A stretch of 64,000 bases of DNA, from assembly GCF_026017845.1 (NCBI RefSeq), contig NZ_CP100416.1, positions 8,760,842-8,824,841 on the forward strand. Reading direction: 5' to 3'. The position numbers and the translations under genes were made by a program. Of the stretch, positions 1 to 64,000 are shown piece by piece. The stretch comes from Amycolatopsis mediterranei. Its GTDB lineage: Bacteria; Actinomycetota; Actinomycetes; Mycobacteriales; Pseudonocardiaceae. The number at the start of each line of letters is the position of its first letter. The first letter of the stretch is position 1. The notes beneath the pieces were generated by a model that made no database searches, had not been told where the DNA came from, and was given only the letters and a program-made list of their open reading frames with translations.

Positions 1-765
1 TTCTGGACGCAGGTCCGCGTGTTGACGGCCCGTTCCTCGCGGACGGCGTTCGGCGACCGCCGGCTGGTCTTCTTCGGCCTGCTGCAGCCGGTGGTGCTGC
101 TGTTGCTGTTCAGCCAGGTGTTCAGCGGCGTCGGCGCGCTGCCGGGCGTCGCGGCGTACCAGGGTTACGTGAACTTCCTGGTGCCGGCGACGCTGGTCAA
201 CATCGCCATGACGACGGCGATGAGCTCGGGCGCGGGCCTGCTGGCGGAGATCTACGGCGGCTTCACCGGACGGCTGCGCTGCCTGCCGATCTCCCTGTTT
301 TCCGTACTGGTGGCCCGCACCCTGGCGGATGCCGCGCGGCTGGGTGTCCAGCTGGCGGTGACGGCCGTGGCCAGCGTGGTCTTCCTGGGCTTCCGCCCGG
401 CGGGCGGCCTGGTCGGCCTGGCGTTGGCCCTGGTGCTGACGCTGGTCGTCGGCTGGTGCCTGAGCTGGGTGTTCGTGGCGATCACGACGTGGCTGCGCAA
501 GGCGGAAACGCTCCAGGCGGCGTCGTTCGTGGTGATGTTCCCGCTGATGTTCTCATCGAGCGCGTACATGCCTCTGGACACGATGCCGGCGTGGGTCCGC
601 GCGGTTTCGGCGGTCAACCCGCTGACCTACGCGATCGACGCAACCCGCGCGCTGGCTTTGGCCCGCCCGCTCGGCTGGTCGCTCCTGACGGCCCTGATCA
701 TCGCCGCGGTGGCCGCGGTGGCGGGCGCCACGCTGGCCGCCCGCACCTTCCGGCGCCGCACCTAA
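1..765 (+). CDS. ABC-2 type transporter permease, DrrB-like (5' end cut off)
   Basis: The reading frame is open from the first base and continues through the GTG at 19, so the true start lies outside the window; 254 codons are visible. The product is a polytopic membrane protein with about six hydrophobic segments, such as the ones beginning LVFFGLLQPVV and LVGLALALVLTLVVGW, and a conserved region with YMPLDTMPAWVRAVSAVNPLTY. This layout is that of ABC-2 permeases of the daunorubicin-resistance (DrrB) type, which pair with a DrrA ATPase to export drugs, lipids or glycans. The ATPase would be expected upstream, outside the window. The substrate cannot be told. Family assignment is firm; function is inferred. 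Confidence 0.88.
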   Translation, partial: FWTQVRVLTARSSRTAFGDRRLVFFGLLQPVVLLLLFSQVFSGVGALPGVAAYQGYVNFLVPATLVNIAMTTAMSSGAGLLAEIYGGFTGRLRCLPISLFSVLVARTLADAARLGVQLAVTAVASVVFLGFRPAGGLVGLALALVLTLVVGWCLSWVFVAITTWLRKAETLQAASFVVMFPLMFSSSAYMPLDTMPAWVRAVSAVNPLTYAIDATRALALARPLGWSLLTALIIAAVAAVAGATLAARTFRRRT

Positions 766-1160
766 CCCAGCGACTCCAGCCTCGTCGCGGCCTCTTCCGC
801 TCCACCCGCCGCTTCGAACGAGTCGCGGATCTTCTCGGCGCCGAGGCGGTACTGACCCGCCGATTCGATCGCCTCGCGGATGTCGGCCGCCTTCGCGCGG
901 TCGAACCGCAGCCGCACCCCCGCCGAGGCCGCGACCACCTGCTGGGCCAGCATCGACTGGTCGTCGCGGATCGGGGCCACCACCAGCCCCCGCACGGACG
1001 GCATCCCGGCCAGCGCGTCGACGCTCTCGGCCAGGAACCGCACGCCGGCCGCCGCGTTCGCCGTTCCCAGCGTCACCACGACCAAGGGGCGTCCGTCCAC
1101 ACCGGACCATTCGCCCGCACTGGCGGCCAAGGCGGGCCCGACGTACGACACCGGAACCAC
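762..1160 (-). pseudogene. Glycosyltransferase remnant (C-terminal third only)
   Basis: About 130 residues resemble the C-terminal, nucleotide-sugar-binding half of MGT/UDP-glycosyltransferases of the macrolide type: YVGPALAAS, then RPLVVVTLGTAN, then a segment ending in VRGLVVAP, and a C-terminal helix. A complete enzyme has about 390-420 residues. The acceptor-binding N-terminal domain is missing, and the frame upstream of about 1160 runs into a stop and then into an unrelated gene fragment on the other strand. The stop overlaps the ABC permease stop by four bases. It is very unlikely to be active. An intact short ORF remains, so expression of a fragment is possible but not suggested by any ribosome-binding site I can see. 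Confidence 0.7.
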
Positions 1161-1170
1161 CGGCCGGCAC

Positions 1171-1627
1171 TACCGCACCCCGGTCGCGGAGACGTTCCTC
1201 GCGCTCTCGGATCTGGTGCGGCAGGGGAAGATCCGGTACGCCGGGACGTCGGAGTGGACGGCCGAGCAGCTCCTACAGGCCCACGAAGCCGCGGCGCGGT
1301 ACAACGTGCCGCTGATCGCCAACCAGCCGCACTACTCGATGCTGTGGCGGGTGCCCGTGGCGCAGGTGATGCCGGTGGGCGGCGCGGATCGGCGTCCGGC
1401 AGTTCGCCTCGGTGTCCCTCGCTCAGGGCGTGCTGGCCGGCAAGTACCGGGATGGCCGGATCCCGGCGGGTTCGCGCGCGGCCGGGCCGCCGCCCAGCCG
1501 GCCGTTGCTCCTGCCGGAGCTGCTGGAACGGGTGGAGCTGCTGCGTGGCGTCGCGGACGACGCCGGCCCAGCTTCGCCCAGACCGACCCGCGGCTGGTGT
1601 GGTCCGCCGCCCGCTCAGCTGTCCTAG
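1171..1627 (+). pseudogene. Aldo/keto reductase remnant, frameshifted and truncated at both ends
   Basis: The first frame reads TPVAETFLALSDLV followed by RQGKIRYAGTSEW and NQPHYSMLWR, typical of the middle of aldo/keto reductases of the potassium-channel beta type. Near 1385-1410 the similarity jumps to another frame, which continues with VSLAQGVLAGKYRDGRIP. The last part (after 1560) no longer resembles the family. The N-terminal half with the catalytic Asp-Tyr-Lys is missing and at least one frameshift is needed, so this is a dead gene. It abuts the glycosyltransferase remnant near 1160, which suggests that one deletion or recombination event joined the two. The stop shares bases with the stop of the CHAT gene on the opposite strand. 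Confidence 0.75.
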
Positions 1628-4233
1628 CCGGCGCCGAGGCAGACGAACGGGCGGCGGAACGGGTCGACGGCGATCGCGTCGGCCAGCGCCAGCGCCGGGC
1701 TCTCCCGGACGGCCAGCGCGCGGTAGTAGTCGTCCATCGCGGCGGCCGAGGCGAGGTCGCCGACGCGCGACAGCGGCGCGATCACCGTCCGGGAGCCGCT
1801 GGCCAGCAGCGCGCTGGCGAAGCCGAGGGCTTCGTCGCCGGGCCGGATCCGGTTCATCGCGAGCTCGCACGCGGCGAACACGACCTGCCGCGGCGGCTGC
1901 CGCAGCCCGGCCATCTCGTGGCCGAACAGCGCGCCGTCGGCGAGTTCGAGCCGGGAGAACAGCGCGTTTTCCGGCTCGTGCGCGCCGTGCGCGGCGAAGT
2001 GCGCGAGCTTGGCGCCGTCCATCGCGCGCAGCACGGACTTCACGGTGGCCTGGGCGCCGGTCATCGTCGTCGCGGTGCGGTAGTGCGTGGTGAGCTTCTC
2101 GAGCTCACCACGGGCGCCGGCCAGCCCGGGCCCGCGGACGAGCACGATCTTGCGGGCGCGCGACGACTTCGTCAGCTCGGCGGCCAGCCAGGCGGTCGCC
2201 GACGGCGCGACGACGGTCGGCCGCCCGAGCAGCCCGGGCAGCACGCCCCACGGCACGGCGTAGAGCGGCCCGGTCGGGACGATGACCAGCTCGCGCTCGC
2301 CGATGAGGCCGGCCAGGGGCTGGATCAGCTGCGTGTCGAGCTTGTCGGCCTGCTTGTGCGCGGAGGCCATGACGACCTCGGCCAGCCGTTCGGGCAGGTT
2401 GTCGGGAGCAAGGGCATCGAGGTCGACGTTCAGCACGCGCGCGGACTCGGCGGCGGACCCGGCGGACCCGAGCCGCACGAGCCGGCACTCACCCCCGGCC
2501 AGCACGACCGCGACGAGGTCGTCCCCGGAAGCGGCGAAGCTGATCAACGCCCGCTCACCGAGCCGCGCAATGACCTCGGCGAGCCCGGCAACGGGCCGCG
2601 GCCGGCCCCACCGCCCGGTGTGCCAGCCGAGCCGCTGGGCTTCCCGCAGCCGTTCGTTGTACTTCGCCCGCAGGCCGGCGACGGGGTGGCCGTCGTGCTG
2701 GGCCTCCTGGATGGCCTGCCCGAGCCCGCGGACCTCGGCCACGCGCGCGGCGAGTTCGGGATCGGTCCCGGCGGAGAGCGGTTCGTAGCGGTAGGTCTGC
2801 GCCCGGGTCCGTTCGAGCCAGACGAACAGCCGCCGGGCATCGTGGCGCTCGAGCACCAGCTTGACGGCGAGATCGGCGAGTTCCTGCCCGTGCAGAGCGG
2901 TCCCGGAGACGAGATCGAGCCCGCCCATCCGATCCCGCACGGCGTCCAGTTCGGTGAGCCCGGACCGGATCTCGGTGAGCGCCTTGGCCCGGTCGCCCTG
3001 CGCCACGGCGAGTTCGGCCCGGCAGAGCCGCCGCAGCATCCGGTAGTCGATGGGCGTGAGCTGCCCGGGGCGCGGGACCTTCTGCAGAGTCTCGACGGCA
3101 CGCTTGAGGTTGCCGCGCCGGATGTCCAGCCGGACGGCGAGCATCCGCGCGGTGGCGGCCTGCTCGGCCAGGCGGGGAAGCTGCATCTTGTCCGCGGTCC
3201 GCAAGGCGCGCACCGGCAGTCCCGGGGGCAGCGTCCCGCTCGCCACCGCCTCGCGCACGTCGGCCTGCAGACCGAGGACGGCCGCATTGGCCACACAGGT
3301 CTGGCAGCCCACCCGCAGCAGGAGCCGGCGAGCGGAAGCGGCCGTCTGGCGGGCGAATTCGATTTCGTCGTTCAGCAGCGCGGCCGAGGCGCGCAGCAGC
3401 TCCGCGGCACCGAGGTGGCTGGCGATGCTGGGCTCGGCGGTCATCCGGGCGATCAGGTCGTCGAGGTGGCTGCCCGCCTCGTCGGCCAGCCCGGCGGTCA
3501 GCAGGGCCTGCGCCTGTTCCATCGACAGGAGGGCCGGGGCCTCGAGATCCAGCGCGCGGTACACCCGCTCGCTCTCCTGGTAGAGCCGCAGCGCCTCCGG
3601 CACGTCGCCGGTCCGCAGCGACAACGTCCCGAGGATGCGGCGGACATCGGCGGCCTGTCCCCTTAATTCGTATTTCTCCGACAGCTCCAGAGCCCGGTTC
3701 AGGTCCGCGCGGGCCTGGCTCACGTTGCCGAGCTTGGTGTGCACCCAGCCGCGCGAATAGAGCGTTACGACGAATCCGCGCATCTGTGGCGTCGGATCGC
3801 CCAGCTGGGTGAGCAGGAATTCCTTGTGCTCGAGCGAGGCGTCGAAGGAGGCGAGACTCTCCTCGTTGCGCCCGACCGTCATGAGGCGCATGGCGTAGTT
3901 GTGGTCCAACGTTCCGTTCAGGTCGGCGCGCAGGACCGGGTCGGCCACGGCGTTGATGAGCAGCCGCACGTCGTCCAGGCCGGCCAGCCCGGCCGCGACG
4001 TCTCCCGTGAGCTCCGACGACATCCCGGCCAGGGTGCTGGCCACCTTGATCCGCGTGACCAGCCAGTCGGTGCGGTGCTCGTCGGCGACCGGGTGGATCG
4101 AGTCCAGCAGGCTCATACCCCGCCGCAGGTGCTTGACCCCCTGGTGGAAACGCCCGAGGCACGACGCATCGGCGGCGGCTTGCTGGAGGGCGCGGACCGA
4201 CTCGATGACTTCCGGGGGGTCCAGGTTCGTCAC
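1624..4233 (-). CDS. TPR-repeat protein with C-terminal CHAT (caspase-like) protease domain
   Basis: The GTG at 4233 is preferred because an AAGAGGG ribosome-binding site lies just upstream; this gives 869 residues. The N-terminal 550 residues or so are alpha-helical repeats of TPR type, for example the stretches around SFDASLEHKEFLL, NVSQARADLNRALEL and GDVPEALRLYQESE. The C-terminal 300 residues are a CHAT domain, a caspase/separase-related peptidase: HFAAHG holds the predicted catalytic His (about residue 749) and VVFAACELA the catalytic Cys (about 789), at the usual spacing of 40 residues. Both are present, so the protease is probably active. The protein is cytoplasmic, with no signal or membrane segment. 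A gene for a 52-residue peptide lies upstream on the same strand and is a candidate substrate or partner. That link is inference. Confidence 0.9.
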   Translation of the reverse strand: MTNLDPPEVIESVRALQQAAADASCLGRFHQGVKHLRRGMSLLDSIHPVADEHRTDWLVTRIKVASTLAGMSSELTGDVAAGLAGLDDVRLLINAVADPVLRADLNGTLDHNYAMRLMTVGRNEESLASFDASLEHKEFLLTQLGDPTPQMRGFVVTLYSRGWVHTKLGNVSQARADLNRALELSEKYELRGQAADVRRILGTLSLRTGDVPEALRLYQESERVYRALDLEAPALLSMEQAQALLTAGLADEAGSHLDDLIARMTAEPSIASHLGAAELLRASAALLNDEIEFARQTAASARRLLLRVGCQTCVANAAVLGLQADVREAVASGTLPPGLPVRALRTADKMQLPRLAEQAATARMLAVRLDIRRGNLKRAVETLQKVPRPGQLTPIDYRMLRRLCRAELAVAQGDRAKALTEIRSGLTELDAVRDRMGGLDLVSGTALHGQELADLAVKLVLERHDARRLFVWLERTRAQTYRYEPLSAGTDPELAARVAEVRGLGQAIQEAQHDGHPVAGLRAKYNERLREAQRLGWHTGRWGRPRPVAGLAEVIARLGERALISFAASGDDLVAVVLAGGECRLVRLGSAGSAAESARVLNVDLDALAPDNLPERLAEVVMASAHKQADKLDTQLIQPLAGLIGERELVIVPTGPLYAVPWGVLPGLLGRPTVVAPSATAWLAAELTKSSRARKIVLVRGPGLAGARGELEKLTTHYRTATTMTGAQATVKSVLRAMDGAKLAHFAAHGAHEPENALFSRLELADGALFGHEMAGLRQPPRQVVFAACELAMNRIRPGDEALGFASALLASGSRTVIAPLSRVGDLASAAAMDDYYRALAVRESPALALADAIAVDPFRRPFVCLGAG

Positions 4234-4273
4234 AGGCACCCTCTTATGACAGCACAGCCGATGGCAGAAAGAA

Positions 4274-4306
4274 GCCCGCCTACCGGTCAAAGATCAGCAG
4301 GCGGGC
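4274..4306 (-). terminator. Hairpin between peptide gene and CHAT gene
   Basis: The arms AGGCGGGC and GCCCGCCT are perfectly complementary (8 bp) around a 17-base loop, and on the minus strand the stem is followed by TTCTTT. It sits in the 93 bases separating the peptide stop from the CHAT start. It may be an intrinsic terminator or attenuator that lets the peptide be made in excess over the protease. The T tract is short, so termination may be partial. Confidence 0.5.
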
Positions 4307-4326
4307 CTCGGCCAGGCGGCTCGCTA

Positions 4327-4485
4327 TCAGGCCGTGACCTTCTGGTAGCAGCCACCCACGCACTCGGTGTGGACCGGGTGCTCGGTGTGGAGCTTGCCGT
4401 CCGAGTCGGTCCACTGGACCGTCGGGCCGGTCGGCTCGACCGGCTCCGGAGCTTCTTCCGGCTTGACATCCGTGGGCGTCGACAT
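4327..4485 (-). CDS. 52-residue His/Cys-rich peptide upstream of the CHAT gene
   Basis: This gene has a strong ribosome-binding site (GGAGAGGAGAT) seven to ten bases before its ATG, and its codon use fits the neighbours. The N-terminal half is acidic and proline-rich (KPEEAPEPVEP). The C-terminal half reads VQWTDSDGKLHTEHPVHTE, followed by CVGGCYQKVTA, so H33, H36, H39, C42 and C46 are regularly spaced. Possible roles are a substrate cleaved by the downstream CHAT protease, a ribosomally made peptide precursor (acidic leader, Cys-rich end), or a small metal-binding protein. No modifying enzyme gene is next to it. I do not recognise a named family. That it is a real gene is well supported; the function is unknown. 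Confidence 0.72.
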   Translation of the reverse strand: MSTPTDVKPEEAPEPVEPTGPTVQWTDSDGKLHTEHPVHTECVGGCYQKVTA

Positions 4486-4821
4486 GGTCGATCTCCTCTC
4501 CCCTGGGGATCTTCATGGGGACGCTGCCGTGACGGTGAGTCCCCTGTCGCGAGGCCCTCTCCCCGCGAACGGCCCAATAGTTTCACATCAGAGCAATGAT
4601 CGGGAGAGTTTTCGCTACGGAAAGTCAGTCCATGGTGCGTGAGCAGGCGAGATGTCTCGATCGGAACGTCCTAAAGAGTGAAGTCTGTAACGACGTCCAA
4701 TACGGACGTGCATCCCACCCTGGTGGAACCCTTTTCCGGACCACCGGCAGGCACGTGTTGCTCCGGGTACGGAACGTGACCGCCGGCCGCCGGTCCGCAC
4801 CGGAATGTCCTCAGTGGACGG
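4486..4821. other. Intergenic region upstream of the peptide gene
   Basis: These 336 bases hold no convincing gene. The G+C content drops around 4570-4700, as expected of a promoter region for the peptide gene, but I cannot place a clear -35/-10 pair. A perfect inverted repeat, ACGTCC and GGACGT with a 5-base spacer, lies at 4693-4709 and could be an operator. Confidence 0.4.
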
Positions 4822-5961
4822 CTAGGCCGTCGCCGCCGCGTGGAGCGCGCGGACCAGACGCACGTTTTCCGGCGCGGCTCCGCCCGGGAAAGCGCACCGG
4901 CGGCGGTTGTAGCCGTACGCGAGGCCGCTGCGCGGGTCGGCGAACGCCTGCGAGCCGGCCGCGCCACTGTGACCGATGGCGCCCTGGCTCAGGACCGGGT
5001 AATTGTCCGAGACGATCGCGAAGCCCAGGCCGAACGCGTTGCGGTTGCGCGTGGCGACGTCATCGCCGATCGAATGGAGCTGCGCGAACTCGGCCGCGGT
5101 CTCCGGAAGCAGGAGCGGCTCCGGCCCGCTGATCGCCGCGGCGTACAGGCCGGCCAGGCCGCGCGCCGACGCCACGCCGCCCACCGAAGCCGGGCTCAGC
5201 TGCCGGACCAGCTTGCGGTTCGGCAGCTCCCAGAGTTCGGGTGCCTTCGGGTGGTTGCGGTTGAACGCGATGCCCGTGATGCTGTCCGGCCCGGTCGCGT
5301 TCGCCGCCAGCTCCGCCTGCTGCTCGGGCGTCGGCAGCATCGGCAGCGTGGTCAGGAAGCGCGGCTCCAGTTCCTCGGGCAGCCCCAGGTAGAAGTCCAG
5401 GCCGAACGGCTTCCGGACGCGTTCCTCGTAGTGCTCCTGGATGCTGCGGCCGGTCACGCGCCGGACGACCTCGCCGGTCAGCGCGCCGATCACCAGCGCG
5501 TGGTAACCGAACGCGGTGCCCGGCCGCCAGTACGGCCGCTGCGGGGCGAGCCGCTCGGCGATGACGCGGTCGTCGGCGATCTCGTCGCCGGTGAACCCGT
5601 CGTCGGCGCCCACGACACCGGCCCGGTGCGCGAGCAGCTCCCGCAGGGTGATCCCGCTCTTGCCGGCGGCGCCGAACTCCGGCCAGTAGTGGGCGACCCG
5701 CTGGTCGAGGTCGAGCACGCCGTCCTGGACGAGCAGCGCGACCACCAGGTGCGCGGCCCCCTTGGTCGAGGAGAACACGCCGGTCAGCGAGTCTCCGGTG
5801 AAGCCAGGCCCGGTCCACAGGTCGACGACCCGCTCGCCGCCGACGTGCGCGACGAGCTGAGCGGCGTAGTCGCCGCCTTCCTCGGTCGCGACGGCGGCGA
5901 ACTCTTCCCGCACGGACTCGAACCCGTCGGCGACGGTCCCCTGGACGTGCTCGGACGACAT
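4822..5961 (-). CDS. Serine hydrolase of the beta-lactamase/esterase (class C-like) family
   Basis: Start at the ATG at 5961, which follows a GAGGGAGCT ribosome-binding site; 379 residues. The catalytic SxxK motif is seen as SSTK (S64, K67) in GVFSSTKGAAH, the Tyr motif as YHA in AFGYHALVIGAL, and the third motif near GHSGAAGSQAF. Such proteins (family VIII esterases, EstB-like, LACTB relatives) hydrolyse esters or, rarely, beta-lactams. No signal peptide is visible, so it is probably cytoplasmic, which argues against a penicillin-resistance role. It is a single gene, divergent from the small membrane-protein gene that follows. The substrate is unknown. Confidence 0.9.
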   Translation of the reverse strand: MSSEHVQGTVADGFESVREEFAAVATEEGGDYAAQLVAHVGGERVVDLWTGPGFTGDSLTGVFSSTKGAAHLVVALLVQDGVLDLDQRVAHYWPEFGAAGKSGITLRELLAHRAGVVGADDGFTGDEIADDRVIAERLAPQRPYWRPGTAFGYHALVIGALTGEVVRRVTGRSIQEHYEERVRKPFGLDFYLGLPEELEPRFLTTLPMLPTPEQQAELAANATGPDSITGIAFNRNHPKAPELWELPNRKLVRQLSPASVGGVASARGLAGLYAAAISGPEPLLLPETAAEFAQLHSIGDDVATRNRNAFGLGFAIVSDNYPVLSQGAIGHSGAAGSQAFADPRSGLAYGYNRRRCAFPGGAAPENVRLVRALHAAATA

Positions 5962-6065
5962 GGCAGCTCCCTCGGTTCTGTCGGTGACGTCGACGCCAGG
6001 AACCAACTCACGTGATGCCGAGGTATTCCGGTAACGCGCGCCCTCCCCGAGGGGATGTTTCCGGC

Positions 6066-6485
6066 ATGGGGGAACCAGAGCTCGAGGCGGAGGAAACCAC
6101 GACCCGGCCCGGCCGCGGGCTGGCGATCGCGTCGCTCGCGATCGGCGCGGCAGGACTGACGCTCGCGGTCGCGACCTGGGCGGCCTGGCTGATCGTCCGG
6201 CCGGAGATCGTGTCCGCGTGGGTGTTCTCCTGGGTCACGCAGGCGTTCGTGCTGGTCCTCGGCGCGCTGTGGTTCGCCCTGCTGCCGATCAGCGTGCTGG
6301 CACTCGTCTTCGGCGTCTGCGCCGGCGCACGCACCCAGCCGGGGCTCGCCCGGATCGGCGCCAGCCTGGCCGTCGTCACCGCGTTGCTCGCGCTCTCGGG
6401 AGCCGCGGTGTTCGCGACGACGTCGTGGCGGCACGTCGGCCCGCCGGTCGCCTACTTCAGCACGGGAACCTCCGGACCGCGGTAG
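6066..6485 (+). CDS. Small integral membrane protein of unknown function
   Basis: I chose the ATG at 6066 because a GAGGGG stretch lies upstream; the ATG at 6012 in the same frame has no ribosome-binding site. The product has 139 residues with an acidic N-terminus (GEPELEAEETT) and three hydrophobic segments, around LAIASLAIGAAGLTLAV, AFVLVLGALWFALLPISVLAL and IGASLAVVTALLALSGAAVF. The C-terminus is short and probably extracytoplasmic. It resembles the many DUF4190-like small membrane proteins of actinomycetes, but I cannot name a family. It is divergent from the serine hydrolase gene with about 100 bases between them. Confidence 0.65.
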   Translation: MGEPELEAEETTTRPGRGLAIASLAIGAAGLTLAVATWAAWLIVRPEIVSAWVFSWVTQAFVLVLGALWFALLPISVLALVFGVCAGARTQPGLARIGASLAVVTALLALSGAAVFATTSWRHVGPPVAYFSTGTSGPR

Positions 6486-6515
6486 AGAACCTGCCACGCG
6501 GGTACCAGTCCGATC

Positions 6516-6881
6516 ATGAGGCTGACCTCCACCGTGCTCGGCACCCCGGAACCCCGTGCGCTCGCCGAGTTCTATTCGAAGCTCCTCGGCTGGCCGATCC
6601 GCACCGACGAACCGGAGTGGGTGACGCTGCGCCCGGACGACGGCAGCGCGGGGCTGTCGTTCCAGCTGGAGACCGGGCACGTCCCGCCGGTGTGGCCGCC
6701 GGCCGACGGCGCCCAGCAGATGCAGCTGCACCTCGACATCGAGGTCGACGACCTCCAGGAGGCGACGGCGGCGGCGACCGCGGCGGGCGCGGTGGTCGCC
6801 GAGTTCCAGCCGCAGGACGACGTCCGGGTCTGCTTCGATCCGGCCGGGCACCCGTTCTGCCTCTGGACGCGCACGGGGTGA
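6516..6881 (+). CDS. VOC (glyoxalase/bleomycin-resistance fold) family protein
   Basis: 121 residues covering one full vicinal-oxygen-chelate module. The N-terminal half has TPEPRALAEFYSKLLGWP and the C-terminal half LHLDIEVDDLQEATAAA and FDPAGHPFCLW, both typical of the single-module group used as dioxygenases, isomerases or drug-binding proteins. Candidate metal ligands are H and E residues in the LHLDIEV strand and near the C-terminus. It follows the membrane-protein gene by 30 bases on the same strand and may be cotranscribed with it. The specific reaction cannot be predicted. Confidence 0.88.
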   Translation: MRLTSTVLGTPEPRALAEFYSKLLGWPIRTDEPEWVTLRPDDGSAGLSFQLETGHVPPVWPPADGAQQMQLHLDIEVDDLQEATAAATAAGAVVAEFQPQDDVRVCFDPAGHPFCLWTRTG

Positions 6882-6890
6882 CGCCCCGCG

Positions 6891-6918
6891 TTCGCACGGT
6901 CACAGGATCCGCTATGTT
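6891..6918 (+). promoter_or_regulatory. Predicted promoter of the coiled-coil gene
   Basis: TTCGCA (6891-6896) and TATGTT (6913-6918) are 16 bases apart and match housekeeping sigma hexamers moderately well. The start codon at 6958 lies 40 bases after the -10 element. Confidence 0.45.
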
Positions 6919-6957
6919 CGGCTGAGGTCCTGTTCCCGGCGAACGGAGTTGAGTCCT

Positions 6958-8628
6958 GTGGGGGTGCACCGGATCTGGCACCACGGACTGGTCCCCACCG
7001 AGGGCAAACGCCCCCTGGACGCCTTGCGCAGCAGGCTGATCAGCCGCCAGCGGCAGCACGACGACTACACGGTGATCGATCTCGGCTCGTCCGACGACGG
7101 TGGTTCGCGCCGGTGCGACCTGAATTTCGCGTACGAGGGCAGCGAAGGCCGCTACTCCGTTCAGGTATTGCTTTCGCTGTGCTACCGCGCCGGCGAGGAC
7201 CGGGTGACGTGGCTGCTGACCGCGGCCTGCACGCGGCCGTGGCGCAGCTGCCACGACGCACCGGCCCACCGGATCGGGCTGGAGGAGCTGGGCGCCAGCG
7301 GCAGCGACGAAATCCCGATCGAAACGCCGGTGCTGGCGATGCGCGGCTGGTCGCGCAAGGAATGCGACCACCTCGCCGACCTGCTGGGCGAGGCACTGGC
7401 GGCGCCGTGGCGCTCGTCGGCGGTGCTGGTGCTCACCGAGCCGCCGACGGTGCCGGTCGAGGGCTGGCCCGGGCTGGTCAACGTTTTCGACGTCGACGAC
7501 CGCTTCCGCCACACCCTCAACCGGCACCTGCCGCTCGGGTGCGCGCTGCCGCAGGGCGCGCGGCTGTACGTGCCGCCGTGCGACCAGCTCCCGGATTTCA
7601 TCGTCAGCGAAAGCCCGGTTTCCGGTGAGGCGCTGCAGGGCGCGATCACCCGGCTCATCCAGGCCCGCGGCCGGACGCCCCTGCCCGAGGAGTGGGCGGA
7701 CGTGCCGAGCGTGCGGGCCTGGTACGCGGCCGATCCGTTCGCCTCGCCGGAGCGCGAGCCCGACGCCGAGCTGGTCGAGAAGCTCGGCCGCGCCGAGCGG
7801 GAGCTGGCCGAGGCGCGGGGCGTGATCACGATTCTGCGGAAGAAGGCCAAGGCCCACGCCGAGGAACGGGACCGGCACGCCTGCGAGGTGAAATCGCTCC
7901 GCCGCCGCCTCGAGGACGCGTGCGCGACCGACGTCGCCTGCCTGCGCGATCAGCTCGCGCAGCTGCAGGCGGAGGCGGACGACTACGCGCGGGCGTTCGA
8001 GGAGACGGAGGCCGAGCGCGACGAGCTGCGGCGCGTCAACGGGCTGCTGGCGGGCCGGCTGGCCCGCCACCACGACGCCGACGACGAGGTCGCCGCCGCC
8101 GAGCGGCCGCCGGAGGAGTTCCCCAGCTTCGCCGAGCTGATCGGCGCCGCGGCGGCCTCGCTCAAGCACCTCGCGATCACGGCCGAGCCGGCGCCGGCCG
8201 CGATCCTCGACCACCACCCCAAAGCCGCCGCCTGGCGCCGCAAGGCATGGGACGCGCTCCGCACCCTCGACGCCTACGCGGGCGCCCGGATCTCCCTGCT
8301 CGGCGCGGGCCAGGACCCGGGCCCCGAGCTGTCGGACGTGCTCGCCTTCGCCCGCACCGGCCAGCCGGGTTCGCTGATCAGCGCGAACATCATCGCGCTG
8401 GCCGAGTCGGACACGGTGACCACGAACGAACGGCTCCGCCAAGCCCGCACCTTCCGCGTCGATCCCCGGACGAACCCGGCGGGCCGCGACTACTTCGGCG
8501 CCCACATCGCCTTGGAGCGCTTCAAGTCGCCGGCACCGCGGCTGCACTTCCTCGACGACACCGACCGCACCGGCACGGTGTACGTCGGGTACCTGGGCGC
8601 CCACCTGCCGACGTCGAAGACCAACTGA
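6958..8628 (+). CDS. Large coiled-coil protein of unknown function
   Basis: I prefer the GTG at 6958 (GGAG nine bases upstream) over the TTG at 6949; the product has 556 residues. Residues 1-260 form a globular part with no motif I recognise, although it includes PILVLTEPP-like strands (SSAVLVLTEPPTVPVEGWPG) and several Cys residues. Residues about 260-365 are a long charged coiled coil rich in E, R and A (for example ELVEKLGRAERELAEARG). The C-terminal 190 residues are globular again and end with LHFLDDTDRTGTVYVGYLG, a conserved-looking finish seen in hypothetical actinobacterial proteins whose end binds or recognises something unknown. No membrane segment. The architecture (sensor-like ends joined by a coiled coil) is compatible with a defence, chromosome or cytoskeleton role; none is shown. 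Confidence 0.8.
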   Translation: MGVHRIWHHGLVPTEGKRPLDALRSRLISRQRQHDDYTVIDLGSSDDGGSRRCDLNFAYEGSEGRYSVQVLLSLCYRAGEDRVTWLLTAACTRPWRSCHDAPAHRIGLEELGASGSDEIPIETPVLAMRGWSRKECDHLADLLGEALAAPWRSSAVLVLTEPPTVPVEGWPGLVNVFDVDDRFRHTLNRHLPLGCALPQGARLYVPPCDQLPDFIVSESPVSGEALQGAITRLIQARGRTPLPEEWADVPSVRAWYAADPFASPEREPDAELVEKLGRAERELAEARGVITILRKKAKAHAEERDRHACEVKSLRRRLEDACATDVACLRDQLAQLQAEADDYARAFEETEAERDELRRVNGLLAGRLARHHDADDEVAAAERPPEEFPSFAELIGAAAASLKHLAITAEPAPAAILDHHPKAAAWRRKAWDALRTLDAYAGARISLLGAGQDPGPELSDVLAFARTGQPGSLISANIIALAESDTVTTNERLRQARTFRVDPRTNPAGRDYFGAHIALERFKSPAPRLHFLDDTDRTGTVYVGYLGAHLPTSKTN

Positions 8629-8643
8629 GCGAGAATCGCGCGC

Positions 8644-9045
8644 ATGACGGAGATCGCCCACAAGCACCTCGCCTACTGCTGGATCGCCCGCGGCGACCGG
8701 GTGCTGTTCCTTCGCCGCGGGCCCGGGGTGTTCCTCGCGGGCCGGTGGGAACTGCCCGGCGGCACGGCCGAGCCAGGCGAGCGCTTCGAGGACACCGCGG
8801 CGCGCGAAGCGGCGGAGGAGACCGGGTTGACGGTTCGCGTCACCGGCGAACTGGCGCGGGACGCGTGGCCGGACATCGCGGGCCGGGCATTGCGCATCCA
8901 CGCTTTCGTTTACACGGTGGCGGAAGAGGGGACCGGCGACGTCGTGCTCAACCCTGAGGAGCACGACGACTTCGCCTGGCTGACGCGGGCGGAGGCCCGG
9001 GAACTGCTGCTGCCGGACCACTTCCGGCGGCTGCTCGATCGGTAG
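8644..9045 (+). CDS. NUDIX hydrolase
   Basis: 133 residues. The NUDIX box is complete: it starts at [15 protein letters not shown] and ends REAAEETGL, matching G-x5-E-x7-RE-U-x-EE-x-G-U, so Mg2+-dependent pyrophosphohydrolase activity is expected. The short length and the sequence [12 protein letters not shown] resemble MutT/8-oxo-dGTPase and (deoxy)nucleotide-cleaning enzymes. It starts 15 bases after the coiled-coil gene stop on the same strand and is probably in the same transcript. The physiological substrate is not determined. Confidence 0.9.
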
Positions 9046-9119
9046 GGTTTTTCCTTGGCGCAGCACCGGATCGCGGTGCCGCGGAGGTCTTCGGGTCGTG
9101 GTCATGTCTTCGACGGTAC

Positions 9120-9135
9120 CCGAACAAATGTGCGA
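9120..9135. promoter_or_regulatory. LexA-box-like palindrome without an adjacent gene start
   Basis: CCGAACAAATGTGCGA differs at two positions from the actinobacterial SOS box TCGAAC-N4-GTTCGA. It lies in the 200-base space between two converging genes, where no gene start is evident. It may be a chance match or a leftover of a lost gene. Confidence 0.3.
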
Positions 9136-9179
9136 ACGGGATCGCTGGAACGGGTGAACTCCGGCGAGCGTTCGAGCAG

Positions 9180-9209
9180 CGAGTTTGGTTGTACCACAAG
9201 GGAAACTCG
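9180..9209. terminator. Palindrome between converging genes
   Basis: CGAGTTT (9180-9186) and AAACTCG (9203-9209) are perfect inverted repeats, with a further TTGT/ACAA pair inside. It lies between the 3' ends of the NUDIX gene and the epoxide-hydrolase-like gene and could serve both as a terminator. No T-run follows on either strand, so an operator is also possible. Confidence 0.35.
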
Positions 9210-9245
9210 ACTGACTCGCCGCGGGCCACCTCGGCGATCGCCCGC

Positions 9246-10007
9246 CTAACCGTCCAAACGGGACCAGAACGCGGTCAGTGCACGCGCCGCCGGGTGCGGG
9301 TTCGTCACCGGCCACCAGTGTCCGGTGCCGGCGAGTTCGGCGATCTCGGCACCGGCGGCTTCCCCCGCGGATCGGTGCTGCGCAGGCGTTCCACTGGCTT
9401 GTTCGGCGTCCGCGAGGGCGATCAGGGCCAGGCCGGGCCGCTGCCGCGCCTTCGCGAGGTCGCGGCCCGCGTCGGCCATCACCGGCTGGACGGCCGACCG
9501 CAGCAGCGAAAGCACCGCCCGCCCCATGCCGTCGTCCATCCCGGCGGCCACGCGTTCCGCGGCCGGGCCGGTCATCCCGAGCGCGCCGACGACCTCCAGC
9601 CGCTGCGCCAATGTGCCGCCGAAGATCTCCTTCACCGAGGCCTCGCCCGCCCCTTCCTGCTGCCACACCTGGGCCCGCGGGTGCCAGACGTACCCCGGGT
9701 CGAAGAGGCCGAGCGCGTCCGACGCCCAGCTGCGGATCAGGTCGGGACGGGTCATCGCGATCCCGGCGACGTGCGCGCCGCCCCAGTCGTGGCCGACGAG
9801 ATCGACGGGTTCCCGGAACTGCTCCAGCCGCGCGGCGAGCCATTCGCGGTAGCCCTCGACGGTGGCGGAGAAGCCGTCCGACGCGGGCACCCCGAAGCCG
9901 GGCGGGGACAGCGCCACCACGTCGTCCCGGCCGAGCGCGGCGATCAGCGGTCCCCACACGCCGGCACTCTCCGGATTGCCGTGCACGAACACCAAAGGAA
10001 CGGACAT
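9246..10007 (-). CDS. Alpha/beta hydrolase, epoxide hydrolase/haloalkane dehalogenase type
   Basis: 253 residues, start ATG at 10007 after an excellent AAGGAGGG ribosome-binding site. The oxyanion motif HGNPES is near the N-terminus. The nucleophile elbow is GHDWGG with Asp (D74) in place of Ser, which is the mark of epoxide hydrolases and haloalkane dehalogenases, and the C-terminal catalytic His is in GTGHWWPV (about H230). The product is cytosolic. The gene lies directly downstream of a TetR gene, and a palindromic operator overlaps its ribosome-binding site, so it is very probably repressed by that TetR and induced by a hydrophobic compound. The substrate is unknown. Confidence 0.9.
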   Translation of the reverse strand: MSVPLVFVHGNPESAGVWGPLIAALGRDDVVALSPPGFGVPASDGFSATVEGYREWLAARLEQFREPVDLVGHDWGGAHVAGIAMTRPDLIRSWASDALGLFDPGYVWHPRAQVWQQEGAGEASVKEIFGGTLAQRLEVVGALGMTGPAAERVAAGMDDGMGRAVLSLLRSAVQPVMADAGRDLAKARQRPGLALIALADAEQASGTPAQHRSAGEAAGAEIAELAGTGHWWPVTNPHPAARALTAFWSRLDG

Positions 10008-10015
10008 CTTCCCTC

Positions 10016-10043
10016 CTTACTTGCGTGCATGTATGCAAGTAAG
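10016..10043. promoter_or_regulatory. TetR operator upstream of the hydrolase gene
   Basis: CTTACTTGC and GCAAGTAAG are perfect 9-base inverted arms around a 10-base centre (GTGCATGTAT) that is itself partly symmetrical. The site ends within the AAGGAGGG ribosome-binding site of the hydrolase gene and lies between it and the tetR stop. Its size and shape are typical of TetR-family operators. Confidence 0.8.
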
Positions 10044-10080
10044 TGTAGCAGCGGACGCTGCGGCCGACCATGGCCGAAAA

Positions 10081-10689
10081 CTACGACGTGACCGCGAAGG
10101 CCGCGCGTACCGAGCGCGTCGCCTCCCGGATCAGGGCGGGGACGTTCCGCACCGGAGGCTGGGCGATGAGCTGCAGCCCGGTCCCGCGGACCAGGGCGAC
10201 GACGAGCACGGCGGCCGCGGCCGGGTTCGCGTCGGGCCGGATGGACCCGTCGGCGACACCCTGGCGGACCACGTCCGCCAGGAGCTGCCGGAAGTCGGCG
10301 TCCCGGCGGGCGAACAGCGGAGCCAGCACGGGGTCGGCCGCGATCGCCTCGCCCCACAGCTGCAGGAACGCGCGCGCCGACGGTGTCCGCCGCACGACGT
10401 TGCGCAGGTACGCCTCGATGATCCGCACCAGGTAGTCCAGGCCGTCGCCCTGGTAGGTGGGGACGTCGAACCGCTGCGCCTCGTCGACCACGGCTTCCAG
10501 CAGCCGTTCCCGGCTGCCGAAATGGTGGTAGACGATGCCGCGGCTGTAGCCGGCGGCCTCCCCGACCTCGGCGAGCGTGACGGCACGGGACCCGCTGCGC
10601 GCGATGAGCGCCATCGCCGCGTCCACCACGCGGCGCTCGGTCTCGGCGCGTCGTTGCTCCTGCGTCCGCCGGGCCGGGCGATCGGTCAT
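10081..10689 (-). CDS. TetR-family repressor (controls the downstream hydrolase)
   Basis: Start ATG at 10689 (CAGGGAG upstream); 202 residues. The N-terminal helix-turn-helix is classical: VTLAEVGEAAGYSRGIVYHHFGSRERLLEAVV. The remaining 140 residues are the helical ligand-binding domain with TetR_C-like features (AFLQLWGEAIAADPVLAPLF). The gene runs in the same direction as the epoxide-hydrolase-like gene and 73 bases upstream of it; the gap contains a perfect palindrome. I infer that this protein represses the hydrolase. Whether it also controls itself is unclear, because I see no second copy of the operator before its own start. Confidence 0.92.
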   Translation of the reverse strand: MTDRPARRTQEQRRAETERRVVDAAMALIARSGSRAVTLAEVGEAAGYSRGIVYHHFGSRERLLEAVVDEAQRFDVPTYQGDGLDYLVRIIEAYLRNVVRRTPSARAFLQLWGEAIAADPVLAPLFARRDADFRQLLADVVRQGVADGSIRPDANPAAAAVLVVALVRGTGLQLIAQPPVRNVPALIREATRSVRAAFAVTS

Positions 10690-10782
10690 GCGTCGTGCTC
10701 CCTGACTGGCGTCGTGGTCGACGAAGTGTGCCACGGGGTTCTCCCCGCAGGGCGGTGTGCCAAGGCTTCGAGACCGGCGAAA

Positions 10783-11520
10783 CTAGCGGCGGGCCAGATA
10801 CCTCAACAGGACGCTGGCGCCATCGGTGAGCACGGACGCCAGCTCCAGCTCGGCCGGATCGACCGCCGCGCCGAGAGAGGCCCGGCTCGACGTGCCCGCC
10901 ACCAAGAACGGCGCCACCGTCAACCGGAACTCGTCGACCAGCCCCGCCTCGATCAACGAGCCGAACAACCTCGGCCCGCCTTCGCAGTCGATGCGGCCCA
11001 GCCCCTCCGCCACCAGGGTCGACACCACCCGCTCGGCCGACACCGCCGACTCCCCCACCACGAACACCCGGGCGCCGTGCGCCGCCCACGCCTCGCGCAA
11101 CGCCGAAGGCGCGGCCGCGGAGGTGAACACCAGGGTCGGGACCGCCGCCTTGGTGATCACCGGGGCGTCCGGCGGCAGGGAACGGCCCGTCGTCACCACC
11201 GCCACCGGGGCGATCGGGGCCAAGCCGAACCGGCGGCGACGTTCGGCCGTGGCGGCGTCGGGGCGCATTCCCTCGAAGCCCTCCGCCACCGCCGTCCCCG
11301 CGCCCACCAGGACGACGTCCGCGAGGTCGTTGCCGAGGCGGTACACGATCCGGTCCGCCGGGGTCGACAGGCCTCCCGAACGGCCCTCGACCGCGATCGC
11401 ACCATCCGTGCTCGACACGAAGTTCACCGCCAGCCAGCGGGGGTCCGCCGGGTAGCTGTACAGCTGCTCGAGGTCGGCCTCGGCGAGGTCGCGCGCGGAC
11501 GGCCAGACTTCGCGGATCAC
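10783..11520 (-). CDS. RibD C-terminal domain reductase (Rv2671-like, folate/pyrimidine reductase family)
   Basis: 245 residues from a GTG that overlaps the stop of the upstream gene (GTGA), so translation is probably coupled. The protein is a single RibD_C/DHFR-like domain: WLAVNFVSSTDGA at the N-terminus, DVVLVGAGT for NADPH binding, and CEGGPRLFGSLIEAGLVDE near the C-terminus. It matches the layout of mycobacterial Rv2671, which has dihydrofolate reductase activity and can bypass DHFR when amplified (established for Rv2671, inferred here). There is no deaminase domain, so it is not a complete RibD. The partner gene is DHPS-like, supporting a folate or pterin role. Confidence 0.85.
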   Translation of the reverse strand: MIREVWPSARDLAEADLEQLYSYPADPRWLAVNFVSSTDGAIAVEGRSGGLSTPADRIVYRLGNDLADVVLVGAGTAVAEGFEGMRPDAATAERRRRFGLAPIAPVAVVTTGRSLPPDAPVITKAAVPTLVFTSAAAPSALREAWAAHGARVFVVGESAVSAERVVSTLVAEGLGRIDCEGGPRLFGSLIEAGLVDEFRLTVAPFLVAGTSSRASLGAAVDPAELELASVLTDGASVLLRYLARR

Positions 11521-12101
11521 TCCCACCGGACCGCCTTCGCCGGCGGGCGGGTGCCCGCGATGCTCGCCGCCATCTCCGCCACGTGGCGCACCTGGCGGAC
11601 GTGCTTCGTGCGGATGATCGCCACCCCGGCCGAGGCCGCGACCGCCGTCCGCGCCAGGCCGGCCGGCGTGCCGTCCCCGGCCACCTCGGCCAGCACGGGC
11701 ACCGCCCCGAACGGGCCAGGCGCCCGGAACACCCCGACGTCCACGACGACGCCCGAAGCGGGCAAACCGGCCACCGAGGGCACCGAAGGAGCGGCGTAAC
11801 CCGCGCCGTAGCGGACCGCGACCTCGGCCAGGTCCGCCCGCGCGACGATCAGGTCGGCACCCGCTTCGCAGCAGGCCGCGGCGACCGACGGGTCGGCGGT
11901 GTCGACCCCGATGACGAGGCCGGGGAAGGTCTCCCGCGCCCACTCGACCCGGGACTCGGCGCCGGCTCCGGCGAAACTCACGAGATCGGCGCCGTCGGCG
12001 ACGGCTTCGCGGGCCGCGGCGGGCTCTTCGACCGCGGCCAGCACCAGCGCGCGGTCACTGCTCAACCGGCGGCCCCGGAAGACGAGGTCGGGGGTCTTCA
12101 T
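11517..12101 (-). CDS. Degenerate dihydropteroate synthase-like protein
   Basis: 194 residues, ATG at 12101 after GGGAGAG. The fold appears to be a shortened DHPS TIM barrel: an N-terminal FRGRRLSSDRALVLA strand, DGADLVSFAGAG, a GVDTADP strand, VVVDVGVFRAPGPFG, and a C-terminal RTKHVRQVRHVAEMAASI helix. True DHPS has about 270-290 residues and the loop NxTPDSF after the first strand; here the strand goes straight into EEPAAAREAV. The pterin-binding loop is therefore missing and normal DHPS catalysis is unlikely. It is the first gene of a coupled pair with the Rv2671-like reductase. It may act as a regulatory or scaffold partner; this is inference. Confidence 0.7.
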   Translation of the reverse strand: MKTPDLVFRGRRLSSDRALVLAAVEEPAAAREAVADGADLVSFAGAGAESRVEWARETFPGLVIGVDTADPSVAAACCEAGADLIVARADLAEVAVRYGAGYAAPSVPSVAGLPASGVVVDVGVFRAPGPFGAVPVLAEVAGDGTPAGLARTAVAASAGVAIIRTKHVRQVRHVAEMAASIAGTRPPAKAVRWE

Positions 12102-12212
12102 CGCACTCTCCCTGCTGGACGTCCGTGCGTCGCGATCATAAGCGGACCAGCGGGTGCGTGCTCTTCGCCGTCAGGTGGCGGGGCGTCGTCGCCGGGCCAC
12201 CCGACCTCGACG

Positions 12213-12307
12213 GCTGTGACATCCGGGGCGCCGTACCCGGGCCCGGAGAACGCTGTGACATCCGGGGCTTCGCCCCGGGCCGGGGGCTCCGCCACCCGGG
12301 CCCCCGA
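12213..12307. repeat. Direct and palindromic repeats between the DHPS-like and YciI genes
   Basis: The 17-base GCTGTGACATCCGGGGC occurs at 12213-12229 and again at 12252-12268. The second copy runs into GGGGC-TTC-GCCCC, a tight hairpin, followed by a GGGGGC...GCCCCC stem ending at 12307, beside the stop of the YciI gene. Such G+C-rich hairpins are scattered in actinomycete genomes. It may end transcription of the YciI gene. Confidence 0.5.
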
Positions 12308-12318
12308 GAACCGTTCTG

Positions 12319-12618
12319 TCAGGAGGCGATGGCCTCGTTGATCGCCAGCAGCTCCTGGCAGGTGCGCGTGGCGGTGAACTCGATGACGTCGTAGCGGGCG
12401 AGCCGCCGGACCACGAACGGATCGCTGGCGAGCACGGCGTCGAGCTTGCCGCGCAGCACCGGGCGGGTCAGGATCACGTGGTCGGCCGCGCCGTTGCCCT
12501 TTCCGGAAACAAGAAAGAGTCCCTTCGTGAATTGTTTACGCAACCACTCCGAATGATCGGGAAGCGCGTAGTCGACTTCTGTTTCGGGCGCCGTATAGGT
12601 CAGCAGTGCGATGTACAT
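12319..12618 (-). CDS. YciI family protein
   Basis: 99 residues starting with MYIALLTYTAPETEVD at the ATG at 12618, which is the usual beginning of the family; an in-frame ATG at 12678 is less likely. The domain is a small ferredoxin-like fold with DHSEWLRKQFTKGLFLVSG and DPFVVRRLARYDVIEFTATR. Family members have a His-Asp pair near the active site (here within PDHSEW and SDPF) and may act as hydrolases or dehalogenases on small molecules; the true role is unknown in most bacteria. Single gene, divergent from the membrane-protein gene to its right. Confidence 0.88.
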   Translation of the reverse strand: MYIALLTYTAPETEVDYALPDHSEWLRKQFTKGLFLVSGKGNGAADHVILTRPVLRGKLDAVLASDPFVVRRLARYDVIEFTATRTCQELLAINEAIAS

Positions 12619-12830
12619 GTTTGCAGAGTAGAACGCTCCCGTCCGCACCGCATCCGCCTGGCGAGTGGCTCCGGACACGCCTTTCGTTAATATTCCGTCA
12701 AGAACCGTGGAATTCCTTTACCGGCACTTTTTCGACATACTCGCCGGTTGCCGTACGCCCGTCGTCGTACGTCGGGGTGCCGCCGCCGGGCCGACGCGGC
12801 GACCCCGCCGGGGCCGCGACACTCCGGGGT

Positions 12831-13739
12831 ATGAACGCACTGACCCGGATCCGGTCCGGCGGACGACGAGCCGAGCGCATCGCCTACGCCCTCGGCGCGG
12901 CGCTGTTCCTCAGCGGCCTCGCGCACGCTGTCGTCCTCCTCGCCACCGGCGGTTCGTGGCTGGGCCCGCTGTCGATGCGCAAGGCCGTCACGTTCGGCCT
13001 GTCGTTCGGGCTGACGCTCGCCTCGGTCGCCTGGGCGGCGTCGTTCCTCACCCTGCGCCCGCGGCTGCGCAACCTCCTGCTCGGCGCGTTCACCGCGGCG
13101 AGCGTCGCGGAGGTCGCCCTGGTCAGCATGCAGGCTTGGCGCGGAGTGCCGTCGCACTTCAACTTCGAGACGTCGTTCGACGGCGCCGTTTCGATGACAC
13201 TGGCCGCGGGCGGCGGTGTGCTCGTCCTGACGGTCATCGGCTTCACCGCCGCCGCGCTCGTGGAACCGGGCCCGGCCGCGCCGAGCCTGCGCCTGGCCGT
13301 CCGCGCCGGCCTGGTCGTGCTGCTGGTCGCGCTGGCCGCCGGTGCGGTGATGATCGGCCGCGGCGTGGTCGCGGCTCGTGGCGGCGACCCGCAGCTGGCC
13401 TACACCACCGCCGGTTCCCTCAAACCGCTGCACGCGGTCGCCATGCACGCGATCCTGGTGCTGCCCGCGCTGGCCTGGATCCTGCGGTTCACCGGCCATT
13501 CCGAAGCGCACCGGCTGCGCGTCGTCCAGACGGCCGTCGCCGCCGACGCCGTGCTCACCGCCGTGATCGGCGTCGAGTCCTTCACCGGCATCGACCCGCT
13601 GGCCGCCCCGCTGCCGCTGATGCTGCTGTCCGCACTGGCCGCCGCCGTACTGGCGGGGACCGGAATCCACGCGCTGTCCGGCATTGAACCGGCCGTCCGA
13701 TTCACACGTGTCCTCAACGGGAAGGCCAGGGGCCGGTAA
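12831..13739 (+). CDS. Polytopic membrane protein of unknown function
   Basis: 302 residues from the ATG at 12831; the ribosome-binding site is weak (CCGGGGT). I count seven or eight hydrophobic helices. One of the later helices contains PLHAVAMHAILVLPALAW, with two His residues five apart in or near the membrane, a pattern that can bind haem or copper but is not proof. The arginine-rich N-terminus should be inside. I do not recognise the family. The gene stands alone: the next gene on the same strand starts 167 bases later, and YciI is divergent. Confidence 0.75.
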   Translation: MNALTRIRSGGRRAERIAYALGAALFLSGLAHAVVLLATGGSWLGPLSMRKAVTFGLSFGLTLASVAWAASFLTLRPRLRNLLLGAFTAASVAEVALVSMQAWRGVPSHFNFETSFDGAVSMTLAAGGGVLVLTVIGFTAAALVEPGPAAPSLRLAVRAGLVVLLVALAAGAVMIGRGVVAARGGDPQLAYTTAGSLKPLHAVAMHAILVLPALAWILRFTGHSEAHRLRVVQTAVAADAVLTAVIGVESFTGIDPLAAPLPLMLLSALAAAVLAGTGIHALSGIEPAVRFTRVLNGKARGR

Positions 13740-13906
13740 AACGGCGGACGGAGAACACGCGTGCGGCACGGCAGGACCACCCACGGCCTTTTCCGGCAGA
13801 ACAAGGCCCGCAGCCCGTCGTTCTTCTCCGCGGCCGGGTCGACGGGCCGGAATGCGGCCGAGTTCGGCCGCAAGCCGGAACGGTCGATCAGCTGAACACC
13901 TGGGCG

Positions 13907-14833
13907 ATGGCCGACTTCCAGGCGAACACCCGGCCGTTCGCCGAGCTCGACCGCTCCGGCCGGACGCGCCGCCTGCGCCGGCTCGCCGAAGCGGCGTTGA
14001 CGGCCTACGCCGTGCCGGTGGCTCGCCTGACCCCCCTGGCCCACGGGCAGAACACGGCGTTCCGCGTCGACGGCGCGGACGGCCACCGGTACGTGCTGCG
14101 GGTGCAGCGGCCGGACGGCCCCGGTGTCGCGCAGGTCCGGGCCGAGATGGCCTGGCTGGCCACGCTGCGCCGCGAAACCGGCCTCGTCGTCCCGCAGCCG
14201 GTGCCGACGCGCGCGCGGGACCTGGTCACCGTGGTCGCCGACCCGGCCGTGCCCGAGCCACGCACCTGCGTGCTCTGCCACTGGGTCGAGGGCCGATTCC
14301 TCGACGAGCGGCTCAGCGCGCCGCAGCTGTACGCGGTGGGCGAGTTCACCGCGCGGCTGCACCTGCACGGCGCGCGGATGAACGGCCTCGACCGCCGCCG
14401 CGTCGACGACCTGACGGAGTTCGGCCGCACGCAGGTGGACGGCTTCTCCGCGACGGTCGTCGAGCGGGCCGTCGCGGCGGCCGGCGGCGACGAACGGATC
14501 CGCGCGGCGGTGGCGCGCGTCCGCGCGGTGCGGGCCGAGCTGGGGTTCGGCTCCGACGTCTTCGGCCTGGTGCACGGCGACCTCCACCAGGGCAACTACC
14601 TGCTGCACCGCGGCCGGGTGCACGCGATCGACTTCGACGACTGTGGGTACGGGCACTACGCCTACGACCTCGCCGTCGCCTGCGCCGCCCTCGCACACCT
14701 GCCGCACCGCGAAGAGCTGGAGGAGGCGCTCCTGGACGGCTACCGGTCGGTCCGCCCGGCCGCGGCCACCACCGACCCGGGCGTGCTGGCCGCCTTCGCC
14801 GGGCTCCGGCGGGTCCAGCTGCGGCTGCGCTGA
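13907..14833 (+). CDS. Aminoglycoside phosphotransferase-fold kinase
   Basis: 308 residues with the APH/homoserine-kinase fold. Key motifs: an N-lobe with YVLRVQRP (candidate ATP-binding Lys replaced by Arg), the catalytic loop HGDLHQGNYLL and the metal-binding IDFDDCGYG. These place it among small-molecule kinases such as those acting on homoserine, choline, thiamine or aminoglycosides. The protein ends soon after the last helix and may be slightly shorter than usual. It lies 28 bases upstream of a TetR gene on the same strand. Antibiotic resistance cannot be claimed from the sequence alone. Confidence 0.87.
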   Translation: MADFQANTRPFAELDRSGRTRRLRRLAEAALTAYAVPVARLTPLAHGQNTAFRVDGADGHRYVLRVQRPDGPGVAQVRAEMAWLATLRRETGLVVPQPVPTRARDLVTVVADPAVPEPRTCVLCHWVEGRFLDERLSAPQLYAVGEFTARLHLHGARMNGLDRRRVDDLTEFGRTQVDGFSATVVERAVAAAGGDERIRAAVARVRAVRAELGFGSDVFGLVHGDLHQGNYLLHRGRVHAIDFDDCGYGHYAYDLAVACAALAHLPHREELEEALLDGYRSVRPAAATTDPGVLAAFAGLRRVQLRLR

Positions 14834-14849
14834 CGTTACAAACCCTCGT

Positions 14850-14865
14850 TACAATTGCTACATGG
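14850..14865 (+). promoter_or_regulatory. 16-base element at the tetR start (copy 1)
   Basis: TACAATTGCTACATGG overlaps the ATG of the TetR gene, and the same element, 14 of 16 bases identical, occurs at 15575-15590 just before the LLM oxidoreductase start. Two further CGTTACA copies lie upstream at 14834-14852. It is a probable autoregulatory operator on a leaderless or nearly leaderless transcript. Confidence 0.55.
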
Positions 14866-15551
14866 CCGGACGATCGAGCAACGCCACCAGCACCCGCGAC
14901 CGCCTGCTCATGGCCGCCGGTCAGCTCCTGCACGAGGCCGGCGACGGGCCGGTCTCGACGCGGGCGATCTGCGAGCGCGCCGGCGTCCAGGCCCCCACGT
15001 TGTACCACCACTTCGGCAGCAAGCAGGGCCTGCTCGACGCGGTCGTCAACTACGGCTTCACCCAGTACGTCCAGGCTCCGGAACCGGGCGGCGACCCGGT
15101 GGAGCGGATCCGCACGGGCTGGGACCGGCACGTCGAGTACGGCCTGGAGCACCCCGCGTTCTACGTGCTGCTCTACGGCCAGATCGAGCCGGGCGTGCCG
15201 TGCAACCTCACCTCGAGCGCCGAGGCCATGCTGCTGGAGCTCTTCACGCCGTTGGCGCGTGAGGGCCGCCTGCGCGTCGAGGCGACGCAGGCGGCGCGGC
15301 AGTTCGCGGCGGCCAACAGCGGCGTGACGCTCAGCCTCATCGCCCAGCCCGAAGACCGCCGCGACCTGGCCATGTCCACGCAGGTGCGGGAGGCGGTGCT
15401 GGCCGGGCTGCTCGCCGACCGGCCCACCGAGGGCTCGTCCGTGAGCGCTCTCGCGGTCGCTTTGTCGACCGCTCTCGAGGACGATGACCGCGCGCTGACG
15501 CCGACCGAGCGCCAGATGCTGCGGGAGTGGCTGCACCGGCTGGCCTCCTGA
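14862..15551 (+). CDS. TetR-family regulator
   Basis: 229 residues from the ATG at 14862. There is no ribosome-binding site between the stop at 14833 and this ATG, so the mRNA may be leaderless. The helix-turn-helix reads VSTRAICERAGVQAPTLYHHFGSKQGLLDAVV. The ligand-binding domain contains VEYGLEHPAFYVLLYGQIEPG, common in TetR_C_33-like actinobacterial regulators. The gene is followed at 45 bases by an LLM-class oxidoreductase gene that carries the same 16-base element, so both are probably controlled by this protein. The inducer is unknown. Confidence 0.92.
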   Translation: MAGRSSNATSTRDRLLMAAGQLLHEAGDGPVSTRAICERAGVQAPTLYHHFGSKQGLLDAVVNYGFTQYVQAPEPGGDPVERIRTGWDRHVEYGLEHPAFYVLLYGQIEPGVPCNLTSSAEAMLLELFTPLAREGRLRVEATQAARQFAAANSGVTLSLIAQPEDRRDLAMSTQVREAVLAGLLADRPTEGSSVSALAVALSTALEDDDRALTPTERQMLREWLHRLAS

Positions 15552-15574
15552 ACCCGCCGGCTGACAGTCGGCGC

Positions 15575-15616
15575 TACATTTGCTACATTGCTCGGTATGA
15601 CAAATGTATCGAGCAA
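15575..15616 (+). promoter_or_regulatory. Operator around the LLM oxidoreductase start (copy 2)
   Basis: TACATTTGCTACATTG (15575-15590) repeats the element found at the tetR start. In addition TACATTTG (15575-15582) is the perfect inverted repeat of CAAATGTA (15601-15608), and TTGCTCG (15588-15594) of CGAGCAA (15610-15616), so the site spans the start codon at 15597. Confidence 0.55.
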
Positions 15617-16445
15617 GTTCGGCGTGTTCCTGGCCCCGCACCGCGACGACGTGACGCGCAAGGCGCACGCCGTCGCGGCGGACGAGCTGGGGTACGGCGC
15701 GGTGTGGCTGGGCACCGGCCGCAATTCGGTCGGCGACCTCGCGCTCGTCGAAGAGATCCTCGCCGCCACCGAGCGGATCACCGTGGCGACGGCGATCGTC
15801 AACATGTGGGTCGACGAACCGGAACCGCTCGCCGCGTCCTACCACCGGCTCGCGGGCCGGTACGGAAAGCGCTTGCTGCTCGGGATCGGCGTCGGCCACC
15901 CCGAGTCGGTCACCGAGTACCGCAGCCCGTACGACAAGATCGTCGACTACCTCGACCGGCTCGACGCGGCCGGTGTCCCGGTCGAGGCCCGGGTGCTCGC
16001 CGCGCTCGGCGACCGCGTGCTGAAGCTGGCCGCCGAGCGCACCGCGGGTGCGCACCCGTACCTCGTGCCGGTCACGCACACCCGGCACGCACGGGCGATC
16101 CTGGGCGCGGGCAAGCTGCTGGCACCGGAGCACAAGGTGGTCGTGGACGACGACCCGGTGGCCGCGCGCGCCATCGGACGGCCGTACGTCCGGACCCCGT
16201 ACCTCGGCCTCAGCAACTACGTGAACAACCTGCTGCGCCACGGGTACACCGAGGCCGACGTCGCCGGCGGCGGCAGCGACCGCCTGATCGACGACCTCGT
16301 CCTGCACGGCACCCCGGAGATCGTCGCCAAGGGCTTGCTGTCCCATGTGGACGCCGGAGCCGACCACGTTGCGGTGCAGGTGCTCGGCCCGTCACCCGAG
16401 GTGGAGCTGGCGAACCAGCGGCGGCTCGCGGAGGTGCTGCTCTGA
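15597..16445 (+). CDS. LLM-class F420-dependent oxidoreductase
   Basis: 282 residues from the ATG at 15597, which lies inside a palindromic operator. The protein is a luciferase-like TIM barrel: KFGVFLAPHRDDVTRKAHAVAADELGYGAVW at the N-terminus, ITVATAIVNMW, LLLGIGVGHPESV, and the C-terminal GTPEIVAKGLLSHVDAGADHVAVQVL. It belongs to the group annotated in actinomycetes as F420-dependent (TIGR03620-like), which moves hydride between F420 and a small substrate. It follows the TetR gene by 45 bases and abuts the Ddn-hemerythrin gene end to end (stops at 16445/16446). The substrate is unknown. Confidence 0.9.
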   Translation: MTNVSSKFGVFLAPHRDDVTRKAHAVAADELGYGAVWLGTGRNSVGDLALVEEILAATERITVATAIVNMWVDEPEPLAASYHRLAGRYGKRLLLGIGVGHPESVTEYRSPYDKIVDYLDRLDAAGVPVEARVLAALGDRVLKLAAERTAGAHPYLVPVTHTRHARAILGAGKLLAPEHKVVVDDDPVAARAIGRPYVRTPYLGLSNYVNNLLRHGYTEADVAGGGSDRLIDDLVLHGTPEIVAKGLLSHVDAGADHVAVQVLGPSPEVELANQRRLAEVLL

Positions 16446-17174
16446 TCAGCCGGGCGCGGGCAGCAGGGCGTTCAGCGCCGCGACGAGCGTGCGTTCCTCG
16501 TAGGCGAAGTGGCTGTCCAATTCGGACCTGAGCCGGTCGAACTCCGCCCGCAGCCGCGCCGGATCGGCTTCCTCGTCGACGAGTTGCTGCACCTCCTCCT
16601 GCAGCCGCGCGACGACGACGTGTTCTTCGTCGAGCTTCGCCAGCGTGGGCGCGAGGGCGGGGAACCGCTCGGCCAGCAACGGGAAGATGTTCCTCGCTTC
16701 CCCGGTGTGGTGCCGGGAGAGGGCCGTGCAGAACCCGGCGCAGCGCAAGCTCAGCTGCTTCGGGGTGCCGCAGTCCAGCTCGGCCCGCATCTGCTTCAGC
16801 TCGCCGCGCAGCCAATCGTGCATCTCGACGAGCCAGTCGCCCATGCGGCGCGCGGTGTCGATGCGGTGCAATTCGACGACGGGCAGGATCCGGGTCGTTC
16901 GCTTCTGGTAGTCCGCGAACCCCGGCTCCCGCTCGATCACCTCGGCGAACAGCTTGTCGCGGTCGGGCGGGAGGGCCGCCATCGCCTCGAACGTTTCGGT
17001 GTCCGTTTCCACCGTGACCAGCGGGTTGCGCCGGATGTTGTGGTACCAGGCCGGGTGCTTCGGCGCACCCATCGCCGAGGCGATGACGACCAGCCGGCCG
17101 TCGATGTCCAAGGCGCCCAAGGGAACCCGGTGCTGCCGGCCCGTCCGGGCGCCGGTCGTGGTGAGCATGATCAA
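16446..17174 (-). CDS. Ddn-type nitroreductase/quinone reductase domain fused to a hemerythrin domain
   Basis: 242 residues. The TTG at 17174 has AAAGGA nine bases upstream; the ATG at 17168 is an alternative. Residues 1-110 match the core of F420H2-dependent Ddn proteins (MLTTTGARTGRQHRVPLGAL, HPAWYHNIRRNPLVTVET), but the usual N-terminal 25-30 residues before LLTTTG are missing. Residues 115-240 are a hemerythrin HHE four-helix bundle: DWLVEMHDWLRGELK, LSRHHTGEARNIFPLL, and HFAYEERTLVAALN supply the His and Glu ligands for a di-iron centre. The fusion suggests deazaflavin reduction coupled to oxygen, NO or peroxide binding. The gene faces an F420-type gene. A structured leader precedes it. 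Confidence 0.85.
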   Translation of the reverse strand: MIMLTTTGARTGRQHRVPLGALDIDGRLVVIASAMGAPKHPAWYHNIRRNPLVTVETDTETFEAMAALPPDRDKLFAEVIEREPGFADYQKRTTRILPVVELHRIDTARRMGDWLVEMHDWLRGELKQMRAELDCGTPKQLSLRCAGFCTALSRHHTGEARNIFPLLAERFPALAPTLAKLDEEHVVVARLQEEVQQLVDEEADPARLRAEFDRLRSELDSHFAYEERTLVAALNALLPAPG

Positions 17175-17176
17175 AC

Positions 17177-17309
17177 CGAGTGGTCCTTTCCGATGACGAA
17201 ATCACCGGAGGCCGAGAGGCCGACACGGAGGGCACAGCTCTGCCAGGGAACGGCAGAACGTGTCGATCTCAAGGGGGCTTTGAGTAAGCCACTACCTCCG
17301 CGTGTCGGC
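17177..17309 (-). promoter_or_regulatory. Structured leader upstream of the Ddn-hemerythrin gene
   Basis: A long stem closes the region: GCCGACACG (17219-17227) pairs with CGTGTCGGC (17301-17309), continued by GAGG (17228-17231) with CCTC (17295-17298). Inside are a TCTGCC/GGCAGA hairpin (17239-17257) and two mutually exclusive pairings, CTCAA/TTGAG (17268-17284) and GGCTT/AAGCC (17276-17290). On the minus strand a second hairpin (17186-17204) stands just before the AAAGGA ribosome-binding site. This looks like a cis-acting RNA. It matches no riboswitch class I know. Confidence 0.5.
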
Positions 17310-17341
17310 CCATCCGGGGCACATCGGCACGTTAGCACGGC

Positions 17342-18181
17342 TCAGCGGGCGGCGTCAGCGGCTTTCCGCGCGGCTTCGGCGGCCGCGTCGGCTTCCTCGT
17401 AGGCCGCTTTCGCCGTCTCGAACTCCGCCGTCGCCCGCCCGGCGCGTTCCTCGGCTTCGGCCAGGCGCTCGCGCAGGTCGTCGACGCGGGCACGCGCCTG
17501 CTCGGCCGCGCGCTCGGTGCGGACCAGGTCGCGCTCGGCCACCGCGCGTTCCTTGTCCCGCTCGGCGGCTTCCTTGCGCAGGCGCTCGCGTTCCGCGCGG
17601 GCCCGCGCCCGCTCCTGTTCCTCTTCGCGCTCTTTGCGCCGGTGGTCCCGCTTCGGGCGAGCCGGTTCGGCCTTTTCCACCAGCTTCTCCGACCGCTTCC
17701 CGGTGACGGGCGGGGCGTTCGCGGTGAGGCTGAACCACTGGTCGGTGTCCTGGTGCGCGACCGACGTCAGCCGGCCGGCGAGCGCGAGCGCGGCCGTGTC
17801 CGGCTCGGCCGCGACGGCCTCCAGGGTCGCCTCCACCTCGCGGGTCACCGGGTCGCTCATCGACGGCAGCTCGTGGAGAATCCGCCGCACCAGCTCGCCG
17901 CGGCGCCGGGTCAGCGCGCGCAGCTCGTCGCCGGCCAGGCGCGTGTGCGCGTCCCGCAGTTCGGCGCCGAGCTCGGCCAGTTCGCGGAGCTGATCGGAGT
18001 CGTCCCTGGCCAGGCCGTTGACGATCGCCGCGGCCGTGGTCGGCTTGCGAAGCTGCTGGATCCGCTTCGCGAGCTCGGCATCTCCTTCGGCCTTCGCGGC
18101 CTTCACCGCCGCGTTGCGCGCGCTGACGAACTCCGCGAGGTCTCCCCCGTAGAGTTCGCCGGCCACCGTGTCGAAGTCCAT
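17342..18181 (-). CDS. Alpha-helical/coiled-coil protein of unknown function
   Basis: 279 residues from the ATG at 18181. The first 130 residues are helical and conserved-looking (YGGDLAEFVSARNAAVKAAKAEGD, IQQLRKPTTAAAIVNGLAR, LRALTRRRGELVRRILHELP). The remainder, from about residue 165, is a highly charged coiled coil of E, R, A and K (EREEEQERARARAERERLRK). Homologous proteins are widespread in actinomycetes and often listed only as hypothetical. Divergent from the acyl-CoA synthetase gene, with about 60 bases between starts. No catalytic or membrane feature is visible. Confidence 0.8.
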   Translation of the reverse strand: MDFDTVAGELYGGDLAEFVSARNAAVKAAKAEGDAELAKRIQQLRKPTTAAAIVNGLARDDSDQLRELAELGAELRDAHTRLAGDELRALTRRRGELVRRILHELPSMSDPVTREVEATLEAVAAEPDTAALALAGRLTSVAHQDTDQWFSLTANAPPVTGKRSEKLVEKAEPARPKRDHRRKEREEEQERARARAERERLRKEAAERDKERAVAERDLVRTERAAEQARARVDDLRERLAEAEERAGRATAEFETAKAAYEEADAAAEAARKAADAAR

Positions 18182-18241
18182 CGTGGTCCAGCGAACCACA
18201 TCGGACTGGTGCAAGCACCTGGGAAGAGTCATCATCGGGGG

Positions 18242-19765
18242 ATGTTCTTCGATCTGGGTGTCCGGGACTTCCTCGACCGCGCGGAAACGGTGTACCCGGA
18301 CCGTGTCGCGGTGGTCGACGAGCCGGACCAGCCCGCGCCGAGCTGGGGTTCGCTCACCTACCGCGAGGTGGCGCGCCGGGCCCGCGCGCAGGCCGCCAAC
18401 CTCGACGCGCTGGGCGTGCCGGCCGGCGGGCGTGTCGCGGTGGTGTCGCACAACGCCGCGCGGCTGCTCGTCTCGTTCTTCGGCGTGTCCGGCTGGGGCC
18501 GGGTCCTGGTGCCGGTCAACTTCCGGCTCGCCCCGGCCGAGGTCAAGTACATCGTGGAGCACTCCGGGGCGGAGGTGCTGATCGTCGACCCGGAGCTGGC
18601 GCACCTGCTCGACACGGTGACGGCGAAGCACGTGTTCGTCCTCGGCCGCGACGACGACGCCATCTGGGGCGGCGACGGGACGCCCCGGCCCTGGGACGGC
18701 GACGAGTCGGCCACCGCCACCATCAACTACACGTCGGGGACGACCGCGCGGCCGAAGGGCGTGCAGCTCACCCACCGCAACATCTGGCTGAACGCCGCCG
18801 TCTTCGGCCTGCACACGACGTTGAGCGACCACGACGTCCTGCTGCACACCCTGCCGATGTTCCACTGCAACGGCTGGGGGATGCCGTACGCGGTGACCGG
18901 CCTCGGCGGGCGGCACATCGTGCTGCGGAAGGTGGACGGCACCGAAATCCTGCGGCGCATCGACGAGCACGGCGTGACCATCCTCTGCGCGGCCCCTGCG
19001 GTGGTCACGGCGGCACTGGACGGCGCCGCGAACTGGGACGGCGAGATCCCCGGCCGCGACCGCGTCCGGATCGTCGTGGCCGGTGCGCCGCCGCCGACGC
19101 GCACGATCGAGCGGGTCCGGGCGGAGCTGGGCTGGGAGTTCATCCAGATCTACGGGCTCACCGAAACCGCGCCGCTGCTGACGGTCAACCGGATGCGCAG
19201 CGAGTGGGCGGACCTCGACCCGCACGAGCAGGCGCGGCTGCTGGGCCGCGCGGGAACGCCGGCGCTGGGTGTCCGGATCGCCGTGGACACCGACGGCGAG
19301 GTGCTCGCCCAGTCGAACCACAACCTCGACGGCTACTGGGAGAACCCCGAGGAGACGGCCCGGGTCACCGACGGCGGCTGGTTCCACACGGGCGACGGCG
19401 GCGCGTTCGAGGACGGCTACCTGACGATCGCGGACCGCAAGAAGGACGTGATCATCTCGGGCGGCGAAAACGTGTCGTCGATCGAGGTGGAGGACGCGCT
19501 GAACTCGCACCCGGCGATCCGCGAAGCCGCGGTGATCGGCATCCCCGACCAGAAGTGGGGCGAGCTGGTGACCGCCCTGGTCGTGGTCGACGGGGACGTC
19601 ACGGCCGAAGAGCTGATCCAGCACTGCCGCGGGTACCTGGCGGGGTACAAGTGCCCGAAGCGGATCGAGTTCCTGGCGGAGCTGCCCCGGACGGCGACGG
19701 GCAAGATCCAGAAGTTCAAGCTCCGGGAACCGTTCTGGCAGGGTCAGTCGCGGCAGGTCAACTAG
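18242..19765 (+). CDS. Acyl-CoA synthetase (AMP-forming, ANL superfamily)
   Basis: 507 residues from the ATG at 18242. The P-loop-like AMP-binding motif is INYTSGTTARPKGVQLTH, followed by QIYGLTETAPLL, the hinge motif GWFHTGDGGAFEDGYLTIADRKKDVI, and a C-terminal lysine motif RTATGKIQKFKLRE. All motifs needed for adenylation and thioester formation are present. The similarity is to FadD-type and medium-chain acyl-CoA synthetases (for example those activating fatty or aromatic acids). It would convert a carboxylic acid, ATP and CoA to acyl-CoA in the cytoplasm. It overlaps by four bases with the stop of the converging molybdopterin oxidoreductase gene. Confidence 0.93.
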   Translation: MFFDLGVRDFLDRAETVYPDRVAVVDEPDQPAPSWGSLTYREVARRARAQAANLDALGVPAGGRVAVVSHNAARLLVSFFGVSGWGRVLVPVNFRLAPAEVKYIVEHSGAEVLIVDPELAHLLDTVTAKHVFVLGRDDDAIWGGDGTPRPWDGDESATATINYTSGTTARPKGVQLTHRNIWLNAAVFGLHTTLSDHDVLLHTLPMFHCNGWGMPYAVTGLGGRHIVLRKVDGTEILRRIDEHGVTILCAAPAVVTAALDGAANWDGEIPGRDRVRIVVAGAPPPTRTIERVRAELGWEFIQIYGLTETAPLLTVNRMRSEWADLDPHEQARLLGRAGTPALGVRIAVDTDGEVLAQSNHNLDGYWENPEETARVTDGGWFHTGDGGAFEDGYLTIADRKKDVIISGGENVSSIEVEDALNSHPAIREAAVIGIPDQKWGELVTALVVVDGDVTAEELIQHCRGYLAGYKCPKRIEFLAELPRTATGKIQKFKLREPFWQGQSRQVN

Positions 19766-22080
19766 CGGCCGGTCCGTCCACTCGCGACGGTCGCGCGGAC
19801 GCGCACGCTGTCCGCCTCCGCCCGCGCCCGCTCCTCTTCGGTCGCGGGTTCCAGGCGCGCCGGGACGTCCTTGTGGTGCGGGGTGCCCGCGATCGGGTCA
19901 CGATCCAGCGCGTCCGTCAGGAGGTTGATCCGCGGGCCGCTGACCACGCGGCGGCCGTCGGCGTCCGGGTGGGCCATGCCGTAGCCGTGCGGCAACGCGA
20001 GCTGGCCCGGCCGCAGCGCGGGGTCGGCCTCGGCGCGGACGACCACGCGGCCCGCCGAGGTCACGACGGCCACCCAGTCACCCGGGGAAGCGCCGATCGA
20101 CGCCAGTTCTTCGGGACGCGCGCGCAGAGCGCCGTCCGGATCGGTGCGGCGCCAGCGCGGGTCACGCAGGATCTGGTTCGCGTTGTGCGCCCGCCGCTGC
20201 CCGTTGACCAGCGAAAACGGGAACGCCGGGTCGGGCCGTTCGGCGGCCGGGTCCAGCGCGGCCAGCCAGTCCAGCAGCTCCGGTACCGCCAGCCGGACCC
20301 GCGAGCGGCGCATCAGGCTCCACACTTCGTCTTGCTCGTGCGCCGAAAACGGCGTCGGACCGGCCAAGACCCGCTCGAAGAGTTCCTCCCCGAGCCGCGG
20401 ACCGGTGGCCGAGCTGCCCAGCGCGCGTTGCACCGGCACGGTCATCGTCTTCGCCGCGCGGTGGCAGCCCGCCCACAGCGGCGCGATCGACGCCGCGCCG
20501 TCGGGCAGCGACGCGCCCAGGGTGCGGTAGAGCAGCACCGGCAGGATCGCCGCGCGCTCCGGCAGCGCCTGGACCAGGGCGCCGAGGCCCGCCTGCAGCT
20601 CGGAGCGCGGCCCGGCGGCCAGCGACGCGAGCACGTCGGACGGCGGCAGCACGCCGAGCGCGTCGAAGAGCCGCGCGTAGATTTCGGCCTCGACGAGCGT
20701 GCCCGGCAGCGGGTCCAGCAGCGGCCGTCGCAGCTGGAAGTAGTTCGTCGGCCACTCGAAGGTGAAGAGCGTGAACTCCCACTTCTCGTGCTGGGACGCC
20801 GCGGGCAGCACGTAGTCCGCCAGCGCGGCCGTCTCGGTGTAGGCGACGTCGACGACCACGGACAGCTCCGCGGCCTCCAGAGCGCGTTCGACGTCCCGCG
20901 TCCCGGCGAAGGTGTTGGCCGGGTTCGACGACTCCACCCACACCGCGCGGACGCGGTTCGGGTGGTCGGCGAGGACCTCCTCGGCCAGGGTGTTCGCCGG
21001 CAGCAGGCCGCCGATGTACTCGAAGCCGGTGATCTCGGAGCGCTGTCCGGTCGTCGTACCCCACAGCGGCAGCAGCCACGAGTGCAGGTTGTTCGTGCCG
21101 CGCCGGCCGAAGTGCCCGGTGAGCAGGTACAGCAGCTTCTCGAGGTAGCTGTTGAGCGTCGAGTGCCGGCCCTGCTGGATGCCCAGCTCGACGCGCACGG
21201 TCATCGCTTTGGCGGCGCACATCAGGTCGACGGCCCGCTCGACGTCCACACGGGACACTTCGGCGTGCGCGATCCACGCGTCCACCGGCACTTTCGCCAG
21301 CACGGCGGCGACCTCGTCGAACCCTTCGGTCCGGTCCGCGAGGAACCGCTCGTCGGCGGCGCCCCGCTCGAGCAGCAGCGCCAGGATCGCGCCCAGCAGG
21401 TACGCGTCGGTGCCGGGGCGCAGCGGGAGGTGCAGATCGGCCATCTCCGCGGTCTCGGTGCGCCGCGGATCGAGCACGATCATCCGCCGGTCCGGGTCGT
21501 TCTTGAGCGTGTTGAGCGCCTGCCGGGCGTTGCTGAACCCGTGCGCCTGCCAGGGGTTGCAGCCGAGCACGACGAGCAGGTCGCAGTGCTCGACGTCCTC
21601 GGCGGTGTGCACGAGGGTCGAGCCGAACAGCTGCCCGTTGACCCAGAAGTCGCCGGTCTTCTCCTGCGACAGCGCGTTGAAGTGCCGCGTCGAGTTCATC
21701 CACTTCAGCAGGGACGTGCCGTACGCGCCGCCGGAGTGGTTGCCCTGGCCACCGCCGCCGACGTAGGCGAACGAGCCGGGCCGCCCGGCCGCGGTGTCGG
21801 CGTCCCGGATCGCGTGCAGCTTGGCCGCGATCTCGGTCAGCGCCGTGTCCCAATCGATCGGCTCGTGCGTGCCGTCGGGACGCCGGCGCAGCGGCGTCGT
21901 CAGGCGGTCTTCGTGGTCGCCGTAGAAGGTCAGGCGCTGCGCCTTCTGGCAGAGGTACCCGCCCGAACGCGGGTGCGCCTTGTCGCCGCGGACGCGGGTG
22001 ATCTTCCGGCCGTCGAGCTGCACCTCCAGCCCGCAGTTGAGATAGCAGAGGCTGCACGCGGTGCGCTGCCACTCGCCCAT
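19762..22080 (-). CDS. Molybdopterin-dependent oxidoreductase (formate dehydrogenase/BisC-like, with a [4Fe-4S] site)
   Basis: 772 residues. The N-terminus has the cubane motif C-x2-C-x3-C (ACSLCYLNCGLEV) and a fourth Cys in GGYLCQKAQRL, then the molybdopterin domains: YVGGGGQGNHSGGAYGTSLL, LVVLGCNPWQAHGFSNAR, VLDPRRTETAEMADLHLPLRPGTDAY, and a C-terminal dinucleotide-binding barrel ending in LPHGYGMAHP. The expected Mo-ligand region (FNALSQEKTGD) shows neither Cys nor Sec. No partner Fe-S or membrane subunit is next to it. It is the last gene of an HxlR-SRPBCC-LLM run, starting ten bases after the LLM gene. Substrate unknown. Confidence 0.9.
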   Translation of the reverse strand: MGEWQRTACSLCYLNCGLEVQLDGRKITRVRGDKAHPRSGGYLCQKAQRLTFYGDHEDRLTTPLRRRPDGTHEPIDWDTALTEIAAKLHAIRDADTAAGRPGSFAYVGGGGQGNHSGGAYGTSLLKWMNSTRHFNALSQEKTGDFWVNGQLFGSTLVHTAEDVEHCDLLVVLGCNPWQAHGFSNARQALNTLKNDPDRRMIVLDPRRTETAEMADLHLPLRPGTDAYLLGAILALLLERGAADERFLADRTEGFDEVAAVLAKVPVDAWIAHAEVSRVDVERAVDLMCAAKAMTVRVELGIQQGRHSTLNSYLEKLLYLLTGHFGRRGTNNLHSWLLPLWGTTTGQRSEITGFEYIGGLLPANTLAEEVLADHPNRVRAVWVESSNPANTFAGTRDVERALEAAELSVVVDVAYTETAALADYVLPAASQHEKWEFTLFTFEWPTNYFQLRRPLLDPLPGTLVEAEIYARLFDALGVLPPSDVLASLAAGPRSELQAGLGALVQALPERAAILPVLLYRTLGASLPDGAASIAPLWAGCHRAAKTMTVPVQRALGSSATGPRLGEELFERVLAGPTPFSAHEQDEVWSLMRRSRVRLAVPELLDWLAALDPAAERPDPAFPFSLVNGQRRAHNANQILRDPRWRRTDPDGALRARPEELASIGASPGDWVAVVTSAGRVVVRAEADPALRPGQLALPHGYGMAHPDADGRRVVSGPRINLLTDALDRDPIAGTPHHKDVPARLEPATEEERARAEADSVRVRATVASGRTGR

Positions 22081-22090
22081 GGCGGTCCCT

Positions 22091-23116
22091 TCACAGCAGG
22101 TCGAGCGCGCGACCCAGCGTCGTCAACCGCGCTTCGAGCGTTTCGCCGGCCGGGTAGAGCCGGACGGTGTCGATGCCGGCGTCGCGCCAGACGCGCAGGC
22201 GTTCCCGCACCATCTCTTCGGTGCCGAGCAACGTGGTGCCGAGCACCATTTCGTCGGTGACGAGCGCGGCGGCACCGTCGCGGTCCCCGGCCTGCCAGCG
22301 CTCGCGGACCTCGGCGGCGACGTCCGCCCAGCCCTGGCGGCTGTAGGCGTTGTTGTAGAAGTTCGTGCTGGCCGAGCCCATCCCGCCGAGGCTGAAGGCC
22401 AGCTCCTTCTTGCGGCTGCCGACCAGGGTGCGCAGCTCGGCTTCGTTGTCCGCGAAAGCGACTTCGGCACCCTGGCAGACGTCGATGTCCTTGCGCTGCC
22501 TCCCCGCCTTCGCGAGCCCGGCGTCGAGGTGGGTGAAGTACGCGTCGGCGCCTTCGGGCACGAAGCTGGTCCCGAGCCAGCCGTCCGCGACCTCGCCGGT
22601 GAGCTCCAGGAGCTTCGGCGACAGCGTCGCCAGGTAGATCGGGATGTCCGGGTTCGGCGCGGTGGACAGCCGCATCGGGCGGGCTTCGCCGGGCAGCGGG
22701 ATCTCGAAAGCCCGGCCGGAGAACGAAATCTTCTCCCCCGCGAAGGCCTGCCGGATGATCTCGACGGTCTCGCGCATGCGCGTCAGCGGCTTCGCGAACG
22801 GCACGCCGTGCAGGCCTTCGACGACCTGCGGCCCGGACGGGCCGAGGCCGAGCGCGAACCGGCCACCGGAGAGGTCGGCGAGGGTGAGCGCGGCCTGCGC
22901 GATCGCGACCGGGGTGCGCGTGCCCAGCTGGATGATCCCCGAACCGAGCCGGATCCGGTCGGTGCGGGCGGCGAGGTACCCGAGCGCGGACGGCGCGTCC
23001 GAGCCCCAGGCTTCGGCCACCCAGCAGACGTCGAGGCCGAGTTTTTCCGCTTCCAGCACGAAGTCCAGCGTCGTGCGGGTGTCCGTGGAGAACTCGACGG
23101 TGGTCGCGGTCCTCAT
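22091..23116 (-). CDS. LLM-class F420-dependent oxidoreductase
   Basis: 341 residues from the ATG at 23116, overlapping the SRPBCC stop (ATGA). The luciferase-like barrel shows AEKLGLDVCWVAEAWGSDAPSALGYLAART, IRLGSGIIQLGTRTPVAIAQAALTLADLSGGRFALGLGPSG, IPIYLATLSPKLLELTGEVADGWLGTSF and GTEEMVRERLRVWRDAGIDTVRLYPAG. The group is close to F420-dependent methylenetetrahydromethanopterin reductase-like and mycobacterial oxidoreductases. Its position between an SRPBCC protein and a molybdopterin oxidoreductase suggests one pathway that oxidises or reduces a small hydrophobic compound. F420 rather than FMN is inferred from family. Confidence 0.92.
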   Translation of the reverse strand: MRTATTVEFSTDTRTTLDFVLEAEKLGLDVCWVAEAWGSDAPSALGYLAARTDRIRLGSGIIQLGTRTPVAIAQAALTLADLSGGRFALGLGPSGPQVVEGLHGVPFAKPLTRMRETVEIIRQAFAGEKISFSGRAFEIPLPGEARPMRLSTAPNPDIPIYLATLSPKLLELTGEVADGWLGTSFVPEGADAYFTHLDAGLAKAGRQRKDIDVCQGAEVAFADNEAELRTLVGSRKKELAFSLGGMGSASTNFYNNAYSRQGWADVAAEVRERWQAGDRDGAAALVTDEMVLGTTLLGTEEMVRERLRVWRDAGIDTVRLYPAGETLEARLTTLGRALDLL

Positions 23117-23604
23117 CGGTTTTCGATCCGGGCCTTGATCGCGGCGAGGTTGGTCTTCATCGCCGTCTCGAACTCCCGCATGCGGACGAAGACGATCTTC
23201 TGTTCCTTCTCCGGCATCCGGTCGATCGCGAACGACAGCCCGGACCGGCCGGGCCCCATCCGCATCCACTGGCTCAGGCGCGTGCCGCCGTTGTCCGGCT
23301 CGAGGGTGAACTTCCAGACGGCGCTGGGCTCGTCGGGATCCTGCACGGCCCACGCGAAGACGCGCGGCGCTTCGCACTCCACGACGTACGAGGTCGTCTC
23401 CCACTCGCCGAACGCCTCGTGCTTGCTGCGGCCGAGGAACTTGCGGCCTTCCTCGCACCACTCGACGGACTGGAGTTCCGCGCTCGTCTCGGGCATCAGC
23501 GTGATGTCCGAGACGACCGGCCAGACGTCCTCCGGCGCGGCGTCGATCCAGGTCGAGACCTCGGCCGTCGGCAGGTCGGCGTACCGCGCACCCGTCCACT
23601 CCAT
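23113..23604 (-). CDS. SRPBCC (START-like) family protein
   Basis: 163 residues from the ATG at 23604 (AGGGAG upstream). The polyketide-cyclase/START-like fold is seen in VSTWIDAAPEDVWPVVSDITLMPETSAELQSVEWCEEGR, YVVECEAPRVFAWAVQDPDEPSAVWKFTLEP and the C-terminal helix MREFETAMKTNLAAIKARIE. These proteins hold hydrophobic ligands in a deep cavity and act as binding, cyclase or regulatory proteins. The stop overlaps the LLM oxidoreductase start by four bases, so the two are translationally coupled. A palindrome with HxlR-operator features lies in its promoter region. Confidence 0.9.
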   Translation of the reverse strand: MEWTGARYADLPTAEVSTWIDAAPEDVWPVVSDITLMPETSAELQSVEWCEEGRKFLGRSKHEAFGEWETTSYVVECEAPRVFAWAVQDPDEPSAVWKFTLEPDNGGTRLSQWMRMGPGRSGLSFAIDRMPEKEQKIVFVRMREFETAMKTNLAAIKARIENR

Positions 23605-23644
23605 CGTGGTCGCACTCCCTTTCCGAAGGCTGCTGACCACGATA

Positions 23645-23672
23645 GTTGCGTAGATAGACCTACGCTGTCAAC
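23645..23672. promoter_or_regulatory. Candidate HxlR operator before the SRPBCC-LLM-Mo genes
   Basis: GCGTAG (23648-23653) and CTACGC (23660-23665) are inverted around ATAGAC, flanked by GTTG and CAAC. The site lies between the hxlR-type stop and the SRPBCC start, where G+C content falls. HxlR-family proteins bind such short dyads (family knowledge). Confidence 0.55.
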
Positions 23673-23674
23673 GG

Positions 23675-24178
23675 CTACTCCTGCCGCGCGAACCGCTCTT
23701 CGACGTCCGGGCGCTGCGCCAGCCGGGGCGGGAAGCCGGGGCCGCGGCGCATCCGCGTGTCGTCCGGCGTCATCGGTTCACGGCACTCGGCGCAGACGAT
23801 TTCGGCGTGCGTGTCGTGCCCGCAGGCGAGGTGGTGCACGGTGATCGGCGGGCCGGCCTCGCCCGCGAGCCACTTGTCACCCCAGCGGGTCATCGCGAGC
23901 AGCACCGGGTAGAAGTCGCGGCCCTTCTCGGTGAGCACGTAGTCGTGGCGCACCGGCTCGGTCTGGTACGGCACCTTTTCCAGCAGACCCTCGTCGACCA
24001 GCCGCTTGAGCCGGTCGGCGAGGGTGTTGCGCGCGATGCCGAGTGCCTGCTGGAACTCGTCGAAGCGGCGCACGCCGTAGAAGGCGTCCCGCAGCACCAG
24101 CGGGGTCCACCAGTCGCCGAGCAGATCCATGGTGCGCGCGATCGAGCACGGCCACTGCGCGAACGATGTCCGTTTCAT
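23675..24178 (-). CDS. HxlR-family transcriptional regulator
   Basis: 167 residues. The N-terminal winged helix starts with the family signature CSIARTMDLLGDWWTPLVLRDAF and continues FDEFQQALGIARNTLADRLKRLVDEGLLEKVPYQTEPVRHDYVLTEKGRD. Unlike minimal HxlR proteins (about 110 residues), it has a C-terminal part with ACGHDTHAEIVCAECREPM, a possible zinc or redox-sensitive Cys cluster. The gene is upstream of, and codirectional with, the SRPBCC, LLM and molybdopterin genes, and a dyad lies in the gap. The protein probably senses an aldehyde, quinone or other electrophile through its Cys residues and controls the operon (inference). Confidence 0.93.
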   Translation of the reverse strand: MKRTSFAQWPCSIARTMDLLGDWWTPLVLRDAFYGVRRFDEFQQALGIARNTLADRLKRLVDEGLLEKVPYQTEPVRHDYVLTEKGRDFYPVLLAMTRWGDKWLAGEAGPPITVHHLACGHDTHAEIVCAECREPMTPDDTRMRRGPGFPPRLAQRPDVEERFARQE

Positions 24179-24236
24179 GCGGCCGAGAGTACGCCGTTCC
24201 GGAAAAAGACTCAGCAGGTCAGCCGCGGTCCCGACG

Positions 24237-24617
24237 TCAAACGAGGTGGCCGGTGGTCACGTCGACGTGATCGGGGACCTCGTCGTGCGCGTCGCCGACC
24301 GAGAGCGTCCCCGCCGGCTCGACGAGCAGCACACTCGCCCCCGCCTTCGACGACGGCTTGTGGAACGTCCCCTTCGGGACCACGAAGACCTGCCCGCGCC
24401 CGAGCGTGACCACCCGTTCGCCGGGATCGCGCAGGCCGATCTCGATCTCGCCGTCGAGGACGAGGAAGAACTCGTCGGTGTGCTCGTGGACGTGCCAGAC
24501 GTGCTCGCCGTCGAACCGCGCGAGGCGGATGTCGTAGTCGTTGACGCGGGTGACGATGCGCGGGCTCCAAGCGGCGTCGAAGCTCGCGAGGACTTCGTTG
24601 AGGTCGATCGGGTTCAT
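24237..24617 (-). CDS. Cupin-domain protein
   Basis: 126 residues from the ATG at 24617 (GAGG nine bases upstream). The two cupin motifs are present: HVHEHTDEFFLVLDGEIEIG, with the His and Glu metal ligands, and GQVFVVPKGTFHKP with the last His. It is a single-domain cupin, usually a small dioxygenase, isomerase or binding protein. It is divergent from the GlxA-type regulator gene, whose start lies about 50 bases away, so it may be that regulator's target. Confidence 0.9.
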   Translation of the reverse strand: MNPIDLNEVLASFDAAWSPRIVTRVNDYDIRLARFDGEHVWHVHEHTDEFFLVLDGEIEIGLRDPGERVVTLGRGQVFVVPKGTFHKPSSKAGASVLLVEPAGTLSVGDAHDEVPDHVDVTTGHLV

Positions 24618-24669
24618 GCCGACCATCCTCGGCCTGGCTCCGGCGGCCGGGGAGTGCTAGGAATCGCAC

Positions 24670-25635
24670 ATGCCGCAAGAATTCTCGCACCGGGTCATCG
24701 CAATCGTCACCGAAGAGTCGAACCCCTTCGAGATGGGCGTGGCGACCGAGCTGTTCGGCCTCCGCCGCCCCGAACTCGACCGGCCCTGGTACGACTTCCA
24801 GCTCTGCTCGGCGACGCCCTCGGTCCGGATGAACCTCGGCATGTTCACGCTGTCCGGCGTCGCGGGCCTGGAGGCGGCCGACACGGCGGACACCCTGATC
24901 GTCCCGGCCCGCCCGGACACCGACGTCCCGACGGCCCCGGCGATCATCGAGGCGATCCGCCGGGCGGCCGCCCGCGGCGCCCGCTTGGTGAGCTTCTGCA
25001 CGGGAGCGTTCGCCCTCGCCGAGGCGGGCGTGCTGGACGGCAAGCGGGCGACGACCCATTGGCAGTGGGCGGCTTCGCTGGCCGCGAAGTTCCCGCTCGT
25101 GCGCTGGGAACCGGACGTGCTGTTCATCGACGAGGGCACCGTCCTGACGGCGGCGGGCAGCGCGGCCTCGCTCGACCTCGGCCTGCACATCATCCACCGC
25201 GACCACGGCGCCGAAGTCGTCAACGCGGTGAGCCGCCGCCTGGTGTTCACCGGCCACCGCGACGGCGGTCAGCGGCAGTTCATCGCGCGCCCGGTGCCCG
25301 CGGTGCCGGACACCTCGCTGGCCCCGGTCCTGGCGTGGGCCCTCGAGCGGCTGGGCACGCCGTTGACGATCACGGACCTGGCCACCCGCGCGGCGACCAG
25401 CCCGGCGACGCTGCACCGCAAGTTCCGCGCGGAACTGGGCACGACGCCCTTGGCGTGGCTGACAACGGAACGGGTGACGTTGGCGTGCCGCTTGATCGAG
25501 CGGGGCGAGCTGCGGCTGGACCGGGTGGCGGCGTTGAGCGGCTTCGGAACGGCAGCGAACCTGCGAGCGCAGCTACGGCGGCACACCGGTCTCAGCCCGA
25601 GTGCCTACCGCCGCCGTTTCGGCCCGGCGGCGTGA
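24670..25635 (+). CDS. GlxA-type AraC regulator (DJ-1/PfpI domain plus AraC helix-turn-helix)
   Basis: 321 residues. The N-terminal 170 residues form a DJ-1/PfpI-like fold (FEMGVATELFGLRRPELDR, LVSFCTGAFALAEAGVLDGKRATTHW) with the Cys elbow in SFCTGAF. The C-terminal 100 residues are an AraC/XylS DNA-binding domain with two helix-turn-helix units (ITDLATRAATSPATLHRKF, LDRVAALSGFGTAANLRAQLRRHTGLSPSAYRRRF). Such proteins sense amino acids or other small ligands and activate catabolic genes. The divergent cupin gene is the most likely target. The 3' end overlaps 44 bases of the TetR gene on the other strand. Confidence 0.93.
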   Translation: MPQEFSHRVIAIVTEESNPFEMGVATELFGLRRPELDRPWYDFQLCSATPSVRMNLGMFTLSGVAGLEAADTADTLIVPARPDTDVPTAPAIIEAIRRAAARGARLVSFCTGAFALAEAGVLDGKRATTHWQWAASLAAKFPLVRWEPDVLFIDEGTVLTAAGSAASLDLGLHIIHRDHGAEVVNAVSRRLVFTGHRDGGQRQFIARPVPAVPDTSLAPVLAWALERLGTPLTITDLATRAATSPATLHRKFRAELGTTPLAWLTTERVTLACRLIERGELRLDRVAALSGFGTAANLRAQLRRHTGLSPSAYRRRFGPAA

Positions 25636-26209
25636 TCCCGGCGAGCGCCTCGGCCAGCGCAGCCTGCTGCAGCCGGGCGGGGTAGGTCTTCGGGTCGGCC
25701 GCGGCCAGGACGTTCATCCCCTCCACCAGCGCCACCAGGCTCTTCGTCGTCAGCTCGAGCCGCTCGTCCGTCCACTCCGGACGGCAGGCCGCCACCAGCC
25801 GGTGGATGCGGGCCAGGAACGACCGGTTCGCCGCGCGGTGGCGTTCGGCCAGGTCGTCGTCGGCCAGGGCCGCCGCCAGGAAGCCCACCCAGACCCGGGA
25901 TTCCTCGTGGTGGCCGTGCGGGAGGTCCACCGCCTGGCCCAGCACCGCCGCGAGCGCGCCCGGCGCGTCCGCACACGCCGCTTCGGCCGCGTCCGCGCGG
26001 ACCGCCGTGCGGGCGTACAGCAGGTCACGTGCGTGCAGCAGCAACGCCTTCTTCGTCGGGAACGCGTGCATCACCAGGCCGGTGGTGCAGCCGGCGCGCT
26101 CGGCGACCGCGCGCAGGGTGAGCCCCGGCAGGCCGTTGTCGGCGAGCACCTGCCAGGTCGCGTTCGACAGCAGCTCTCGCTGTGCCCGGACGTCACGCTG
26201 CTTCGGCAT
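25592..26209 (-). CDS. TetR-family regulator
   Basis: 205 residues from the ATG at 26209 after an AAGGAGG ribosome-binding site. The helix-turn-helix is LTLRAVAERAGCTTGLVMHAFPTKKALLLHARDLL. The C-terminal domain contains VWVGFLAAALADDDLAERHRAANRSFLARIHRLV, of the TetR_C_6/BetI-like type. It is divergent from a GNAT acetyltransferase gene, and a palindromic array lies between the two starts, so both are probably controlled by this protein. The C-terminal coding end overlaps the regulator gene to its left on the opposite strand. Confidence 0.92.
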   Translation of the reverse strand: MPKQRDVRAQRELLSNATWQVLADNGLPGLTLRAVAERAGCTTGLVMHAFPTKKALLLHARDLLYARTAVRADAAEAACADAPGALAAVLGQAVDLPHGHHEESRVWVGFLAAALADDDLAERHRAANRSFLARIHRLVAACRPEWTDERLELTTKSLVALVEGMNVLAAADPKTYPARLQQAALAEALAGITPPGRNGGGRHSG

Positions 26210-26229
26210 CGAGCCTCCTTCACGGGAAG

Positions 26230-26260
26230 CGTAACAGGTGCTACGGTAACGATTGTTACG
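26230..26260. promoter_or_regulatory. Shared operator between TetR and GNAT genes
   Basis: CGTAACA (26230-26236) is the perfect inverted repeat of TGTTACG (26254-26260), and a closer pair GTAAC-GATT-GTTAC spans 26246-26259. The site is placed 20 bases from each gene start and lies in a dip of G+C content. It is a probable operator of the divergent TetR. Confidence 0.65.
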
Positions 26261-26279
26261 AAACAGGGAGGGTGCTTCG

Positions 26280-26744
26280 ATGATCGACTGCACACTGACG
26301 ATCACCCCGGTGACCTGGGACGATCCCGACGCCGTCCGCCTGCGCGAAGCCCAGCGGACCGAACTCGACGCCCGCTACGGCTCCGACGACCACGAACCCG
26401 GCGCGGTCCCCACCGCCGAAACCGTCGCCGTGTTCCTGCTCGCGCGGGACGCCGGCGGCACCGCCGTGGGCTGCGGCGGGCTGCGGCTGCTCGGCCCCGG
26501 GTCGGGCGAGATCAAGCGCATGTACGTCGAGCCGGCGGCCCGCGGCACCGGCGTCGCGGCCGCCCTGCTGCGCGCCCTCGAAGACCACGCGCGGCGCCTC
26601 GGGATCCCCCGGCTGCTGCTGGAGACCGGCGCCTGGCAGCCGGACGCGATCCGCTTCTACCAGCGCGAAGGCTACGAGCCGATCGAGGCGTACGGGCCTT
26701 ACCGCGGCGAACCGCTTTCCCGCTGCTTCGCCCGCGACCTGTGA
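26280..26744 (+). CDS. GNAT family N-acetyltransferase
   Basis: 154 residues from the ATG at 26280 (GGGAGGG upstream). The acetyl-CoA-binding motif A is KRMYVEPAARGTGVAAALLRALEDHARRLG, matching R/Q-x-x-G-x-G/A, and motif B is IRFYQREGYEPIEAYGPY. It will transfer an acetyl group to an amine on a small molecule or protein. It is divergent from a TetR gene sharing its operator, which suggests induction by a toxic or signalling compound. The substrate is unknown. Confidence 0.92.
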   Translation: MIDCTLTITPVTWDDPDAVRLREAQRTELDARYGSDDHEPGAVPTAETVAVFLLARDAGGTAVGCGGLRLLGPGSGEIKRMYVEPAARGTGVAAALLRALEDHARRLGIPRLLLETGAWQPDAIRFYQREGYEPIEAYGPYRGEPLSRCFARDL

Positions 26745-26853
26745 TCGGTTTTCCGATGGCCGGCCCAAGCCGGGCTATTGGCGGGCGGGGGCACTCCGGG
26801 CCTACCGTCGAAGGCACGGCGCTCTGCCGTTCCTTCACGAACCGGAGTTTCCC

Positions 26854-27750
26854 TTGCGCATGAAGCAGATCGGCGTCGCGCTGGCCGCGGCCGCCGCACT
26901 GGCCGTTCCGGCCGCACCCGCCCAAGCGGCGTCCAGGATCATCCCGCTCGACCTCTCCGCCGGGCAGCAGCCCGAGAACATCGCACTGGAGCCCGACGGC
27001 TCCGCCGACCTCACCTTCGCCTACACCGGGGAAATCGGCCGGGTCACGCCCGGCGGGCAGATCGGTGTCCTCGCCCGCATCCCGGTCCCCGCCGACGGCG
27101 ACGTCCCGGTGGTGCACCGGAAACTATTCCTCGGCGGCATCGTCCGCGCCCCCGGCGGCGACCTGTACGTGGCCGTTTCGACCGGCACGGCGGCCACCGG
27201 CCTCTACCGCGTGCGCCCCGGCGCCGCGCCGGTGCAGGTGGCCGCGCTGCCGCCGGCCGGTTTCCAGAACGGCGTCGCGCGCGATCCCGCCAGCGGTGAC
27301 ATCTTCGTCGCCGATTCGTTCGGCTCGGTAGTCCGGCGCGTCTCCCCGCGCACCGGGCGGGTCACCGACTGGGCCACCGGCGAACTGCTCGCCCCGGTCG
27401 GCGGCTTCGGCGCGAACGGCGTGAAAGTCCACGACGGCGCGCTCTGGGTGTCCAACCTGGATCGCGGCACCCTCGTCCGGTTCCCGCTCAGCGGCGCACC
27501 CGGCCGGGTCGTGGCCTCGGGTCTCGGGCCGGTCGACGACTTCGCCTTCCACGGCGAGGACGTCGTCGCGGCGGTCAACCAGGAGAACCGGGTCGTCACC
27601 GTCGGCCGCGACGGGGTCCGGACCATCCTGTCCATTTCGGATGGGCTGGCCAACCCGACGTCGGTGGCCGTGCGCGGCAACACGCTGTACGTGGCCGACA
27701 GCGCCTACTTCGGCGGATCGCCCAACCTGCTGCGCACCCGGCTGAAATGA
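26854..27750 (+). CDS. Secreted beta-propeller protein (SMP-30/NHL-like)
   Basis: 298 residues with a cleavable signal peptide: MRMKQIGVALAAAAALAVPAAPAQA, cleavage probably after AQA. I take the TTG at 26854 (GGAG six bases upstream); the ATG at 26860 is an alternative. The mature protein consists of repeated beta strands ending in patterns such as GEIGRVTPGGQIGVLARI, NGVARDPASGDIFVADSF, GLYRVRPGAAPVQVAALP and LANPTSVAVRGNTLYVADS, typical of six-bladed propellers such as SMP-30/gluconolactonase and ScyD. It is exported and may bind a ligand or act as a lactonase. No partner gene is evident. Confidence 0.87.
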   Translation: MRMKQIGVALAAAAALAVPAAPAQAASRIIPLDLSAGQQPENIALEPDGSADLTFAYTGEIGRVTPGGQIGVLARIPVPADGDVPVVHRKLFLGGIVRAPGGDLYVAVSTGTAATGLYRVRPGAAPVQVAALPPAGFQNGVARDPASGDIFVADSFGSVVRRVSPRTGRVTDWATGELLAPVGGFGANGVKVHDGALWVSNLDRGTLVRFPLSGAPGRVVASGLGPVDDFAFHGEDVVAAVNQENRVVTVGRDGVRTILSISDGLANPTSVAVRGNTLYVADSAYFGGSPNLLRTRLK

Positions 27751-27981
27751 GCGTGCATCCGCACGCCGATTGTGCACGCGCTTTCCGTGATCTCCGGGAA
27801 ACGGTTGCTGGGAACCAAATCCACCGGTAAGTTGACGGGCCCCGGTGTTCGGTCATCGGTCACCGGGGTTTGCGCTGCTCGGCGGAGCGGGGAGGCCACC
27901 GCCGAGAGAGCGCTTTCCGGCGGTAGGGGTCACCGCCGGGTGCAGGAGGGAATCAGTGCCTTGGTGTTGCGGGGAACGGTC

Positions 27982-28311
27982 ATGGCCGAGCACGTGACCG
28001 AGCCGTACGTGGTCGGCCTGGAAGCCATCGCGGGTGAGCTGCTGCGCGGCAAGTGGTGTGTCTACCTGCACGAATGGCTCGGTGACGAGCTCGATTTGCC
28101 CACCTGGCAGGCCGAGGTGGCCGCCCTCGCCGAGTACGCCGGCGTCGAGGTGTGCTTCGTCGAGATCCCGCGCAAGGACATGACGCTGGTGGCGAACGTG
28201 CGCGCCCTGCCCAGCTTCGAGCAGGTCACCGAGTCGGTGGCCGCCCTCGAGCACTACCGGGGACTCGGCGCGGGCAGCCGGAGCGTCGTCTTCCGCCGGT
28301 CGGCCCAGTGA
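27982..28311 (+). CDS. Conserved-looking small protein of unknown function
   Basis: 109 residues from the ATG at 27982, preceded by GGGGAAC. An upstream extension in the same frame to 27772 exists but has poor coding character. The sequence EAIAGELLRGKWCVYLHEWLGDELDLPTWQAEVAALAEYAGVEVCFVEIPRKD shows a compact alpha/beta domain. No known motif and no membrane segment. It lies between a secreted propeller gene and an MFS transporter gene on the same strand. I do not recognise a family. Confidence 0.6.
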   Translation: MAEHVTEPYVVGLEAIAGELLRGKWCVYLHEWLGDELDLPTWQAEVAALAEYAGVEVCFVEIPRKDMTLVANVRALPSFEQVTESVAALEHYRGLGAGSRSVVFRRSAQ

Positions 28312-28362
28312 CCGGAGCGCCGGCCCGTCCGGCTCGGCCGTCCCGGTAACCGGAACGGACCA

Positions 28363-28376
28363 GGTTGACTTCAACC
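28363..28376. promoter_or_regulatory. Dyad overlapping a -35-like element upstream of the MFS gene
   Basis: GGTTGACTTCAACC is a perfect 6+2+6 inverted repeat containing TTGACT, a good -35 hexamer. A TTTTAC sequence about 17 bases further could be the -10. MerR- and MarR-type regulators bind such sites. No regulator gene is adjacent. Confidence 0.45.
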
Positions 28377-28402
28377 TTCCTGGAACTTTTACCGTCGGCA
28401 CC

Positions 28403-29788
28403 ATGACCGATCTCCGCACCGCGCCGCCGCCGATCCCGCGCACTGTCTGGATCGCGTCCGGGGTGATGGCACTGGGCGGCTTCCTGGGCAACATGGACGC
28501 TTCGATCGTCGCCGTCGGGCTCGAATCGATGCGGGACAGCCTCGGCGTCGCCCTCGTCGGGATCCAGTGGGTCGCGACGGCGTACCTGCTGGGTCTGTCG
28601 GCCGCGCTCCCGCTCACCCCGTGGCTCGGGCGCAAGTTCGGCGCCGGACGGCTGTGGCTCGGCGCGCTGGCCGCGTTCCTGCTCACGTCGGTGGCGTGCG
28701 CCCTCGCCCCGGACGCGGGCACGCTGATCGCCGTCCGGGCCGTGCAGGGCATGGCCGCCGGCGTCATGGTCACCGCCGGGCAGACCGTGATCGGGCTGGC
28801 CGTCGGCCCGGAACGGCTGGGCCGCACCATGGGCACGCTGGCGCTCGTGGTCGGGCTCGCGCCGGTCGTCGGGCCGAGCGTCGGCGGCTTCCTGCTCGCG
28901 CACTTTTCGTGGCCGGTGCTGTTCTGGCTGAACCTCCCGCTCGGGCTCCTCGCGTTCGGCCTGGCGCTGCGGTACGTGCCGCGCGGCGACCGGCAGCAGC
29001 CGCCGCCGATGGACTGGCGCGGCCTCGCCATGGTGTCGCTCGGCCTGCCACTGCTCGTGTACGCGCTCACCGAACTGGCCACCCCCAGCTCGCTCGACAT
29101 CGCTCTCGCGGCCATCGGCACGGCCGTCATGGGCCTGTTCACCTGGTGGTCGCTGCGCACCACCCATCCGGTGCTGCAGCTGCGGCTCGCCGCACGGCCG
29201 GTACTGGGTTCCGCGCTCGCGTCCGTGCTGCTCGGCGGCGCCGGGATGTTCGGCGCGGTCCTGCTGCTGCCGCTGTGGTTCCAGGTCCGGCTCGGTGCCG
29301 GGCCCGCCGAGACCGGGGTTCTGCTCGCGCCGATGGGGCTGGCCACGACGGGGTTCGTGTTCGTGGCCGGGCGGCTCACCGACCGGTACGGCGGCGGCAC
29401 CGTCGCGCTCACCGGGTCACTGGTGGTGCTGGCGAGCACGCTGCCGTTCCCGTGGCTCGGCCCGGACTCGCCGATGTGGCTGATCCAGGCCCTGCTCCTG
29501 GTCCGCGGCGCCGGGCTCGGGCTTTCGATCATGCCCGCGTCGACGGCGGCGTACGCGTCGGTCGGCGCCGGCGAGCTGGGCCACGCGACCGCGCTGGTGA
29601 ACATCGTCATGCGCGTCGGCGGCGCACTCGGCGGCGCGCTGTGCGTGATCGTGCTGTCCCAGGGCCTGAGCGCCGGCCCGGCGACCGGGTTCGGCTGGGC
29701 CTTCGGCGTCCTGGCGGTGCTGTGCGTGCTCGGCGTGCTGGCCGCGGCCCGGCTCCGCCGAGCGTCCACAGTGGACGCGAAGGGGTGA
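28403..29788 (+). CDS. MFS transporter, DHA2 (EmrB/QacA) drug:H+ antiporter type
   Basis: 461 residues with about 14 hydrophobic helices. DHA2-type features include LGNMDASIVAVGLESMRDSLG at the first helix (motif D1), TPWLGRKFGAGRLWL (motif A) and AVRAVQGMAAGVMVTAGQTVIGLAVGPERLGRTMGTLALVVGLAPVVGPSVGGFL (motif C with GPxxGG). It is an inner-membrane exporter of hydrophobic or cationic drugs, dyes or secondary metabolites. A dyad in its promoter suggests regulation. It is a single gene, and no biosynthetic genes are near. Confidence 0.93.
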   Translation: MTDLRTAPPPIPRTVWIASGVMALGGFLGNMDASIVAVGLESMRDSLGVALVGIQWVATAYLLGLSAALPLTPWLGRKFGAGRLWLGALAAFLLTSVACALAPDAGTLIAVRAVQGMAAGVMVTAGQTVIGLAVGPERLGRTMGTLALVVGLAPVVGPSVGGFLLAHFSWPVLFWLNLPLGLLAFGLALRYVPRGDRQQPPPMDWRGLAMVSLGLPLLVYALTELATPSSLDIALAAIGTAVMGLFTWWSLRTTHPVLQLRLAARPVLGSALASVLLGGAGMFGAVLLLPLWFQVRLGAGPAETGVLLAPMGLATTGFVFVAGRLTDRYGGGTVALTGSLVVLASTLPFPWLGPDSPMWLIQALLLVRGAGLGLSIMPASTAAYASVGAGELGHATALVNIVMRVGGALGGALCVIVLSQGLSAGPATGFGWAFGVLAVLCVLGVLAAARLRRASTVDAKG

Positions 29789-29870
29789 CTCACCTGGGAA
29801 GCTGGCGGGATCATCGGAACGGTGATTTGCTGGAGTGGGTCGAGTACTGTCGGTGAGGGGGAGGACGGCG

Positions 29871-31358
29871 ATGGCGGGGGTGCGCAAGCGGCTGGTGACG
29901 GCCGCGGCGGTGACGGCGGTGTTGGGGAGCCTGCTGGCGGCAACGCCCGCTTCGGCCGCGGAATCCGTCGACTGGCAGCCGTGCGCCGACGCGCCCGGCG
30001 TCGACTGCGCCGCGGTGACCGTGCCGGTGGACTGGGCCCACCCGGACCACGGCACCACGTCCGTCGCGCTCGCGCGGCGCAAAGCCACGGACCCCCAGGC
30101 CCGGATCGGCTCGGTCCTGATGGACCCGGGCGGCCCCGGCGGCTCGGGCACCGAGCAGGTCAAGACCGGCTGGTCTCTCTCGCCCGAGATCACCCGGCGC
30201 TTCGACACCGTGGGGTTCGACCCGCGCGGTGTCGGCGCCAGCACTCCGATCTCGTGCGGGCTCGAGGAGCTGATCGCCGACCACCCGCGGATGCCGCGCA
30301 ACCAGGCCGAGTTCGAGCAGCTCGCGGAGTACAACCGGAAGCTCGGCGAGAGCTGCAACCGCCTTTCCGGGCCACTGGGGCAGTTCGGCGACACGAAGAG
30401 CGTCGCGCGGGACATGGACGCCATCCGCGTCGCGCTCGGCGAGCCGAAGCTGACTTACTACGGCGTTTCCTACGGCACGCTGATGGGCCAGCAGTACGCG
30501 GAGCTGTTCCCGGACAAGATCCGCGCGCTCGTGCTGGACAGCAACATGGACCACTCGCAGTCCACCGCGGCCGAGTTCCTGATCAGCGAAACCCGCTCGG
30601 TGCAAGCGGAGTTCGGCGAGTTCGTGGCGTGGTGCAACCGGACGCCGAGCTGCGCGCTGCACGGCCGCGACGTCTCCAAGCTGACCCGCGACCTGCAGGA
30701 CAAGGCCGCGCGCGGGGAGCTCAAGGATCCGCAGAGCGAAGAGGTGATCGAGCCGCTGGACCTCGCGTCGATCTTCCAGGGCAACTTCTACACCCCGAGC
30801 TGGGGCAGGCTCGCGAACGTGCTCAAGTCGCTGGCGGACGGCACGGCACCGGCCGCATCGGCCCGGCTGCGCGGCGAAATCCCGATCAATTACGTCTTCC
30901 AGAGCGTGTTCTGCGACGACTGGCGCATGCCGGTGCACAACTTCGCGGAGCTGGAGACGTATCGCCGGGTGGCGGCGGCGTTCGCCCCGGACGTCAAGGT
31001 CAACTCCCTGGGCTGGCGGGCGGTCACCGGCTGCATCGGCTGGCCGAACCACACCAGCAACCCGCAGCACCCGCTGCAGGTGCACGGCGCGCCTCCGTTG
31101 CTGGTGTTGAGCAGCCGCTACGACCCGGCGACGCCGTACGCGTGGTCGCAGGCGGTGGCCCGGCAGACGGGCAACACGCTGCTGACTTACGACGGTTGGG
31201 GCCACGGCGCGTACTTCAAGAACAGCGCGTGCGTGACGAAGGCGACCGACGACTACCTGATCACCGGAAAGCTGCCGGCACCGGGCACGCACTGCGCAGC
31301 GGTCGAGCCACCGGTGACGGCGCTGGCCGCACAGCCGCCCTCGACGATCGGCTTCTGA
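29871..31358 (+). CDS. Secreted tripeptidyl aminopeptidase (alpha/beta hydrolase, TAP-like)
   Basis: 495 residues from the ATG at 29871 (GGGGGAGGA upstream). A signal peptide is seen in KRLVTAAAVTAVLGSLLAATPASAAES. The alpha/beta-hydrolase core has the oxyanion region DPGGPGGSG, the nucleophile elbow GVSYGTLMG (Ser), and a C-terminal TAP-like domain carrying the Asp (LVLSSRYDPATPY) and His (YDGWGHGAYF) of the triad. It is like Streptomyces Tap/SlpD enzymes, which cut tripeptides from the amino end of peptides outside the cell. Several Cys residues suggest disulfides. It is separated from the next gene by an IS66 remnant. Confidence 0.93.
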   Translation: MAGVRKRLVTAAAVTAVLGSLLAATPASAAESVDWQPCADAPGVDCAAVTVPVDWAHPDHGTTSVALARRKATDPQARIGSVLMDPGGPGGSGTEQVKTGWSLSPEITRRFDTVGFDPRGVGASTPISCGLEELIADHPRMPRNQAEFEQLAEYNRKLGESCNRLSGPLGQFGDTKSVARDMDAIRVALGEPKLTYYGVSYGTLMGQQYAELFPDKIRALVLDSNMDHSQSTAAEFLISETRSVQAEFGEFVAWCNRTPSCALHGRDVSKLTRDLQDKAARGELKDPQSEEVIEPLDLASIFQGNFYTPSWGRLANVLKSLADGTAPAASARLRGEIPINYVFQSVFCDDWRMPVHNFAELETYRRVAAAFAPDVKVNSLGWRAVTGCIGWPNHTSNPQHPLQVHGAPPLLVLSSRYDPATPYAWSQAVARQTGNTLLTYDGWGHGAYFKNSACVTKATDDYLITGKLPAPGTHCAAVEPPVTALAAQPPSTIGF

Positions 31359-31436
31359 AACCGGCTCGCCACGCTTTCGTTTGCCCTGCCGGACTTTCCG
31401 GTGTTCCAGGGTCCGGACAGTGGTTTATCCTTTACA

Positions 31437-31444
31437 CCCTTTCG
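31437..31444 (+). repeat. Target-site duplication, left copy
   Basis: CCCTTTCG immediately precedes the left inverted repeat of the IS66-like element; the same 8 bases follow the right inverted repeat at 32525-32532. Eight bases is the standard IS66 duplication. Confidence 0.9.
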
Positions 31445-32524
31445 GTAACTGTTCAGGCTGTTTTCGGGCGGTGAGCGGGCCTGTGGGATGATCTTGTTGT
31501 GGGGGAGGGTGTTCGTCCGTCGTATGACGAGCTGGCCGCGCTGGTCGCAACGCAGGCGGTGGAGCTCGCTCGTGCGCGGGAGGAGATCACCGCGTTGCGG
31601 GCCGAAGTCGCCGCCCTCAAGCGCCGGTTGGGCACCAACTCGGGGTAACTCCTCGATGGCACCATCGTCGGACCGGTTCAGCAAGCCCGCCCCCAAGTCG
31701 TTGCGGCAAGTCCGGACGCAAACAGGGCAAGCAGCCAGGCACGCCCGGAGCGACCCTGTCCCTGGTCGACGATCCGGACAGGATCCTCGACCACGCGCCG
31801 TCGGCGTGCTCGGGCTGCGGCGAGGCCTTGCGCCGCGCTCACCGTGTGGGGATGGTCCGGCGGCAGGTGGTGGATCTGCCGCCGGTGCGTCCGTCGGTGA
31901 CCGAGCATCGCCTGCACCGGCTGCGGTGCCGCGGATGCCGTCATGTCACGACCGCGCCCGCGCCGGCCGAGGCGACCGCGCCCGCCTGCTACGGACCGAA
32001 CGTGACCGCGTTGGCGGTCTATCTGCTGACCTACCAGCACATCCCGGTCGCGCGGACCGCGCAGCTGCTGGCGGACCTGCTCGGGCTGCCGGTGTCGACC
32101 GGTTGGGTCGCCGGTGTGCTCACCCCGGTAGCCACCAACCTCGGCGAGTTCGCCGAGCAGGTCGAGCAGGCGTTACGGGCAGCGCCGGTGGCGCACTTCG
32201 ACGAAACCGGCATCCGGGTCGAGGGGAAGAACTGGTGGCTGCACGTCGCCTGCGCGACTACCGGCACCAGGTGCTGCTGTTCGCCCGCGACCTCACCGTC
32301 CCGTTCACCACCAACCAAGCCGAACGCGACCTCCGCATGATCAAAGCCCAGCTGAAGATCTCCGGCGGCTGGCGCACCCGACACGGCGCCGACGCCTGGC
32401 TACGCGTCCGCGGCTACATCTCCACCGCCCGCAAGCACAGCCTCCACCTCATCACCACACTCCGTGACGCCATCACCGGAAACCCTTGGCTGCCAACCAC
32501 TATCGAAATGGCCTGAACAGTTAC
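31445..32524 (+). mobile_element. Internally deleted IS66-family insertion sequence
   Basis: The element is 1080 bp with perfect 14-base terminal inverted repeats GTAACTGTTCAGGC (31445-31458) and GCCTGAACAGTTAC (32511-32524), flanked by the 8-base duplication CCCTTTCG. Both repeat ends and the duplication are intact, so the insertion itself is recent on an evolutionary scale or was maintained by a partner transposase. The gene inside is broken (see the transposase entry). A full-length IS66 transposase ORF needs about 1.5 kb, so several hundred bases were lost from the middle. The insertion lies between a secreted peptidase gene and a DUF222-HNH gene and probably separates the latter from its original upstream DNA. 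Confidence 0.93.
31499..32516 (+). pseudogene. IS66 transposase, two frameshifts and a central deletion
   Basis: From a GTG at 31499 the first frame gives the coiled-coil N-terminus ELAALVATQAVELARAREEI and RRLGTNSG, then a stop at about 31645; one extra G before it restores NSSMAPSSDRFSKPAPKSL in the next frame. A second shift near 31707 leads to the frame with DHAPSACSGCGEAL (zinc-binding C-x2-C) and YLLTYQHIPVARTAQLLADLLGLPV, HFDETGIRVEGKNWWLHVAC. Near 32255 the sequence jumps from HVAC to LLFARDLTVPFTTNQAERDLRMIKAQLKISGGWRT, the C-terminal end. Most of the DDE catalytic core is absent. It is not functional. Confidence 0.92.
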
Positions 32525-32532
32525 CCCTTTCG
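32525..32532 (+). repeat. Target-site duplication, right copy
   Basis: CCCTTTCG follows the right inverted repeat directly and matches the left copy at 31437-31444 without a mismatch. Confidence 0.9.
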
Positions 32533-32571
32533 TGTGATGAACTGGTGTTCGATCCTCGGTAATCTTGAGTT

Positions 32572-33801
32572 ATGACCGACAACGCGGCCCTCCCCTCCGA
32601 TGCGGTGGTCCTCGCCGACCGCATCGGTGAGCTGGTCGCGTGCATGCGGGCTGCCGAAGCGAAACTTGGTGCCCTGCTGGTAGAAATCGAGCAGCGCGGA
32701 GTGATGGAGCTGTTCGGTTACCGTTCCGCCGCGCGGCTGCTGGAGCACCTCGCCGACATCCCGAAGCAGGCCGGTGAACGGATGGTGAAACGCGCCCGGG
32801 CTCTCCACCCGGGCCGCAACCTCGACGGCAGCCCGATTCCCGCTCTCGCCCCTGCGACCGGTGTTGCCGCGCGCGCTGGGGAGCTGAGCACCCCGATGAT
32901 CGACGTGATCACCGGTGTCCTCACCCAGGTCCCGCCCGAGCACCATGCCGGCGTTGAGCAGAATCTCCTGTCATTCGCCGCCGACGCCGGACACAAACAG
33001 GTCGCCGCCCTCGGCGCCAGGATTCTGGCCCACCTGAACCCCGACGGCACTGAACCCGCCACCACCGAACCCGCCACCCCCACCCGGGAACTGTTCCTGC
33101 GCCGCAAAAGAACCGGCATCTGGGAACTGAACGGCACGTTCGACGACGAGACCGGCACCCGCGCCAGTGCTGTGCTCGACGCCATCGCCGAGCGCCGCAC
33201 CAGCGACGAGGGCCCCGACCACCGCACCCTGCCCCAACGCTACGGCGACGCCTTCTCCGACACGATCGACCTCGCCCTCAACTCCCCAGACCTGCCCACG
33301 CAAGCCGGGGAACGAGCCCACGTGATGGTCGCGGTGTCGCTAGCAGACCTGAAGACCGGGGTCGGGACGGCCACCCTCGGCGACACCGGCGAGATGTCCG
33401 CCGCGGAAGCACGGGTGCACGCCTGCGACAGCATGATCATCCCCGCCGTCCTGGGCGAGAAAAGCGAACCCCTCAACCTCGGCCGCCTCCGCCGCCTGAT
33501 CTCCGCCGGGCTCCGCCGCGCCCTGTACCTACGCGACCGCGGCTGCGCGTTCCCCGGCTGCCACCGCCCACCCCGCCACTGCCAAGGCCACCACATCCGC
33601 CACTGGGCCGACGGCGGTCCCACCGACCTCACCAACCTGGTCCTGATGTGCGCCCACCACCACCGGCTCCTGCACCGCTCCGGCTGGCAAGTCCGCATCG
33701 CCGCCGACGGCCTCCCAGAGTTCCTCCCACCAGCGTTCCTCGACAAACGCCGAAAACCCAGGCGCAACAACCTCCACCAACCACTCCCATTCGCAGCCTG
33801 A
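32572..33801 (+). CDS. DUF222/13E12-type protein with HNH endonuclease domain
   Basis: 409 residues. The N-terminal DUF222 region shows the usual pattern (RIGELVACMRAAEAKLGALLVEIEQRG, YRSAARLLEHLADIPKQAGERM, ARAGELSTPMIDVITGVLTQVPPEH, VGTATLGDTGEMSAAEARVHACDSMIIPAVLG). The C-terminal HNH domain is CAFPGCHRPPRHCQGHHIRHWADGG, then DLTNLVLMCAHHHRLLHRSGW, with the Cys pair, the HH and the N/H residues present. This is the REP13E12 family, abundant and often multicopy in actinomycetes and linked to mobile DNA; its action is not firmly known. The IS66 remnant ends 40 bases upstream. A terminator hairpin follows the stop. Confidence 0.92.
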   Translation: MTDNAALPSDAVVLADRIGELVACMRAAEAKLGALLVEIEQRGVMELFGYRSAARLLEHLADIPKQAGERMVKRARALHPGRNLDGSPIPALAPATGVAARAGELSTPMIDVITGVLTQVPPEHHAGVEQNLLSFAADAGHKQVAALGARILAHLNPDGTEPATTEPATPTRELFLRRKRTGIWELNGTFDDETGTRASAVLDAIAERRTSDEGPDHRTLPQRYGDAFSDTIDLALNSPDLPTQAGERAHVMVAVSLADLKTGVGTATLGDTGEMSAAEARVHACDSMIIPAVLGEKSEPLNLGRLRRLISAGLRRALYLRDRGCAFPGCHRPPRHCQGHHIRHWADGGPTDLTNLVLMCAHHHRLLHRSGWQVRIAADGLPEFLPPAFLDKRRKPRRNNLHQPLPFAA

Positions 33802-33811
33802 ACACGGGAAA

Positions 33812-33837
33812 GGCCCGCAGCCACACGGCTACGGGCC
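33812..33837 (+). terminator. Terminator-like hairpin after the HNH gene
   Basis: GGCCCG (33812-33817) pairs with CGGGCC (33832-33837), and AGCC (33819-33822) with GGCT (33827-33830), with one mismatch between, around an ACAC loop. It stands 10 bases after the HNH stop. No T-run follows. Confidence 0.5.
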
Positions 33838-33841
33838 CACA

Positions 33842-34365
33842 CCCACGCGACCCGCCGAAGACACTCGCGCCGCACAAACTCCGCTAACGGCCCCACTTCC
33901 CAGCCGTAGACGAAGGCGCCCGATTCCGGCCACAGCCCGCACGGTGTCGACCGGCCGCGCCAGCACCACGCTCCAGCCTCCGGTGGGGGCCGGGCACATC
34001 TGCACCCACCGCGCGCCCGCCCGCAAGCGCTACCAATGGCCCCAGCCCCGCGAGCGAAGCGAGCTCCTCCACACCACCGCGAAGGGCCCGGCGCTCAAGG
34101 CACCGCGGCGCCGCCGACCCCAGCCCCGCAGGCGAAGCAGGCGCGCCCCAAGCACCAACGGTGCAGCCGCACAGCCCGGCAGCTGACAGTGCGCACCCGC
34201 ACCCGGCGGGCCCTCACCGTCCATCCGGCAACCAGGGCCCCGCACCCTCCAGCGCCGCCGTCACCACCGCTCCGGCCGCGACCCGCCACCGGCGGCCAAC
34301 CCACCCACTCGCGCGCGTGACCAGCCAGAAAGTCCGCCAACGAACACCGGGCCCCCGGCGAAGGC
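33842..34365. other. Non-coding region with short repeats
   Basis: No gene can be supported here: ORFs on both strands are proline/arginine shadows with poor starts. A 25-base motif beginning CCCCAGCCCCGC, followed by a GCGAAGC core, occurs at 34040-34064 and, in a diverged form, at 34118-34142. The core GCGAGCGAAGCGAGC is palindromic. The region may be decayed mobile DNA next to the IS and HNH genes. Confidence 0.4.
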
Positions 34366-34590
34366 CTACCGAGGCCGGCGCCGCCAAAGGGCGGTCACCG
34401 CCGCCAATGCTCGGGCTCCCGGGGACGGTACCTGCACCGCCGCCTCGGGGCCGATTCGGCGGCGCATGCGGTAGGCCAGCTCCAGCACTTCCAAATCCTC
34501 AGGGCGCCGGCGGCCACGGACATCCGGCCGCAGCATCAGCTCCCCCACCGAGACGCGTCTGCCACTGGCACGGTGCGCCGTGCGCGCCAT
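34366..34590 (-). CDS. Small basic protein of unknown function
   Basis: 74 residues from the ATG at 34590, with GGAGG six bases upstream; a longer frame to 34683 is less likely. The N-terminus MARTAHRASGRRVSVGELMLRPD resembles the start of the protein at 35152-35850 (MARRAPRREQVTVAELLVRSD), so the two may share a localisation or partner-binding motif. The rest is rich in Arg and Leu (EVLELAYRMRRRIGPEAAV). No membrane segment. I do not recognise a family; the strong ribosome-binding site and shared motif support a real gene. Confidence 0.6.
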   Translation of the reverse strand: MARTAHRASGRRVSVGELMLRPDVRGRRRPEDLEVLELAYRMRRRIGPEAAVQVPSPGARALAAVTALWRRRPR

Positions 34591-34708
34591 CAGGAACCTC
34601 CGCTGCTTTGCCGACCCGGGCTCCGCGATTCTATGAATTTGATTCGGGTTCGTCACCTTACTGGTGAGTTGTGTCCGGTACATGTCCCCCGCGCGTTAGC
34701 CTTCGTTC

Positions 34709-35149
34709 ATGATCACCATTGGGGGCCTTACCGAAAAAGACCGCACTGCCTGGGAAAACCTGTTCGCCGGCTACAACACGTTCTACGGCAGGACCCTCGC
34801 GCCGGAACTCGTGGACCGGGCGTGGCGCGAGTTCGCCGACGGGGAGCGGATGCACGCCCTCGGGGCGTGGGCCGATGGCGAACTCGTCGGCATCGTCCAC
34901 TTCCTCACGCACGCCAGCACCACCTCCGCCGACGTCTGCTACCTGCAGGATCTCTTCACCGACGCCAACGCCCGCGGGCGCGGGGCCGGGCGCGCCCTCA
35001 TCGAAGCCGTTGCCGGCTGGGCTCGAGCGCGGGGATGCGTGCGCGTCTACTGGCACACGCAAACGTCGAACGCGACCGCCCGGCGGCTCTACGACCAGGT
35101 CGCGCTCGACAAGGGCTTCATGCAGTACCAGATTCCGCTCGGCACCTGA
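34709..35149 (+). CDS. GNAT family N-acetyltransferase
   Basis: 146 residues. The acetyl-CoA motif A is LQDLFTDANARGRGAGRALIEAVAGWARARG, with R-x-x-G-x-G/A (RGRGAG), and motif B is YWHTQTSNATARRLYDQVALDKGFMQYQ. It belongs to the single-domain acetyltransferases acting on small amines. It lies between the two small proteins with the shared N-terminal motif, with its 3' end meeting the larger one. Substrate unknown. Confidence 0.9.
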   Translation: MITIGGLTEKDRTAWENLFAGYNTFYGRTLAPELVDRAWREFADGERMHALGAWADGELVGIVHFLTHASTTSADVCYLQDLFTDANARGRGAGRALIEAVAGWARARGCVRVYWHTQTSNATARRLYDQVALDKGFMQYQIPLGT

Positions 35150-35151
35150 CC

Positions 35152-35850
35152 TCAGCGGCGGTGCCGGCCACCGCCGCCGCATCCCTGGTGGTGCTCACCG
35201 AAGGAAAAGCCGGCCGGGCGGCGGCCACCCCACATCGCCGGCCAGTCCGGGGTTCCCGGGCGGCCGCGCGACCAGAGCGGGATGTCCGGGATCTCGTGGC
35301 GCACCGGCGCCGCCTGCTGCGGCTGCGGCGGCTGCAATTTCGCCTTCACCGGCGCCTTCACCTTGTCGACGATCTTCACCGCGCGCGCCAGGGTTCCGCG
35401 GTGCGCGGCCGGGCTGACGGAATTCGATTCCGGATCGACGGCTGCCGGGGAAATTCCGGACGGGTCACTCGGTGGCGCTACGGATTCCGGAGTCACGGGA
35501 GCCGGCGGCGACGCATGCTTGGCCGGCGGCACGACGACGTCCGCCGGCAGCGGGACCAGCGCCACCGCCGGGGGTTCCAAGCCGACCGGTGGCCAGGCCG
35601 CACCCACGTCGCGTGAGGACGGCATCGACACCGCCGCGCTGACTCCGCCCGTCAGCGCCAGCGCGCCCGCGACCACGGACAACATCCGCAGCCGCGTCAG
35701 CGACCGCAAGACCTGCGGCTTCTCCCGGTGGCGCGCCACCCGCGGGAAGACGACGGTGTCCTCGTCGCGGTAACGATCAAGCGCTGCGTCGGACCGGACC
35801 AGCAGCTCGGCGACGGTGACCTGCTCTCGGCGCGGAGCCCTACGTGCCAT
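35152..35850 (-). CDS. Single-pass membrane protein with proline-rich outer domain
   Basis: 232 residues from the ATG at 35850 (GGAGGG upstream). The first 50 residues are basic and cytoplasmic (RREQVTVAELLVRSD, then VFPRVARHREKPQ). One membrane segment, LRMLSVVAGALALTGGVSAAV, follows at about residues 54-74. The remainder is extracytoplasmic and rich in Pro, Ala and Val, with little secondary structure; it ends with GEHHQGCGGGGRHRR. The N-terminal motif is shared with the 74-residue protein nearby. Comparable proteins in Pseudonocardiaceae are unnamed. A cell-wall or septum role would fit but is not shown. Confidence 0.72.
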   Translation of the reverse strand: MARRAPRREQVTVAELLVRSDAALDRYRDEDTVVFPRVARHREKPQVLRSLTRLRMLSVVAGALALTGGVSAAVSMPSSRDVGAAWPPVGLEPPAVALVPLPADVVVPPAKHASPPAPVTPESVAPPSDPSGISPAAVDPESNSVSPAAHRGTLARAVKIVDKVKAPVKAKLQPPQPQQAAPVRHEIPDIPLWSRGRPGTPDWPAMWGGRRPAGFSFGEHHQGCGGGGRHRR

Positions 35851-35938
35851 CGAACCCTCCACCTGGGCTGTCCGGACGGGCGGCAACGCGTCCGGACGGC
35901 CGATCATAGGAACGCTTCAAGTCCGTGTAAAGGCTCGC

Positions 35939-36634
35939 TCACCCGAGCCGGCCGCCACCGTCCACATGCAGCACCGAACCCGTGACGAACGGGTTCGCCA
36001 GCAGGTGCAGCGCGGCCGCCGAAACGTCCTCGGGCCGGCCCACCCGGCGGGCCGGATTCGCCTCCGCGGTTCGCCGGAAGAACTCCGCCTTCCCCTCGCC
36101 GAGCCGGTCCCACGCACCCGAGTCGACGATGCCCGGGGAAATCGCGTTGACCCGGACCGGCGCGAGGTCCACGGCGAGCGCTTCGGCGAGGAACGCGACC
36201 GCGCCGTTCGTGGTCGCCATGACCGTCCTTTCCGGTGCCGGGCGCCAGGCGGCGACGCCGGAGAACAACACTATGGCGCCCCCTTCGCGGAATCGCGGCG
36301 CGAAGTGCTTGGCGAGCATCAGGGGACCGACCACTTTGGCCTCGAAAGCCCGCGCGACCGCGGCCCGCTCCAGCGCCGTGACCGGCCCGTTCGCCGGGGC
36401 CGCGGCGAGCGAGACCACGAAGTCCACTTCGCTCACTTCCTCGGCAAGCGCTTTCAACGACGATTCCTCACCGAGATCCACGAACGCGGCCCGGACGCCA
36501 CGCTCCGCCAGCGCCGCCGGATTGCGCCCGGCCCAGATCACCTCCGCCCCCGCCGCGTGCGCGTCCGACGCGATCCGCCGGGCGATCCCCGAGCCGCCGC
36601 CCACGATGACCAGCCGCTTTCCCTCGAACGACAT
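35939..36634 (-). CDS. Short-chain dehydrogenase/reductase-like protein with altered catalytic residues
   Basis: 231 residues from the ATG at 36634. The Rossmann glycine motif is VIVGGGSGIARRIASDA, and the C-terminal end has VRVNAISPGIVDSGAW and LLANPFVTGSVLHVDGGGR, as in SDR enzymes. The catalytic Tyr-x3-Lys is not present: the matching segment reads MATTNGAVAFLAEAL, with Met for Tyr and Asn for Lys. The upstream Ser (VLFSGVAAW) is kept. It may bind NAD(P) without normal catalysis or use other residues. It is divergent from a LysR gene, whose product probably controls it. Confidence 0.85.
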   Translation of the reverse strand: MSFEGKRLVIVGGGSGIARRIASDAHAAGAEVIWAGRNPAALAERGVRAAFVDLGEESSLKALAEEVSEVDFVVSLAAAPANGPVTALERAAVARAFEAKVVGPLMLAKHFAPRFREGGAIVLFSGVAAWRPAPERTVMATTNGAVAFLAEALAVDLAPVRVNAISPGIVDSGAWDRLGEGKAEFFRRTAEANPARRVGRPEDVSAAALHLLANPFVTGSVLHVDGGGRLG

Positions 36635-36737
36635 CTCCGTGCTCCTTTCGTCTCGCACACGGCGTTCAGCGCCGGGCAGCCCCGGAACAATCCCGTCGCG
36701 ATCCGAAGGTTTTCGATTGCTGCGATAGAATTCACGA

Positions 36738-37652
36738 ATGCCTACGCTGCGCGCGCTCGAGTGCCTGGTCGCGGTCCTGGACGCGGGCTCGATCACCGAG
36801 GCGGCCGCGCGGCTGCACCTGTCGCAGCCCGCGCTGTCCCACCAGATCGGCGCGCTGGAACGTGAACTGGGAACACCGGTGCTGGAACGGCTGCCTCGCG
36901 GAGTCCGCCCGACCGCCGCCGGGCGGGCGGTGCTCGCGGACGCGCGGGCGGCGCTGGCCGCCGCCGAGCGGGTGGTCCGGACCGGGCGCGCGGTGGCCGG
37001 CGGCGGCGAAGGCACCCTGCGCGTCGCGTGCGCGGAGAGCATGACCGCCGGGCTGCTCGCCCCCGTCCTGCGCGCCTGGCACCGCCACCGGCCGGAAGTG
37101 CTGATCACGCTGACCGAGACCACGAGTGCGGACGCGCTGGCCGAAGCATTGGAAACGGGCGAAGCGGACATCGCGGTCGGGCCGCGGCCGAGCCGCTGGA
37201 CCGGGTCCGCCGAGGTGGTCGGGCGCGAGGAGATCGTCGTGGCGCTGACCGCGGACCACCCGCTCGCCGCCCGCACGGCCGTCCCGATGACCGCCCTCGC
37301 GGGCATTCCGGTGGTGCACTACCACCGGGACAATGGTCTTGGCAGCTGGCTCGACCAGGAGGCGGCGCGGAGCGGGACGGTGCTGGACGCGGTGATGCGG
37401 ACGAGACAGGCGGCGACGGCGGCCCAGCTCGCGGCGGCGGGGCTCGGGGTGGCACTCGTCCCGACCACCGCGCTGACACGGACCTTCCCGGGGGCGCTGC
37501 GGCGGCTGAAGCCTCCGCTGCACCGCGACGTCGTGACGTTCACCGCGACGCCGTCGGATTCGCTCGTCCGGCGGTTTTCCTCGGACGTGACGCACCGGGG
37601 GCTCACCGTGCCCGGTGTCCTGTCGGACAAACTGTCCGCACCACCCGGTTAA
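36738..37652 (+). CDS. LysR-family transcriptional regulator
   Basis: 304 residues. The N-terminal winged helix is LRALECLVAVLDAGSITEAAARLHLSQPALSHQIGALERELGTPVLERLPRGVRPTAAG. The effector-binding domain follows (LRVACAESMTAGLLAPVLRAWHRHRPEVLITLTE, IAVGPRPSRW, AAQLAAAGLGVALVPTTAL). It is divergent from the SDR-like gene, with about 100 bases between starts; this gap contains CGAA-GGTT-TTCG, a short LysR-type dyad near 36703-36714. Regulation of the SDR gene and of itself is expected from this arrangement. Effector unknown. Confidence 0.92.
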   Translation: MPTLRALECLVAVLDAGSITEAAARLHLSQPALSHQIGALERELGTPVLERLPRGVRPTAAGRAVLADARAALAAAERVVRTGRAVAGGGEGTLRVACAESMTAGLLAPVLRAWHRHRPEVLITLTETTSADALAEALETGEADIAVGPRPSRWTGSAEVVGREEIVVALTADHPLAARTAVPMTALAGIPVVHYHRDNGLGSWLDQEAARSGTVLDAVMRTRQAATAAQLAAAGLGVALVPTTALTRTFPGALRRLKPPLHRDVVTFTATPSDSLVRRFSSDVTHRGLTVPGVLSDKLSAPPG

Positions 37653-37847
37653 GTCCTGGTGAATCTGACAGATTTCCTACGAAGGTTTTATGCCATCCAG
37701 ACGAACTTCTCCATCAGGAGTCGATTTGGCTGTGGCATTCGCCAAAGTTTGGTTCCATCGGATAGCTTGCTCCTACCGGTCAGTACCGGTGGGTGAGGCC
37801 GATCGGGTGAGGCGATCAGCGTCAGATCGAGGGAAGCGGGGACGACC

Positions 37848-39026
37848 ATGCCCAAGCACCGGCCACGTCGCACGAGCGCGCGTTCGGTCCGCCGGACCGC
37901 CGCCGCGCTCGCGGGTGGGGCGCTCGTCGTGCTGCCGACGCTGACCACGGGCCTGCCGGCGCCGGTCGTGGTGGCCAAGACCGGCGACAGCCTCCCGGAC
38001 CAGGCCGTCGCCGCCGCTCCGCCGCAGCAGCAGCCGAACATCGTCATGCCGCCGATCGCGGTCGACGGCAGCCTGCCCCAGCCGCCGCTGCCCGAACCGC
38101 TGGTCGTGCCCGGCGGGCGGGCCGGCTCCGCCGGCATCTCCGGGTCGCTCGGCATCCCGGCGAGCATGCTCAAGGCGTACCAGAACGCGGCGAACATCCT
38201 CGCCAAGGAACAGCCGAACTGCCACCTCGACTGGGCACTGATCGCCAGCATCGGCCGGATCGAGTCCAACCACGCCCGCGGCGGGTACGTCAACGCCAAC
38301 GGCGACACGCTGGAGCCGATCCTCGGCCCGGTGCTCAACGGCGCGGGCGCGTTCGCCGCGATCCCGGACACCGACGGCGGCAAGTACGACGGCGACGCGG
38401 TGTGGGACCGCGCGGTCGGCCCGACGCAGTTCATCCCGTCGACGTGGCGCGGTTACGCCTCCGACGGCAACGGCGACGGCGTGTCCAACCCGAACAACAT
38501 CTACGACGAGACGCTGGCCACCGCCCGCTACCTGTGCTCGGGCGGCCTCGACCTCTCCACCGACGCCGGCCAGCGGATTGCCGTGCGCCGCTACAACAAC
38601 TCGCAGTCCTATGTGGACACCGTGCTCGCCTGGGCCACGGCCTACCGCGGCGGGGTGGCCCAGCTGCCCGACAGCCAGGTGCCGATCGGCGTGCCGAACG
38701 CCCCGGACGCCGCCGCGGCCGGGTCCCCGGTCGGCGTCCCGGCCCCGCCCGCGCCGCCGGTCGACACCCCGCCGACGGAGACGCCGTCGAACACCCCGAC
38801 GACGCCCAGCACGCCGGACCCGGCCACCTCGACGTCGCCCACGTCCCCGACCACGCCGACCACGCCGACGTCCTCGGACCCGGTCACCCCGCCCTCGACC
38901 GACCCGACCACGCCGCCGCCGTCGACGACGAGCACCACCACCCCGCCGCCGTCGTCGACGGCGGCCGCCCCGGCCAACTCGACGGATGCCCCCACCGAAA
39001 CCACCTCGACCAGCTCGGCCGGGTGA
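37848..39026 (+). CDS. Secreted lytic transglycosylase (MltB/SLT-like) with a Thr/Pro-rich tail
   Basis: 392 residues. An N-terminal signal/anchor (RTAAALAGGALVVLPTLTTGLPAPVV) targets it outside the membrane. The catalytic domain (about residues 105-265) has IPASMLKAYQNAANILAKEQPNCHLDW, LIASIGRIESNHARGGY with the catalytic Glu, AVGPTQFIPSTWRGYASDGNGDG, and LATARYLCSGG and RYNNSQSYVDTVLAWA. It cleaves peptidoglycan glycan strands. The last 110 residues are an unstructured Thr/Pro/Ser tail (cell-wall crossing or glycosylation), read over low-complexity DNA. A low-G+C upstream region of about 195 bases may hold regulatory elements. It is translationally coupled to the small gene that follows. 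Confidence 0.92.
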   Translation: MPKHRPRRTSARSVRRTAAALAGGALVVLPTLTTGLPAPVVVAKTGDSLPDQAVAAAPPQQQPNIVMPPIAVDGSLPQPPLPEPLVVPGGRAGSAGISGSLGIPASMLKAYQNAANILAKEQPNCHLDWALIASIGRIESNHARGGYVNANGDTLEPILGPVLNGAGAFAAIPDTDGGKYDGDAVWDRAVGPTQFIPSTWRGYASDGNGDGVSNPNNIYDETLATARYLCSGGLDLSTDAGQRIAVRRYNNSQSYVDTVLAWATAYRGGVAQLPDSQVPIGVPNAPDAAAAGSPVGVPAPPAPPVDTPPTETPSNTPTTPSTPDPATSTSPTSPTTPTTPTSSDPVTPPSTDPTTPPPSTTSTTTPPPSSTAAAPANSTDAPTETTSTSSAG

Positions 39027-39289
39027 GGCCGGTGGAGCCGTTCCTGGTGCACATCCGCTGCGACACCGACGGCTACACCCATGCCGTCACCGAAGAGGAG
39101 TTCGCGGTGGGACGGCACGAGGGGCGGTTCCGGGCGGTGTGCGGGCACGTCGTGCTGGCGGCGCCGATGATCGAAGAACCCGGCCGGTTCGACCCGGTCT
39201 GCCGGGACGTCCTGCGCGCGGCCTCGGCGGCTCCGGCGGAGGTCCCCCAGCAGGAGCGACGCCGGCTGCGGTGGCGCAGCCGGCGCTAG
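39023..39289 (+). CDS. Small Cys-containing protein coupled to the lytic transglycosylase
   Basis: 88 residues from a GTG at 39023 that overlaps the transglycosylase stop (GTGA), so translation is coupled. The sequence FLVHIRCDTDGYTHAVTEEEFAVGRHEGRFRAVCGHVVLAAPMIEEPGR, followed by FDPVCRDVL, shows Cys and His at regular places, like a small zinc-ribbon protein with a basic C-terminus (ERRRLRWRSRR). It has no signal peptide. Similar proteins are found in Pseudonocardiaceae as hypothetical. The coupling suggests a role linked to the cell-wall enzyme or simply a conserved gene order. The 3' end overlaps the TetR gene on the other strand by four bases. Confidence 0.7.
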   Translation: MRPVEPFLVHIRCDTDGYTHAVTEEEFAVGRHEGRFRAVCGHVVLAAPMIEEPGRFDPVCRDVLRAASAAPAEVPQQERRRLRWRSRR

Positions 39290-40056
39290 TCCACCAGGGC
39301 CTGGATGCCGTCGAGCATCCGGTTCAGGCCGAACTCGTACGCCGTGTCGCCCTGGGCCTTGGCGCTCTGGTCGAAGCCCCCGCCGAGCCAGATGCGGTTC
39401 ATCGCCGGGTGCGCGTCGACGACGAAGTAGTTTTCCCAGAACGACGACCGCTGGTGCCACCACGCCTCGGTCGACTGGCCGGTGCTGCGCTCCAGCCGGG
39501 TGTTCTCCGCGCCGAGCGCGGCGTTCGCGTCGACGTACGTGCCGATCCCGTTGGCCGCCGCGACGGCCTGCCGCGGCGGCAGCCCGAGCGCGTCCATGAT
39601 CGACAGCAGGTACTCCTGGCCCGCCAGCTGGCCGGGGCCCAGCGGGGGCCGGACGCGCGAGACCTCGCACAGCCACGGGTGGTCGCGGTAGACCTGCCGG
39701 GTCCGCTCGGCGTAGAGCGCCACCTGCTCGCGCCAGTCCCCGCGGCGCGGCTCGCCCGGCCCGGGCAGCCGCCGCCCGACGAGCACATCGTCGACCATCA
39801 GGTCCACCAGCTCGGCCTTGCCGGGCACGTAGGTGTAAAGCGTCATCGTGCCGGCGCCGAGCTCCTTGGCGACGCGGTGCATCGACGCGGCGGCGAGCCC
39901 GTCGGCGTCCGCGACCGCGATCGCGGCTGCGACGATCCGCTCGATCGTCAGCGTCGGGCGGCGGCCCCTGGTCGGTTCGGCGCCACCACCGCGGGCGCGC
40001 CAGAGCAGCGCGAGCGTCCGATCGACGTCTTCGGCGCCACTGCGTTCGACGGTCAT
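39286..40056 (-). CDS. TetR-family regulator with tetracycline-repressor-like C-terminal domain
   Basis: 256 residues. The helix-turn-helix is LTIERIVAAAIAVADADGLAAASMHRVAKELGAGTMTLYTYVPGKAELVDLMVDDVL, the version with LGAGTMTLYTYV(P/R) that goes with a TetR_C_1 ligand domain. The C-terminal domain contains HPWLCEVSRVRPPLGPGQLAGQEYLLSIMDALGL. The first 30 residues form an extra N-terminal stretch typical of this group. It is divergent from the DUF1992 gene; the gap holds an ACATTA/TAATGT element that could be its -10. Ligands of this group are unknown. Confidence 0.9.
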   Translation of the reverse strand: MTVERSGAEDVDRTLALLWRARGGGAEPTRGRRPTLTIERIVAAAIAVADADGLAAASMHRVAKELGAGTMTLYTYVPGKAELVDLMVDDVLVGRRLPGPGEPRRGDWREQVALYAERTRQVYRDHPWLCEVSRVRPPLGPGQLAGQEYLLSIMDALGLPPRQAVAAANGIGTYVDANAALGAENTRLERSTGQSTEAWWHQRSSFWENYFVVDAHPAMNRIWLGGGFDQSAKAQGDTAYEFGLNRMLDGIQALVD

Positions 40057-40118
40057 GCGGTCCCCTCGCTCGTCATCCGGACATTACCCTGGAGAGCGGA
40101 CGGAGGGGGTGCGAGGAG

Positions 40119-40532
40119 ATGAGCAGGCGCAAACCACCGAAGGTGTCCTTCCGCTGGTGGGTCGACCGGCAGATCGCCGAAGCCCGCGAGCGCGGCGAGT
40201 TCGACGACCTGCCCGGCACCGGCAAGCCGCTGCCCAAGCCCACCGGCAACGACGCCGTGACCGACTGGGTGCTCCGCGAAGTCCGGAAGGGCGGGCACGA
40301 CACGACGGTGTTGCTGCCGCCGTCACTCGCGCTCAAGCGCGAAGTCCAGGACCTGCCGGGCAAGCTCGCCGCCGAGCGCACCGAACGGCGGGTGCGGCAG
40401 CTCGTCGAGGACCTCAACGAGCGGATCCGGCAGGCCTACCTCAACCACCTCTCCGGCCCACCGCTCACCGTCGCGCTGGTGGACGTCGAAGAGGCGGTCG
40501 AGGACTGGCGCCGCTCACGAGCCGCGTCGTAG
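40119..40532 (+). CDS. DUF1992 (DnaJC28-like conserved domain) protein
   Basis: 137 residues from the ATG at 40119 (GAGGAG upstream). The conserved domain is complete: WWVDRQIAEARERGEFDDLPGTGKPL, then DWVLREVRKGG and PPSLALKREVQDLP, ending AYLNHLSGPPLTVALVDVEEAVEDW. This domain also occurs as the C-terminal part of the eukaryotic DnaJ homologue DNAJC28, and in bacteria stands alone. The molecular function is not known. It is cytoplasmic. Its 3' end overlaps the YidC-like gene on the opposite strand by 18 bases. Confidence 0.9.
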   Translation: MSRRKPPKVSFRWWVDRQIAEARERGEFDDLPGTGKPLPKPTGNDAVTDWVLREVRKGGHDTTVLLPPSLALKREVQDLPGKLAAERTERRVRQLVEDLNERIRQAYLNHLSGPPLTVALVDVEEAVEDWRRSRAAS

Positions 40533-41159
40533 CAACGCCCGTTCCGCCGCGCTCCACGCCGTCGTGGTGAGCAGGTAGATCCCGGCGGCCTGCGGCACGA
40601 CGAGCGTCGCGAGCACGGTGCCGTAGGGCAGCAGCCGCAGCAACTTCCCGCCCGGAACGTCGGCCGCGGCGGGTTGCCGGCGCACCGAGAACCACGCGAC
40701 GACGGCGAGCCCGGCCGCGATCACGAACACGAGCGGGCTGCCGGCCAGGCCGTGCGCGCCCAGCGGCGTCCCGAGCAGGGTCGCGCCGAGCAGCGAGTTG
40801 GGTTCGCCGCCGATCGTGGCCGTGGTGAACAGCCGGTACATGACCATGAAGAACGGCAGCTGCAGCAGCATCGGCAGGCAGCCGACGAACAGGGACGTCC
40901 CGGACTCCTGCTGCAGCTTCGTCATCTCCGCGGCCAGCCGCTCCCGGTCGCGGCCGTGCTTTTCCCGCAGGGCCGTGATCTCCGGCAGCAGGGCGGTTCG
41001 CGCTCGTTCGCCGCGGGCGGCCGACCGGGCGAGCGGGTGCAGCAGCAGCCGCACGCCGAGGGTGAACACGACGATCGCCAGCGCCGTCGAGAGGGGGCCG
41101 GTGAGCACGTGGATCAGGTGGTACGCGCCTTCGACGGGCACGTCGAGAAAGCCGAACAT
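40515..41159 (-). CDS. YidC/Oxa1-family membrane protein insertase (second, short paralogue type)
   Basis: 214 residues from the ATG at 41159 (GGAG eight bases upstream). Typical YidC features: a first membrane segment in LSTALAIVVFTLGVRLLLHPL with Arg in the groove (GVRLLLHPLARSA), a cytosolic helical hairpin (TALLPEITALREKHGRDRERLAAEMTKLQQESG) and CLPMLLQLPFFMVMYRLF, then three further segments. It is shorter than the housekeeping YidC (about 330-370 residues in actinomycetes), so it is a second paralogue. It would insert proteins into the membrane without or with SecYEG. A DUF6412 gene lies just upstream on the same strand. Confidence 0.92.
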   Translation of the reverse strand: MFGFLDVPVEGAYHLIHVLTGPLSTALAIVVFTLGVRLLLHPLARSAARGERARTALLPEITALREKHGRDRERLAAEMTKLQQESGTSLFVGCLPMLLQLPFFMVMYRLFTTATIGGEPNSLLGATLLGTPLGAHGLAGSPLVFVIAAGLAVVAWFSVRRQPAAADVPGGKLLRLLPYGTVLATLVVPQAAGIYLLTTTAWSAAERALLRRGS

Positions 41160-41237
41160 GGGCAGCACTCCGCTTGAACAAGAAGGGCATGAGTGGAAGG
41201 GGTGGAGGTGAGCGGAATGGCTGCGCGGAAGTGGTTC

Positions 41238-41510
41238 CTACGCAGCCGTGCTGCGGGAACCGGGTGCTCGTGGGCGGCTTCGGCCCGGCCGGCTTGGGTC
41301 GCGGAGCCGGATCGACTCGGCGCGCCGGGCCCGGCGGCGCAACGCCGTGGCGCGGCTGCGCACCGGCGCCGACCACAGCGCGAGCTCGGCGCGGTGCGTG
41401 CTGCCGACCAGCAGGACGGCCAGCAGGCTCGCGGCGGCGAGGGAGGCGAAGGCGACCAGCGCGAGAGGGCTGGTCAACGCGGGAAACGCCAGCTCCAGCA
41501 AGGTGTGCAC
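41238..41510 (-). CDS. DUF6412 membrane protein, operon partner of the YidC paralogue
   Basis: 90 residues from a GTG at 41510 with AGGGGG five bases upstream. One or two hydrophobic segments (TLLELAFPALTSPLALVAF, LAAASLLAVLLVGS) are followed by a basic tail, RALRRRARRAESIRLRDPSRPGRSRPRAPG. Proteins of this kind are found next to short YidC paralogues in actinomycetes, as here (78 bases between them). It may assist the insertase or be its substrate; that is inference. The near-palindrome between it and the divergent metallophosphoesterase gene may control both. Confidence 0.8.
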   Translation of the reverse strand: MHTLLELAFPALTSPLALVAFASLAAASLLAVLLVGSTHRAELALWSAPVRSRATALRRRARRAESIRLRDPSRPGRSRPRAPGSRSTAA

Positions 41511-41548
41511 GACGTCCCCCTTCCGTCCCCCTCCAGACTAGCGAAAAC

Positions 41549-41573
41549 GGTAACAGCCCGATGGGCTGTAACC
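41549..41573. promoter_or_regulatory. Near-perfect 25-base palindrome between DUF6412 and metallophosphoesterase genes
   Basis: The arms GGTAACAGCCC (41549-41559) and GGGCTGTAACC (41563-41573) are complementary at 10 of 11 positions around GAT. It ends eight bases before the metallophosphoesterase ATG and is 38 bases upstream of the divergent DUF6412 start. It may be an operator for both genes. As RNA it would form a stable hairpin at the start codon. Confidence 0.65.
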
Positions 41574-41580
41574 TGGTTCG

Positions 41581-42702
41581 ATGAGAGGGCAACTCGTCGT
41601 CGTGCCGATCCTGGCCATGCTCCTGCTGTTCGGCGTCCCGTGGTGGACGCTCGTCCTGGCTCCGGAGTGGGGCCTCGCCGGCACGATCGCCGGCACCGCC
41701 GTGGTGGTGCTGGGCCTGGTCACGATGCCGTTCGCGATGTTCCGCGGCCATTCCCGGCACCAGAGCGACGCCGCCGCGCGCCTCGGCGACTCGCTGCTCG
41801 CGGTGATCTGGGTGCTGTTCAGCTGGTCGATCCTGAGCCTGGTGCTGCGGGTCGCGCTGCTCGGCGTCGACGACCCGGCGCGGTCGCGGATCGTCGCGGG
41901 CGCGACCGCGCTGATCGCCGCCGGGCTGCTCGTGCACGGCCACCGCGTCGCCATGCGCGTGCCGCCGGTGAAGGCGGTCGACGTCGCCATCCCGCGGCTC
42001 GGGCCCGGGCTCGACGGCCTGCGCGTCGCGGTGCTGACCGACACCCACTTCGGGCCGATCGACCGGACGAAGTGGTCGGAGGAGGTCGTCGCGGCGGTCA
42101 ACGCGCTCGAGGCGGACGTCGTCTGCCACGCCGGCGACCTCGCCGACGGCGCGGTGGCCAAGCGCCGCAAGCAGGTCGACCCGCTCGGCGGCGTCCAGGC
42201 CGGGCTCGGGCGGTTCTACATCACCGGCAACCACGAGTACTTCGGCGAGGCACAGGCGTGGCTCGACCACATGGAAGGGCTCGGCTGGGAGACCCTGCAC
42301 AACCGCGCGACCCTGCTCGAGCGCGACGGTGACCGGATCCTGTTCGCCGGCATCGACGACCCGACCGGCACGGCGTCCGGGCTGCCCGGCCACGGCCCCG
42401 ACCTGGCCGCGGCGCTGGCCGACCGGCCCGCCGGCGTCCCGGTCGTGCTCCTGGCGCACCAGCCGAAGCAGGTCCGCGAGGCCCGCGAGGCCGGGGTCGA
42501 CCTGCAGATCTCCGGCCACACGCACGGCGGGCAGATCTGGCCGTTCCACTACCTGGTGCGGTTCGACCAGCCGACGCTGTCCGGACTGACCCGGCACGGC
42601 GAGACGCAGCTGTACAACAGCCGCGGCACGGGGTTCTGGGGGCCACCGTTCCGGATCTTCGCGCCCAGCGAGATCACGCTCCTGACCTTGCGTTCCGCCT
42701 GA
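41581..42702 (+). CDS. Membrane-anchored metallophosphoesterase
   Basis: 373 residues. The first 130 have four hydrophobic segments (LVVVPILAMLLLFGVPWWTLVLA, GTIAGTAVVVLGLVTMPF, LGDSLLAVIWVLFSWSILSLV, IVAGATALIAAGLLVHG). The catalytic domain begins near D154 with DTHFG, then GDLADG, GNHEYFG, LLAHQPKQVREA and SGHTHGGQIWPF, the full calcineurin-like set for two metals. It is related to YkuE/YpbG-type enzymes and would hydrolyse a phosphoester at the membrane surface. The substrate is unknown. The gene starts right behind a palindrome; its divergent neighbour is the DUF6412-YidC operon. Confidence 0.92.
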   Translation: MRGQLVVVPILAMLLLFGVPWWTLVLAPEWGLAGTIAGTAVVVLGLVTMPFAMFRGHSRHQSDAAARLGDSLLAVIWVLFSWSILSLVLRVALLGVDDPARSRIVAGATALIAAGLLVHGHRVAMRVPPVKAVDVAIPRLGPGLDGLRVAVLTDTHFGPIDRTKWSEEVVAAVNALEADVVCHAGDLADGAVAKRRKQVDPLGGVQAGLGRFYITGNHEYFGEAQAWLDHMEGLGWETLHNRATLLERDGDRILFAGIDDPTGTASGLPGHGPDLAAALADRPAGVPVVLLAHQPKQVREAREAGVDLQISGHTHGGQIWPFHYLVRFDQPTLSGLTRHGETQLYNSRGTGFWGPPFRIFAPSEITLLTLRSA

Positions 42703-42753
42703 CGTTCTCCCTTCCGCCGCCCTGAACGGGCACTACCGACAACTTTTTTTGTC

Positions 42754-42782
42754 TTGACAGATCGAAGCGTCGGAGTCAGGCT
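42754..42782 (+). promoter_or_regulatory. Predicted promoter of the alpha/beta hydrolase gene
   Basis: A consensus -35 TTGACA (42754-42759) is 17 bases from CAGGCT (42777-42782), a moderate -10. The ATG is only eight bases downstream, so the mRNA would be leaderless or nearly so. A run of T precedes it. Confidence 0.5.
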
Positions 42783-42789
42783 GGTCCCC

Positions 42790-43584
42790 ATGACGACGAC
42801 CACCTCTGCCGACGGCACCCAGATCGCCTACACCCGCGCCGGGTCCGGCCCCGCGCTCGTCCTCGTGGACGGCGCGATGTGCTACCGCGGCTCGTCCCCC
42901 AACGACGCGCTGGCGAAGGAGCTGGCCACGCACTTCACGGTGTACACCTACGACCGCCGCGGCCGGGGCGAGAGCGGCGACACCGGGCCGTACACGGTCG
43001 AGCGCGAAGTCGAGGACGTCGCGGCGCTCATCAAGGAGGCGGGCGGCGAGGCGTTCCTGTTCGGCATTTCCTCCGGCGCGGCCCTGGCCCTCGAAGCGGT
43101 GAACCAGGGACTCCCGGTGACGAAGCTGGCGCTGTACGAGCCACCGTTCGTGGTGGACAGCTCCCGGCCCCGCGTCCCGGCCGACTACGCGACCCGGCTC
43201 GACCAGGCGCTGAAGGAGGGCAAGCGCGGCAAGGCGGTCAAGATGTTCATGACCGAAGGCGTCGGCCTGAGCGGCGCAACGGTGGCGATGATGCGGATCA
43301 TGCCGTTCTGGGCCAAGTTGAAGAGGGTGGCCCACACGATCCCGTACGACACGGCGCTGGTGATCGAGCACCAGGCGGGCGAGCCCCTGCCGGCGGCCTG
43401 GCCGGAGGTGAAGGTCCCGGCACTGGCGATCGACGGAGGCCGCAGCCCGGACTGGATGCGCAACGGCGTGGCGTCGCTGGCGAAGGTCCTGCCGTCGGCG
43501 GAGTACCGGACACTGCCGGACCAGACGCACATCGTGAAGGCACCGGCGCTGGCCCCGGTGCTGAAGGAGTTCTTCCTGAGCTAA
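42790..43584 (+). CDS. Alpha/beta hydrolase
   Basis: 264 residues from the ATG at 42790. Motifs: TSADGTQIAYTRAGSGPALVLVDGAMCYRG at the N-terminus, YDRRGRGESGDTGPYTVEREVEDVAALI, the nucleophile elbow GISSGAALA with Ser, an Asp in PALAIDGGRSPDWM, and the C-terminal His in LPDQTHIVKAP. The triad is complete. It is a cytosolic hydrolase or esterase, close to small hydrolases often put under TetR or stress control. Substrate unknown. It precedes the macro-domain gene by 29 bases on the same strand. Confidence 0.9.
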   Translation: MTTTTSADGTQIAYTRAGSGPALVLVDGAMCYRGSSPNDALAKELATHFTVYTYDRRGRGESGDTGPYTVEREVEDVAALIKEAGGEAFLFGISSGAALALEAVNQGLPVTKLALYEPPFVVDSSRPRVPADYATRLDQALKEGKRGKAVKMFMTEGVGLSGATVAMMRIMPFWAKLKRVAHTIPYDTALVIEHQAGEPLPAAWPEVKVPALAIDGGRSPDWMRNGVASLAKVLPSAEYRTLPDQTHIVKAPALAPVLKEFFLS

Positions 43585-43613
43585 GGCGCCGATCGTCCGG
43601 CAGGATCGGACCC

Positions 43614-44132
43614 ATGCGCATCCGGATCCTCGACGCCGACATCACCACGCTCGAGGTCGACGTGGTCGTCAACGCCGCCAACTCCTCGCTGCTCGGCGGC
43701 GGCGGGGTCGACGGCGCCATCCACCGCAAGGGCGGCCCCGAAATCCTGGCCGCGTGTCGCGAGCTGCGGGCGGGGCACTACGGCAAGGGCCTCAAGACCG
43801 GGCAGGCCGTTGCCACCACCGCCGGCAACCTGCCCGCGAAGTGGGTCGTGCACACCGTCGGCCCGGTGTGGTCGGCCACCGAAGACCGCTCCGGGCTCCT
43901 CGCCGACTGCCACCGCAACGCCCTGCGGGTGGCCCGCGACCTCGGCGCCCGGGTCGTCGCGTTCCCCGCCATCTCCACCGGCATCTACCGCTGGCCCTTC
44001 GAGTCGGCGGCGGAGATCGCGCTCACCACCGTCGCCGCCGCCGAGCCGGGTCCCGTCGAAGAGGTCGTCTTCGCCCTGCGCGGCGAAGCGGCCATGAAGG
44101 CCTTTCGGGCTCGTCACAACTCCCTTGCCTGA
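43614..44132 (+). CDS. Macro-domain protein (O-acetyl-ADP-ribose deacetylase, YmdB-like)
   Basis: 172 residues from the ATG at 43614. It is a single macro domain: ILDADITTLEVDVVVNAANSSLLGGGGVDGAIHRKGG, the NAAN motif at residues 20-23 and the GGGGVDGAI loop, then KTGQAVATTAGNLPAKWVVHTVGPVW and FPAISTGIYRWPFESAAEIAL. It fits the YmdB/MacroD group that deacetylates O-acetyl-ADP-ribose and removes mono-ADP-ribose from proteins, with the conserved Asn and Asp in place. It may lie in one transcript with the hydrolase before it and the HAD gene after it. Confidence 0.93.
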   Translation: MRIRILDADITTLEVDVVVNAANSSLLGGGGVDGAIHRKGGPEILAACRELRAGHYGKGLKTGQAVATTAGNLPAKWVVHTVGPVWSATEDRSGLLADCHRNALRVARDLGARVVAFPAISTGIYRWPFESAAEIALTTVAAAEPGPVEEVVFALRGEAAMKAFRARHNSLA

Positions 44133-44160
44133 ACGATCACCGAGCGGGCAGGGTGCAGGC

Positions 44161-44808
44161 GTGCCCACCCGCGCCCTGGTCTTCGACTTCGACGGCACGC
44201 TCGCCGACACCGAATCCGCCGTCCTGCAGTCGTGGCAAGCCGTCTTCCGGGAACACGGGACCGAACTGCCGCTGGATGCCTGGTACGCCGTCATCGGCAC
44301 CCAGCGCACCACGCCCGCCATGTTCGCCCTGCTCGCCGAGCACTCACCCGGGATCGACCCGGAAGCGCTGCGGCCCCGGACCCGGGCGCACGTGCTCCGG
44401 CTGCTCGAGAACCTCGGCCCGCGCGAAGGCGTGCTCGGCTACCTCGAAACCGCGCGCGAGCACGGCATCAAGCTGGCCGTCGCCTCCAGTTCGTCCGGGG
44501 CGTGGGTGAACCCGCACCTCGAACGGCTCGGCATCGACGGCTACTTCGACGCCGTCCTCACCGGGGACCTGCACAAGGCCAAGCCCGACCCGGACCTCTA
44601 CCTCGCCGCGCTCGACGCACTCGGCACGGCCGCCGAAGAGGCCATCGCCTTCGAGGACACCCCGCACGGCGTCACCTCCGCCAAGGCCGCCGGGCTGACC
44701 TGCGTCGCCGTGCCGAACGCGATCACCCGGAGCCTCGACTTCGGGCTGGCGGACGTCGTGCTGCCGTCGTTCACCGCCAAACCCCTCGAGGCGCTGCTCA
44801 GCCGCTGA
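44161..44808 (+). CDS. HAD-superfamily phosphatase (beta-phosphoglucomutase-like)
   Basis: 215 residues from the GTG at 44161; an in-frame TTG at 44125 would overlap the macro gene. HAD motif I is VFDFDGTLADTE (Asp nucleophile), motif II lies in AVASSSSGAW, motif III is the Lys in HKAKPDPDLYLAA and motif IV the acidic FEDTPHG. The cap is of the C1 type, like beta-phosphoglucomutase and phosphoglycolate phosphatase. It would dephosphorylate or isomerise a small sugar phosphate. The 3' end overlaps the converging NUDIX gene by 11 bases. Confidence 0.9.
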   Translation: MPTRALVFDFDGTLADTESAVLQSWQAVFREHGTELPLDAWYAVIGTQRTTPAMFALLAEHSPGIDPEALRPRTRAHVLRLLENLGPREGVLGYLETAREHGIKLAVASSSSGAWVNPHLERLGIDGYFDAVLTGDLHKAKPDPDLYLAALDALGTAAEEAIAFEDTPHGVTSAKAAGLTCVAVPNAITRSLDFGLADVVLPSFTAKPLEALLSR

Positions 44809-45265
44809 CCAGCGCCAGCAGCCGGTCCAGGAAGGGCAGCTGGCCCTTCACCAGCTTCTCCCGGGCGTCCGGCAGCGAGAACCACGCGACCCGGTCCACC
44901 TCGGGGAACTCCTGCTGACGACCCGAGCGCGGCGGCCACTCCATCGTGAACGTCCCGGGCACCACCGCGGCCGGATCGAGGTCGGCCTCGACCGCCCACG
45001 CCGTGACGACCTTGCCGCCCGACTGCTTCACCACGCCCAGCTCGACGTACTCGCCGTCGGGCGCGGGCAGCCCCAGCTCCTCCTCGAACTCCCGCCGGGC
45101 CGCCTTCTCGGGGGACTCGTCCGGGTCGAGCTCGCCCTTGGGCAGCGACCACGCGGCCGCGTCCTTCTTCGCCCAGAACGGCCCGCCCATGTGCCCGAGC
45201 AGCACTTCGACGTCTTCGCCGCGGCCGCGGTAGAGCAGGAGCCCGGCACTCTGTTTGCCCGCCAT
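44798..45265 (-). CDS. NUDIX hydrolase, Ap4A/diadenosine-type
   Basis: 155 residues from the ATG at 45265 (GGGAG upstream). The start SAGLLLYRGRGEDVEVLLGHMGGPFWAKKDAAAWSLPKGELDPDESPEKAARREFEEELGL contains the NUDIX box from GELDPDESPEKAARREFEEELG. The motif WSLPKGEL and the sequence GHMGGPFWAKKD are seen in bacterial NUDIX proteins related to Ap4A hydrolases and mycobacterial MutT1. The C-terminus has VDRVAWFSLPDAREKLVKGQLPFLDRLL. It should hydrolyse a nucleotide or dinucleoside polyphosphate. Convergent with the HAD gene. Confidence 0.9.
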   Translation of the reverse strand: MAGKQSAGLLLYRGRGEDVEVLLGHMGGPFWAKKDAAAWSLPKGELDPDESPEKAARREFEEELGLPAPDGEYVELGVVKQSGGKVVTAWAVEADLDPAAVVPGTFTMEWPPRSGRQQEFPEVDRVAWFSLPDAREKLVKGQLPFLDRLLALVSG

Positions 45266-45308
45266 GAAGACAGTCTCCCGAAACTCTTCCAAGATTTTTC
45301 CGCGAGGG

Positions 45309-45337
45309 TGTCGAAACCGGCCGGGGCCCGATCGACG
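45309..45337 (+). promoter_or_regulatory. ECF-sigma-like promoter upstream of the DoxX gene
   Basis: TGTCGAAACC (45309-45318) and CGACG (45333-45337) are 18 bases apart counted from TGTCGA, similar to ECF-sigma promoters of the ECF41/42 type (TGTCGA-like -35, CGA-like -10). The DoxX start at 45377 would be 35 bases downstream of the predicted start site. No ECF sigma gene lies nearby. Confidence 0.4.
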
Positions 45338-45376
45338 CGTAGGCAGAAGCAAGGGAAACCAGGGAAGGAACCCACC

Positions 45377-45814
45377 ATGACCGCCACCATCGCCCGCGAA
45401 ACCCGCACCACCACCCCGGCCAAGACCCAGGTCACCGGCATCGTGGTCGGCGCGAGCCGGATCGTGATCTCGTTCCTGTTCGGCTTCCACGGCCTGCAGG
45501 GATTCGGCTTCTTCGGTGGCATCGACGGCCAGGGCGGCGGCGTCCCGTTCGGCTCGTTCCCCGGCTGGTGGGGCAGCGTTTTCGAGCTCGCCGGCGCGCT
45601 GCTGCTGCTCGTCGGGCTCGCCAGCAGGCCGGCCGCCATCCTGCTGTCGGGTGTGATGGCCTACGCCTACTTCACCGTGCACGCCCCGATGGGCCTGCTG
45701 CCGCTGCAGAACATGGGCGAGCCGGCCGCGGTCTACTCGTGGATCTTCCTGCTGTTCGCCGCGGTCGGCCCGGGCCGCTTCGCGCTCGACACCTTGATCA
45801 AGCGCCGACGCTGA
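45377..45814 (+). CDS. DoxX family membrane protein
   Basis: 145 residues from the ATG at 45377 (AAGGAA upstream). Four hydrophobic segments: IVVGASRIVISFLFGFHGLQGFGFF, SVFELAGALLLLVGLASRPAAILLSGVMAYAYF and AVYSWIFLLFAAVGPG. The motifs LFGFHGLQG and SRPAAILLSGVMAYAYFTVH are typical of DoxX/DoxD proteins. In actinomycetes family members form part of a membrane redox complex for oxidative stress (shown for mycobacterial DoxX, SodA and SseA); function here is inferred. The promoter resembles an ECF-type one. Its stop is 15 bases from the converging conservon. Confidence 0.9.
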   Translation: MTATIARETRTTTPAKTQVTGIVVGASRIVISFLFGFHGLQGFGFFGGIDGQGGGVPFGSFPGWWGSVFELAGALLLLVGLASRPAAILLSGVMAYAYFTVHAPMGLLPLQNMGEPAAVYSWIFLLFAAVGPGRFALDTLIKRRR

Positions 45815-45829
45815 ACGCGCGCGGTCCGA

Positions 45830-46432
45830 TCAGTAGCCGCCCTGGGCAGCTGCGAGGTCGGACCGCGCCATCACGTGTTCCATCAGGCTGGTCAGTACCT
45901 GCTTGGTCGACTCGCGCTCGCGGGCGTCGCACAGCAGCAGCGGAACGTCCATGCCGACGTCGAGCGCCTGCCGGACCTCCTCCGTGCCGTAGCGGTACGC
46001 GCCGTCGAAGCAGTTCACGCCGACGACGAACGGCAGGTTGCGGCGCTCGAAGAAGTCCACCGCCGCGAAGCAGCTGTCGAGGCGCCGCGTGTCGGCCAGC
46101 ACGACGGCGCCGAGCGCGCCCTCCGCCAGCTCGTCCCACATGAACCAGAACCGGTCCTGTCCCGGCGTGCCGAACAGGTAGAGGATCAGGTCCGGGTTGA
46201 TCGTGATGCGGCCGAAGTCGAGCGCGACCGTCGTGGTGGTCTTCTGCTCGACGCCGGACAGGTCGTCGACACCCTCGGACGCGGTGGTGATGACCTCCTC
46301 GGTCCGCAGTGGCGGCACTTCGCTCACCGAACCGACCATCGTGGTCTTGCCGACCCCGAACCCGCCGGCGATGAGTACCTTGACCGCGGTCGCGGTCAGG
46401 TTCCGCCGGGGGTCAGAGTTTCCGGATGCCAT
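45830..46432 (-). CDS. Conservon Ras-like GTPase (CvnD type)
   Basis: 200 residues from the ATG at 46432; it overlaps DUF742 by 20 bases. Key motifs: P-loop GGFGVGKTT, a switch I-like SEVPPLRTEE, DLILYLFGTPGQDRFWFMWDELAEGALGAVVLADTR (a G3-like DxxG variant), VGVNCFDGAY (NxxD) and C-terminal AREREST. It is the fourth and last member of the conservon (histidine kinase, roadblock, DUF742, GTPase) and probably works as a molecular switch at the membrane with its partners. No P450 gene follows, unlike in some conservons. Confidence 0.93.
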   Translation of the reverse strand: MASGNSDPRRNLTATAVKVLIAGGFGVGKTTMVGSVSEVPPLRTEEVITTASEGVDDLSGVEQKTTTTVALDFGRITINPDLILYLFGTPGQDRFWFMWDELAEGALGAVVLADTRRLDSCFAAVDFFERRNLPFVVGVNCFDGAYRYGTEEVRQALDVGMDVPLLLCDARERESTKQVLTSLMEHVMARSDLAAAQGGY

Positions 46433-46784
46433 CAAGAACCGCCTGCAATACGTGTCGGTTGGGGGTTTCCTGGACCGGTGCCGCGGTACGGAACAGCACC
46501 AGGTTCTGCTCGATGAGGTCGCTCAGCATCACCTTCACCACGGGCAGCGGGAGATCGACCCGGGCGGCCACCTCGGCCACCGAGACCGGCCGCTGGCACA
46601 GGGCGATGATGCGCGCGTACTCCGGTTCGAGCATGCCCGCTTCGTGCGCGGTGCGCAGTGCGACCACGAGCGTGATGAGGTCGAGCCCGAGCGTGTCCGA
46701 CCGGGTGCGGCCGCCCGTGACCGCATACGACCGGACCAGGGGGCCGGCCTCGTCGTCGAACCAGGCTTCGTGCCGTGCGCTCAT
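46413..46784 (-). CDS. DUF742 protein (CvnC type)
   Basis: 123 residues, ATG overlapping the roadblock stop (ATGA). The winged-helix-like domain has the conserved pattern LVRSYAVTGGRTRSDTLGLDLITLVVALRTAHEAGMLEPEYARIIALCQRPVSVAEVAARVDLPLPVVKVMLSDLIEQNLVLFRTAAP. It is the third member of the conservon operon and probably binds the roadblock protein and GTPase. The C-terminus carries the overlap with the GTPase gene. The function in detail is unknown in this family. Confidence 0.93.
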   Translation of the reverse strand: MSARHEAWFDDEAGPLVRSYAVTGGRTRSDTLGLDLITLVVALRTAHEAGMLEPEYARIIALCQRPVSVAEVAARVDLPLPVVKVMLSDLIEQNLVLFRTAAPVQETPNRHVLQAVLDGIRKL

Positions 46785-47200
46785 GGCGACGTGGGCAGGA
46801 CGCCGGCGCCGGTCCGCGGAGCCGAGGTGAGGACCTGGCCGACCCGCTTCACCATCAGGTTCATCTCGTACGCGACCAGTCCCATGTCCGCGTCTTCACG
46901 GGCGAGCAGGGCGAGGCAGGCGCCCCGCCCGGCCGCCGTCACGAACAGGAACGCGTGGTCCATCTCGACCATCGTCTGGCGGACGTTGCCGCCGCCGAAG
47001 TGCCGTCCGGTGCCCCGGGCCAGGCTCTGGAACGCCGAAGCCACCGCGGACAGGTGTTCGGCGTCCTCCTCGGAAAGGTTGCCCGACCTCCCGATCAGCA
47101 GGCCGTCCGAGGACAGCACCACCGCCCGGTCCGCCCCGGCGACCCGCTTGACGAGGTCGTCCAGCAGCCAGTCGAGCTCGTGGGCGCCTGAGTTGACCAT
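46781..47200 (-). CDS. Roadblock/LC7 domain protein (CvnB type)
   Basis: 139 residues. The roadblock fold is seen in LDWLLDDLVKRVAGADRAVVLSSDGLLIGRSGNLSEEDAEHLSAVASAFQSLARGTGRHFGGGNVRQTMVEMDHAFLFVTAAGRGACLALLAREDADMGLVAYEMNLMVKRVG. Such proteins act as GTPase regulators in the conservon (MglB-like). The start codon shares a base with the kinase stop (TAATG), and the stop overlaps the DUF742 start (ATGA), so the four genes are tightly coupled. Confidence 0.94.
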   Translation of the reverse strand: MVNSGAHELDWLLDDLVKRVAGADRAVVLSSDGLLIGRSGNLSEEDAEHLSAVASAFQSLARGTGRHFGGGNVRQTMVEMDHAFLFVTAAGRGACLALLAREDADMGLVAYEMNLMVKRVGQVLTSAPRTGAGVLPTSP

Positions 47201-49845
47201 TACTCGCGCTCTCCGTACCTGTCGTCGTTCTCGGAAAACTCTTCGTCTCGGGCCCGCCGGGTGCCCTGCTGGAAGGCGGACAGCCTGCTGCGGGCGACCT
47301 CCGGCGAGTCCAGCCGGACCTCTTCACGCTCCTGGGCGGGCTTGTCTTCCCGCAGCTGGGGCACGAGGTTCTGCTGACGTCGCCGTTGCGGCAGCGGCGG
47401 CCGGCCGGGCGCCTCCGGGCGGCGCGGCTGCTGCGGGCGGCTTTCGGGCGTCGCCGCGGCCCGCGGCTCCTGCGGCGGCCACACCGGCTGCTGCGCGGAC
47501 GGCCGTGCCGGGCGCGAGGACCGGGCGGGCGGGGCGGGCGGCCGGACCGCGGCCACCGGCTGGGCCTGGGTCGGCTGGCTCACCGGCTCCGACACGGACC
47601 CGACCGGGACCGGCGTCGGCCCGGACGGCGGCTGCGTGGCCGGCGACAGCGGGACCTGCGACAGCGTCGAGGTCGACACCGTGGACGGCGACCGGTCCGG
47701 GGCCGGCGGCGGGACGGTAACCGGCGGCGCCGCTGCGGGCGGCGGTGTCACGGCCGCGGGAGCCATGACCGGCGCCGGCGGCGCGGGCGGCTCGGTGCGG
47801 TGCCGGGCCGGGCGGCGGACCGGCCGCTTGAGCGGCGCGACCTCGTCGTTGGCCATCGTCTCCGGCTCGACCGGGTTCGGGACGAGCTCCGGCTTCGGCG
47901 GGGTGATCGGCTGCTCCGGCTCGGTCTCCGCCAAGGGGGCCAGCAGGTCGGTGCGCACCAGCACGATGGCCCGGGTGCCGCCGTAGGCCGACTCCCGCAG
48001 GTGCACCTGGATGCCGTGCCGCGCGGCCAGCCGCGCGACCACGAACAGGCCGAGGCGGGGTTCGTCCGACAGCGCCATGATCCCGAAGTCCGGCGGGTCG
48101 GCCAGCATCGTGTTGATCTCTTCGGTCTGGTCCGGCTCGAGCCCGAGGCCCTGGTCCTCGACCTCGATCACGACGCCCTTGCCGACCACGTTGCCGCGGA
48201 TCTCGACCCGCGACTGCGGCGGCGAGAACGCCGTCGCGTTGTCGATCAGCTCGGCGAGCAGGTGCACGAGGTCGCCGACGACCGGGCCGCGGATGGCGAT
48301 CTGCGGCAGCACGGCCGTCTTGACCCTGGCGAAGTCCTCGGTCTCGGCGGACGCGCCGCGGACCAGCTCGGCCAGCCCGACCGGGTTGCGCCACTGGCGG
48401 CCCGGCTGGCCGCCGCCGAGGATGATCAGGTTCTCCGCGTTGCGCCGGGCGCGGGTGGAGAGGTGGTCGAGCTGGAACAGCGTGTCCAGCTGCTCCGGGT
48501 CTTCCTGCTTGCGCTCGGCCTGGTCGAGCACCTTGAGCTGGCGGTGCACGATGACCTGGCTGCGGTGGGCGATGTTGAGGAACACCGTCTTGGTGCCCTC
48601 CTTGGTCTTCGCCTCCTCGATGGCGGCCGCGATGGCGGTCTGCTGCGCCTTGTTGAAGGCGTCGGCGACCTGGCCGATCTCGTCGGTGCCGTGGTCGAGG
48701 AAGTGACCGCCTTCTTCGAGGTCGACGGGCTCGCCCGCCTGGACGCGCGCCACCAGCTCGGGCAGCCGGACCTCGGCCGCGTCGAGGGTGTCCTCGCGCA
48801 GCCGGTGCAGGCGGCCGATGAGCCGGTTCGACAGCCGGACGGCGACGAACACCACGAAGACCGCGAACAGGACCGCGACCACGCCGGCGATCAGCGACTC
48901 GGTGAACGTCGAGTCGGCGTCGTTGATCGCGGCCTGGCTCGCGTTGGAGCTCTGCAGGATGAAGATGCCCATCAGCGCGGAACCGACCTGGCGGGCGGCG
49001 GTGCGCCACTGGTCCTGCGGCACCGGCAGCTTCGACAGGTCGCCACGCAGGAACGTGGTCTCGACCTGGTTGACCGTCTGCCACGGCTGGCTGGCCAGCA
49101 GCTCGTCGTACTTGGCCTTGACCTCGGGGATCAGCTTCGGCGCCGACGCGTCGAGCTGGGCGTGGTAGGCACCGACCTGGCCGACGTAGGTCCGGAAGTC
49201 GTCGTTGCTCAGCCCGCCCGCGGCCAGCCCGGCGGCGGCGAGGGCGTCACTGCGCTGCATCTCGTCGGCCGCGGTGAACAGCGGGATGGCGGTCAGCCGG
49301 TCGAACGCGTTCTGGGCGCCGCGCGCGTTCTGCGCGAGCCCGGCCACGCCGTCGGTGAACTGGTCGATCATCTTGTTGTAGTAGACGAAGGCCTGGTTGA
49401 TCTGCATCTGGCCGCCGTCGATCGCCTGCCGGTTCTGCGGCAGCTGCTGGTACAGCCCGAAGAACGTGGTGATGTTCTTCAGCACGCTCGGCGGGGTGTC
49501 GTCGTAGTCGGCGAAGCTGTCCTTGAGGTACTGGATCGTCTTCGCGGCGTTCTCGTCCGTCTTCGGCCGGACGGCCGCGAGCACGGCGCGCTGGTTGCTC
49601 TGGCCCGCGAGCAAGCTCAGCGTGGCCTGGCGCTCCTGCTGCAGGGAGGCGAGGAAGGGGATCGACGGGGCTTCCGAGCCCCGGATGCGGTTCGTGTAGT
49701 CCCGGCCGGTGACGGCGTCGTAGATCAGGTAGCCCGCGAGGGCCACCCCGACCAGCAACAGCGCGACACTGGGGACGAGCGCGATCGTGAGCACGCGCTT
49801 CCGAATCGAGGATCCCCGGTTGCGTCGAAGAGAAATCTGCTTCAC
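47200..49845 (-). CDS. Conservon sensor histidine kinase with NIT sensor domain (CvnA type)
   Basis: 881 residues from a GTG at 49845 with GGAAGGAA upstream. A first membrane segment (RVLTIALVPSVALLLVGVALAGYLIY) is followed by an extracytoplasmic NIT (nitrate/nitrite-sensing-like) domain to about residue 300, a second segment (LIAGVVAVLFAVFVVFVAVRL), a HAMP-like region, the dimerisation helix (LDHLSTRARRNAENLIIL) and an HATPase domain with ELIDNATAFSPPQSRVEI and VEDQGLGLEPD. The last 250 residues are Pro-rich and cytoplasmic. It is the first gene of the conservon and probably senses an extracellular signal. A promoter at 49957-49985 drives the set. Confidence 0.94.
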   Translation of the reverse strand: MKQISLRRNRGSSIRKRVLTIALVPSVALLLVGVALAGYLIYDAVTGRDYTNRIRGSEAPSIPFLASLQQERQATLSLLAGQSNQRAVLAAVRPKTDENAAKTIQYLKDSFADYDDTPPSVLKNITTFFGLYQQLPQNRQAIDGGQMQINQAFVYYNKMIDQFTDGVAGLAQNARGAQNAFDRLTAIPLFTAADEMQRSDALAAAGLAAGGLSNDDFRTYVGQVGAYHAQLDASAPKLIPEVKAKYDELLASQPWQTVNQVETTFLRGDLSKLPVPQDQWRTAARQVGSALMGIFILQSSNASQAAINDADSTFTESLIAGVVAVLFAVFVVFVAVRLSNRLIGRLHRLREDTLDAAEVRLPELVARVQAGEPVDLEEGGHFLDHGTDEIGQVADAFNKAQQTAIAAAIEEAKTKEGTKTVFLNIAHRSQVIVHRQLKVLDQAERKQEDPEQLDTLFQLDHLSTRARRNAENLIILGGGQPGRQWRNPVGLAELVRGASAETEDFARVKTAVLPQIAIRGPVVGDLVHLLAELIDNATAFSPPQSRVEIRGNVVGKGVVIEVEDQGLGLEPDQTEEINTMLADPPDFGIMALSDEPRLGLFVVARLAARHGIQVHLRESAYGGTRAIVLVRTDLLAPLAETEPEQPITPPKPELVPNPVEPETMANDEVAPLKRPVRRPARHRTEPPAPPAPVMAPAAVTPPPAAAPPVTVPPPAPDRSPSTVSTSTLSQVPLSPATQPPSGPTPVPVGSVSEPVSQPTQAQPVAAVRPPAPPARSSRPARPSAQQPVWPPQEPRAAATPESRPQQPRRPEAPGRPPLPQRRRQQNLVPQLREDKPAQEREEVRLDSPEVARSRLSAFQQGTRRARDEEFSENDDRYGERE

Positions 49846-49956
49846 CTGGGTCCGTTTTCCTTCCGGCAGTACATGGTTTCGGGTCGCCCGAGGCGTTCGA
49901 CACCCGGATTCCGACCAGCCGGATCAACATCACCGTGGTCTGCTTCGCCCGCGACG

Positions 49957-49985
49957 ACGTTAGGCAGCCCTCCAGGGCGCGTCAA
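49957..49985 (-). promoter_or_regulatory. Promoter of the conservon operon
   Basis: On the minus strand TTGACG (49985-49980) and TAACGT (49962-49957) are exactly 17 bases apart, a very good match to the housekeeping sigma consensus. The leader before the kinase start (GTG at 49845) would be about 100 bases. Confidence 0.65.
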
Positions 49986-50391
49986 GTCCGTGGCGAGAAC
50001 GTGATCTTGAACCGGTGACCCGTCAACACTCGCCGCCTGCGCTTGGAAAGTCCACCACCGTAAGTCGTGACGTTCGTCGCAGGGCGACTTTCGTTCCACG
50101 CACGGATGTGAGCACTGGGAGCGCTCCCGTTCGCCGCCGCGCGTCCCGGTCCGCCCCTCTACGTACGACAGCGGCGAATCGTTCGGTGACAAACATCACG
50201 GACCCGCACTCGCCCCTCCGGACCCCGCCTTCGTCCGGAGTAGACAGCCCCGGGAAAGCGGAATGCGCAGGATTGGGGAACACCGCCACGGATTCACCGG
50301 AGACCGAGTCGTAATTCCCGGCATTCCGCAATCGCAGCCGGCTGATCACGCTGCGGTGGCCCGGTACCGGTTCCGCGACCGCGGCCGGCGA
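49986..50391. other. Regulatory region between conservon and TenA-like gene
   Basis: No gene is supported. Frames at 50015-50314 (+) and 50023-50349 (-) are open but lack ribosome-binding sites and coding-like composition. A palindrome GTGA-N6-TCAC lies at 50186-50199 and the conservon promoter at 49957-49985. Confidence 0.5.
50186..50199. promoter_or_regulatory. CRP-like binding site
   Basis: GTGACAAACATCAC has the perfect GTGA-N6-TCAC core of CRP/FNR-family (Crp, GlxR) sites, followed by G. It is about 200 bases upstream of the conservon -35 on the minus strand, farther away than usual. Confidence 0.4.
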
Positions 50392-51048
50392 TCAGCCGGG
50401 GAACTCGTCGGCCAGCGTGTTCCAGAAGAGCAGCTCGTAACTCTGGAAGAGCCGGGCGCAGCGGTGCGCTTCGCGTTCGTCGAGCCGGTGGGCGTCGAGG
50501 CCGGCCTGGATCGCGGCGAGCGCTTGTTCTTCTATTTCCGGCACGTCCGCAGCAAAGAAGTCGAAGAACGCACATTGCTCGTCGGTGAAGCCGTAGTGCG
50601 CGCGCATGCCGGCGGCGACGTCCCGGCAGTACCGGCCGAAGGCGGCGAAGTTGGCGAAGATCCCCGCCGCGGTGGCCGACGACTCGCCGTTCAGCGCGAG
50701 CCAGGCGACGTAGGCCGGGTAGACCTGGCAGCCCGCGCGCGGGCGTTCCTTCCCGTGGTCCGGACCGGTCGCCGCGAGCAACGCGTCGAGCATCCCGTTC
50801 GCCTGCTGCTCGCCCGGCGCGAGCCCGCCGAAGAAGGTGCGCGCGTTCGGTTCGTCGGCCCGGGCGGCCAGCGCGTGGAAGCTCCGCCAGTCACTGAGCG
50901 TGATCAGCTTCTCCTCGGCGGCGAGCGCGGCGAACACCGCGCGCGGCGCCCGGCCCGCGGTGATCAGCGGCACGAGCCGGTTGTCGTCGTCGCGCGGCGC
51001 GAGTTCGGCCTGGATCTCTTCGAGCAGCTTGCGCGCCGACCGCGTCAT
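50392..51048 (-). CDS. TenA/THI-4-like (haem-oxygenase fold) protein
   Basis: 218 residues from the ATG at 51048 (GGGGGGAA upstream). It is all helical, with features of the TenA/iron-containing oxidase fold: LEEIQAELAPRDDDNRLVPLITAGRAPRAVFAALAAEEKLITLSDWRSFHALAAR, GSATAAGIFANFAAFGRYCRDVAAGMRAHYGFTDEQCAFFDFFAADVPEIEEQALAAI and FQSYELLFWNTLADEFPG. Possible ligands include Glu and His in these helices. Related proteins are thiaminases or nonhaem iron oxidases, and many actinobacterial ones have no known role. It is a single gene next to the acyl-CoA synthetase on the opposite strand. Confidence 0.75.
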   Translation of the reverse strand: MTRSARKLLEEIQAELAPRDDDNRLVPLITAGRAPRAVFAALAAEEKLITLSDWRSFHALAARADEPNARTFFGGLAPGEQQANGMLDALLAATGPDHGKERPRAGCQVYPAYVAWLALNGESSATAAGIFANFAAFGRYCRDVAAGMRAHYGFTDEQCAFFDFFAADVPEIEEQALAAIQAGLDAHRLDEREAHRCARLFQSYELLFWNTLADEFPG

Positions 51049-51260
51049 CGGTTCCCCCCGGAGTCCGCCGTCCCTCGTGGCAGCAGTCCCTCCATTGAAG
51101 CGCGGTTCCGGCGCGAACGCCCGTGTACACAGTGGACAGTCGTGAGAGCCTGACCGCTTTGTCCGGTTCGACGGCGACGGTTGACGTGGCCGCGATTCTC
51201 TATCCCCCTGCGCCGGGAGCCCCTACAGTGTGGCCATCCGGAGTACCGAGGAGGCCAGCG

Positions 51261-53120
51261 TTGACCACCCCGTCCGTCGCCGAGCAGACCGAAGGCCAGA
51301 CGATCCCGCGGCTGCTGCACCGCAACGCGGTCGAGTACCCGGACCTGCCGGCGATCACCTCGCTCGACCTCGAAGGACAACCGACGCTGACGTGGGCGGA
51401 GTTCCGCACCGCGATCGCCGAGGTCTCCCGCGGGCTGGCCGGGCTCGGGCTCGCCGCGGGTGACCGCATGCTGATCATGGCGCCCGGCTGCCCCGACCAC
51501 ATCATCGCCGACCTCGCCGCGACGCACCTGTCCGCGATCCCCTGCACCGCCTACGCCACGCTCAGCCCGGACCAGATCCGGTTCGTCGCGCGGCACAGCG
51601 CGGCGCCGGTCGTGGTGCTCGGCGGGGAGAACGAGCTGGCGCGCTGGCGGCCGGTGCTCGACGACCTCCCGGCGCTGCGGCACGTCGTCGTCATGGACGA
51701 GACCGCGCTCCCCGAAGGCGACGACCGGTTCCTCACCCTCGCCGAGCTGCGCGCCCGGGGCCGGGAAGCGCTTGCCGCCGACCCGGACTCCTTCGAACGG
51801 TCCTGGCAGGAGATCAAGCCGGACGACCCGCTGTCCATGATCTACACCTCCGGCACCACCGGCGACCCGAAGGGCGTGGTGCTCTCGCACCGCAACGCGG
51901 TCCACCAGGCGTACGCGGTCACCGAGCTGCACCACCCGCCGATGCACGCGACGAACATCGCGTACCTGCCGCTCGCGCACATCGCCGAGCGGGAGCTGTC
52001 GATCTACCTGCCGATCGTCTGGGCGGGGCACGTGCACACCCTGGCCGACCCGACGGGGGTCGTCGGCGCGCTCGGCAAGGTGCACCCGCAGAGCTTCTTC
52101 GGCGTCCCGCGCGTGTGGGAGAAGATGGTCGCCGGGCTCAAGAACATGCTCGCCGGCGTCCCGGAGGACCGGCGCACCGCGCTGCTGCAGGCGAACGAGC
52201 TGCTGCAGCAGGGCTACAAGCTGCGCAGCGCCGGGAAGCCGGTGCCCGCGGACCTGGCCGAGAAGATCCGGCAGGCCGACGAAGCCGCGCTGGCGCCGGT
52301 GCGCGCCCTGCTCGGGCTCGACAAGGTGCTCGTCGCCTCCAGCGGCGCGGCCGCCATCCCGGTGGAGATCATCTACTTCCTGGCCGGTCTCGGCATCGAG
52401 ATCTGCGAGGTCTGGGGCCTGTCCGAGACGACGGGCGCGGCGACGTCCAACTCCGGCGCGGCGTTCCGCGCGGGCACGGTCGGCAAGCCGCTGGACGGCG
52501 TCGAGGTGAAGGTCGCCGAGGACGGCGAGCTGCTGGTGCGCGGCCCGATCGTGTTCCTCGGCTACCTGCAGGAGGACGGCACGATCGCCGACGCCACCGA
52601 CGCCGACGGCTGGTACGCCACCGGCGACATCGGCACGATCGACGAAGACGGCTTCGTGACGATCACCGACCGCAAGAAGGAACTGATCATCACCTCGAGC
52701 GGCAAGAACATCGCGCCGACCCGCGTCGAGGGCCTGCTCAAGGAGCACCCGCTGATCGGCCAGGCCGTCGCGATCGGCGACGACCGCCCGTACGTGACGG
52801 CGCTGATCGTGCTGGACGACGAGATCGCGCCCGGCTGGGCCGCGGCGAACGGCGTCGAGGCCGCCCCCGAAGACCTCACCGACCTCGCGAACCACCCGGC
52901 GGTCCGAGCCGAGCTGGAACGCGCGGTCGAGTCGGCCAACAGCAGGCTCGCGCGGATCGAGCAGATCAAGCGCTACCACGTGCTGCCGAAGGCGTGGACG
53001 CCCGAATCCGGCGAGCTGACCCCGACGCTCAAGCTCAAGCGCCGGGTCATCAACGACCGGTATTCGGCCGACATCGAGGCGCTCTACGCGGCGGCGCGCG
53101 AGCCCGCGGCGGGCGCCTAG
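51261..53120 (+). CDS. Long-chain acyl-CoA synthetase (FadD15-like)
   Basis: 619 residues from a TTG at 51261, preceded by GAGGAGG; the longer frame from 51123 lacks this signal. ANL motifs: MIYTSGTTGDPKGVVLSHRN, EICEVWGLSETTGAATSN, the hinge TGDIGTIDEDGFVTITDRKKELIITSSGKNIAPTRVEG and the C-terminal ELTPTLKLKRRVINDRYS. The size and the linker motif LTPTLKLKR are as in FadD15-type long-chain enzymes (AMP-forming, membrane-associated). It would activate long-chain fatty acids for lipid synthesis or degradation. It converges with an SDR gene (4-base overlap). Confidence 0.94.
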   Translation: MTTPSVAEQTEGQTIPRLLHRNAVEYPDLPAITSLDLEGQPTLTWAEFRTAIAEVSRGLAGLGLAAGDRMLIMAPGCPDHIIADLAATHLSAIPCTAYATLSPDQIRFVARHSAAPVVVLGGENELARWRPVLDDLPALRHVVVMDETALPEGDDRFLTLAELRARGREALAADPDSFERSWQEIKPDDPLSMIYTSGTTGDPKGVVLSHRNAVHQAYAVTELHHPPMHATNIAYLPLAHIAERELSIYLPIVWAGHVHTLADPTGVVGALGKVHPQSFFGVPRVWEKMVAGLKNMLAGVPEDRRTALLQANELLQQGYKLRSAGKPVPADLAEKIRQADEAALAPVRALLGLDKVLVASSGAAAIPVEIIYFLAGLGIEICEVWGLSETTGAATSNSGAAFRAGTVGKPLDGVEVKVAEDGELLVRGPIVFLGYLQEDGTIADATDADGWYATGDIGTIDEDGFVTITDRKKELIITSSGKNIAPTRVEGLLKEHPLIGQAVAIGDDRPYVTALIVLDDEIAPGWAAANGVEAAPEDLTDLANHPAVRAELERAVESANSRLARIEQIKRYHVLPKAWTPESGELTPTLKLKRRVINDRYSADIEALYAAAREPAAGA

Positions 53121-54016
53121 GCGGTCCGGGGCGAGGTCGTGTCCGTCCATTTGCGCAGCCGCGGCGGGACGCGCTTTTCCAGGCCGTAGTTCTCCAGGTG
53201 GGCGGAGAAGACCTCGTCGAACGCCTTCTGCACGGTCTCGGTGTCCCAGATCGGGCGCTCGAGGATCGGCTGCTTGAGGAACGGCTGGCCCATGATGTGC
53301 AGCTGCGGGCCGTTGCACCGGATCATCTGGCCGGTGATGCCGTCCGAGCCGTCGCCGAGCAGGAACAGCACGACCGGCGCGATCCGCGCCGGCGTGCGGT
53401 CCGGCGGGCAGGCGCGCAGGGAGCGTTCGGACTTCCACACCATCCGCGTGTGCGCGAGCGGGCAGACGGCGTTGACGCGGATCCCGACGTCCTCGAGGTC
53501 GAGGGCCCAGGAGTAGGTCAGGGACGCGACCGCGCCCTTGCTCGCCGCGTACACGCCGAGCTTGCGCTGCCCGAGCGAAGCACCCGAGGAGATGTTGACG
53601 ATCGAGCCGCCGGTGCCCGCGTCGACCATCGCCTTGATCGCGGCCAGGCCGGTGTTCACCACACCGAGGACGTTGACCGCGACGAGCTCCCGCGCCTGCT
53701 CGGCGTCGTCCTCCCAGGGCAGCGCCTCGTAGTTCAGCCCCGCGTTGTTGACCAGCCCGTCGATCCCGCCGAACTCCTTGACGCACAGGTCGACGATCTC
53801 CTGCGCCTCGCCCGCCTCCGCCACGCTGTGCCCGCTCGCGACGGCCCGGCCGCCGTGCGCGCGGATGGTCTCCGCCGTCCGCTCCGCCAGCTCGGCGTCG
53901 ACGTCGTTGACCACCACTGCCCCGCCCGCGCGCGCGATGTGCACCGCGAACGCCTCGCCAAGACCCCGGCCGGCGCCGGTGACCACGACCGCCTTGCCCT
54001 GCATCAACCCGTCCAT
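53117..54016 (-). CDS. Short-chain dehydrogenase (hydroxyacyl-CoA dehydrogenase-like)
   Basis: 299 residues from the ATG at 54016 (GGGGAGAAG upstream). SDR motifs: VVVTGAGRGLGEAFAVHIARAGGAVVVNDVD, NNAG in GLVNNAGLNYEALP, the Ser (GSIVNISSGAS) and catalytic YAASKGAVASLTYSWAL (Tyr and Lys present). The C-terminal extension of about 90 residues after the core (GPQLHIMGQPFLKQPILERPIWDTETVQKAF) is larger than usual and is found in relatives annotated as hydroxyacyl-CoA dehydrogenases. It converges with the long-chain acyl-CoA synthetase; a joint fatty-acid role is plausible. Confidence 0.92.
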   Translation of the reverse strand: MDGLMQGKAVVVTGAGRGLGEAFAVHIARAGGAVVVNDVDAELAERTAETIRAHGGRAVASGHSVAEAGEAQEIVDLCVKEFGGIDGLVNNAGLNYEALPWEDDAEQARELVAVNVLGVVNTGLAAIKAMVDAGTGGSIVNISSGASLGQRKLGVYAASKGAVASLTYSWALDLEDVGIRVNAVCPLAHTRMVWKSERSLRACPPDRTPARIAPVVLFLLGDGSDGITGQMIRCNGPQLHIMGQPFLKQPILERPIWDTETVQKAFDEVFSAHLENYGLEKRVPPRLRKWTDTTSPRTA

Positions 54017-54353
54017 CGCTTCTCCCCGATCTGCAGCGCCGGCGGCGCGCGGTCCGTCCACCCCGGCCGGCTCACTGTCCAGTCTTGGCCCATTCGGTCC
54101 AACGCGGCATCGGCGCCACGACGAGCGGCCGCCGCCCTGCGCCGAGCGAGTCCGGATCGATCAGTCCGGACGTACCCGCGGGCCGGTCACGAGGGGGTGA
54201 CCGGCGCGCATTCCGGGGACATCGGGGCGTAACCGGCGGCATACTGTGGGTACTTTCCGGTGGTCGACCGTGACTCCCCCGGATGGGGTCGTCACCGGAG
54301 AGGCACAATGCGGACGGTCCATGTTCACTCGATCGGGGGACGGCGGTGACGAG
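54017..54353. other. Intergenic region with two strong hairpins
   Basis: About 340 bases lie between divergent genes. GTCCGGA (54150-54156) and TCCGGAC (54165-54171) form an inverted repeat; GCCGGTCAC (54182-54190) and GTGACCGGC (54197-54205) form a 9-bp stem with a 6-base loop. They may be operators or control translation or termination for the MFS gene. No ORF of its own is convincing. Confidence 0.45.
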
Positions 54354-55568
54354 GTGACAACACGCGCGACACCCCGGCTCCGGGCCGTCCTGGCCAACCG
54401 GGAGTTCCGCGCGCTGTGGTTCGCCGAGACGCAGTCGATGCTCGGTGACCAGCTGACCATCGTCGCGCTGGCCATCCTGACCTTCGACCGGACCGGGTCG
54501 CCGCTGCTGTCGGCCGTCGTCTACTCCCTGACGTTCCTGCCCGCGCTCGCCGGCGGGCTCGGGCTGTCCCAGCTCGCCGACCGGTTCCCCCGGCGCGCGG
54601 TGCTGGTGACCGGCTCGTTCGCGCAGGCCGTGCTGATCGGGCTGATGGCCCTGCCCGGGATGCCGATGGGCGGGCTGTTCGTGCTGTTCGTCCTCGCGCG
54701 CCTGGCGAACGCGCCGGGCAACGCGGCGCAGAACGCGCTCGGCCGCGAGGTCTTCGCCGCCGACGACGTCTACCTGCGGAGCCAGGACCTGCGCGGGATC
54801 ACGAACAACACCGCGATGCTGGCCGGCCTGGCCGTCGGCGGGCTGCTGGTGACCACGATCGGCACCTCGTGGGCGCTGGCGATCGACGCGCTGACGTTCC
54901 TGGTGGCCGCCGTCGCCGTGCGGCTGCTGGTGCTGCGCCGGCCCGCCGCGGGCGACGGCGGTGCCCCGTGGTTCGGCGCCGTCCGGCAGGTTTTCGGCGA
55001 CGAACGGCTGCGGGTGCTGCTCTACCTGTCCTGGCTCGTCGGCCTGGCGGTGATCCCGGAGGGCCTCGCGGCGCCGCTCGCCGCGCAGCTGGGCGCGGGC
55101 GAGCAGGCGGTCGGCTGGCTGCTGGCCGCCGATCCGCTGGGCTTCGTGGCCGGGACGTTCCTGCTGTCGCGGTTCGTCACGACCGAGCACCGCCGCAAGC
55201 TGCTCGGCGTGCTCGCCGCGCTGCCGCTGGCCGCGCTGGCGGCGTTCGCGCTGCGGCCGAACCTGGTGTTCGCGCTGATCCTGCTCGCGCTGGCCGGCGC
55301 GACGGGCGCGTACGTCATCACGGTGTCGGCCACGTTCATCACGTGGGTGCCGAACGACATCCGGGGCAGCGCGGGCGGCCTGTACCGGACCGGGCTGCGG
55401 GTCGCGCAGGGCGTGGGCGTCGGCGTGGGCGGGCTGGTCGCGCAGGCGCTGGGGTCCGCGCACGCGACCATCGCGCTCGCGGGCGCGGTGGGACTGCTGC
55501 TGGCCATGCCGGTGGCGTTCGCCTGGCGCCGGGTGGGCGGGGCGGAGCCGCAAGCCTGGCCGTCGTGA
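54354..55568 (+). CDS. MFS transporter
   Basis: 404 residues from a GTG at 54354 (GGGGGACGG upstream); the ATG at 54321 is an alternative. There are about 12 hydrophobic segments, starting LALVLANREFRALWFAETQSMLGDQLTIVALAIL-like (here VLANREFRALWFAE), with motif A-like LADRFPRRAVLVTGS and the central loop LRRPAAGDGG. It belongs to the MFS group with enterobactin-exporter-like (EntS/DHA3) members, which export siderophores or macrolides. The specificity is unknown. The upstream region holds two hairpins. The stop is followed after 284 bases by a diguanylate cyclase gene. Confidence 0.9.
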   Translation: MTTRATPRLRAVLANREFRALWFAETQSMLGDQLTIVALAILTFDRTGSPLLSAVVYSLTFLPALAGGLGLSQLADRFPRRAVLVTGSFAQAVLIGLMALPGMPMGGLFVLFVLARLANAPGNAAQNALGREVFAADDVYLRSQDLRGITNNTAMLAGLAVGGLLVTTIGTSWALAIDALTFLVAAVAVRLLVLRRPAAGDGGAPWFGAVRQVFGDERLRVLLYLSWLVGLAVIPEGLAAPLAAQLGAGEQAVGWLLAADPLGFVAGTFLLSRFVTTEHRRKLLGVLAALPLAALAAFALRPNLVFALILLALAGATGAYVITVSATFITWVPNDIRGSAGGLYRTGLRVAQGVGVGVGGLVAQALGSAHATIALAGAVGLLLAMPVAFAWRRVGGAEPQAWPS

Positions 55569-55852
55569 GCGCCAGGTGCCACCTCCGGGGTACGGCCAAG
55601 ATCATGAATGGCATTCGCGGACGTCACGGGTGACAATTCGAGGGTGGTCAGAAGTCGCGGTTGCTCATGGGGGCCACCTCCATGCGGGGAGAGTCTCGCA
55701 GAACCTTTTGCGCCGCGTTCCCGGCAGTTACTCCGGGACCTTGACCGGTCCGTTGCTGTGGGATGGTACCCGGCCACGGAATGCGTGAACACTCTGCCAG
55801 GTACCGATGAGATTACTCAAGGCCGGGACTAGGCTGGAAAGGAGGTGACCAA

Positions 55853-57295
55853 TTGCATCCAGGACCGGACGGGGACGCGGGCGCGCCGGGCGAACCAGGC
55901 GGTGAGCAGGCGGCGCGGGCGGCGGCGTCCCAAAACCGCGGCGCCGCGGAACCGGACGTGACCACAGGTACGCCCGCGACCACGACCAGTGGCTTCCCGG
56001 CGACCGCCCGGGCCCACCACGCGTACTGGCCGGGCAACTGGGCGCTCTGGCGCCGCCGGCCGGTGCAGGTCGCCTTCATGCTGGTGGCCGAAGCCGTCGC
56101 GGTGACCGTTCTCGCCGTGTCGTTCGCACGCTCGCCGATTCCGTCCGGAAACGACTGGATCAATTTCGCGATTCTGGCCGCGGGTGCCACCGTCCACATT
56201 CAACTGACCCAGCGCCAGGAAGAACGACGGCGCGACCGGACCAAAACGGTGCTGATCGACCTCACCGCCGTGTGGACGTTTTCCGCCGCGATGATACTGC
56301 CGGTACCGCTCACCCTTTTCGTCATCGCCGTGATCCGGCTGCAGCACTGGTTCATCGCGCGGCGGCCCGCCCACAACTTCATTTTCTCGTCCATCACGCA
56401 CGGCCTCGCCGGCGCGCTCGCCCACCTCACCTACACGGCACTCGGGCCGCACTTGCTCGGCCGGCCGGGCTGGGGCGACTTCCTCCGCGAGTTCGGCACC
56501 ATCGTCGTCACCGGAGCCATCTACGAAGCGATCCAGATCGCGTACGTGGGCGGGGTCCTGCTACTCGGATCCCCCGCCGGGCGCACGGTTCGTAACGTGC
56601 TGGGCAGCCCGGCCGACAACATGCTCGAAGCGATCACCATCGGCCTCGGCGCGGTGACCGCGATCCTGCTCGCCGCCGTCCCGCCGATGGTGGCGGTGAT
56701 GGCCGTGGTCACCGTGGTCTTCAATCGCCTCGCGGAACTCGATCAGCTCCAGAACGACGTCCGGACGGACCCGAAAACGGGCATTCTCAACATGCGTGGC
56801 TGGTCGGAGGCGGCCGAACGGGCTCTTGAACGGACCTCCCGATCGGGTGATCAGTTGGCGCTGCTGATGGTCGATCTGGACCACTTCAAGTGGATTAACG
56901 ACACCTATGGACATCCGGCGGGCGACGACGTGCTGCGCACCGTCGCGCAAACGCTCGACGAAGTGACCAGACCGAGCGACTTGGTCGGCCGTTTCGGCGG
57001 CGAGGAATTCCTGATTCTGCTGCCGGACATCGACGAAGACGCGACGTGGGACGCCGCCGAGCGCATCCGCATCGCGATCGCCAAGCTGCACATGGTGACC
57101 ACGGACAAGCGCGGCGACCCGGCAACCATCGCCGACCGGACGACGTCGATCGGCGTGGCCCGCCACCCCCGCCACGGCGACACCCTCGAGCGCCTCCTCC
57201 AGTCCGCCGACGCGGCGGTCTACCTGGCGAAGGAGAACGGCCGCGACCAGGTCTGCTTCGCCCCGGACACGGTCACACCCCCAGCCGGACGGTGA
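55853..57295 (+). CDS. Membrane diguanylate cyclase (GGDEF domain)
   Basis: 480 residues from a TTG at 55853, with the perfect ribosome-binding site AAAGGAGGTGA seven bases before. The first 60 residues are low complexity. At least five hydrophobic segments follow (VQVAFMLVAEAVAVTVLAVSF, WINFAILAAGATVHIQL, AVWTFSAAMILPVPLTLFVIAVIRL, and two more to about residue 300), forming a membrane sensor. The GGDEF domain spans residues about 310-470: LMVDLDHFKWINDTYGHPAGDDVL and RFGGEEFLILLP, with the active GGEEF at 382-386 and an RxxD inhibitory site (RPSD, 373-376). It should make c-di-GMP under product inhibition. The 3' end overlaps the gene on the opposite strand by 23 bases. Confidence 0.94.
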   Translation: MHPGPDGDAGAPGEPGGEQAARAAASQNRGAAEPDVTTGTPATTTSGFPATARAHHAYWPGNWALWRRRPVQVAFMLVAEAVAVTVLAVSFARSPIPSGNDWINFAILAAGATVHIQLTQRQEERRRDRTKTVLIDLTAVWTFSAAMILPVPLTLFVIAVIRLQHWFIARRPAHNFIFSSITHGLAGALAHLTYTALGPHLLGRPGWGDFLREFGTIVVTGAIYEAIQIAYVGGVLLLGSPAGRTVRNVLGSPADNMLEAITIGLGAVTAILLAAVPPMVAVMAVVTVVFNRLAELDQLQNDVRTDPKTGILNMRGWSEAAERALERTSRSGDQLALLMVDLDHFKWINDTYGHPAGDDVLRTVAQTLDEVTRPSDLVGRFGGEEFLILLPDIDEDATWDAAERIRIAIAKLHMVTTDKRGDPATIADRTTSIGVARHPRHGDTLERLLQSADAAVYLAKENGRDQVCFAPDTVTPPAGR

Positions 57296-58400
57296 GTTCG
57301 AGTTTGACGAGCACCTCGGCGCAGGTCCCGGCCGAGGCCGGGTCAAGGCGTACCCGCTCCCCGCGGTAGCCGGCGGACTCGAGCCGCAGGACGCGCGCGC
57401 CGGGCGCGGGACGGGGGTGGCACCAGTGCCGGACGGTTCCGGTGCCGGCGTGGTCCCTGGCCAGGAGCAGGTACTCGTGGCCGAGGTCGTCGGCGACCCG
57501 GTCCAGGCCGTTCCACCACAGGGCGCGGAGGGTGAGGCCGTCGCCGTCGCGGAGGAGCTCGACGGGCGGATCGGCGTGGACGTCGACCCGGAAGCCACGG
57601 TCGGTGACGCGGACCGAGCGGACGTGGAGGAACGCGCTGCCGCCGGCCGGGCCGGGGGGAGGCGGTGAGCCACGGTCACCCGAAGCGGGTCGGCCTCCCT
57701 CGCCGGGACCCGGCGGCAGGCCGGTCGCATCACCCGCACCGTCGCCCGGCGGCACGCCCACCGGCTTGGCGCCCGACGGCGAACCACCGCTCGCCGGCCG
57801 TGGGCCGCCCGCATCACCCGCACTGTCGTCCGGCGGGACGCCCACCGGCCCGGAGCCCGACGGCGAACCACCGTCCGGCCAGGGCAGGAGTACCTCGCGC
57901 CCGCCCGCGCCGGCCTCGGCCCGCGGCAACAGCGCCGCCACCGCCAGCTCCGCCGCCCGGCGGCCGTCCTCTTCCCCCGGGACCTCCCGGACCCCGCGCA
58001 GCTGCCCCGCCAGTATCCGGTGCCCGAGCACGTCCGCCCAGGCCAGCGCCGCTGTCCGCAGTCCCGGCTCGGTGGCCAGCCGGTCGAGCAGCGGCCGCGC
58101 CTGCCTGACCCTGCTGAAAAACGCCGCGCGGACCAGCCGGGCGGCCTCCGGGCCCCCTTCGCCCGCCGCGAAGAAGCCCGTCATCGCCCGGTCCAGCGCC
58201 CGCAGCTGAGCGGCCAGCACCACCCGGCCGACCGGCCCGGGGTGCGCCCGCGCCAGCTCCGGCGGCGCGCAGTCGCGCAGCGCACCGGCCAGCACCCGCA
58301 GCTCCGGCGTGCGCGGTTCGCGCAGCCGGGCGCCGGGGGCGAGCCGGCGCAGTGCGCGCACGGTGTTCTCCGCGGGCACGGCGAGCTCGGTCGAGCGCAC
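57273..58400 (-). CDS. Protein of unknown function with an internal tandem repeat
   Basis: 375 residues from a GTG at 58400, five bases after AGGAGG. The N-terminal 150 residues are helical (NTVRALRRLAPGARLREPRTPELRVLAGALRDCAPPELARAHPGPVGRVVLAAQLRALDRAM). A Gly/Pro-rich linker follows, containing two copies of about 28 residues (GGSPSG, PVGVPP, AGDA). The C-terminal 110 residues look beta-rich (LHVRSVRVTDRGFRVDVHADPP, RALWWNGLDRVADDLGHEYLLLARDHAG), Ig-like, and end with VEVLVKLELTVRLGV-type strands. I do not recognise a family. No membrane or catalytic signature is visible. It converges with the diguanylate cyclase gene; the phospholipase gene is divergent. Confidence 0.75.
   Translation of the reverse strand: MRSTELAVPAENTVRALRRLAPGARLREPRTPELRVLAGALRDCAPPELARAHPGPVGRVVLAAQLRALDRAMTGFFAAGEGGPEAARLVRAAFFSRVRQARPLLDRLATEPGLRTAALAWADVLGHRILAGQLRGVREVPGEEDGRRAAELAVAALLPRAEAGAGGREVLLPWPDGGSPSGSGPVGVPPDDSAGDAGGPRPASGGSPSGAKPVGVPPGDGAGDATGLPPGPGEGGRPASGDRGSPPPPGPAGGSAFLHVRSVRVTDRGFRVDVHADPPVELLRDGDGLTLRALWWNGLDRVADDLGHEYLLLARDHAGTGTVRHWCHPRPAPGARVLRLESAGYRGERVRLDPASAGTCAEVLVKLELTVRLGV
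57727..57873. repeat. Two-copy in-frame tandem repeat (84-base period)
   Basis: The stretch starting GCATCACCCGCACC at 57727 recurs at 57811 with few changes over about 63 bases. It encodes the repeated PVGVPP linker of the overlapping gene. Copy number could vary between strains. Confidence 0.75.
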
Positions 58401-58564
58401 TGCTGCCTCCTGGTCGCCGCGCCCCCTGTCCCCAGTCTCACCAGGACGCCCCCGCCGCGGTAGGGGAGAACGGGCAGCCGTCCGGGCAGCTTGCGGGAAA
58501 CCGCCACGCAGTCCGGTGGTTGTCCCCATGTCGGCCGCCGAGCGGGGCTGGCACCCTTGACCCC

Positions 58565-60718
58565 ATGCCGGCACCGACCGATCCGCCACGCACCCGCCGA
58601 CCCTGGTCGACGTCCGGGTGGCTGCTGCTGGTCCTGCTGGTCGTCTTCGCGTTCGGGCTGATCGCCTCGCGCCCGCCGTCCCCGCCGGACCAGGGGCCGC
58701 CGACCGGTGACGTGCTGGCCGCGCAGAACGCCATCGAGGCGCTGGTCCACCCCGGCCCGCACCCCGACGCGCTCGCCCGGCTGCCGAAGGACTTCACCGC
58801 GCTCAGCGGCGTCACCCCGGGGTCGCTGCCGGCCCGCGACGGCACGGTCCGCGCCGTGCACGTCGACGGCGGCTGCTCGACGCCGTGGGGCGACGACAAC
58901 ACGAAGTGGGACTACTCCGTGCCGTGCAAGGCCCACGACCTGGGCTACGACCTGCTCCGGTACGCCGACCGCAAGGGCCACCCGCTCGGCCCCGAGGTCC
59001 GGGAGGCCCTGGACGACCGCCTGTCCTACGACATGCACCACGCCTGCGACCTCAACCCGATGAACTCGGCGCTCACCTGCCGGGTCGTCGCCTCCCTCTA
59101 CTCGGCCGGGCTGGTCGTCAACTCGTGGCACCAGCGCTGGGGCCCGCCGGTCGGCGACCCGATCGGCCCGATGGTCGCCGGGGTGCTGGTGATCGGCTGC
59201 CTGCTGGTCTTCCGGCTGCGCGGCTGGCTGCGGGCCCGCCGCGAGCCGCGGGCGCCCGTGCCCGTCACCGCCCCGGCGGAGGTCGGCCGGTGGGCCCTGC
59301 TGGGCGCCGGCGGGGTCGTCCTGCTGCTGCTCGGCGAATCGGTGACGGCGCTCGCGCACTGGGCCGGCGCCCCCGAGGCGGCGTTGTGGCCGCTCACCTG
59401 GCTCGCCCAGCTCGCCCCGCTGATCTACTTCGCCGGCGGCCACGCCAATGCGGCCGGCTGGCGCGCCGAGCAGGAGGCCGGCGGCGGCTACCGCCACTAC
59501 CTGGCCGAACGCGCGAGCCCGCTGCTGCGCCCGGCGTTGATCTTCGCGGTCGTCGCGCTGCTGACGCCGCTCGCGCTCGAACTGCTCGGCAGCCCGGCCG
59601 GGACCACGGCGACGGTGATGCGGATCGCGCTGCACCCGCTCTGGCTGCTCGGTGTCTACCTGCTGACGATCGTGTGCGCGCCCCCGCTGCTGGCCCTGCA
59701 CCGCCGGGCGCCGGTGCCCGCGGCCGCCGGGCTGCTCGCCGCGGTCGCCGTCGGCGAGCTGGCCGCGAGCTGGTCCGGTTCGCCGCTGCCGCGCTACGCG
59801 GCGACGTTCGCCATCGCCCTGCTCGCCCAGCAGCTCGCCTTCGCCCACGCCGACGGCGTCCGCCCGGCGCGACGGCTGTTCGCCGCGGCCGCCGCGGCCG
59901 GCGTCGCGGGCCTCGCCGGGGTGAGCGTCCTGCGGGGCGGGCCACCCGTCCTGCTCGGCAGCCCGGGCGCGCCCGCCGCCTTCTCCGCCCCGCCGTGGGG
60001 CGTGCTGCTGCTCGGCCTCGTCCAGCTGGGCGTGCTCGGGCTGCTGGCCCGCCCGCTCGGCAGGCTCGGCGACCGGCCAGGCATCGCCCGCGCCTGCCGG
60101 TTCGTCCTGCGCGCGCCGATGAGCCTCTACCTGGCGTTCCTCGCCGCGATGCTGCTGCTGGTCGCCGTCGTGTACCTGCCCGGCCGGATCGCCGACGGGC
60201 TGAGCTGGCTGATCCGGCCGCGCACGCTGGTCGCGGTCGGGCTGCTCGCGGTGCCCGCCACGCTGGTCTTCTGGTGGTTCGAACGACACACCCACGGCGT
60301 CCGGGCCCCGCGGGCGGCCGACCACCCCGGCCGCCGGACGGCGGTGCTCACCCGGGCCGCGGCCGGGCTCGGGATCGGCTACGCGACGCTGGGTGTGTTC
60401 GGCTTCGCGCTGACCCGCTTCGGCGGGGTCGCCGCCGACGCCGACCTGCTCGGCCTGCGGCTCGACCCGATCCAGAGCCTGGTGCACCTGCTGCTCGGGG
60501 TCTTCCTGCTGCACACGATCCGGATCGGGGCCGGCGCGGCGACCGGCACATGGCTGGCCACGGCGCTCGCCTGTGCGCCCTCGCTGCTGTTCGCCGCCGA
60601 CGGCAGCACGCCCGGCTTCCTCGGCGTCACGCTGCACGCGGTGACGGCCGCGTTTGCGCTGCTGGCCGCCGCGGGCACCCTCATCCCGGGGCAGCCACCG
60701 GCGAACGTGACGTCCTGA
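58565..60718 (+). CDS. Phospholipase A2-like domain joined to a polytopic membrane domain
   Basis: 717 residues from the ATG at 58565. After an N-terminal membrane segment (STSGWLLLVLLVVFAFGLIA) comes a prokaryotic phospholipase A2-like domain at about residues 50-190: DGGCSTPWGD, VPCKAHDLGYDLLRYAD with the catalytic His-Asp (H124-D125), DRLSYDMHHACDLN with the second Asp and the paired Cys residues. From about residue 200, ten or more hydrophobic segments follow; parts (LLGLVQLGVLGLLARPL, APMSLYLAFLAAMLLLVAVVYLPG) resemble acyltransferase-3-type proteins and the end resembles DUF4383. The fusion suggests a membrane enzyme that cuts and perhaps re-acylates lipids. The combination is unusual; the function is inferred. 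Confidence 0.85.
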   Translation: MPAPTDPPRTRRPWSTSGWLLLVLLVVFAFGLIASRPPSPPDQGPPTGDVLAAQNAIEALVHPGPHPDALARLPKDFTALSGVTPGSLPARDGTVRAVHVDGGCSTPWGDDNTKWDYSVPCKAHDLGYDLLRYADRKGHPLGPEVREALDDRLSYDMHHACDLNPMNSALTCRVVASLYSAGLVVNSWHQRWGPPVGDPIGPMVAGVLVIGCLLVFRLRGWLRARREPRAPVPVTAPAEVGRWALLGAGGVVLLLLGESVTALAHWAGAPEAALWPLTWLAQLAPLIYFAGGHANAAGWRAEQEAGGGYRHYLAERASPLLRPALIFAVVALLTPLALELLGSPAGTTATVMRIALHPLWLLGVYLLTIVCAPPLLALHRRAPVPAAAGLLAAVAVGELAASWSGSPLPRYAATFAIALLAQQLAFAHADGVRPARRLFAAAAAAGVAGLAGVSVLRGGPPVLLGSPGAPAAFSAPPWGVLLLGLVQLGVLGLLARPLGRLGDRPGIARACRFVLRAPMSLYLAFLAAMLLLVAVVYLPGRIADGLSWLIRPRTLVAVGLLAVPATLVFWWFERHTHGVRAPRAADHPGRRTAVLTRAAAGLGIGYATLGVFGFALTRFGGVAADADLLGLRLDPIQSLVHLLLGVFLLHTIRIGAGAATGTWLATALACAPSLLFAADGSTPGFLGVTLHAVTAAFALLAAAGTLIPGQPPANVTS

Positions 60719-60863
60719 CCAGGCGAAACCGTCGAACCTCCGGGAAACTGGGTGGCGCGGAGCACATTCGCAGGGGGATGTGTAACGCTACGGCAACCCG
60801 GGGACGGCACCATGCGTCCCATCCCTGAGCACCACCCGATCGATGGAGTGAGGAGCCGTCCGC

Positions 60864-62537
60864 GTGGACCACCCGCCTCGGAACGGGCAAGGCGGCCGTC
60901 GCCCGGCCCGGCCCTGGCAGGACGAGCCAGGCCGCGACGATGCCCGGCGCAGCAGCCCGCCGCGCCGCCCGGCACCGCGCCGCGAGCCGGCGGACGCCCG
61001 CCGCGCCGCCCCGTCGGCGTCCCGCCGCCCGGAGCCGCGCCCGGCCCCGCGCGCCGGCCGCAACTCCTTCCGCGGCGCGAAGATCGCGCTGGCCGTCGTC
61101 TCGCTGCTGGTGGTGGGCCTGACCGGGTACGCCTGGGCGGCCATGCAGGGCCTGGTCAACGGGCTCAACTACACGAACGTGATCAACGACGGCGGCGGTG
61201 GCGACAAGCCCGCCGACGGCGCCCGCGACATCCTGCTGGTCGGCCTCGACAGCCGCACCGACGCCCAGGGCAACCCCCTGCCGCGCGAGGTGCTCGACGA
61301 GCTGCGCGCCGGCGACGCCGACGGCGAGCTCAACACCGACTCGCTGATCTTCGTGCACATCCCCAACGACGGCAGCAAGGCCGTCGCGATCTCGCTGCCG
61401 CGCGACACCTACGTCGACATCCCCGGCGGCTACGGCAAGCACAAGATCAACTCGGCGTACGCGCGGGCGATGCTGACGGCCCGCAAGGACCTGCAGAAGA
61501 AGGGCGTCACCGACCCGAAGGAGCTCGACGTCCAGGCCAACCAGGCCGGGGCGCGGGAGCTGATCGAGACCGTCCAGAACCTCACCGGGTCGACCATCGA
61601 CAACTACGCCGCGGTGAACCTCCTCGGCTTCAGCGAGATCACCAAGGCCGTCGGCGGCGTCGACGTCTGCCTCAACAACACCGTCAAGGACGAGTACTCC
61701 GGCGCGAACTTCACCAAGGGGCAGCACACGATCTCCGGCGTCGAAGCCCTCGAGTTCGTCCGGCAGCGCCACGGCCTGCCCAACGGCGACCTCGACCGCG
61801 TCGTGCGCCAGCAGGTGTTCATGGCCGGCATGGCGCGCAAGGTGCTCTCGGCCGGCACGCTGACCAACCCCGGCAAGCTCAACGACCTGATCGACGCGAT
61901 CAAGAAGTCGGTCGTGCTCAGCCAGCACTGGGACATCTTCGGGTTCGCCCAGCAGATGAAGGGCCTGACCGGCGGCCAGCTCGAGTTCCGCACCATCCCG
62001 GTGAAGAACATCGACTACAAGACCCCCGAAGACGGCTCGGCCATCCAGGTCGACCCCACCGCGGTGAAGCAGTTCGTGCAGGGGCTCGCCGGGCCGCAGC
62101 CGGGTGAGTCGGCCCCGCCCGCCCAGCAGGCCGATCCCGCCAACAAGGCGACCACGGTCGACGTCCGGAACGCTTCCGGGCGCACCGGCCTCGCGGCGGG
62201 CGTCGCCAAGACCCTCGAGAGCAAGGGCTTCACCTCCGGCGACACGTCCAACGCCACCTCGCGCAAGACCACGGTGATCTGGGTGCCGAAGGGCGGCAAG
62301 GACAAGGGCCAGGCCGTCGCGACCGCGCTGGGCGGCTCGCCGACGATCCAAGAGGACAAGAGCGTGGCCGCGGGCCACGTGACGGTGTTCCTCGGCGCCG
62401 ACTACCAGGGCACGACGTCCGACGCGGGCTCGGGCGCCGGTGCCCCGGGAGCGACGTCGCAGGCCGCGACACCCCCGCCGGCCGGCGCCGACGAGGAGAA
62501 ACCGATCACCGCCGAGGGCGTTCCCTGCGTGAACTGA
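60864..62537 (+). CDS. LytR-CpsA-Psr (LCP) family cell-wall glycopolymer ligase
   Basis: 557 residues from a GTG at 60864 (GAGGAG eight bases upstream). A 75-residue disordered basic N-terminus precedes a membrane segment (GAKIALAVVSLLVVGLTGYAWAAM). The LCP domain follows: RDILLVGLDSRTD, NTDSLIFVHIPNDGSKAVAISLPRDTYVDIPGGYGKHKINSAYA, VNLLGFSEITKAVGGVDVCLNN and EALEFVRQRHGLPNGDLDRVVRQQVFM, with the Arg and Asp residues that bind polyprenyl pyrophosphate. The LytR_C domain (VDVRNASGRTGLAAGVAKTLESKGFT) is near the end. It attaches arabinogalactan or teichoic-type polymers to peptidoglycan outside the membrane. Confidence 0.94.
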   Translation: MDHPPRNGQGGRRPARPWQDEPGRDDARRSSPPRRPAPRREPADARRAAPSASRRPEPRPAPRAGRNSFRGAKIALAVVSLLVVGLTGYAWAAMQGLVNGLNYTNVINDGGGGDKPADGARDILLVGLDSRTDAQGNPLPREVLDELRAGDADGELNTDSLIFVHIPNDGSKAVAISLPRDTYVDIPGGYGKHKINSAYARAMLTARKDLQKKGVTDPKELDVQANQAGARELIETVQNLTGSTIDNYAAVNLLGFSEITKAVGGVDVCLNNTVKDEYSGANFTKGQHTISGVEALEFVRQRHGLPNGDLDRVVRQQVFMAGMARKVLSAGTLTNPGKLNDLIDAIKKSVVLSQHWDIFGFAQQMKGLTGGQLEFRTIPVKNIDYKTPEDGSAIQVDPTAVKQFVQGLAGPQPGESAPPAQQADPANKATTVDVRNASGRTGLAAGVAKTLESKGFTSGDTSNATSRKTTVIWVPKGGKDKGQAVATALGGSPTIQEDKSVAAGHVTVFLGADYQGTTSDAGSGAGAPGATSQAATPPPAGADEEKPITAEGVPCVN

Positions 62538-62716
62538 GCCGGTCAACGAGCTGTCGTTAACCCGTTCGGCCTAACTCGCGCAATCGGTATCAAAGACATG
62601 CCGAAAATCGCGTAAGGGCCGGGGCCCAGCGCACTTACATACACGTGAGGGTGCACCTGCACGGGAATCATCACGCCCGGGCGGTGCCGTGGGAGCGCAC
62701 GGCAGGGGACATTGAT

Positions 62717-63187
62717 GTGCTGATCGACGCTGAGGAGTACCAGCGGATCCTCGGAGACGAGCTCCGCAAGCTCCGGCGCAGCCGAGGGTGGACGCGCAAG
62801 GAGCTGAACCAGCACTTGCAGAGCGAGATCTCGCTGCAGACGCTGGCCACCTACGAGCTGGGCACCAGACAGTGCTCCGTCGTGCGCCTGGTCGAGCTGT
62901 GCGTCGCGATGGACGAACTGCCCCAGGACCTGCTGGCCAAGGTGCACCGCCGGGTGTTCCTGGACGAGCCCGGGCGGGTCCGCGTCGACCTGCGGAAGGT
63001 CGTCGCCGACGCCCCGCCCGACCTGTGGCCGCTGCGCCGCTGGGCCGAGGACCGGCTGCGGCAGGCCGGCGAGCAGGGCGGCGGCGAGATCGCCCTCGAC
63101 CTGCCCGCGCTCGAGCGGATGGCCGAGCTGTGCGGGATGCCGACCGTCGACCTGATCGCCCACCTCCGCCGCTACACCTCCCGCTGA
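62717..63187 (+). CDS. XRE-family helix-turn-helix regulator
   Basis: 156 residues from a GTG at 62717 (AGGGGA seven bases upstream); the frame also extends to 62645. The HTH domain is YQRILGDELRKLRRSRGWTRKELNQHLQSEISLQTLATYELGTRQCSVVRLVELCVAMDELPQDLLAKVH, with the helix pair around ELNQHL and SLQTLATYE. The C-terminal part (RVRVDLRKVVADAPPDLWPLRRWAEDRLRQ) is helical. This layout is conserved across Pseudonocardiaceae and mycobacteria as a developmental or metabolic regulator (BldD-like in HTH only). It is a single gene ending in a strong terminator shared with the flavin monooxygenase. Confidence 0.88.
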   Translation: MLIDAEEYQRILGDELRKLRRSRGWTRKELNQHLQSEISLQTLATYELGTRQCSVVRLVELCVAMDELPQDLLAKVHRRVFLDEPGRVRVDLRKVVADAPPDLWPLRRWAEDRLRQAGEQGGGEIALDLPALERMAELCGMPTVDLIAHLRRYTSR

Positions 63188-63190
63188 TCC

Positions 63191-63228
63191 CGGGCGGGTC
63201 CCTCACCCTCCGACGAGGGACCCGCCCG
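63191..63228. terminator. Bidirectional terminator between XRE and monooxygenase genes
   Basis: CGGGCGGGTCCCTC (63191-63204) and GAGGGACCCGCCCG (63215-63228) form a perfect 14-bp stem with a 10-base loop. It fills the gap between two converging stops (63187 and 63230). Confidence 0.85.
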
Positions 63229-63229
63229 T

Positions 63230-64000
63230 TCAGCCGACCCGGAAGTCCTCGCGCCGCACCTTCCGCGTGTCCAGCCAGTACCGCCAGGTGAAGCCGGGCC
63301 AGATCGTCCGGTTGACGCCCTTCGCGTCCAGGTACCAGCTCTTGCAGCCCCCGCGGGTCCAGATGCCCTTCGCGAGCTTGCGCTGGATCTGCGCGTTGAA
63401 CCGCTCCTGCACCTCGGGCTTCGGCTCGATCGCCCGGCCACGGGCCAGCCGCAGCGCTTCGGCGATGTAGGAGATCTGGGCCTCGATCATGAACACGACG
63501 GAGTTGTGCCCGAGGCCGGTGTTGGGGCCGAGCAGGAAGAACAGGTTCGGGAAGCCCTCGACGGTGATCCCCAGGTGCGTCCGCATCCCCTCGGTCGCCC
63601 ACTCCTTGCCGAGGTTGCGCCCGTCGCGGCCGACGATCTCCAGGTCGTCGAAGGCGTCGGTGACGTGGAAGCCGGTGCCGTAGATGAGGACGTCGGCTTC
63701 GTGCTCGACACCCGCGGTGTCGACGACGCTGCGGGCGCGGACCTCCCGCACGCCCTCGGTGACGACGTCGACGTTGTCGCGCGCCAGTGCCGGGTAGTAG
63801 TCGTTGGAGATGAGCACGCGCTTGCAGCCCATCGTGTAGTCCGGGGTCACCTTGCGCCGCAGCGCCGGGTCGGTGATCGCGCGGTCGACGTGGCGCTTGG
63901 CCAGGCGCTGCCCCAGCTTCATCACCCACGACTGGCCGTTGAAGCCGATCGCGCGCGCTTCGAGCAGCCAGTACAGCAGGGTGCGGTAGGCGCGCTGGGC
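63230..64000 (-). CDS. Flavin-containing monooxygenase, Baeyer-Villiger type (5' end outside the window)
   Basis: The frame is open from the window edge, so only the C-terminal 256 residues are seen. They start AQRAYRTLLYWLLEARAIGFNGQSW and contain KVTPDYTMGCKRVLISNDYYPALARDNVDVVTEGVREV, the second nucleotide-binding region DVLIYGTGFHVTDAF (ATG motif variant) and FFLLGPNTGLGHNSVVFMIEAQISYIAEAL. This is the FAD- and NADPH-dependent monooxygenase group that includes 4-hydroxyacetophenone and cyclic-ketone Baeyer-Villiger enzymes. The end is WRYWLDTRKVRREDFRVG. A terminator follows. The FAD-binding N-terminus is not in the window. Confidence 0.92.
   Translation of the reverse strand, partial: AQRAYRTLLYWLLEARAIGFNGQSWVMKLGQRLAKRHVDRAITDPALRRKVTPDYTMGCKRVLISNDYYPALARDNVDVVTEGVREVRARSVVDTAGVEHEADVLIYGTGFHVTDAFDDLEIVGRDGRNLGKEWATEGMRTHLGITVEGFPNLFFLLGPNTGLGHNSVVFMIEAQISYIAEALRLARGRAIEPKPEVQERFNAQIQRKLAKGIWTRGGCKSWYLDAKGVNRTIWPGFTWRYWLDTRKVRREDFRVG

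Follow-up and report, generated by a model that had tools for sequence, protein, structure and literature searches.

A small acidic peptide gene beside a TPR-CHAT peptidase gene in Amycolatopsis and its relatives: a putative target or inhibitor of the protease

To our knowledge, few bacterial CHAT peptidases have a known substrate. A locus on the Amycolatopsis chromosome raises the question of whether the partner of such an enzyme is encoded by the gene next to it. In the window, by which we mean the whole 64,000-nucleotide stretch that was analysed, a tiny peptide gene is followed by a TPR-CHAT gene, both on the minus strand, in a genome with 10 CHAT matches. The features of the locus are as follows, with the basis of each in brackets.

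4566..4587, minus strand: promoter-like conserved block TGTGAAACTATTGGGCCGTTCG, about 80 bases 5' of the peptide start (pattern counts)
4493..4504, minus strand: AGGGGAGAGGAG, a strong ribosome-binding site for the peptide gene (sequence; near relatives have the same block)
4327..4485, minus strand: small acidic peptide gene, 52 aa, CxC type, putative CHAT client (ORF; conserved beside CHAT)
4274..4306, minus strand: 12-pair hairpin, terminator-like, with a T-rich tail at 4273-4266 (fold z and covariation)
4245..4256, minus strand: promoter-like TGTGCTGTCATA element, ending 5 bases 5' of the CHAT GTG (motif counts)
1624..4239, minus strand: TPR-CHAT peptidase gene, 871 aa, with a modelled TPR superhelix at about 1-430 and the CHAT domain at 630-855 (Pfam)
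1987..1989, minus strand: catalytic His751 codon (His in 162/162 related loci)
1867..1869, minus strand: catalytic Cys791 codon (Cys in 162/162 related loci)

A preliminary description had noted a 52-residue peptide with a strong ribosome-binding site 93 bases upstream of a TPR-CHAT protein with intact His and Cys. The peptide ORF is indeed present (4485-4327); it opens with ATG, and AGGGGAGAGGAG stops 7 bases 5' of it. The distance has to be revised: the CHAT start with the best conservation support is GTG 4239, 87 bases past the peptide stop codon. The earlier figure fits the alternative start GTG 4233, and another, TTG 4290 of the ORF listing, falls within the hairpin. The larger protein matched the Pfam CHAT family (PF12770) at residues 630-855 with 96.3 bits (cut-off 24) and a Pfam TPR family at residues 160-229. 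Its His751 and Cys791 were invariant across 162/162 related CHAT loci, as expected of an intact predicted peptidase; this does not prove proteolysis of the peptide partner. An AF2 model, made from 15 sequences with a mean column identity of 89%, showed helices over residues ~1-430, mostly at high pLDDT. Across nearly all of residues 538-871 pLDDT was <50, and for this reason we make no claim about the fold of the CHAT domain. Foldseek searches with the model retrieved TPR superhelices including LGN, OGT and separase, the last (9hms, 7nj0) as generic TPR-type matches at ranks 24 and 37. A PDB search with the single protein sequence gave TPR-type matches alone, and in a PDB profile search (56 sequences, nearly all TPR proteins) CHAT was absent and Rap structures appeared weakly (E 0.006-0.08).

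We found a small peptide gene directly upstream of the CHAT gene in 142/142 loci of one clade and in 0/20 loci of its sister clade, where the CHATs have sigma-type neighbours. Peptides were called by one script in both clades, with locus L213 read by eye, and the 162 loci come mostly from the highest-ranking matches listed and are no random draw (168 loci, less six that were duplicates across the last 600 residues). Because all 142 clade CHATs have the peptide and none of the 20 sister CHATs does, the pairing is more than chance. Six further CHAT loci, among them G148 and a partial match, G141, gave the same picture, with a peptide in 2/2 that belong to the peptide clade and in 0/4 that lie beside sigma-type neighbours. 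Searching in the other direction, with the peptide within the genus, 46 places were listed: 32 were examined, one was the window itself and 13 were weak (E 0.012 or worse; just one of these, G040:C7, was later examined, as L322). A CHAT gene adjoins 30 of the 32 matches examined, so that the dedicated protease/peptide pair proposed earlier stands up to the test of conservation. In a literature search of open-access papers, none of the titles and abstract openings listed dealt with a small peptide next to a TPR-CHAT of actinobacteria.

The peptides fall into four types, CxC, CC, GGPY and Rep, which follow the CHAT tree. Types and peptides were assigned by simple rules (ribosome-binding site, GC3 and regular expressions). 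On the tree, CC (23 members, support 1.0), GGPY (28, 1.0) and CxC (78, 0.99) each form a clade, and Rep forms a clade of 12 (1.0) with one outlier, L154. This is a midpoint-rooted FastTree tree, in which the re-rooted labels give 0.37 to the 142-member side and 1.0 to the 20-member side. Two CHATs of this kind are present in each of 28 genomes, and their peptides differ in type. When a GGPYKP peptide was searched in 386 genomes, 20 matched; a CHAT lies at the match in all 19 genus-g8 genomes, and the twentieth, G211, is a weak match.

All 142 peptides carry a negative net charge, and their lengths range from 43 to 148 aa. Their dN/dS of 0.24-0.55 across groups indicates purifying selection on the protein; in the 13-member CxC-type group of the window peptide the pooled value was 0.55, and 0.20 for the corresponding CHATs. 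None of the 142 has a signal-like hydrophobic stretch (15-residue hydropathy window >1.6; highest 1.5), and the peptides that were scanned matched no known family. The window peptide models as disordered (AF2 pLDDT 57, pTM 0.23), and the other peptides are probably disordered as well. Several peptides are His-rich. Of the five regularly spaced His and Cys residues picked out previously, H33, H36, C42 and C46 are invariant in a 15-sequence alignment and H39 is not conserved. Of the family's peptides beside CHAT genes, only 59/142 have the proposed C-x3-C motif; C-x2-4-C occurs in 78/142 and a CC pair in another 23. Since 41/142 peptides (28 GGPY, 13 Rep) have no Cys at all, we rejected the idea that a metal motif of His and Cys unites the family, and metal binding is unsupported as a general role.

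In place of Cys, these 41 peptides carry 1-11 copies of a motif such as GGPYKPT, GGPFKTT, GPVHHES or GPRNTST; GGPYQTHS is a further repeat unit of the repeat types. A conserved N-terminal segment is followed by repeats that differ by locus. The repeats are homogenised inside a peptide and divergent between loci, with identities of 0.83 within one peptide versus 0.32 between loci for GGPY, and of 0.64 versus 0.27 for the GP types. Copy number also varies among close relatives (5, 5, 7 and 11 in genomes whose CHATs are 92-97% identical). We saw no tandem repeats in the CxC and CC sequences read. A (G/N/D/A)G(P/C) motif was present in 70/77 CxC, 28/28 GGPY (partly by definition of that class) and 11/13 Rep peptides, above all shuffles. 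G(P/C) was not enriched in the CC type (7/23 versus 6.6 in shuffles), and a common cut site is therefore unsupported there.

The hairpin with a short T-tract described between the two genes was confirmed. The intergenic stretch folds with a z of -5.5 against dinucleotide shuffles, and across an alignment of 22 loci the two sides of the stem pair in 96.6% of cells, with 7/12 pairs changed on both sides; 0/500 shuffles reached such covariation. RNA MFE z was below -2 in 129/141 intergenic regions. A strict scan for promoters and terminators over 4200-4700 came back empty; the hairpin was not listed either. Past the hairpin, the pattern TGTGnTnTSAT precedes CHAT in 112/141 intergenic regions of the peptide clade (75/77 CxC, 26/28 GGPY, 11/13 Rep, 0/23 CC) and was seen in 2/2820 mononucleotide shuffles. 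Most loci thus have both a covarying hairpin and a promoter-like element between the genes, and the CHAT transcript may be leaderless, starting from the promoter-like TGTGCTGTCATA element. A second pattern, TGTG-N5-8-TT(G/A)-N0-3-CCGTTCG, lies upstream of the peptide in 59/77 CxC, 18/28 GGPY, 0/13 Rep and 0/23 CC loci, and in 0/1410 shuffles. The preliminary description had suggested that the peptide is made in excess; the strong ribosome-binding site, the terminator-like covarying hairpin and the separate CHAT promoter-like element are consistent with this, and the excess itself remains a prediction from sequence.

Wider neighbourhoods were read at 71 loci, 60 of them CxC, giving 198 neighbour clusters; the wide reading of other types covered one CC, four GGPY and three Rep loci. 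Neighbours common to several peptide types were those of the gatA/gatB place (clusters 19, 20, 21, 24, 30 and 35, in 3-6 loci) and two chance-sized pairs (2-locus clusters 54 and 68). Among these type-shared clusters 19, which is GatB, 20 and 21 were read, and no transporter, receptor or modifying enzyme was recognised in them. The position after gatA/gatB is conserved in six loci of four genera, and this neighbourhood is one ancestral place of the module. Between the CxC loci in Amycolatopsis and those in other genera, only three other neighbour clusters are common, each with a single other-genus locus. The earlier idea of a defence-like pair found no support: PADLOC returned 0 families at E <= 1 for the window peptide and the window CHAT, no defence gene was recognised by eye in 12 neighbour-cluster representatives, and the gatA/gatB position is conserved. 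A defence system was therefore set aside as a candidate, as were a mobile element (the sole plasmid-collection match was one of 36% identity in an 11.85 Mb Nonomuraea record) and a RiPP cluster, no modifying enzyme having been recognised among the type-shared neighbours read.

Peptide paralogues also occur directly before a gene for a DUF6338-type membrane protein at three loci (L055, L056 and L322; the L056 copy has lost both Cys), with no CHAT match within the stretch examined. Because of these paralogues, the peptide can probably serve elsewhere than beside CHAT. The window's genome encodes further CHATs (L087-L092), which have no peptide homologue beyond chance scores. One of them, L089, has a sigma factor (sigma-70, confirmed by Pfam) and a CarboxypepD_reg-like protein in place of the peptide, and L091 is a truncated copy.

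The reading we favour, at close to an even chance of being right, is a two-gene proteolytic module in which an acidic, disordered client peptide, most likely the substrate, is paired with a TPR-CHAT peptidase. The small gene would give a cytosolic protein in excess, and the second gene, transcribed more weakly from a leaderless promoter of its own past the terminator, a cysteine peptidase at a lower level. The TPR superhelix would grip the better-conserved N-terminal segment of the peptide, and the CHAT active site would act on downstream G-(P/C)-x motifs, one in most Cys types and 1 to 11 in tandem in repeat types. Cutting would be a switch, triggered by a signal that the TPR part senses, and would either inactivate the peptide or free short fragments. 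We infer each of these steps, from binding and cut sites to trigger and output.

The same peptide could instead act as an inhibitor, lying along the TPR superhelix with a G-C/P pseudosubstrate in the CHAT active site and keeping the peptidase off until it is removed. This would resemble securin, whose pseudosubstrate motif blocks separase according to the available text of PMC6858450. An acidic, rapidly evolving peptide that accompanies every CHAT of the clade and is disordered in one model suits such a role, as would its excess over the enzyme, if real, and the TPR part is similar in fold to separase, among others. However, a 1:1 inhibitor has no need of 1-11 varying copies or homogenised repeats, and the separase matches are generic; we consider it unlikely. 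Quite unlikely, in our view, is a convertase and polypeptide-precursor system in which each TPR-CHAT lineage has its own hypervariable precursor. Repeat types would be cut into many copies of one species-specific unit, a kin-specific signal or barcode, with the Cys types as single-copy relatives; if true, the multi-copy precursors of pheromones or neuropeptides would have a cytosolic counterpart here. Some clan-CD enzymes ligate, and CHAT might likewise cut or ligate the repeats into short species-specific peptides that signal within the cell or after export, or that are toxic. The layout of a conserved N-terminal segment with locus-specific homogenised repeats is that of a multi-copy precursor, but no peptide has a signal-like stretch, no transporter, receptor or modifying enzyme was recognised among the type-shared neighbours (one CC, four GGPY and three Rep loci read widely), and the CxC and CC sequences read have no tandem repeats. 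We judge this version distinctly unlikely.

Three other accounts rank lower. Regulation of CHAT by a peptide that binds zinc or forms a disulfide would explain the frequent Cys pairs, the four invariant residues and the His-rich members; it is very improbable, as the 41 Cys-less peptides stand beside equally intact CHATs. Just as improbable is that the ORF is a mere translated attenuator controlling CHAT through the hairpin. Its position and the covariation would agree with this, whereas lengths of 43-148 aa, constraint at the amino-acid level, repeat homogenisation and the apparent promoter-like element of CHAT past the hairpin argue against it. Least probable of all is descent alone, with two genes inherited together and no function in common. 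The module does follow the CHAT tree, and gatA/gatB also adjoin it in six loci; yet the pairing survives a change of place, as the CxC loci in Amycolatopsis and those in other genera illustrate, and 28 genomes contain the gene pair twice.

Among known systems, Rap-Phr and other RNPP pairs also set a small peptide gene beside a TPR protein, and the precursors of Phr peptides have a signal sequence through which they are exported. Our peptides, in contrast, have no hydrophobic stretch, and their partner is a peptidase. RiPP precursors share the conserved N-terminal segment and the variable, often repeated C-terminal part, and differ in having modifying enzymes and transporters, which we did not recognise among the type-shared neighbours; a modifying enzyme may be encoded elsewhere in the genome. 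We know of no peptide gene upstream of hetF. HetF of Anabaena, which loses function upon active-site mutation (PMC8406250, in the text available), also combines CHAT and TPR domains, but its CHAT domain is at residues 1-555 and it has a transmembrane segment. Separase-securin has in common a superhelical N-terminal part, a caspase-like peptidase and an acidic partner; it is eukaryotic, and inhibition by the peptide here is putative. The nearest studied logic is that of Csx29-Csx30 (type III-E CRISPR, Craspase). In the available text of PMC10028731, TPR-CHAT Csx29 cuts Csx30, the client encoded next to it, and Csx30 binds an ECF-like sigma factor. The likeness extends to the His/Cys dyad, a protein client (putative here) in the same locus, and the sigma-type neighbours of the sister clade. 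On the other hand, the window CHAT scored 14.1 bits with the NCBIfam Csx29 model (cut-off 300), and a putative client of 43-148 aa contrasts with Csx30, whose residues run to 565.

The observation is wider than the window: a peptide gene lies beside CHAT in more than 140 loci of soil bacteria akin to Amycolatopsis, and the peptide looks like a dedicated target or inhibitor of the protease. Bacteria can have many CHAT (caspase/separase-like) peptidases, and here genetics supplies the partner. The 142 natural enzyme-peptide pairs show graded divergence, their repeat units differ between species and 28 genomes hold two pairs; specificity and cross-reactivity are therefore directly testable. If the peptide is a substrate, the family would provide short natural cut sites; if it is an inhibitor, it would be a bacterial analogue of securin.

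The window lies on a single 10.6 Mb contig, and the gene pair within it is arranged as follows.

4485-4327, minus strand: ORF of the 52-aa peptide, from ORF calling
AGGGGAGAGGAG, minus strand: ribosome-binding site of the 52-aa peptide ORF
4239 (GTG start) to 1624, minus strand: TPR-CHAT protein P0002, 871 aa, 87 bases past the peptide ORF

Pfam places TPR (residues 160-229) and CHAT (630-855) domains in P0002, and the 14 relatives found for it all come from Amycolatopsis. Judged on sequence conservation, the small ORF is a genuine gene. Across five groups of 13, 15, 18, 10 and 7 loci, pooled dN/dS (Nei-Gojobori) was 0.24-0.55 for the peptide versus 0.17-0.22 for CHAT, so purifying selection acts on the peptide's amino-acid sequence, which nonetheless changes faster than that of CHAT.

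The preliminary description had proposed that the two genes work as a pair, and the peptide is indeed kept beside CHAT homologues. Searching 80 genomes of the genus with the peptide gave a match at E <= 0.1 in 32, and 30 of 32 fetched peptide loci have a CHAT gene just downstream that is 67-97% identical to P0002; the remaining two are L055 and L056, described below. Within the family, 212 of the 390 genomes searched hold CHAT homologues (E of 1e-90 or better); 162 distinct loci, representing most of the CHAT matches listed, to ~46% identity, were placed on a FastTree phylogeny. All 142 CHATs of one clade are preceded by a small peptide gene with a ribosome-binding site (141 by script, L213 by eye), and the same script found none upstream of the 20 CHATs of the sister clade. 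Six extra CHAT loci fetched as a check agree with this pattern: L321 and L323 place in the peptide clade and carry the peptide, and L324-L327 lack it and have sigma-type neighbours. L324 comes closest to an exception by identity, yet it groups with the sister type.

CxC-type peptide paralogues also stand directly before DUF6338-type membrane protein genes at three places, L055 (G078:C51; assigned by Pfam), L056 (G039:C9; by likeness) and L322 (G040:C7); a CHAT match was sought at each locus and none was found. At L056 both Cys of the paralogue are replaced.

Upstream of the sister-clade CHATs we found a ~155-aa protein identified by sequence pattern (13/20), a subtilase (3/20) or nothing called (4/20). 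The two ~155-aa-like proteins scanned, from L174 (one of the 13) and L089, gave a weak CarboxypepD_reg match, and the one subtilase of three that was scanned, at L181, is Peptidase_S8 by Pfam. In the sub-clade of L163, L181 and L273, the subtilase upstream of CHAT sets two different proteases side by side. In the window's own genome, another CHAT, at L089 (G000:C1:9831100), is preceded by a sigma-70 factor (Sigma70_r2, the one upstream sigma factor confirmed by Pfam) and the weak CarboxypepD_reg protein, here ~160 aa, and L091 (G000:C1:7142069) is a truncated copy in two frames that shares 55% identity with P0002 across residues 690-870.

Regular expressions assigned the peptides to four types, namely CxC (78, including L213), CC (23), GGPY (28) and other repeats (13). 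On the CHAT tree, CC, GGPY and CxC form one clade apiece, and the other repeats form a clade of 12 plus L154. The types span 114 genomes of seven genera, and 28 genomes have two modules (CxC with GGPY in 16, CxC with other repeats in 12). All 142 peptides are 43-148 aa long with a net negative charge, none has a hydropathy window >1.6, and Cys is absent from all 41 GGPY and other-repeat peptides. N-terminal columns are less variable (mean entropy 1.22-1.35 versus 1.45-1.99 elsewhere). The motif (G/N/D/A)G(P/C), present in 70/77 CxC, 28/28 GGPY (partly by type definition) and 11/13 other-repeat peptides, exceeds all shuffles; it does not link the CC type (7/23).

Repeat units number 1-6 per GGPY peptide and 5-11 per GPRNT peptide; across four genomes with CHATs sharing 92-97% identity, the GPRNT copy number is 5, 5, 7 and 11. 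Agreement over the four residues after the GGPY seed was 0.83 within a peptide versus 0.32 between loci (17 loci, CHATs <92% identical), and the GP types gave 0.64 versus 0.27 (8 loci); therefore, copies change in step inside a peptide and the unit differs between loci. A GGPYKP peptide search of 386 genomes matched 20, one of them weakly. The other 19, from one genus, all have the match at CHAT; thus, at the sensitivity of this search, the repeats have not spread over other genes.

The intergenic hairpin covaries in 22 CxC loci: pairing holds in 96.6% of 264 cells, both sides have changed in 7 of 12 pairs, and 0 of 500 shuffles reach any of these measures. Folding z was < -2 in 129 of 141 intergenic regions. 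Past the hairpin, TGTGnTnTSAT precedes the CHAT start in 112/141, and in CxC and other-repeat loci the first ATG/GTG/TTG usually starts 6 bases beyond it. We take this element to be a putative promoter from which a leaderless CHAT mRNA would start, and the hairpin to be a candidate terminator for the peptide mRNA; a strict promoter/terminator scan picked up neither. A second block lies upstream of the peptide in 59/77 CxC, 18/28 GGPY and zero Rep (other-repeat) or CC loci.

Neighbour proteins of 71 wider loci were grouped into 198 clusters. Six clusters of 3-6 loci each, confined to L154 and L156-L160, cross peptide types (one is GatB and another resembles GatA by eye), as do two more of two loci apiece. 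Amycolatopsis CxC loci have three clusters in common with other genera, each with a single other-genus locus. The peptide is thus what stays with CHAT, apart from an old gatA/gatB place. Around the window pair lie a frame-broken aldo/keto reductase fragment (1177-1625, plus strand; a 70-aa piece scores 42.9 bits in Pfam), for which several relatives have a longer ORF adjoining CHAT; an ORF weakly like the EryCIII-like glycosyltransferase C-terminal domain (762-1160, minus strand; 20.4 bits, below cut-off); and, upstream of the peptide, a beta-lactamase-fold protein (4822-6006, minus strand; Pfam 169 bits) whose top NCBIfam match, esterase LipL, is below cut-off and whose like form one cluster at 18/71 loci.

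His751 and Cys791 are invariant in all 162 CHAT loci. The P0002 model is a confident helical superhelix over ~1-430, with an unreliable CHAT part; Foldseek matched it to TPR superhelices such as partner-bound LGN/Pins and OGT, with human separase lower. These matches make a peptide-binding groove plausible, and we infer that P0002 may bind the peptide, whose AF2 model (15 sequences; pLDDT 57, pTM 0.23) is in line with disorder.

The peptidase family is already known, as is the arrangement of a CHAT peptidase and a client encoded beside it. The nearest known case in logic is Csx29, which cuts Csx30 (PMC10028731), and the sigma-type neighbours of our sister clade recall that system's sigma arm. 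P0002 itself is not Csx29 by NCBIfam search. Neither the libraries searched nor the open-access papers listed contained the peptide families, their strict clade-wide pairing, the division into four types or the concerted repeats. The window peptide had no match in Pfam, NCBIfam or PADLOC, and ten others covering all types had none above cut-off in Pfam or NCBIfam, their weak matches being low-complexity. The peptide is most likely a dedicated client of the TPR-CHAT peptidase, and would more probably be its substrate than its inhibitor, since the motif has been multiplied and homogenised in many lineages.
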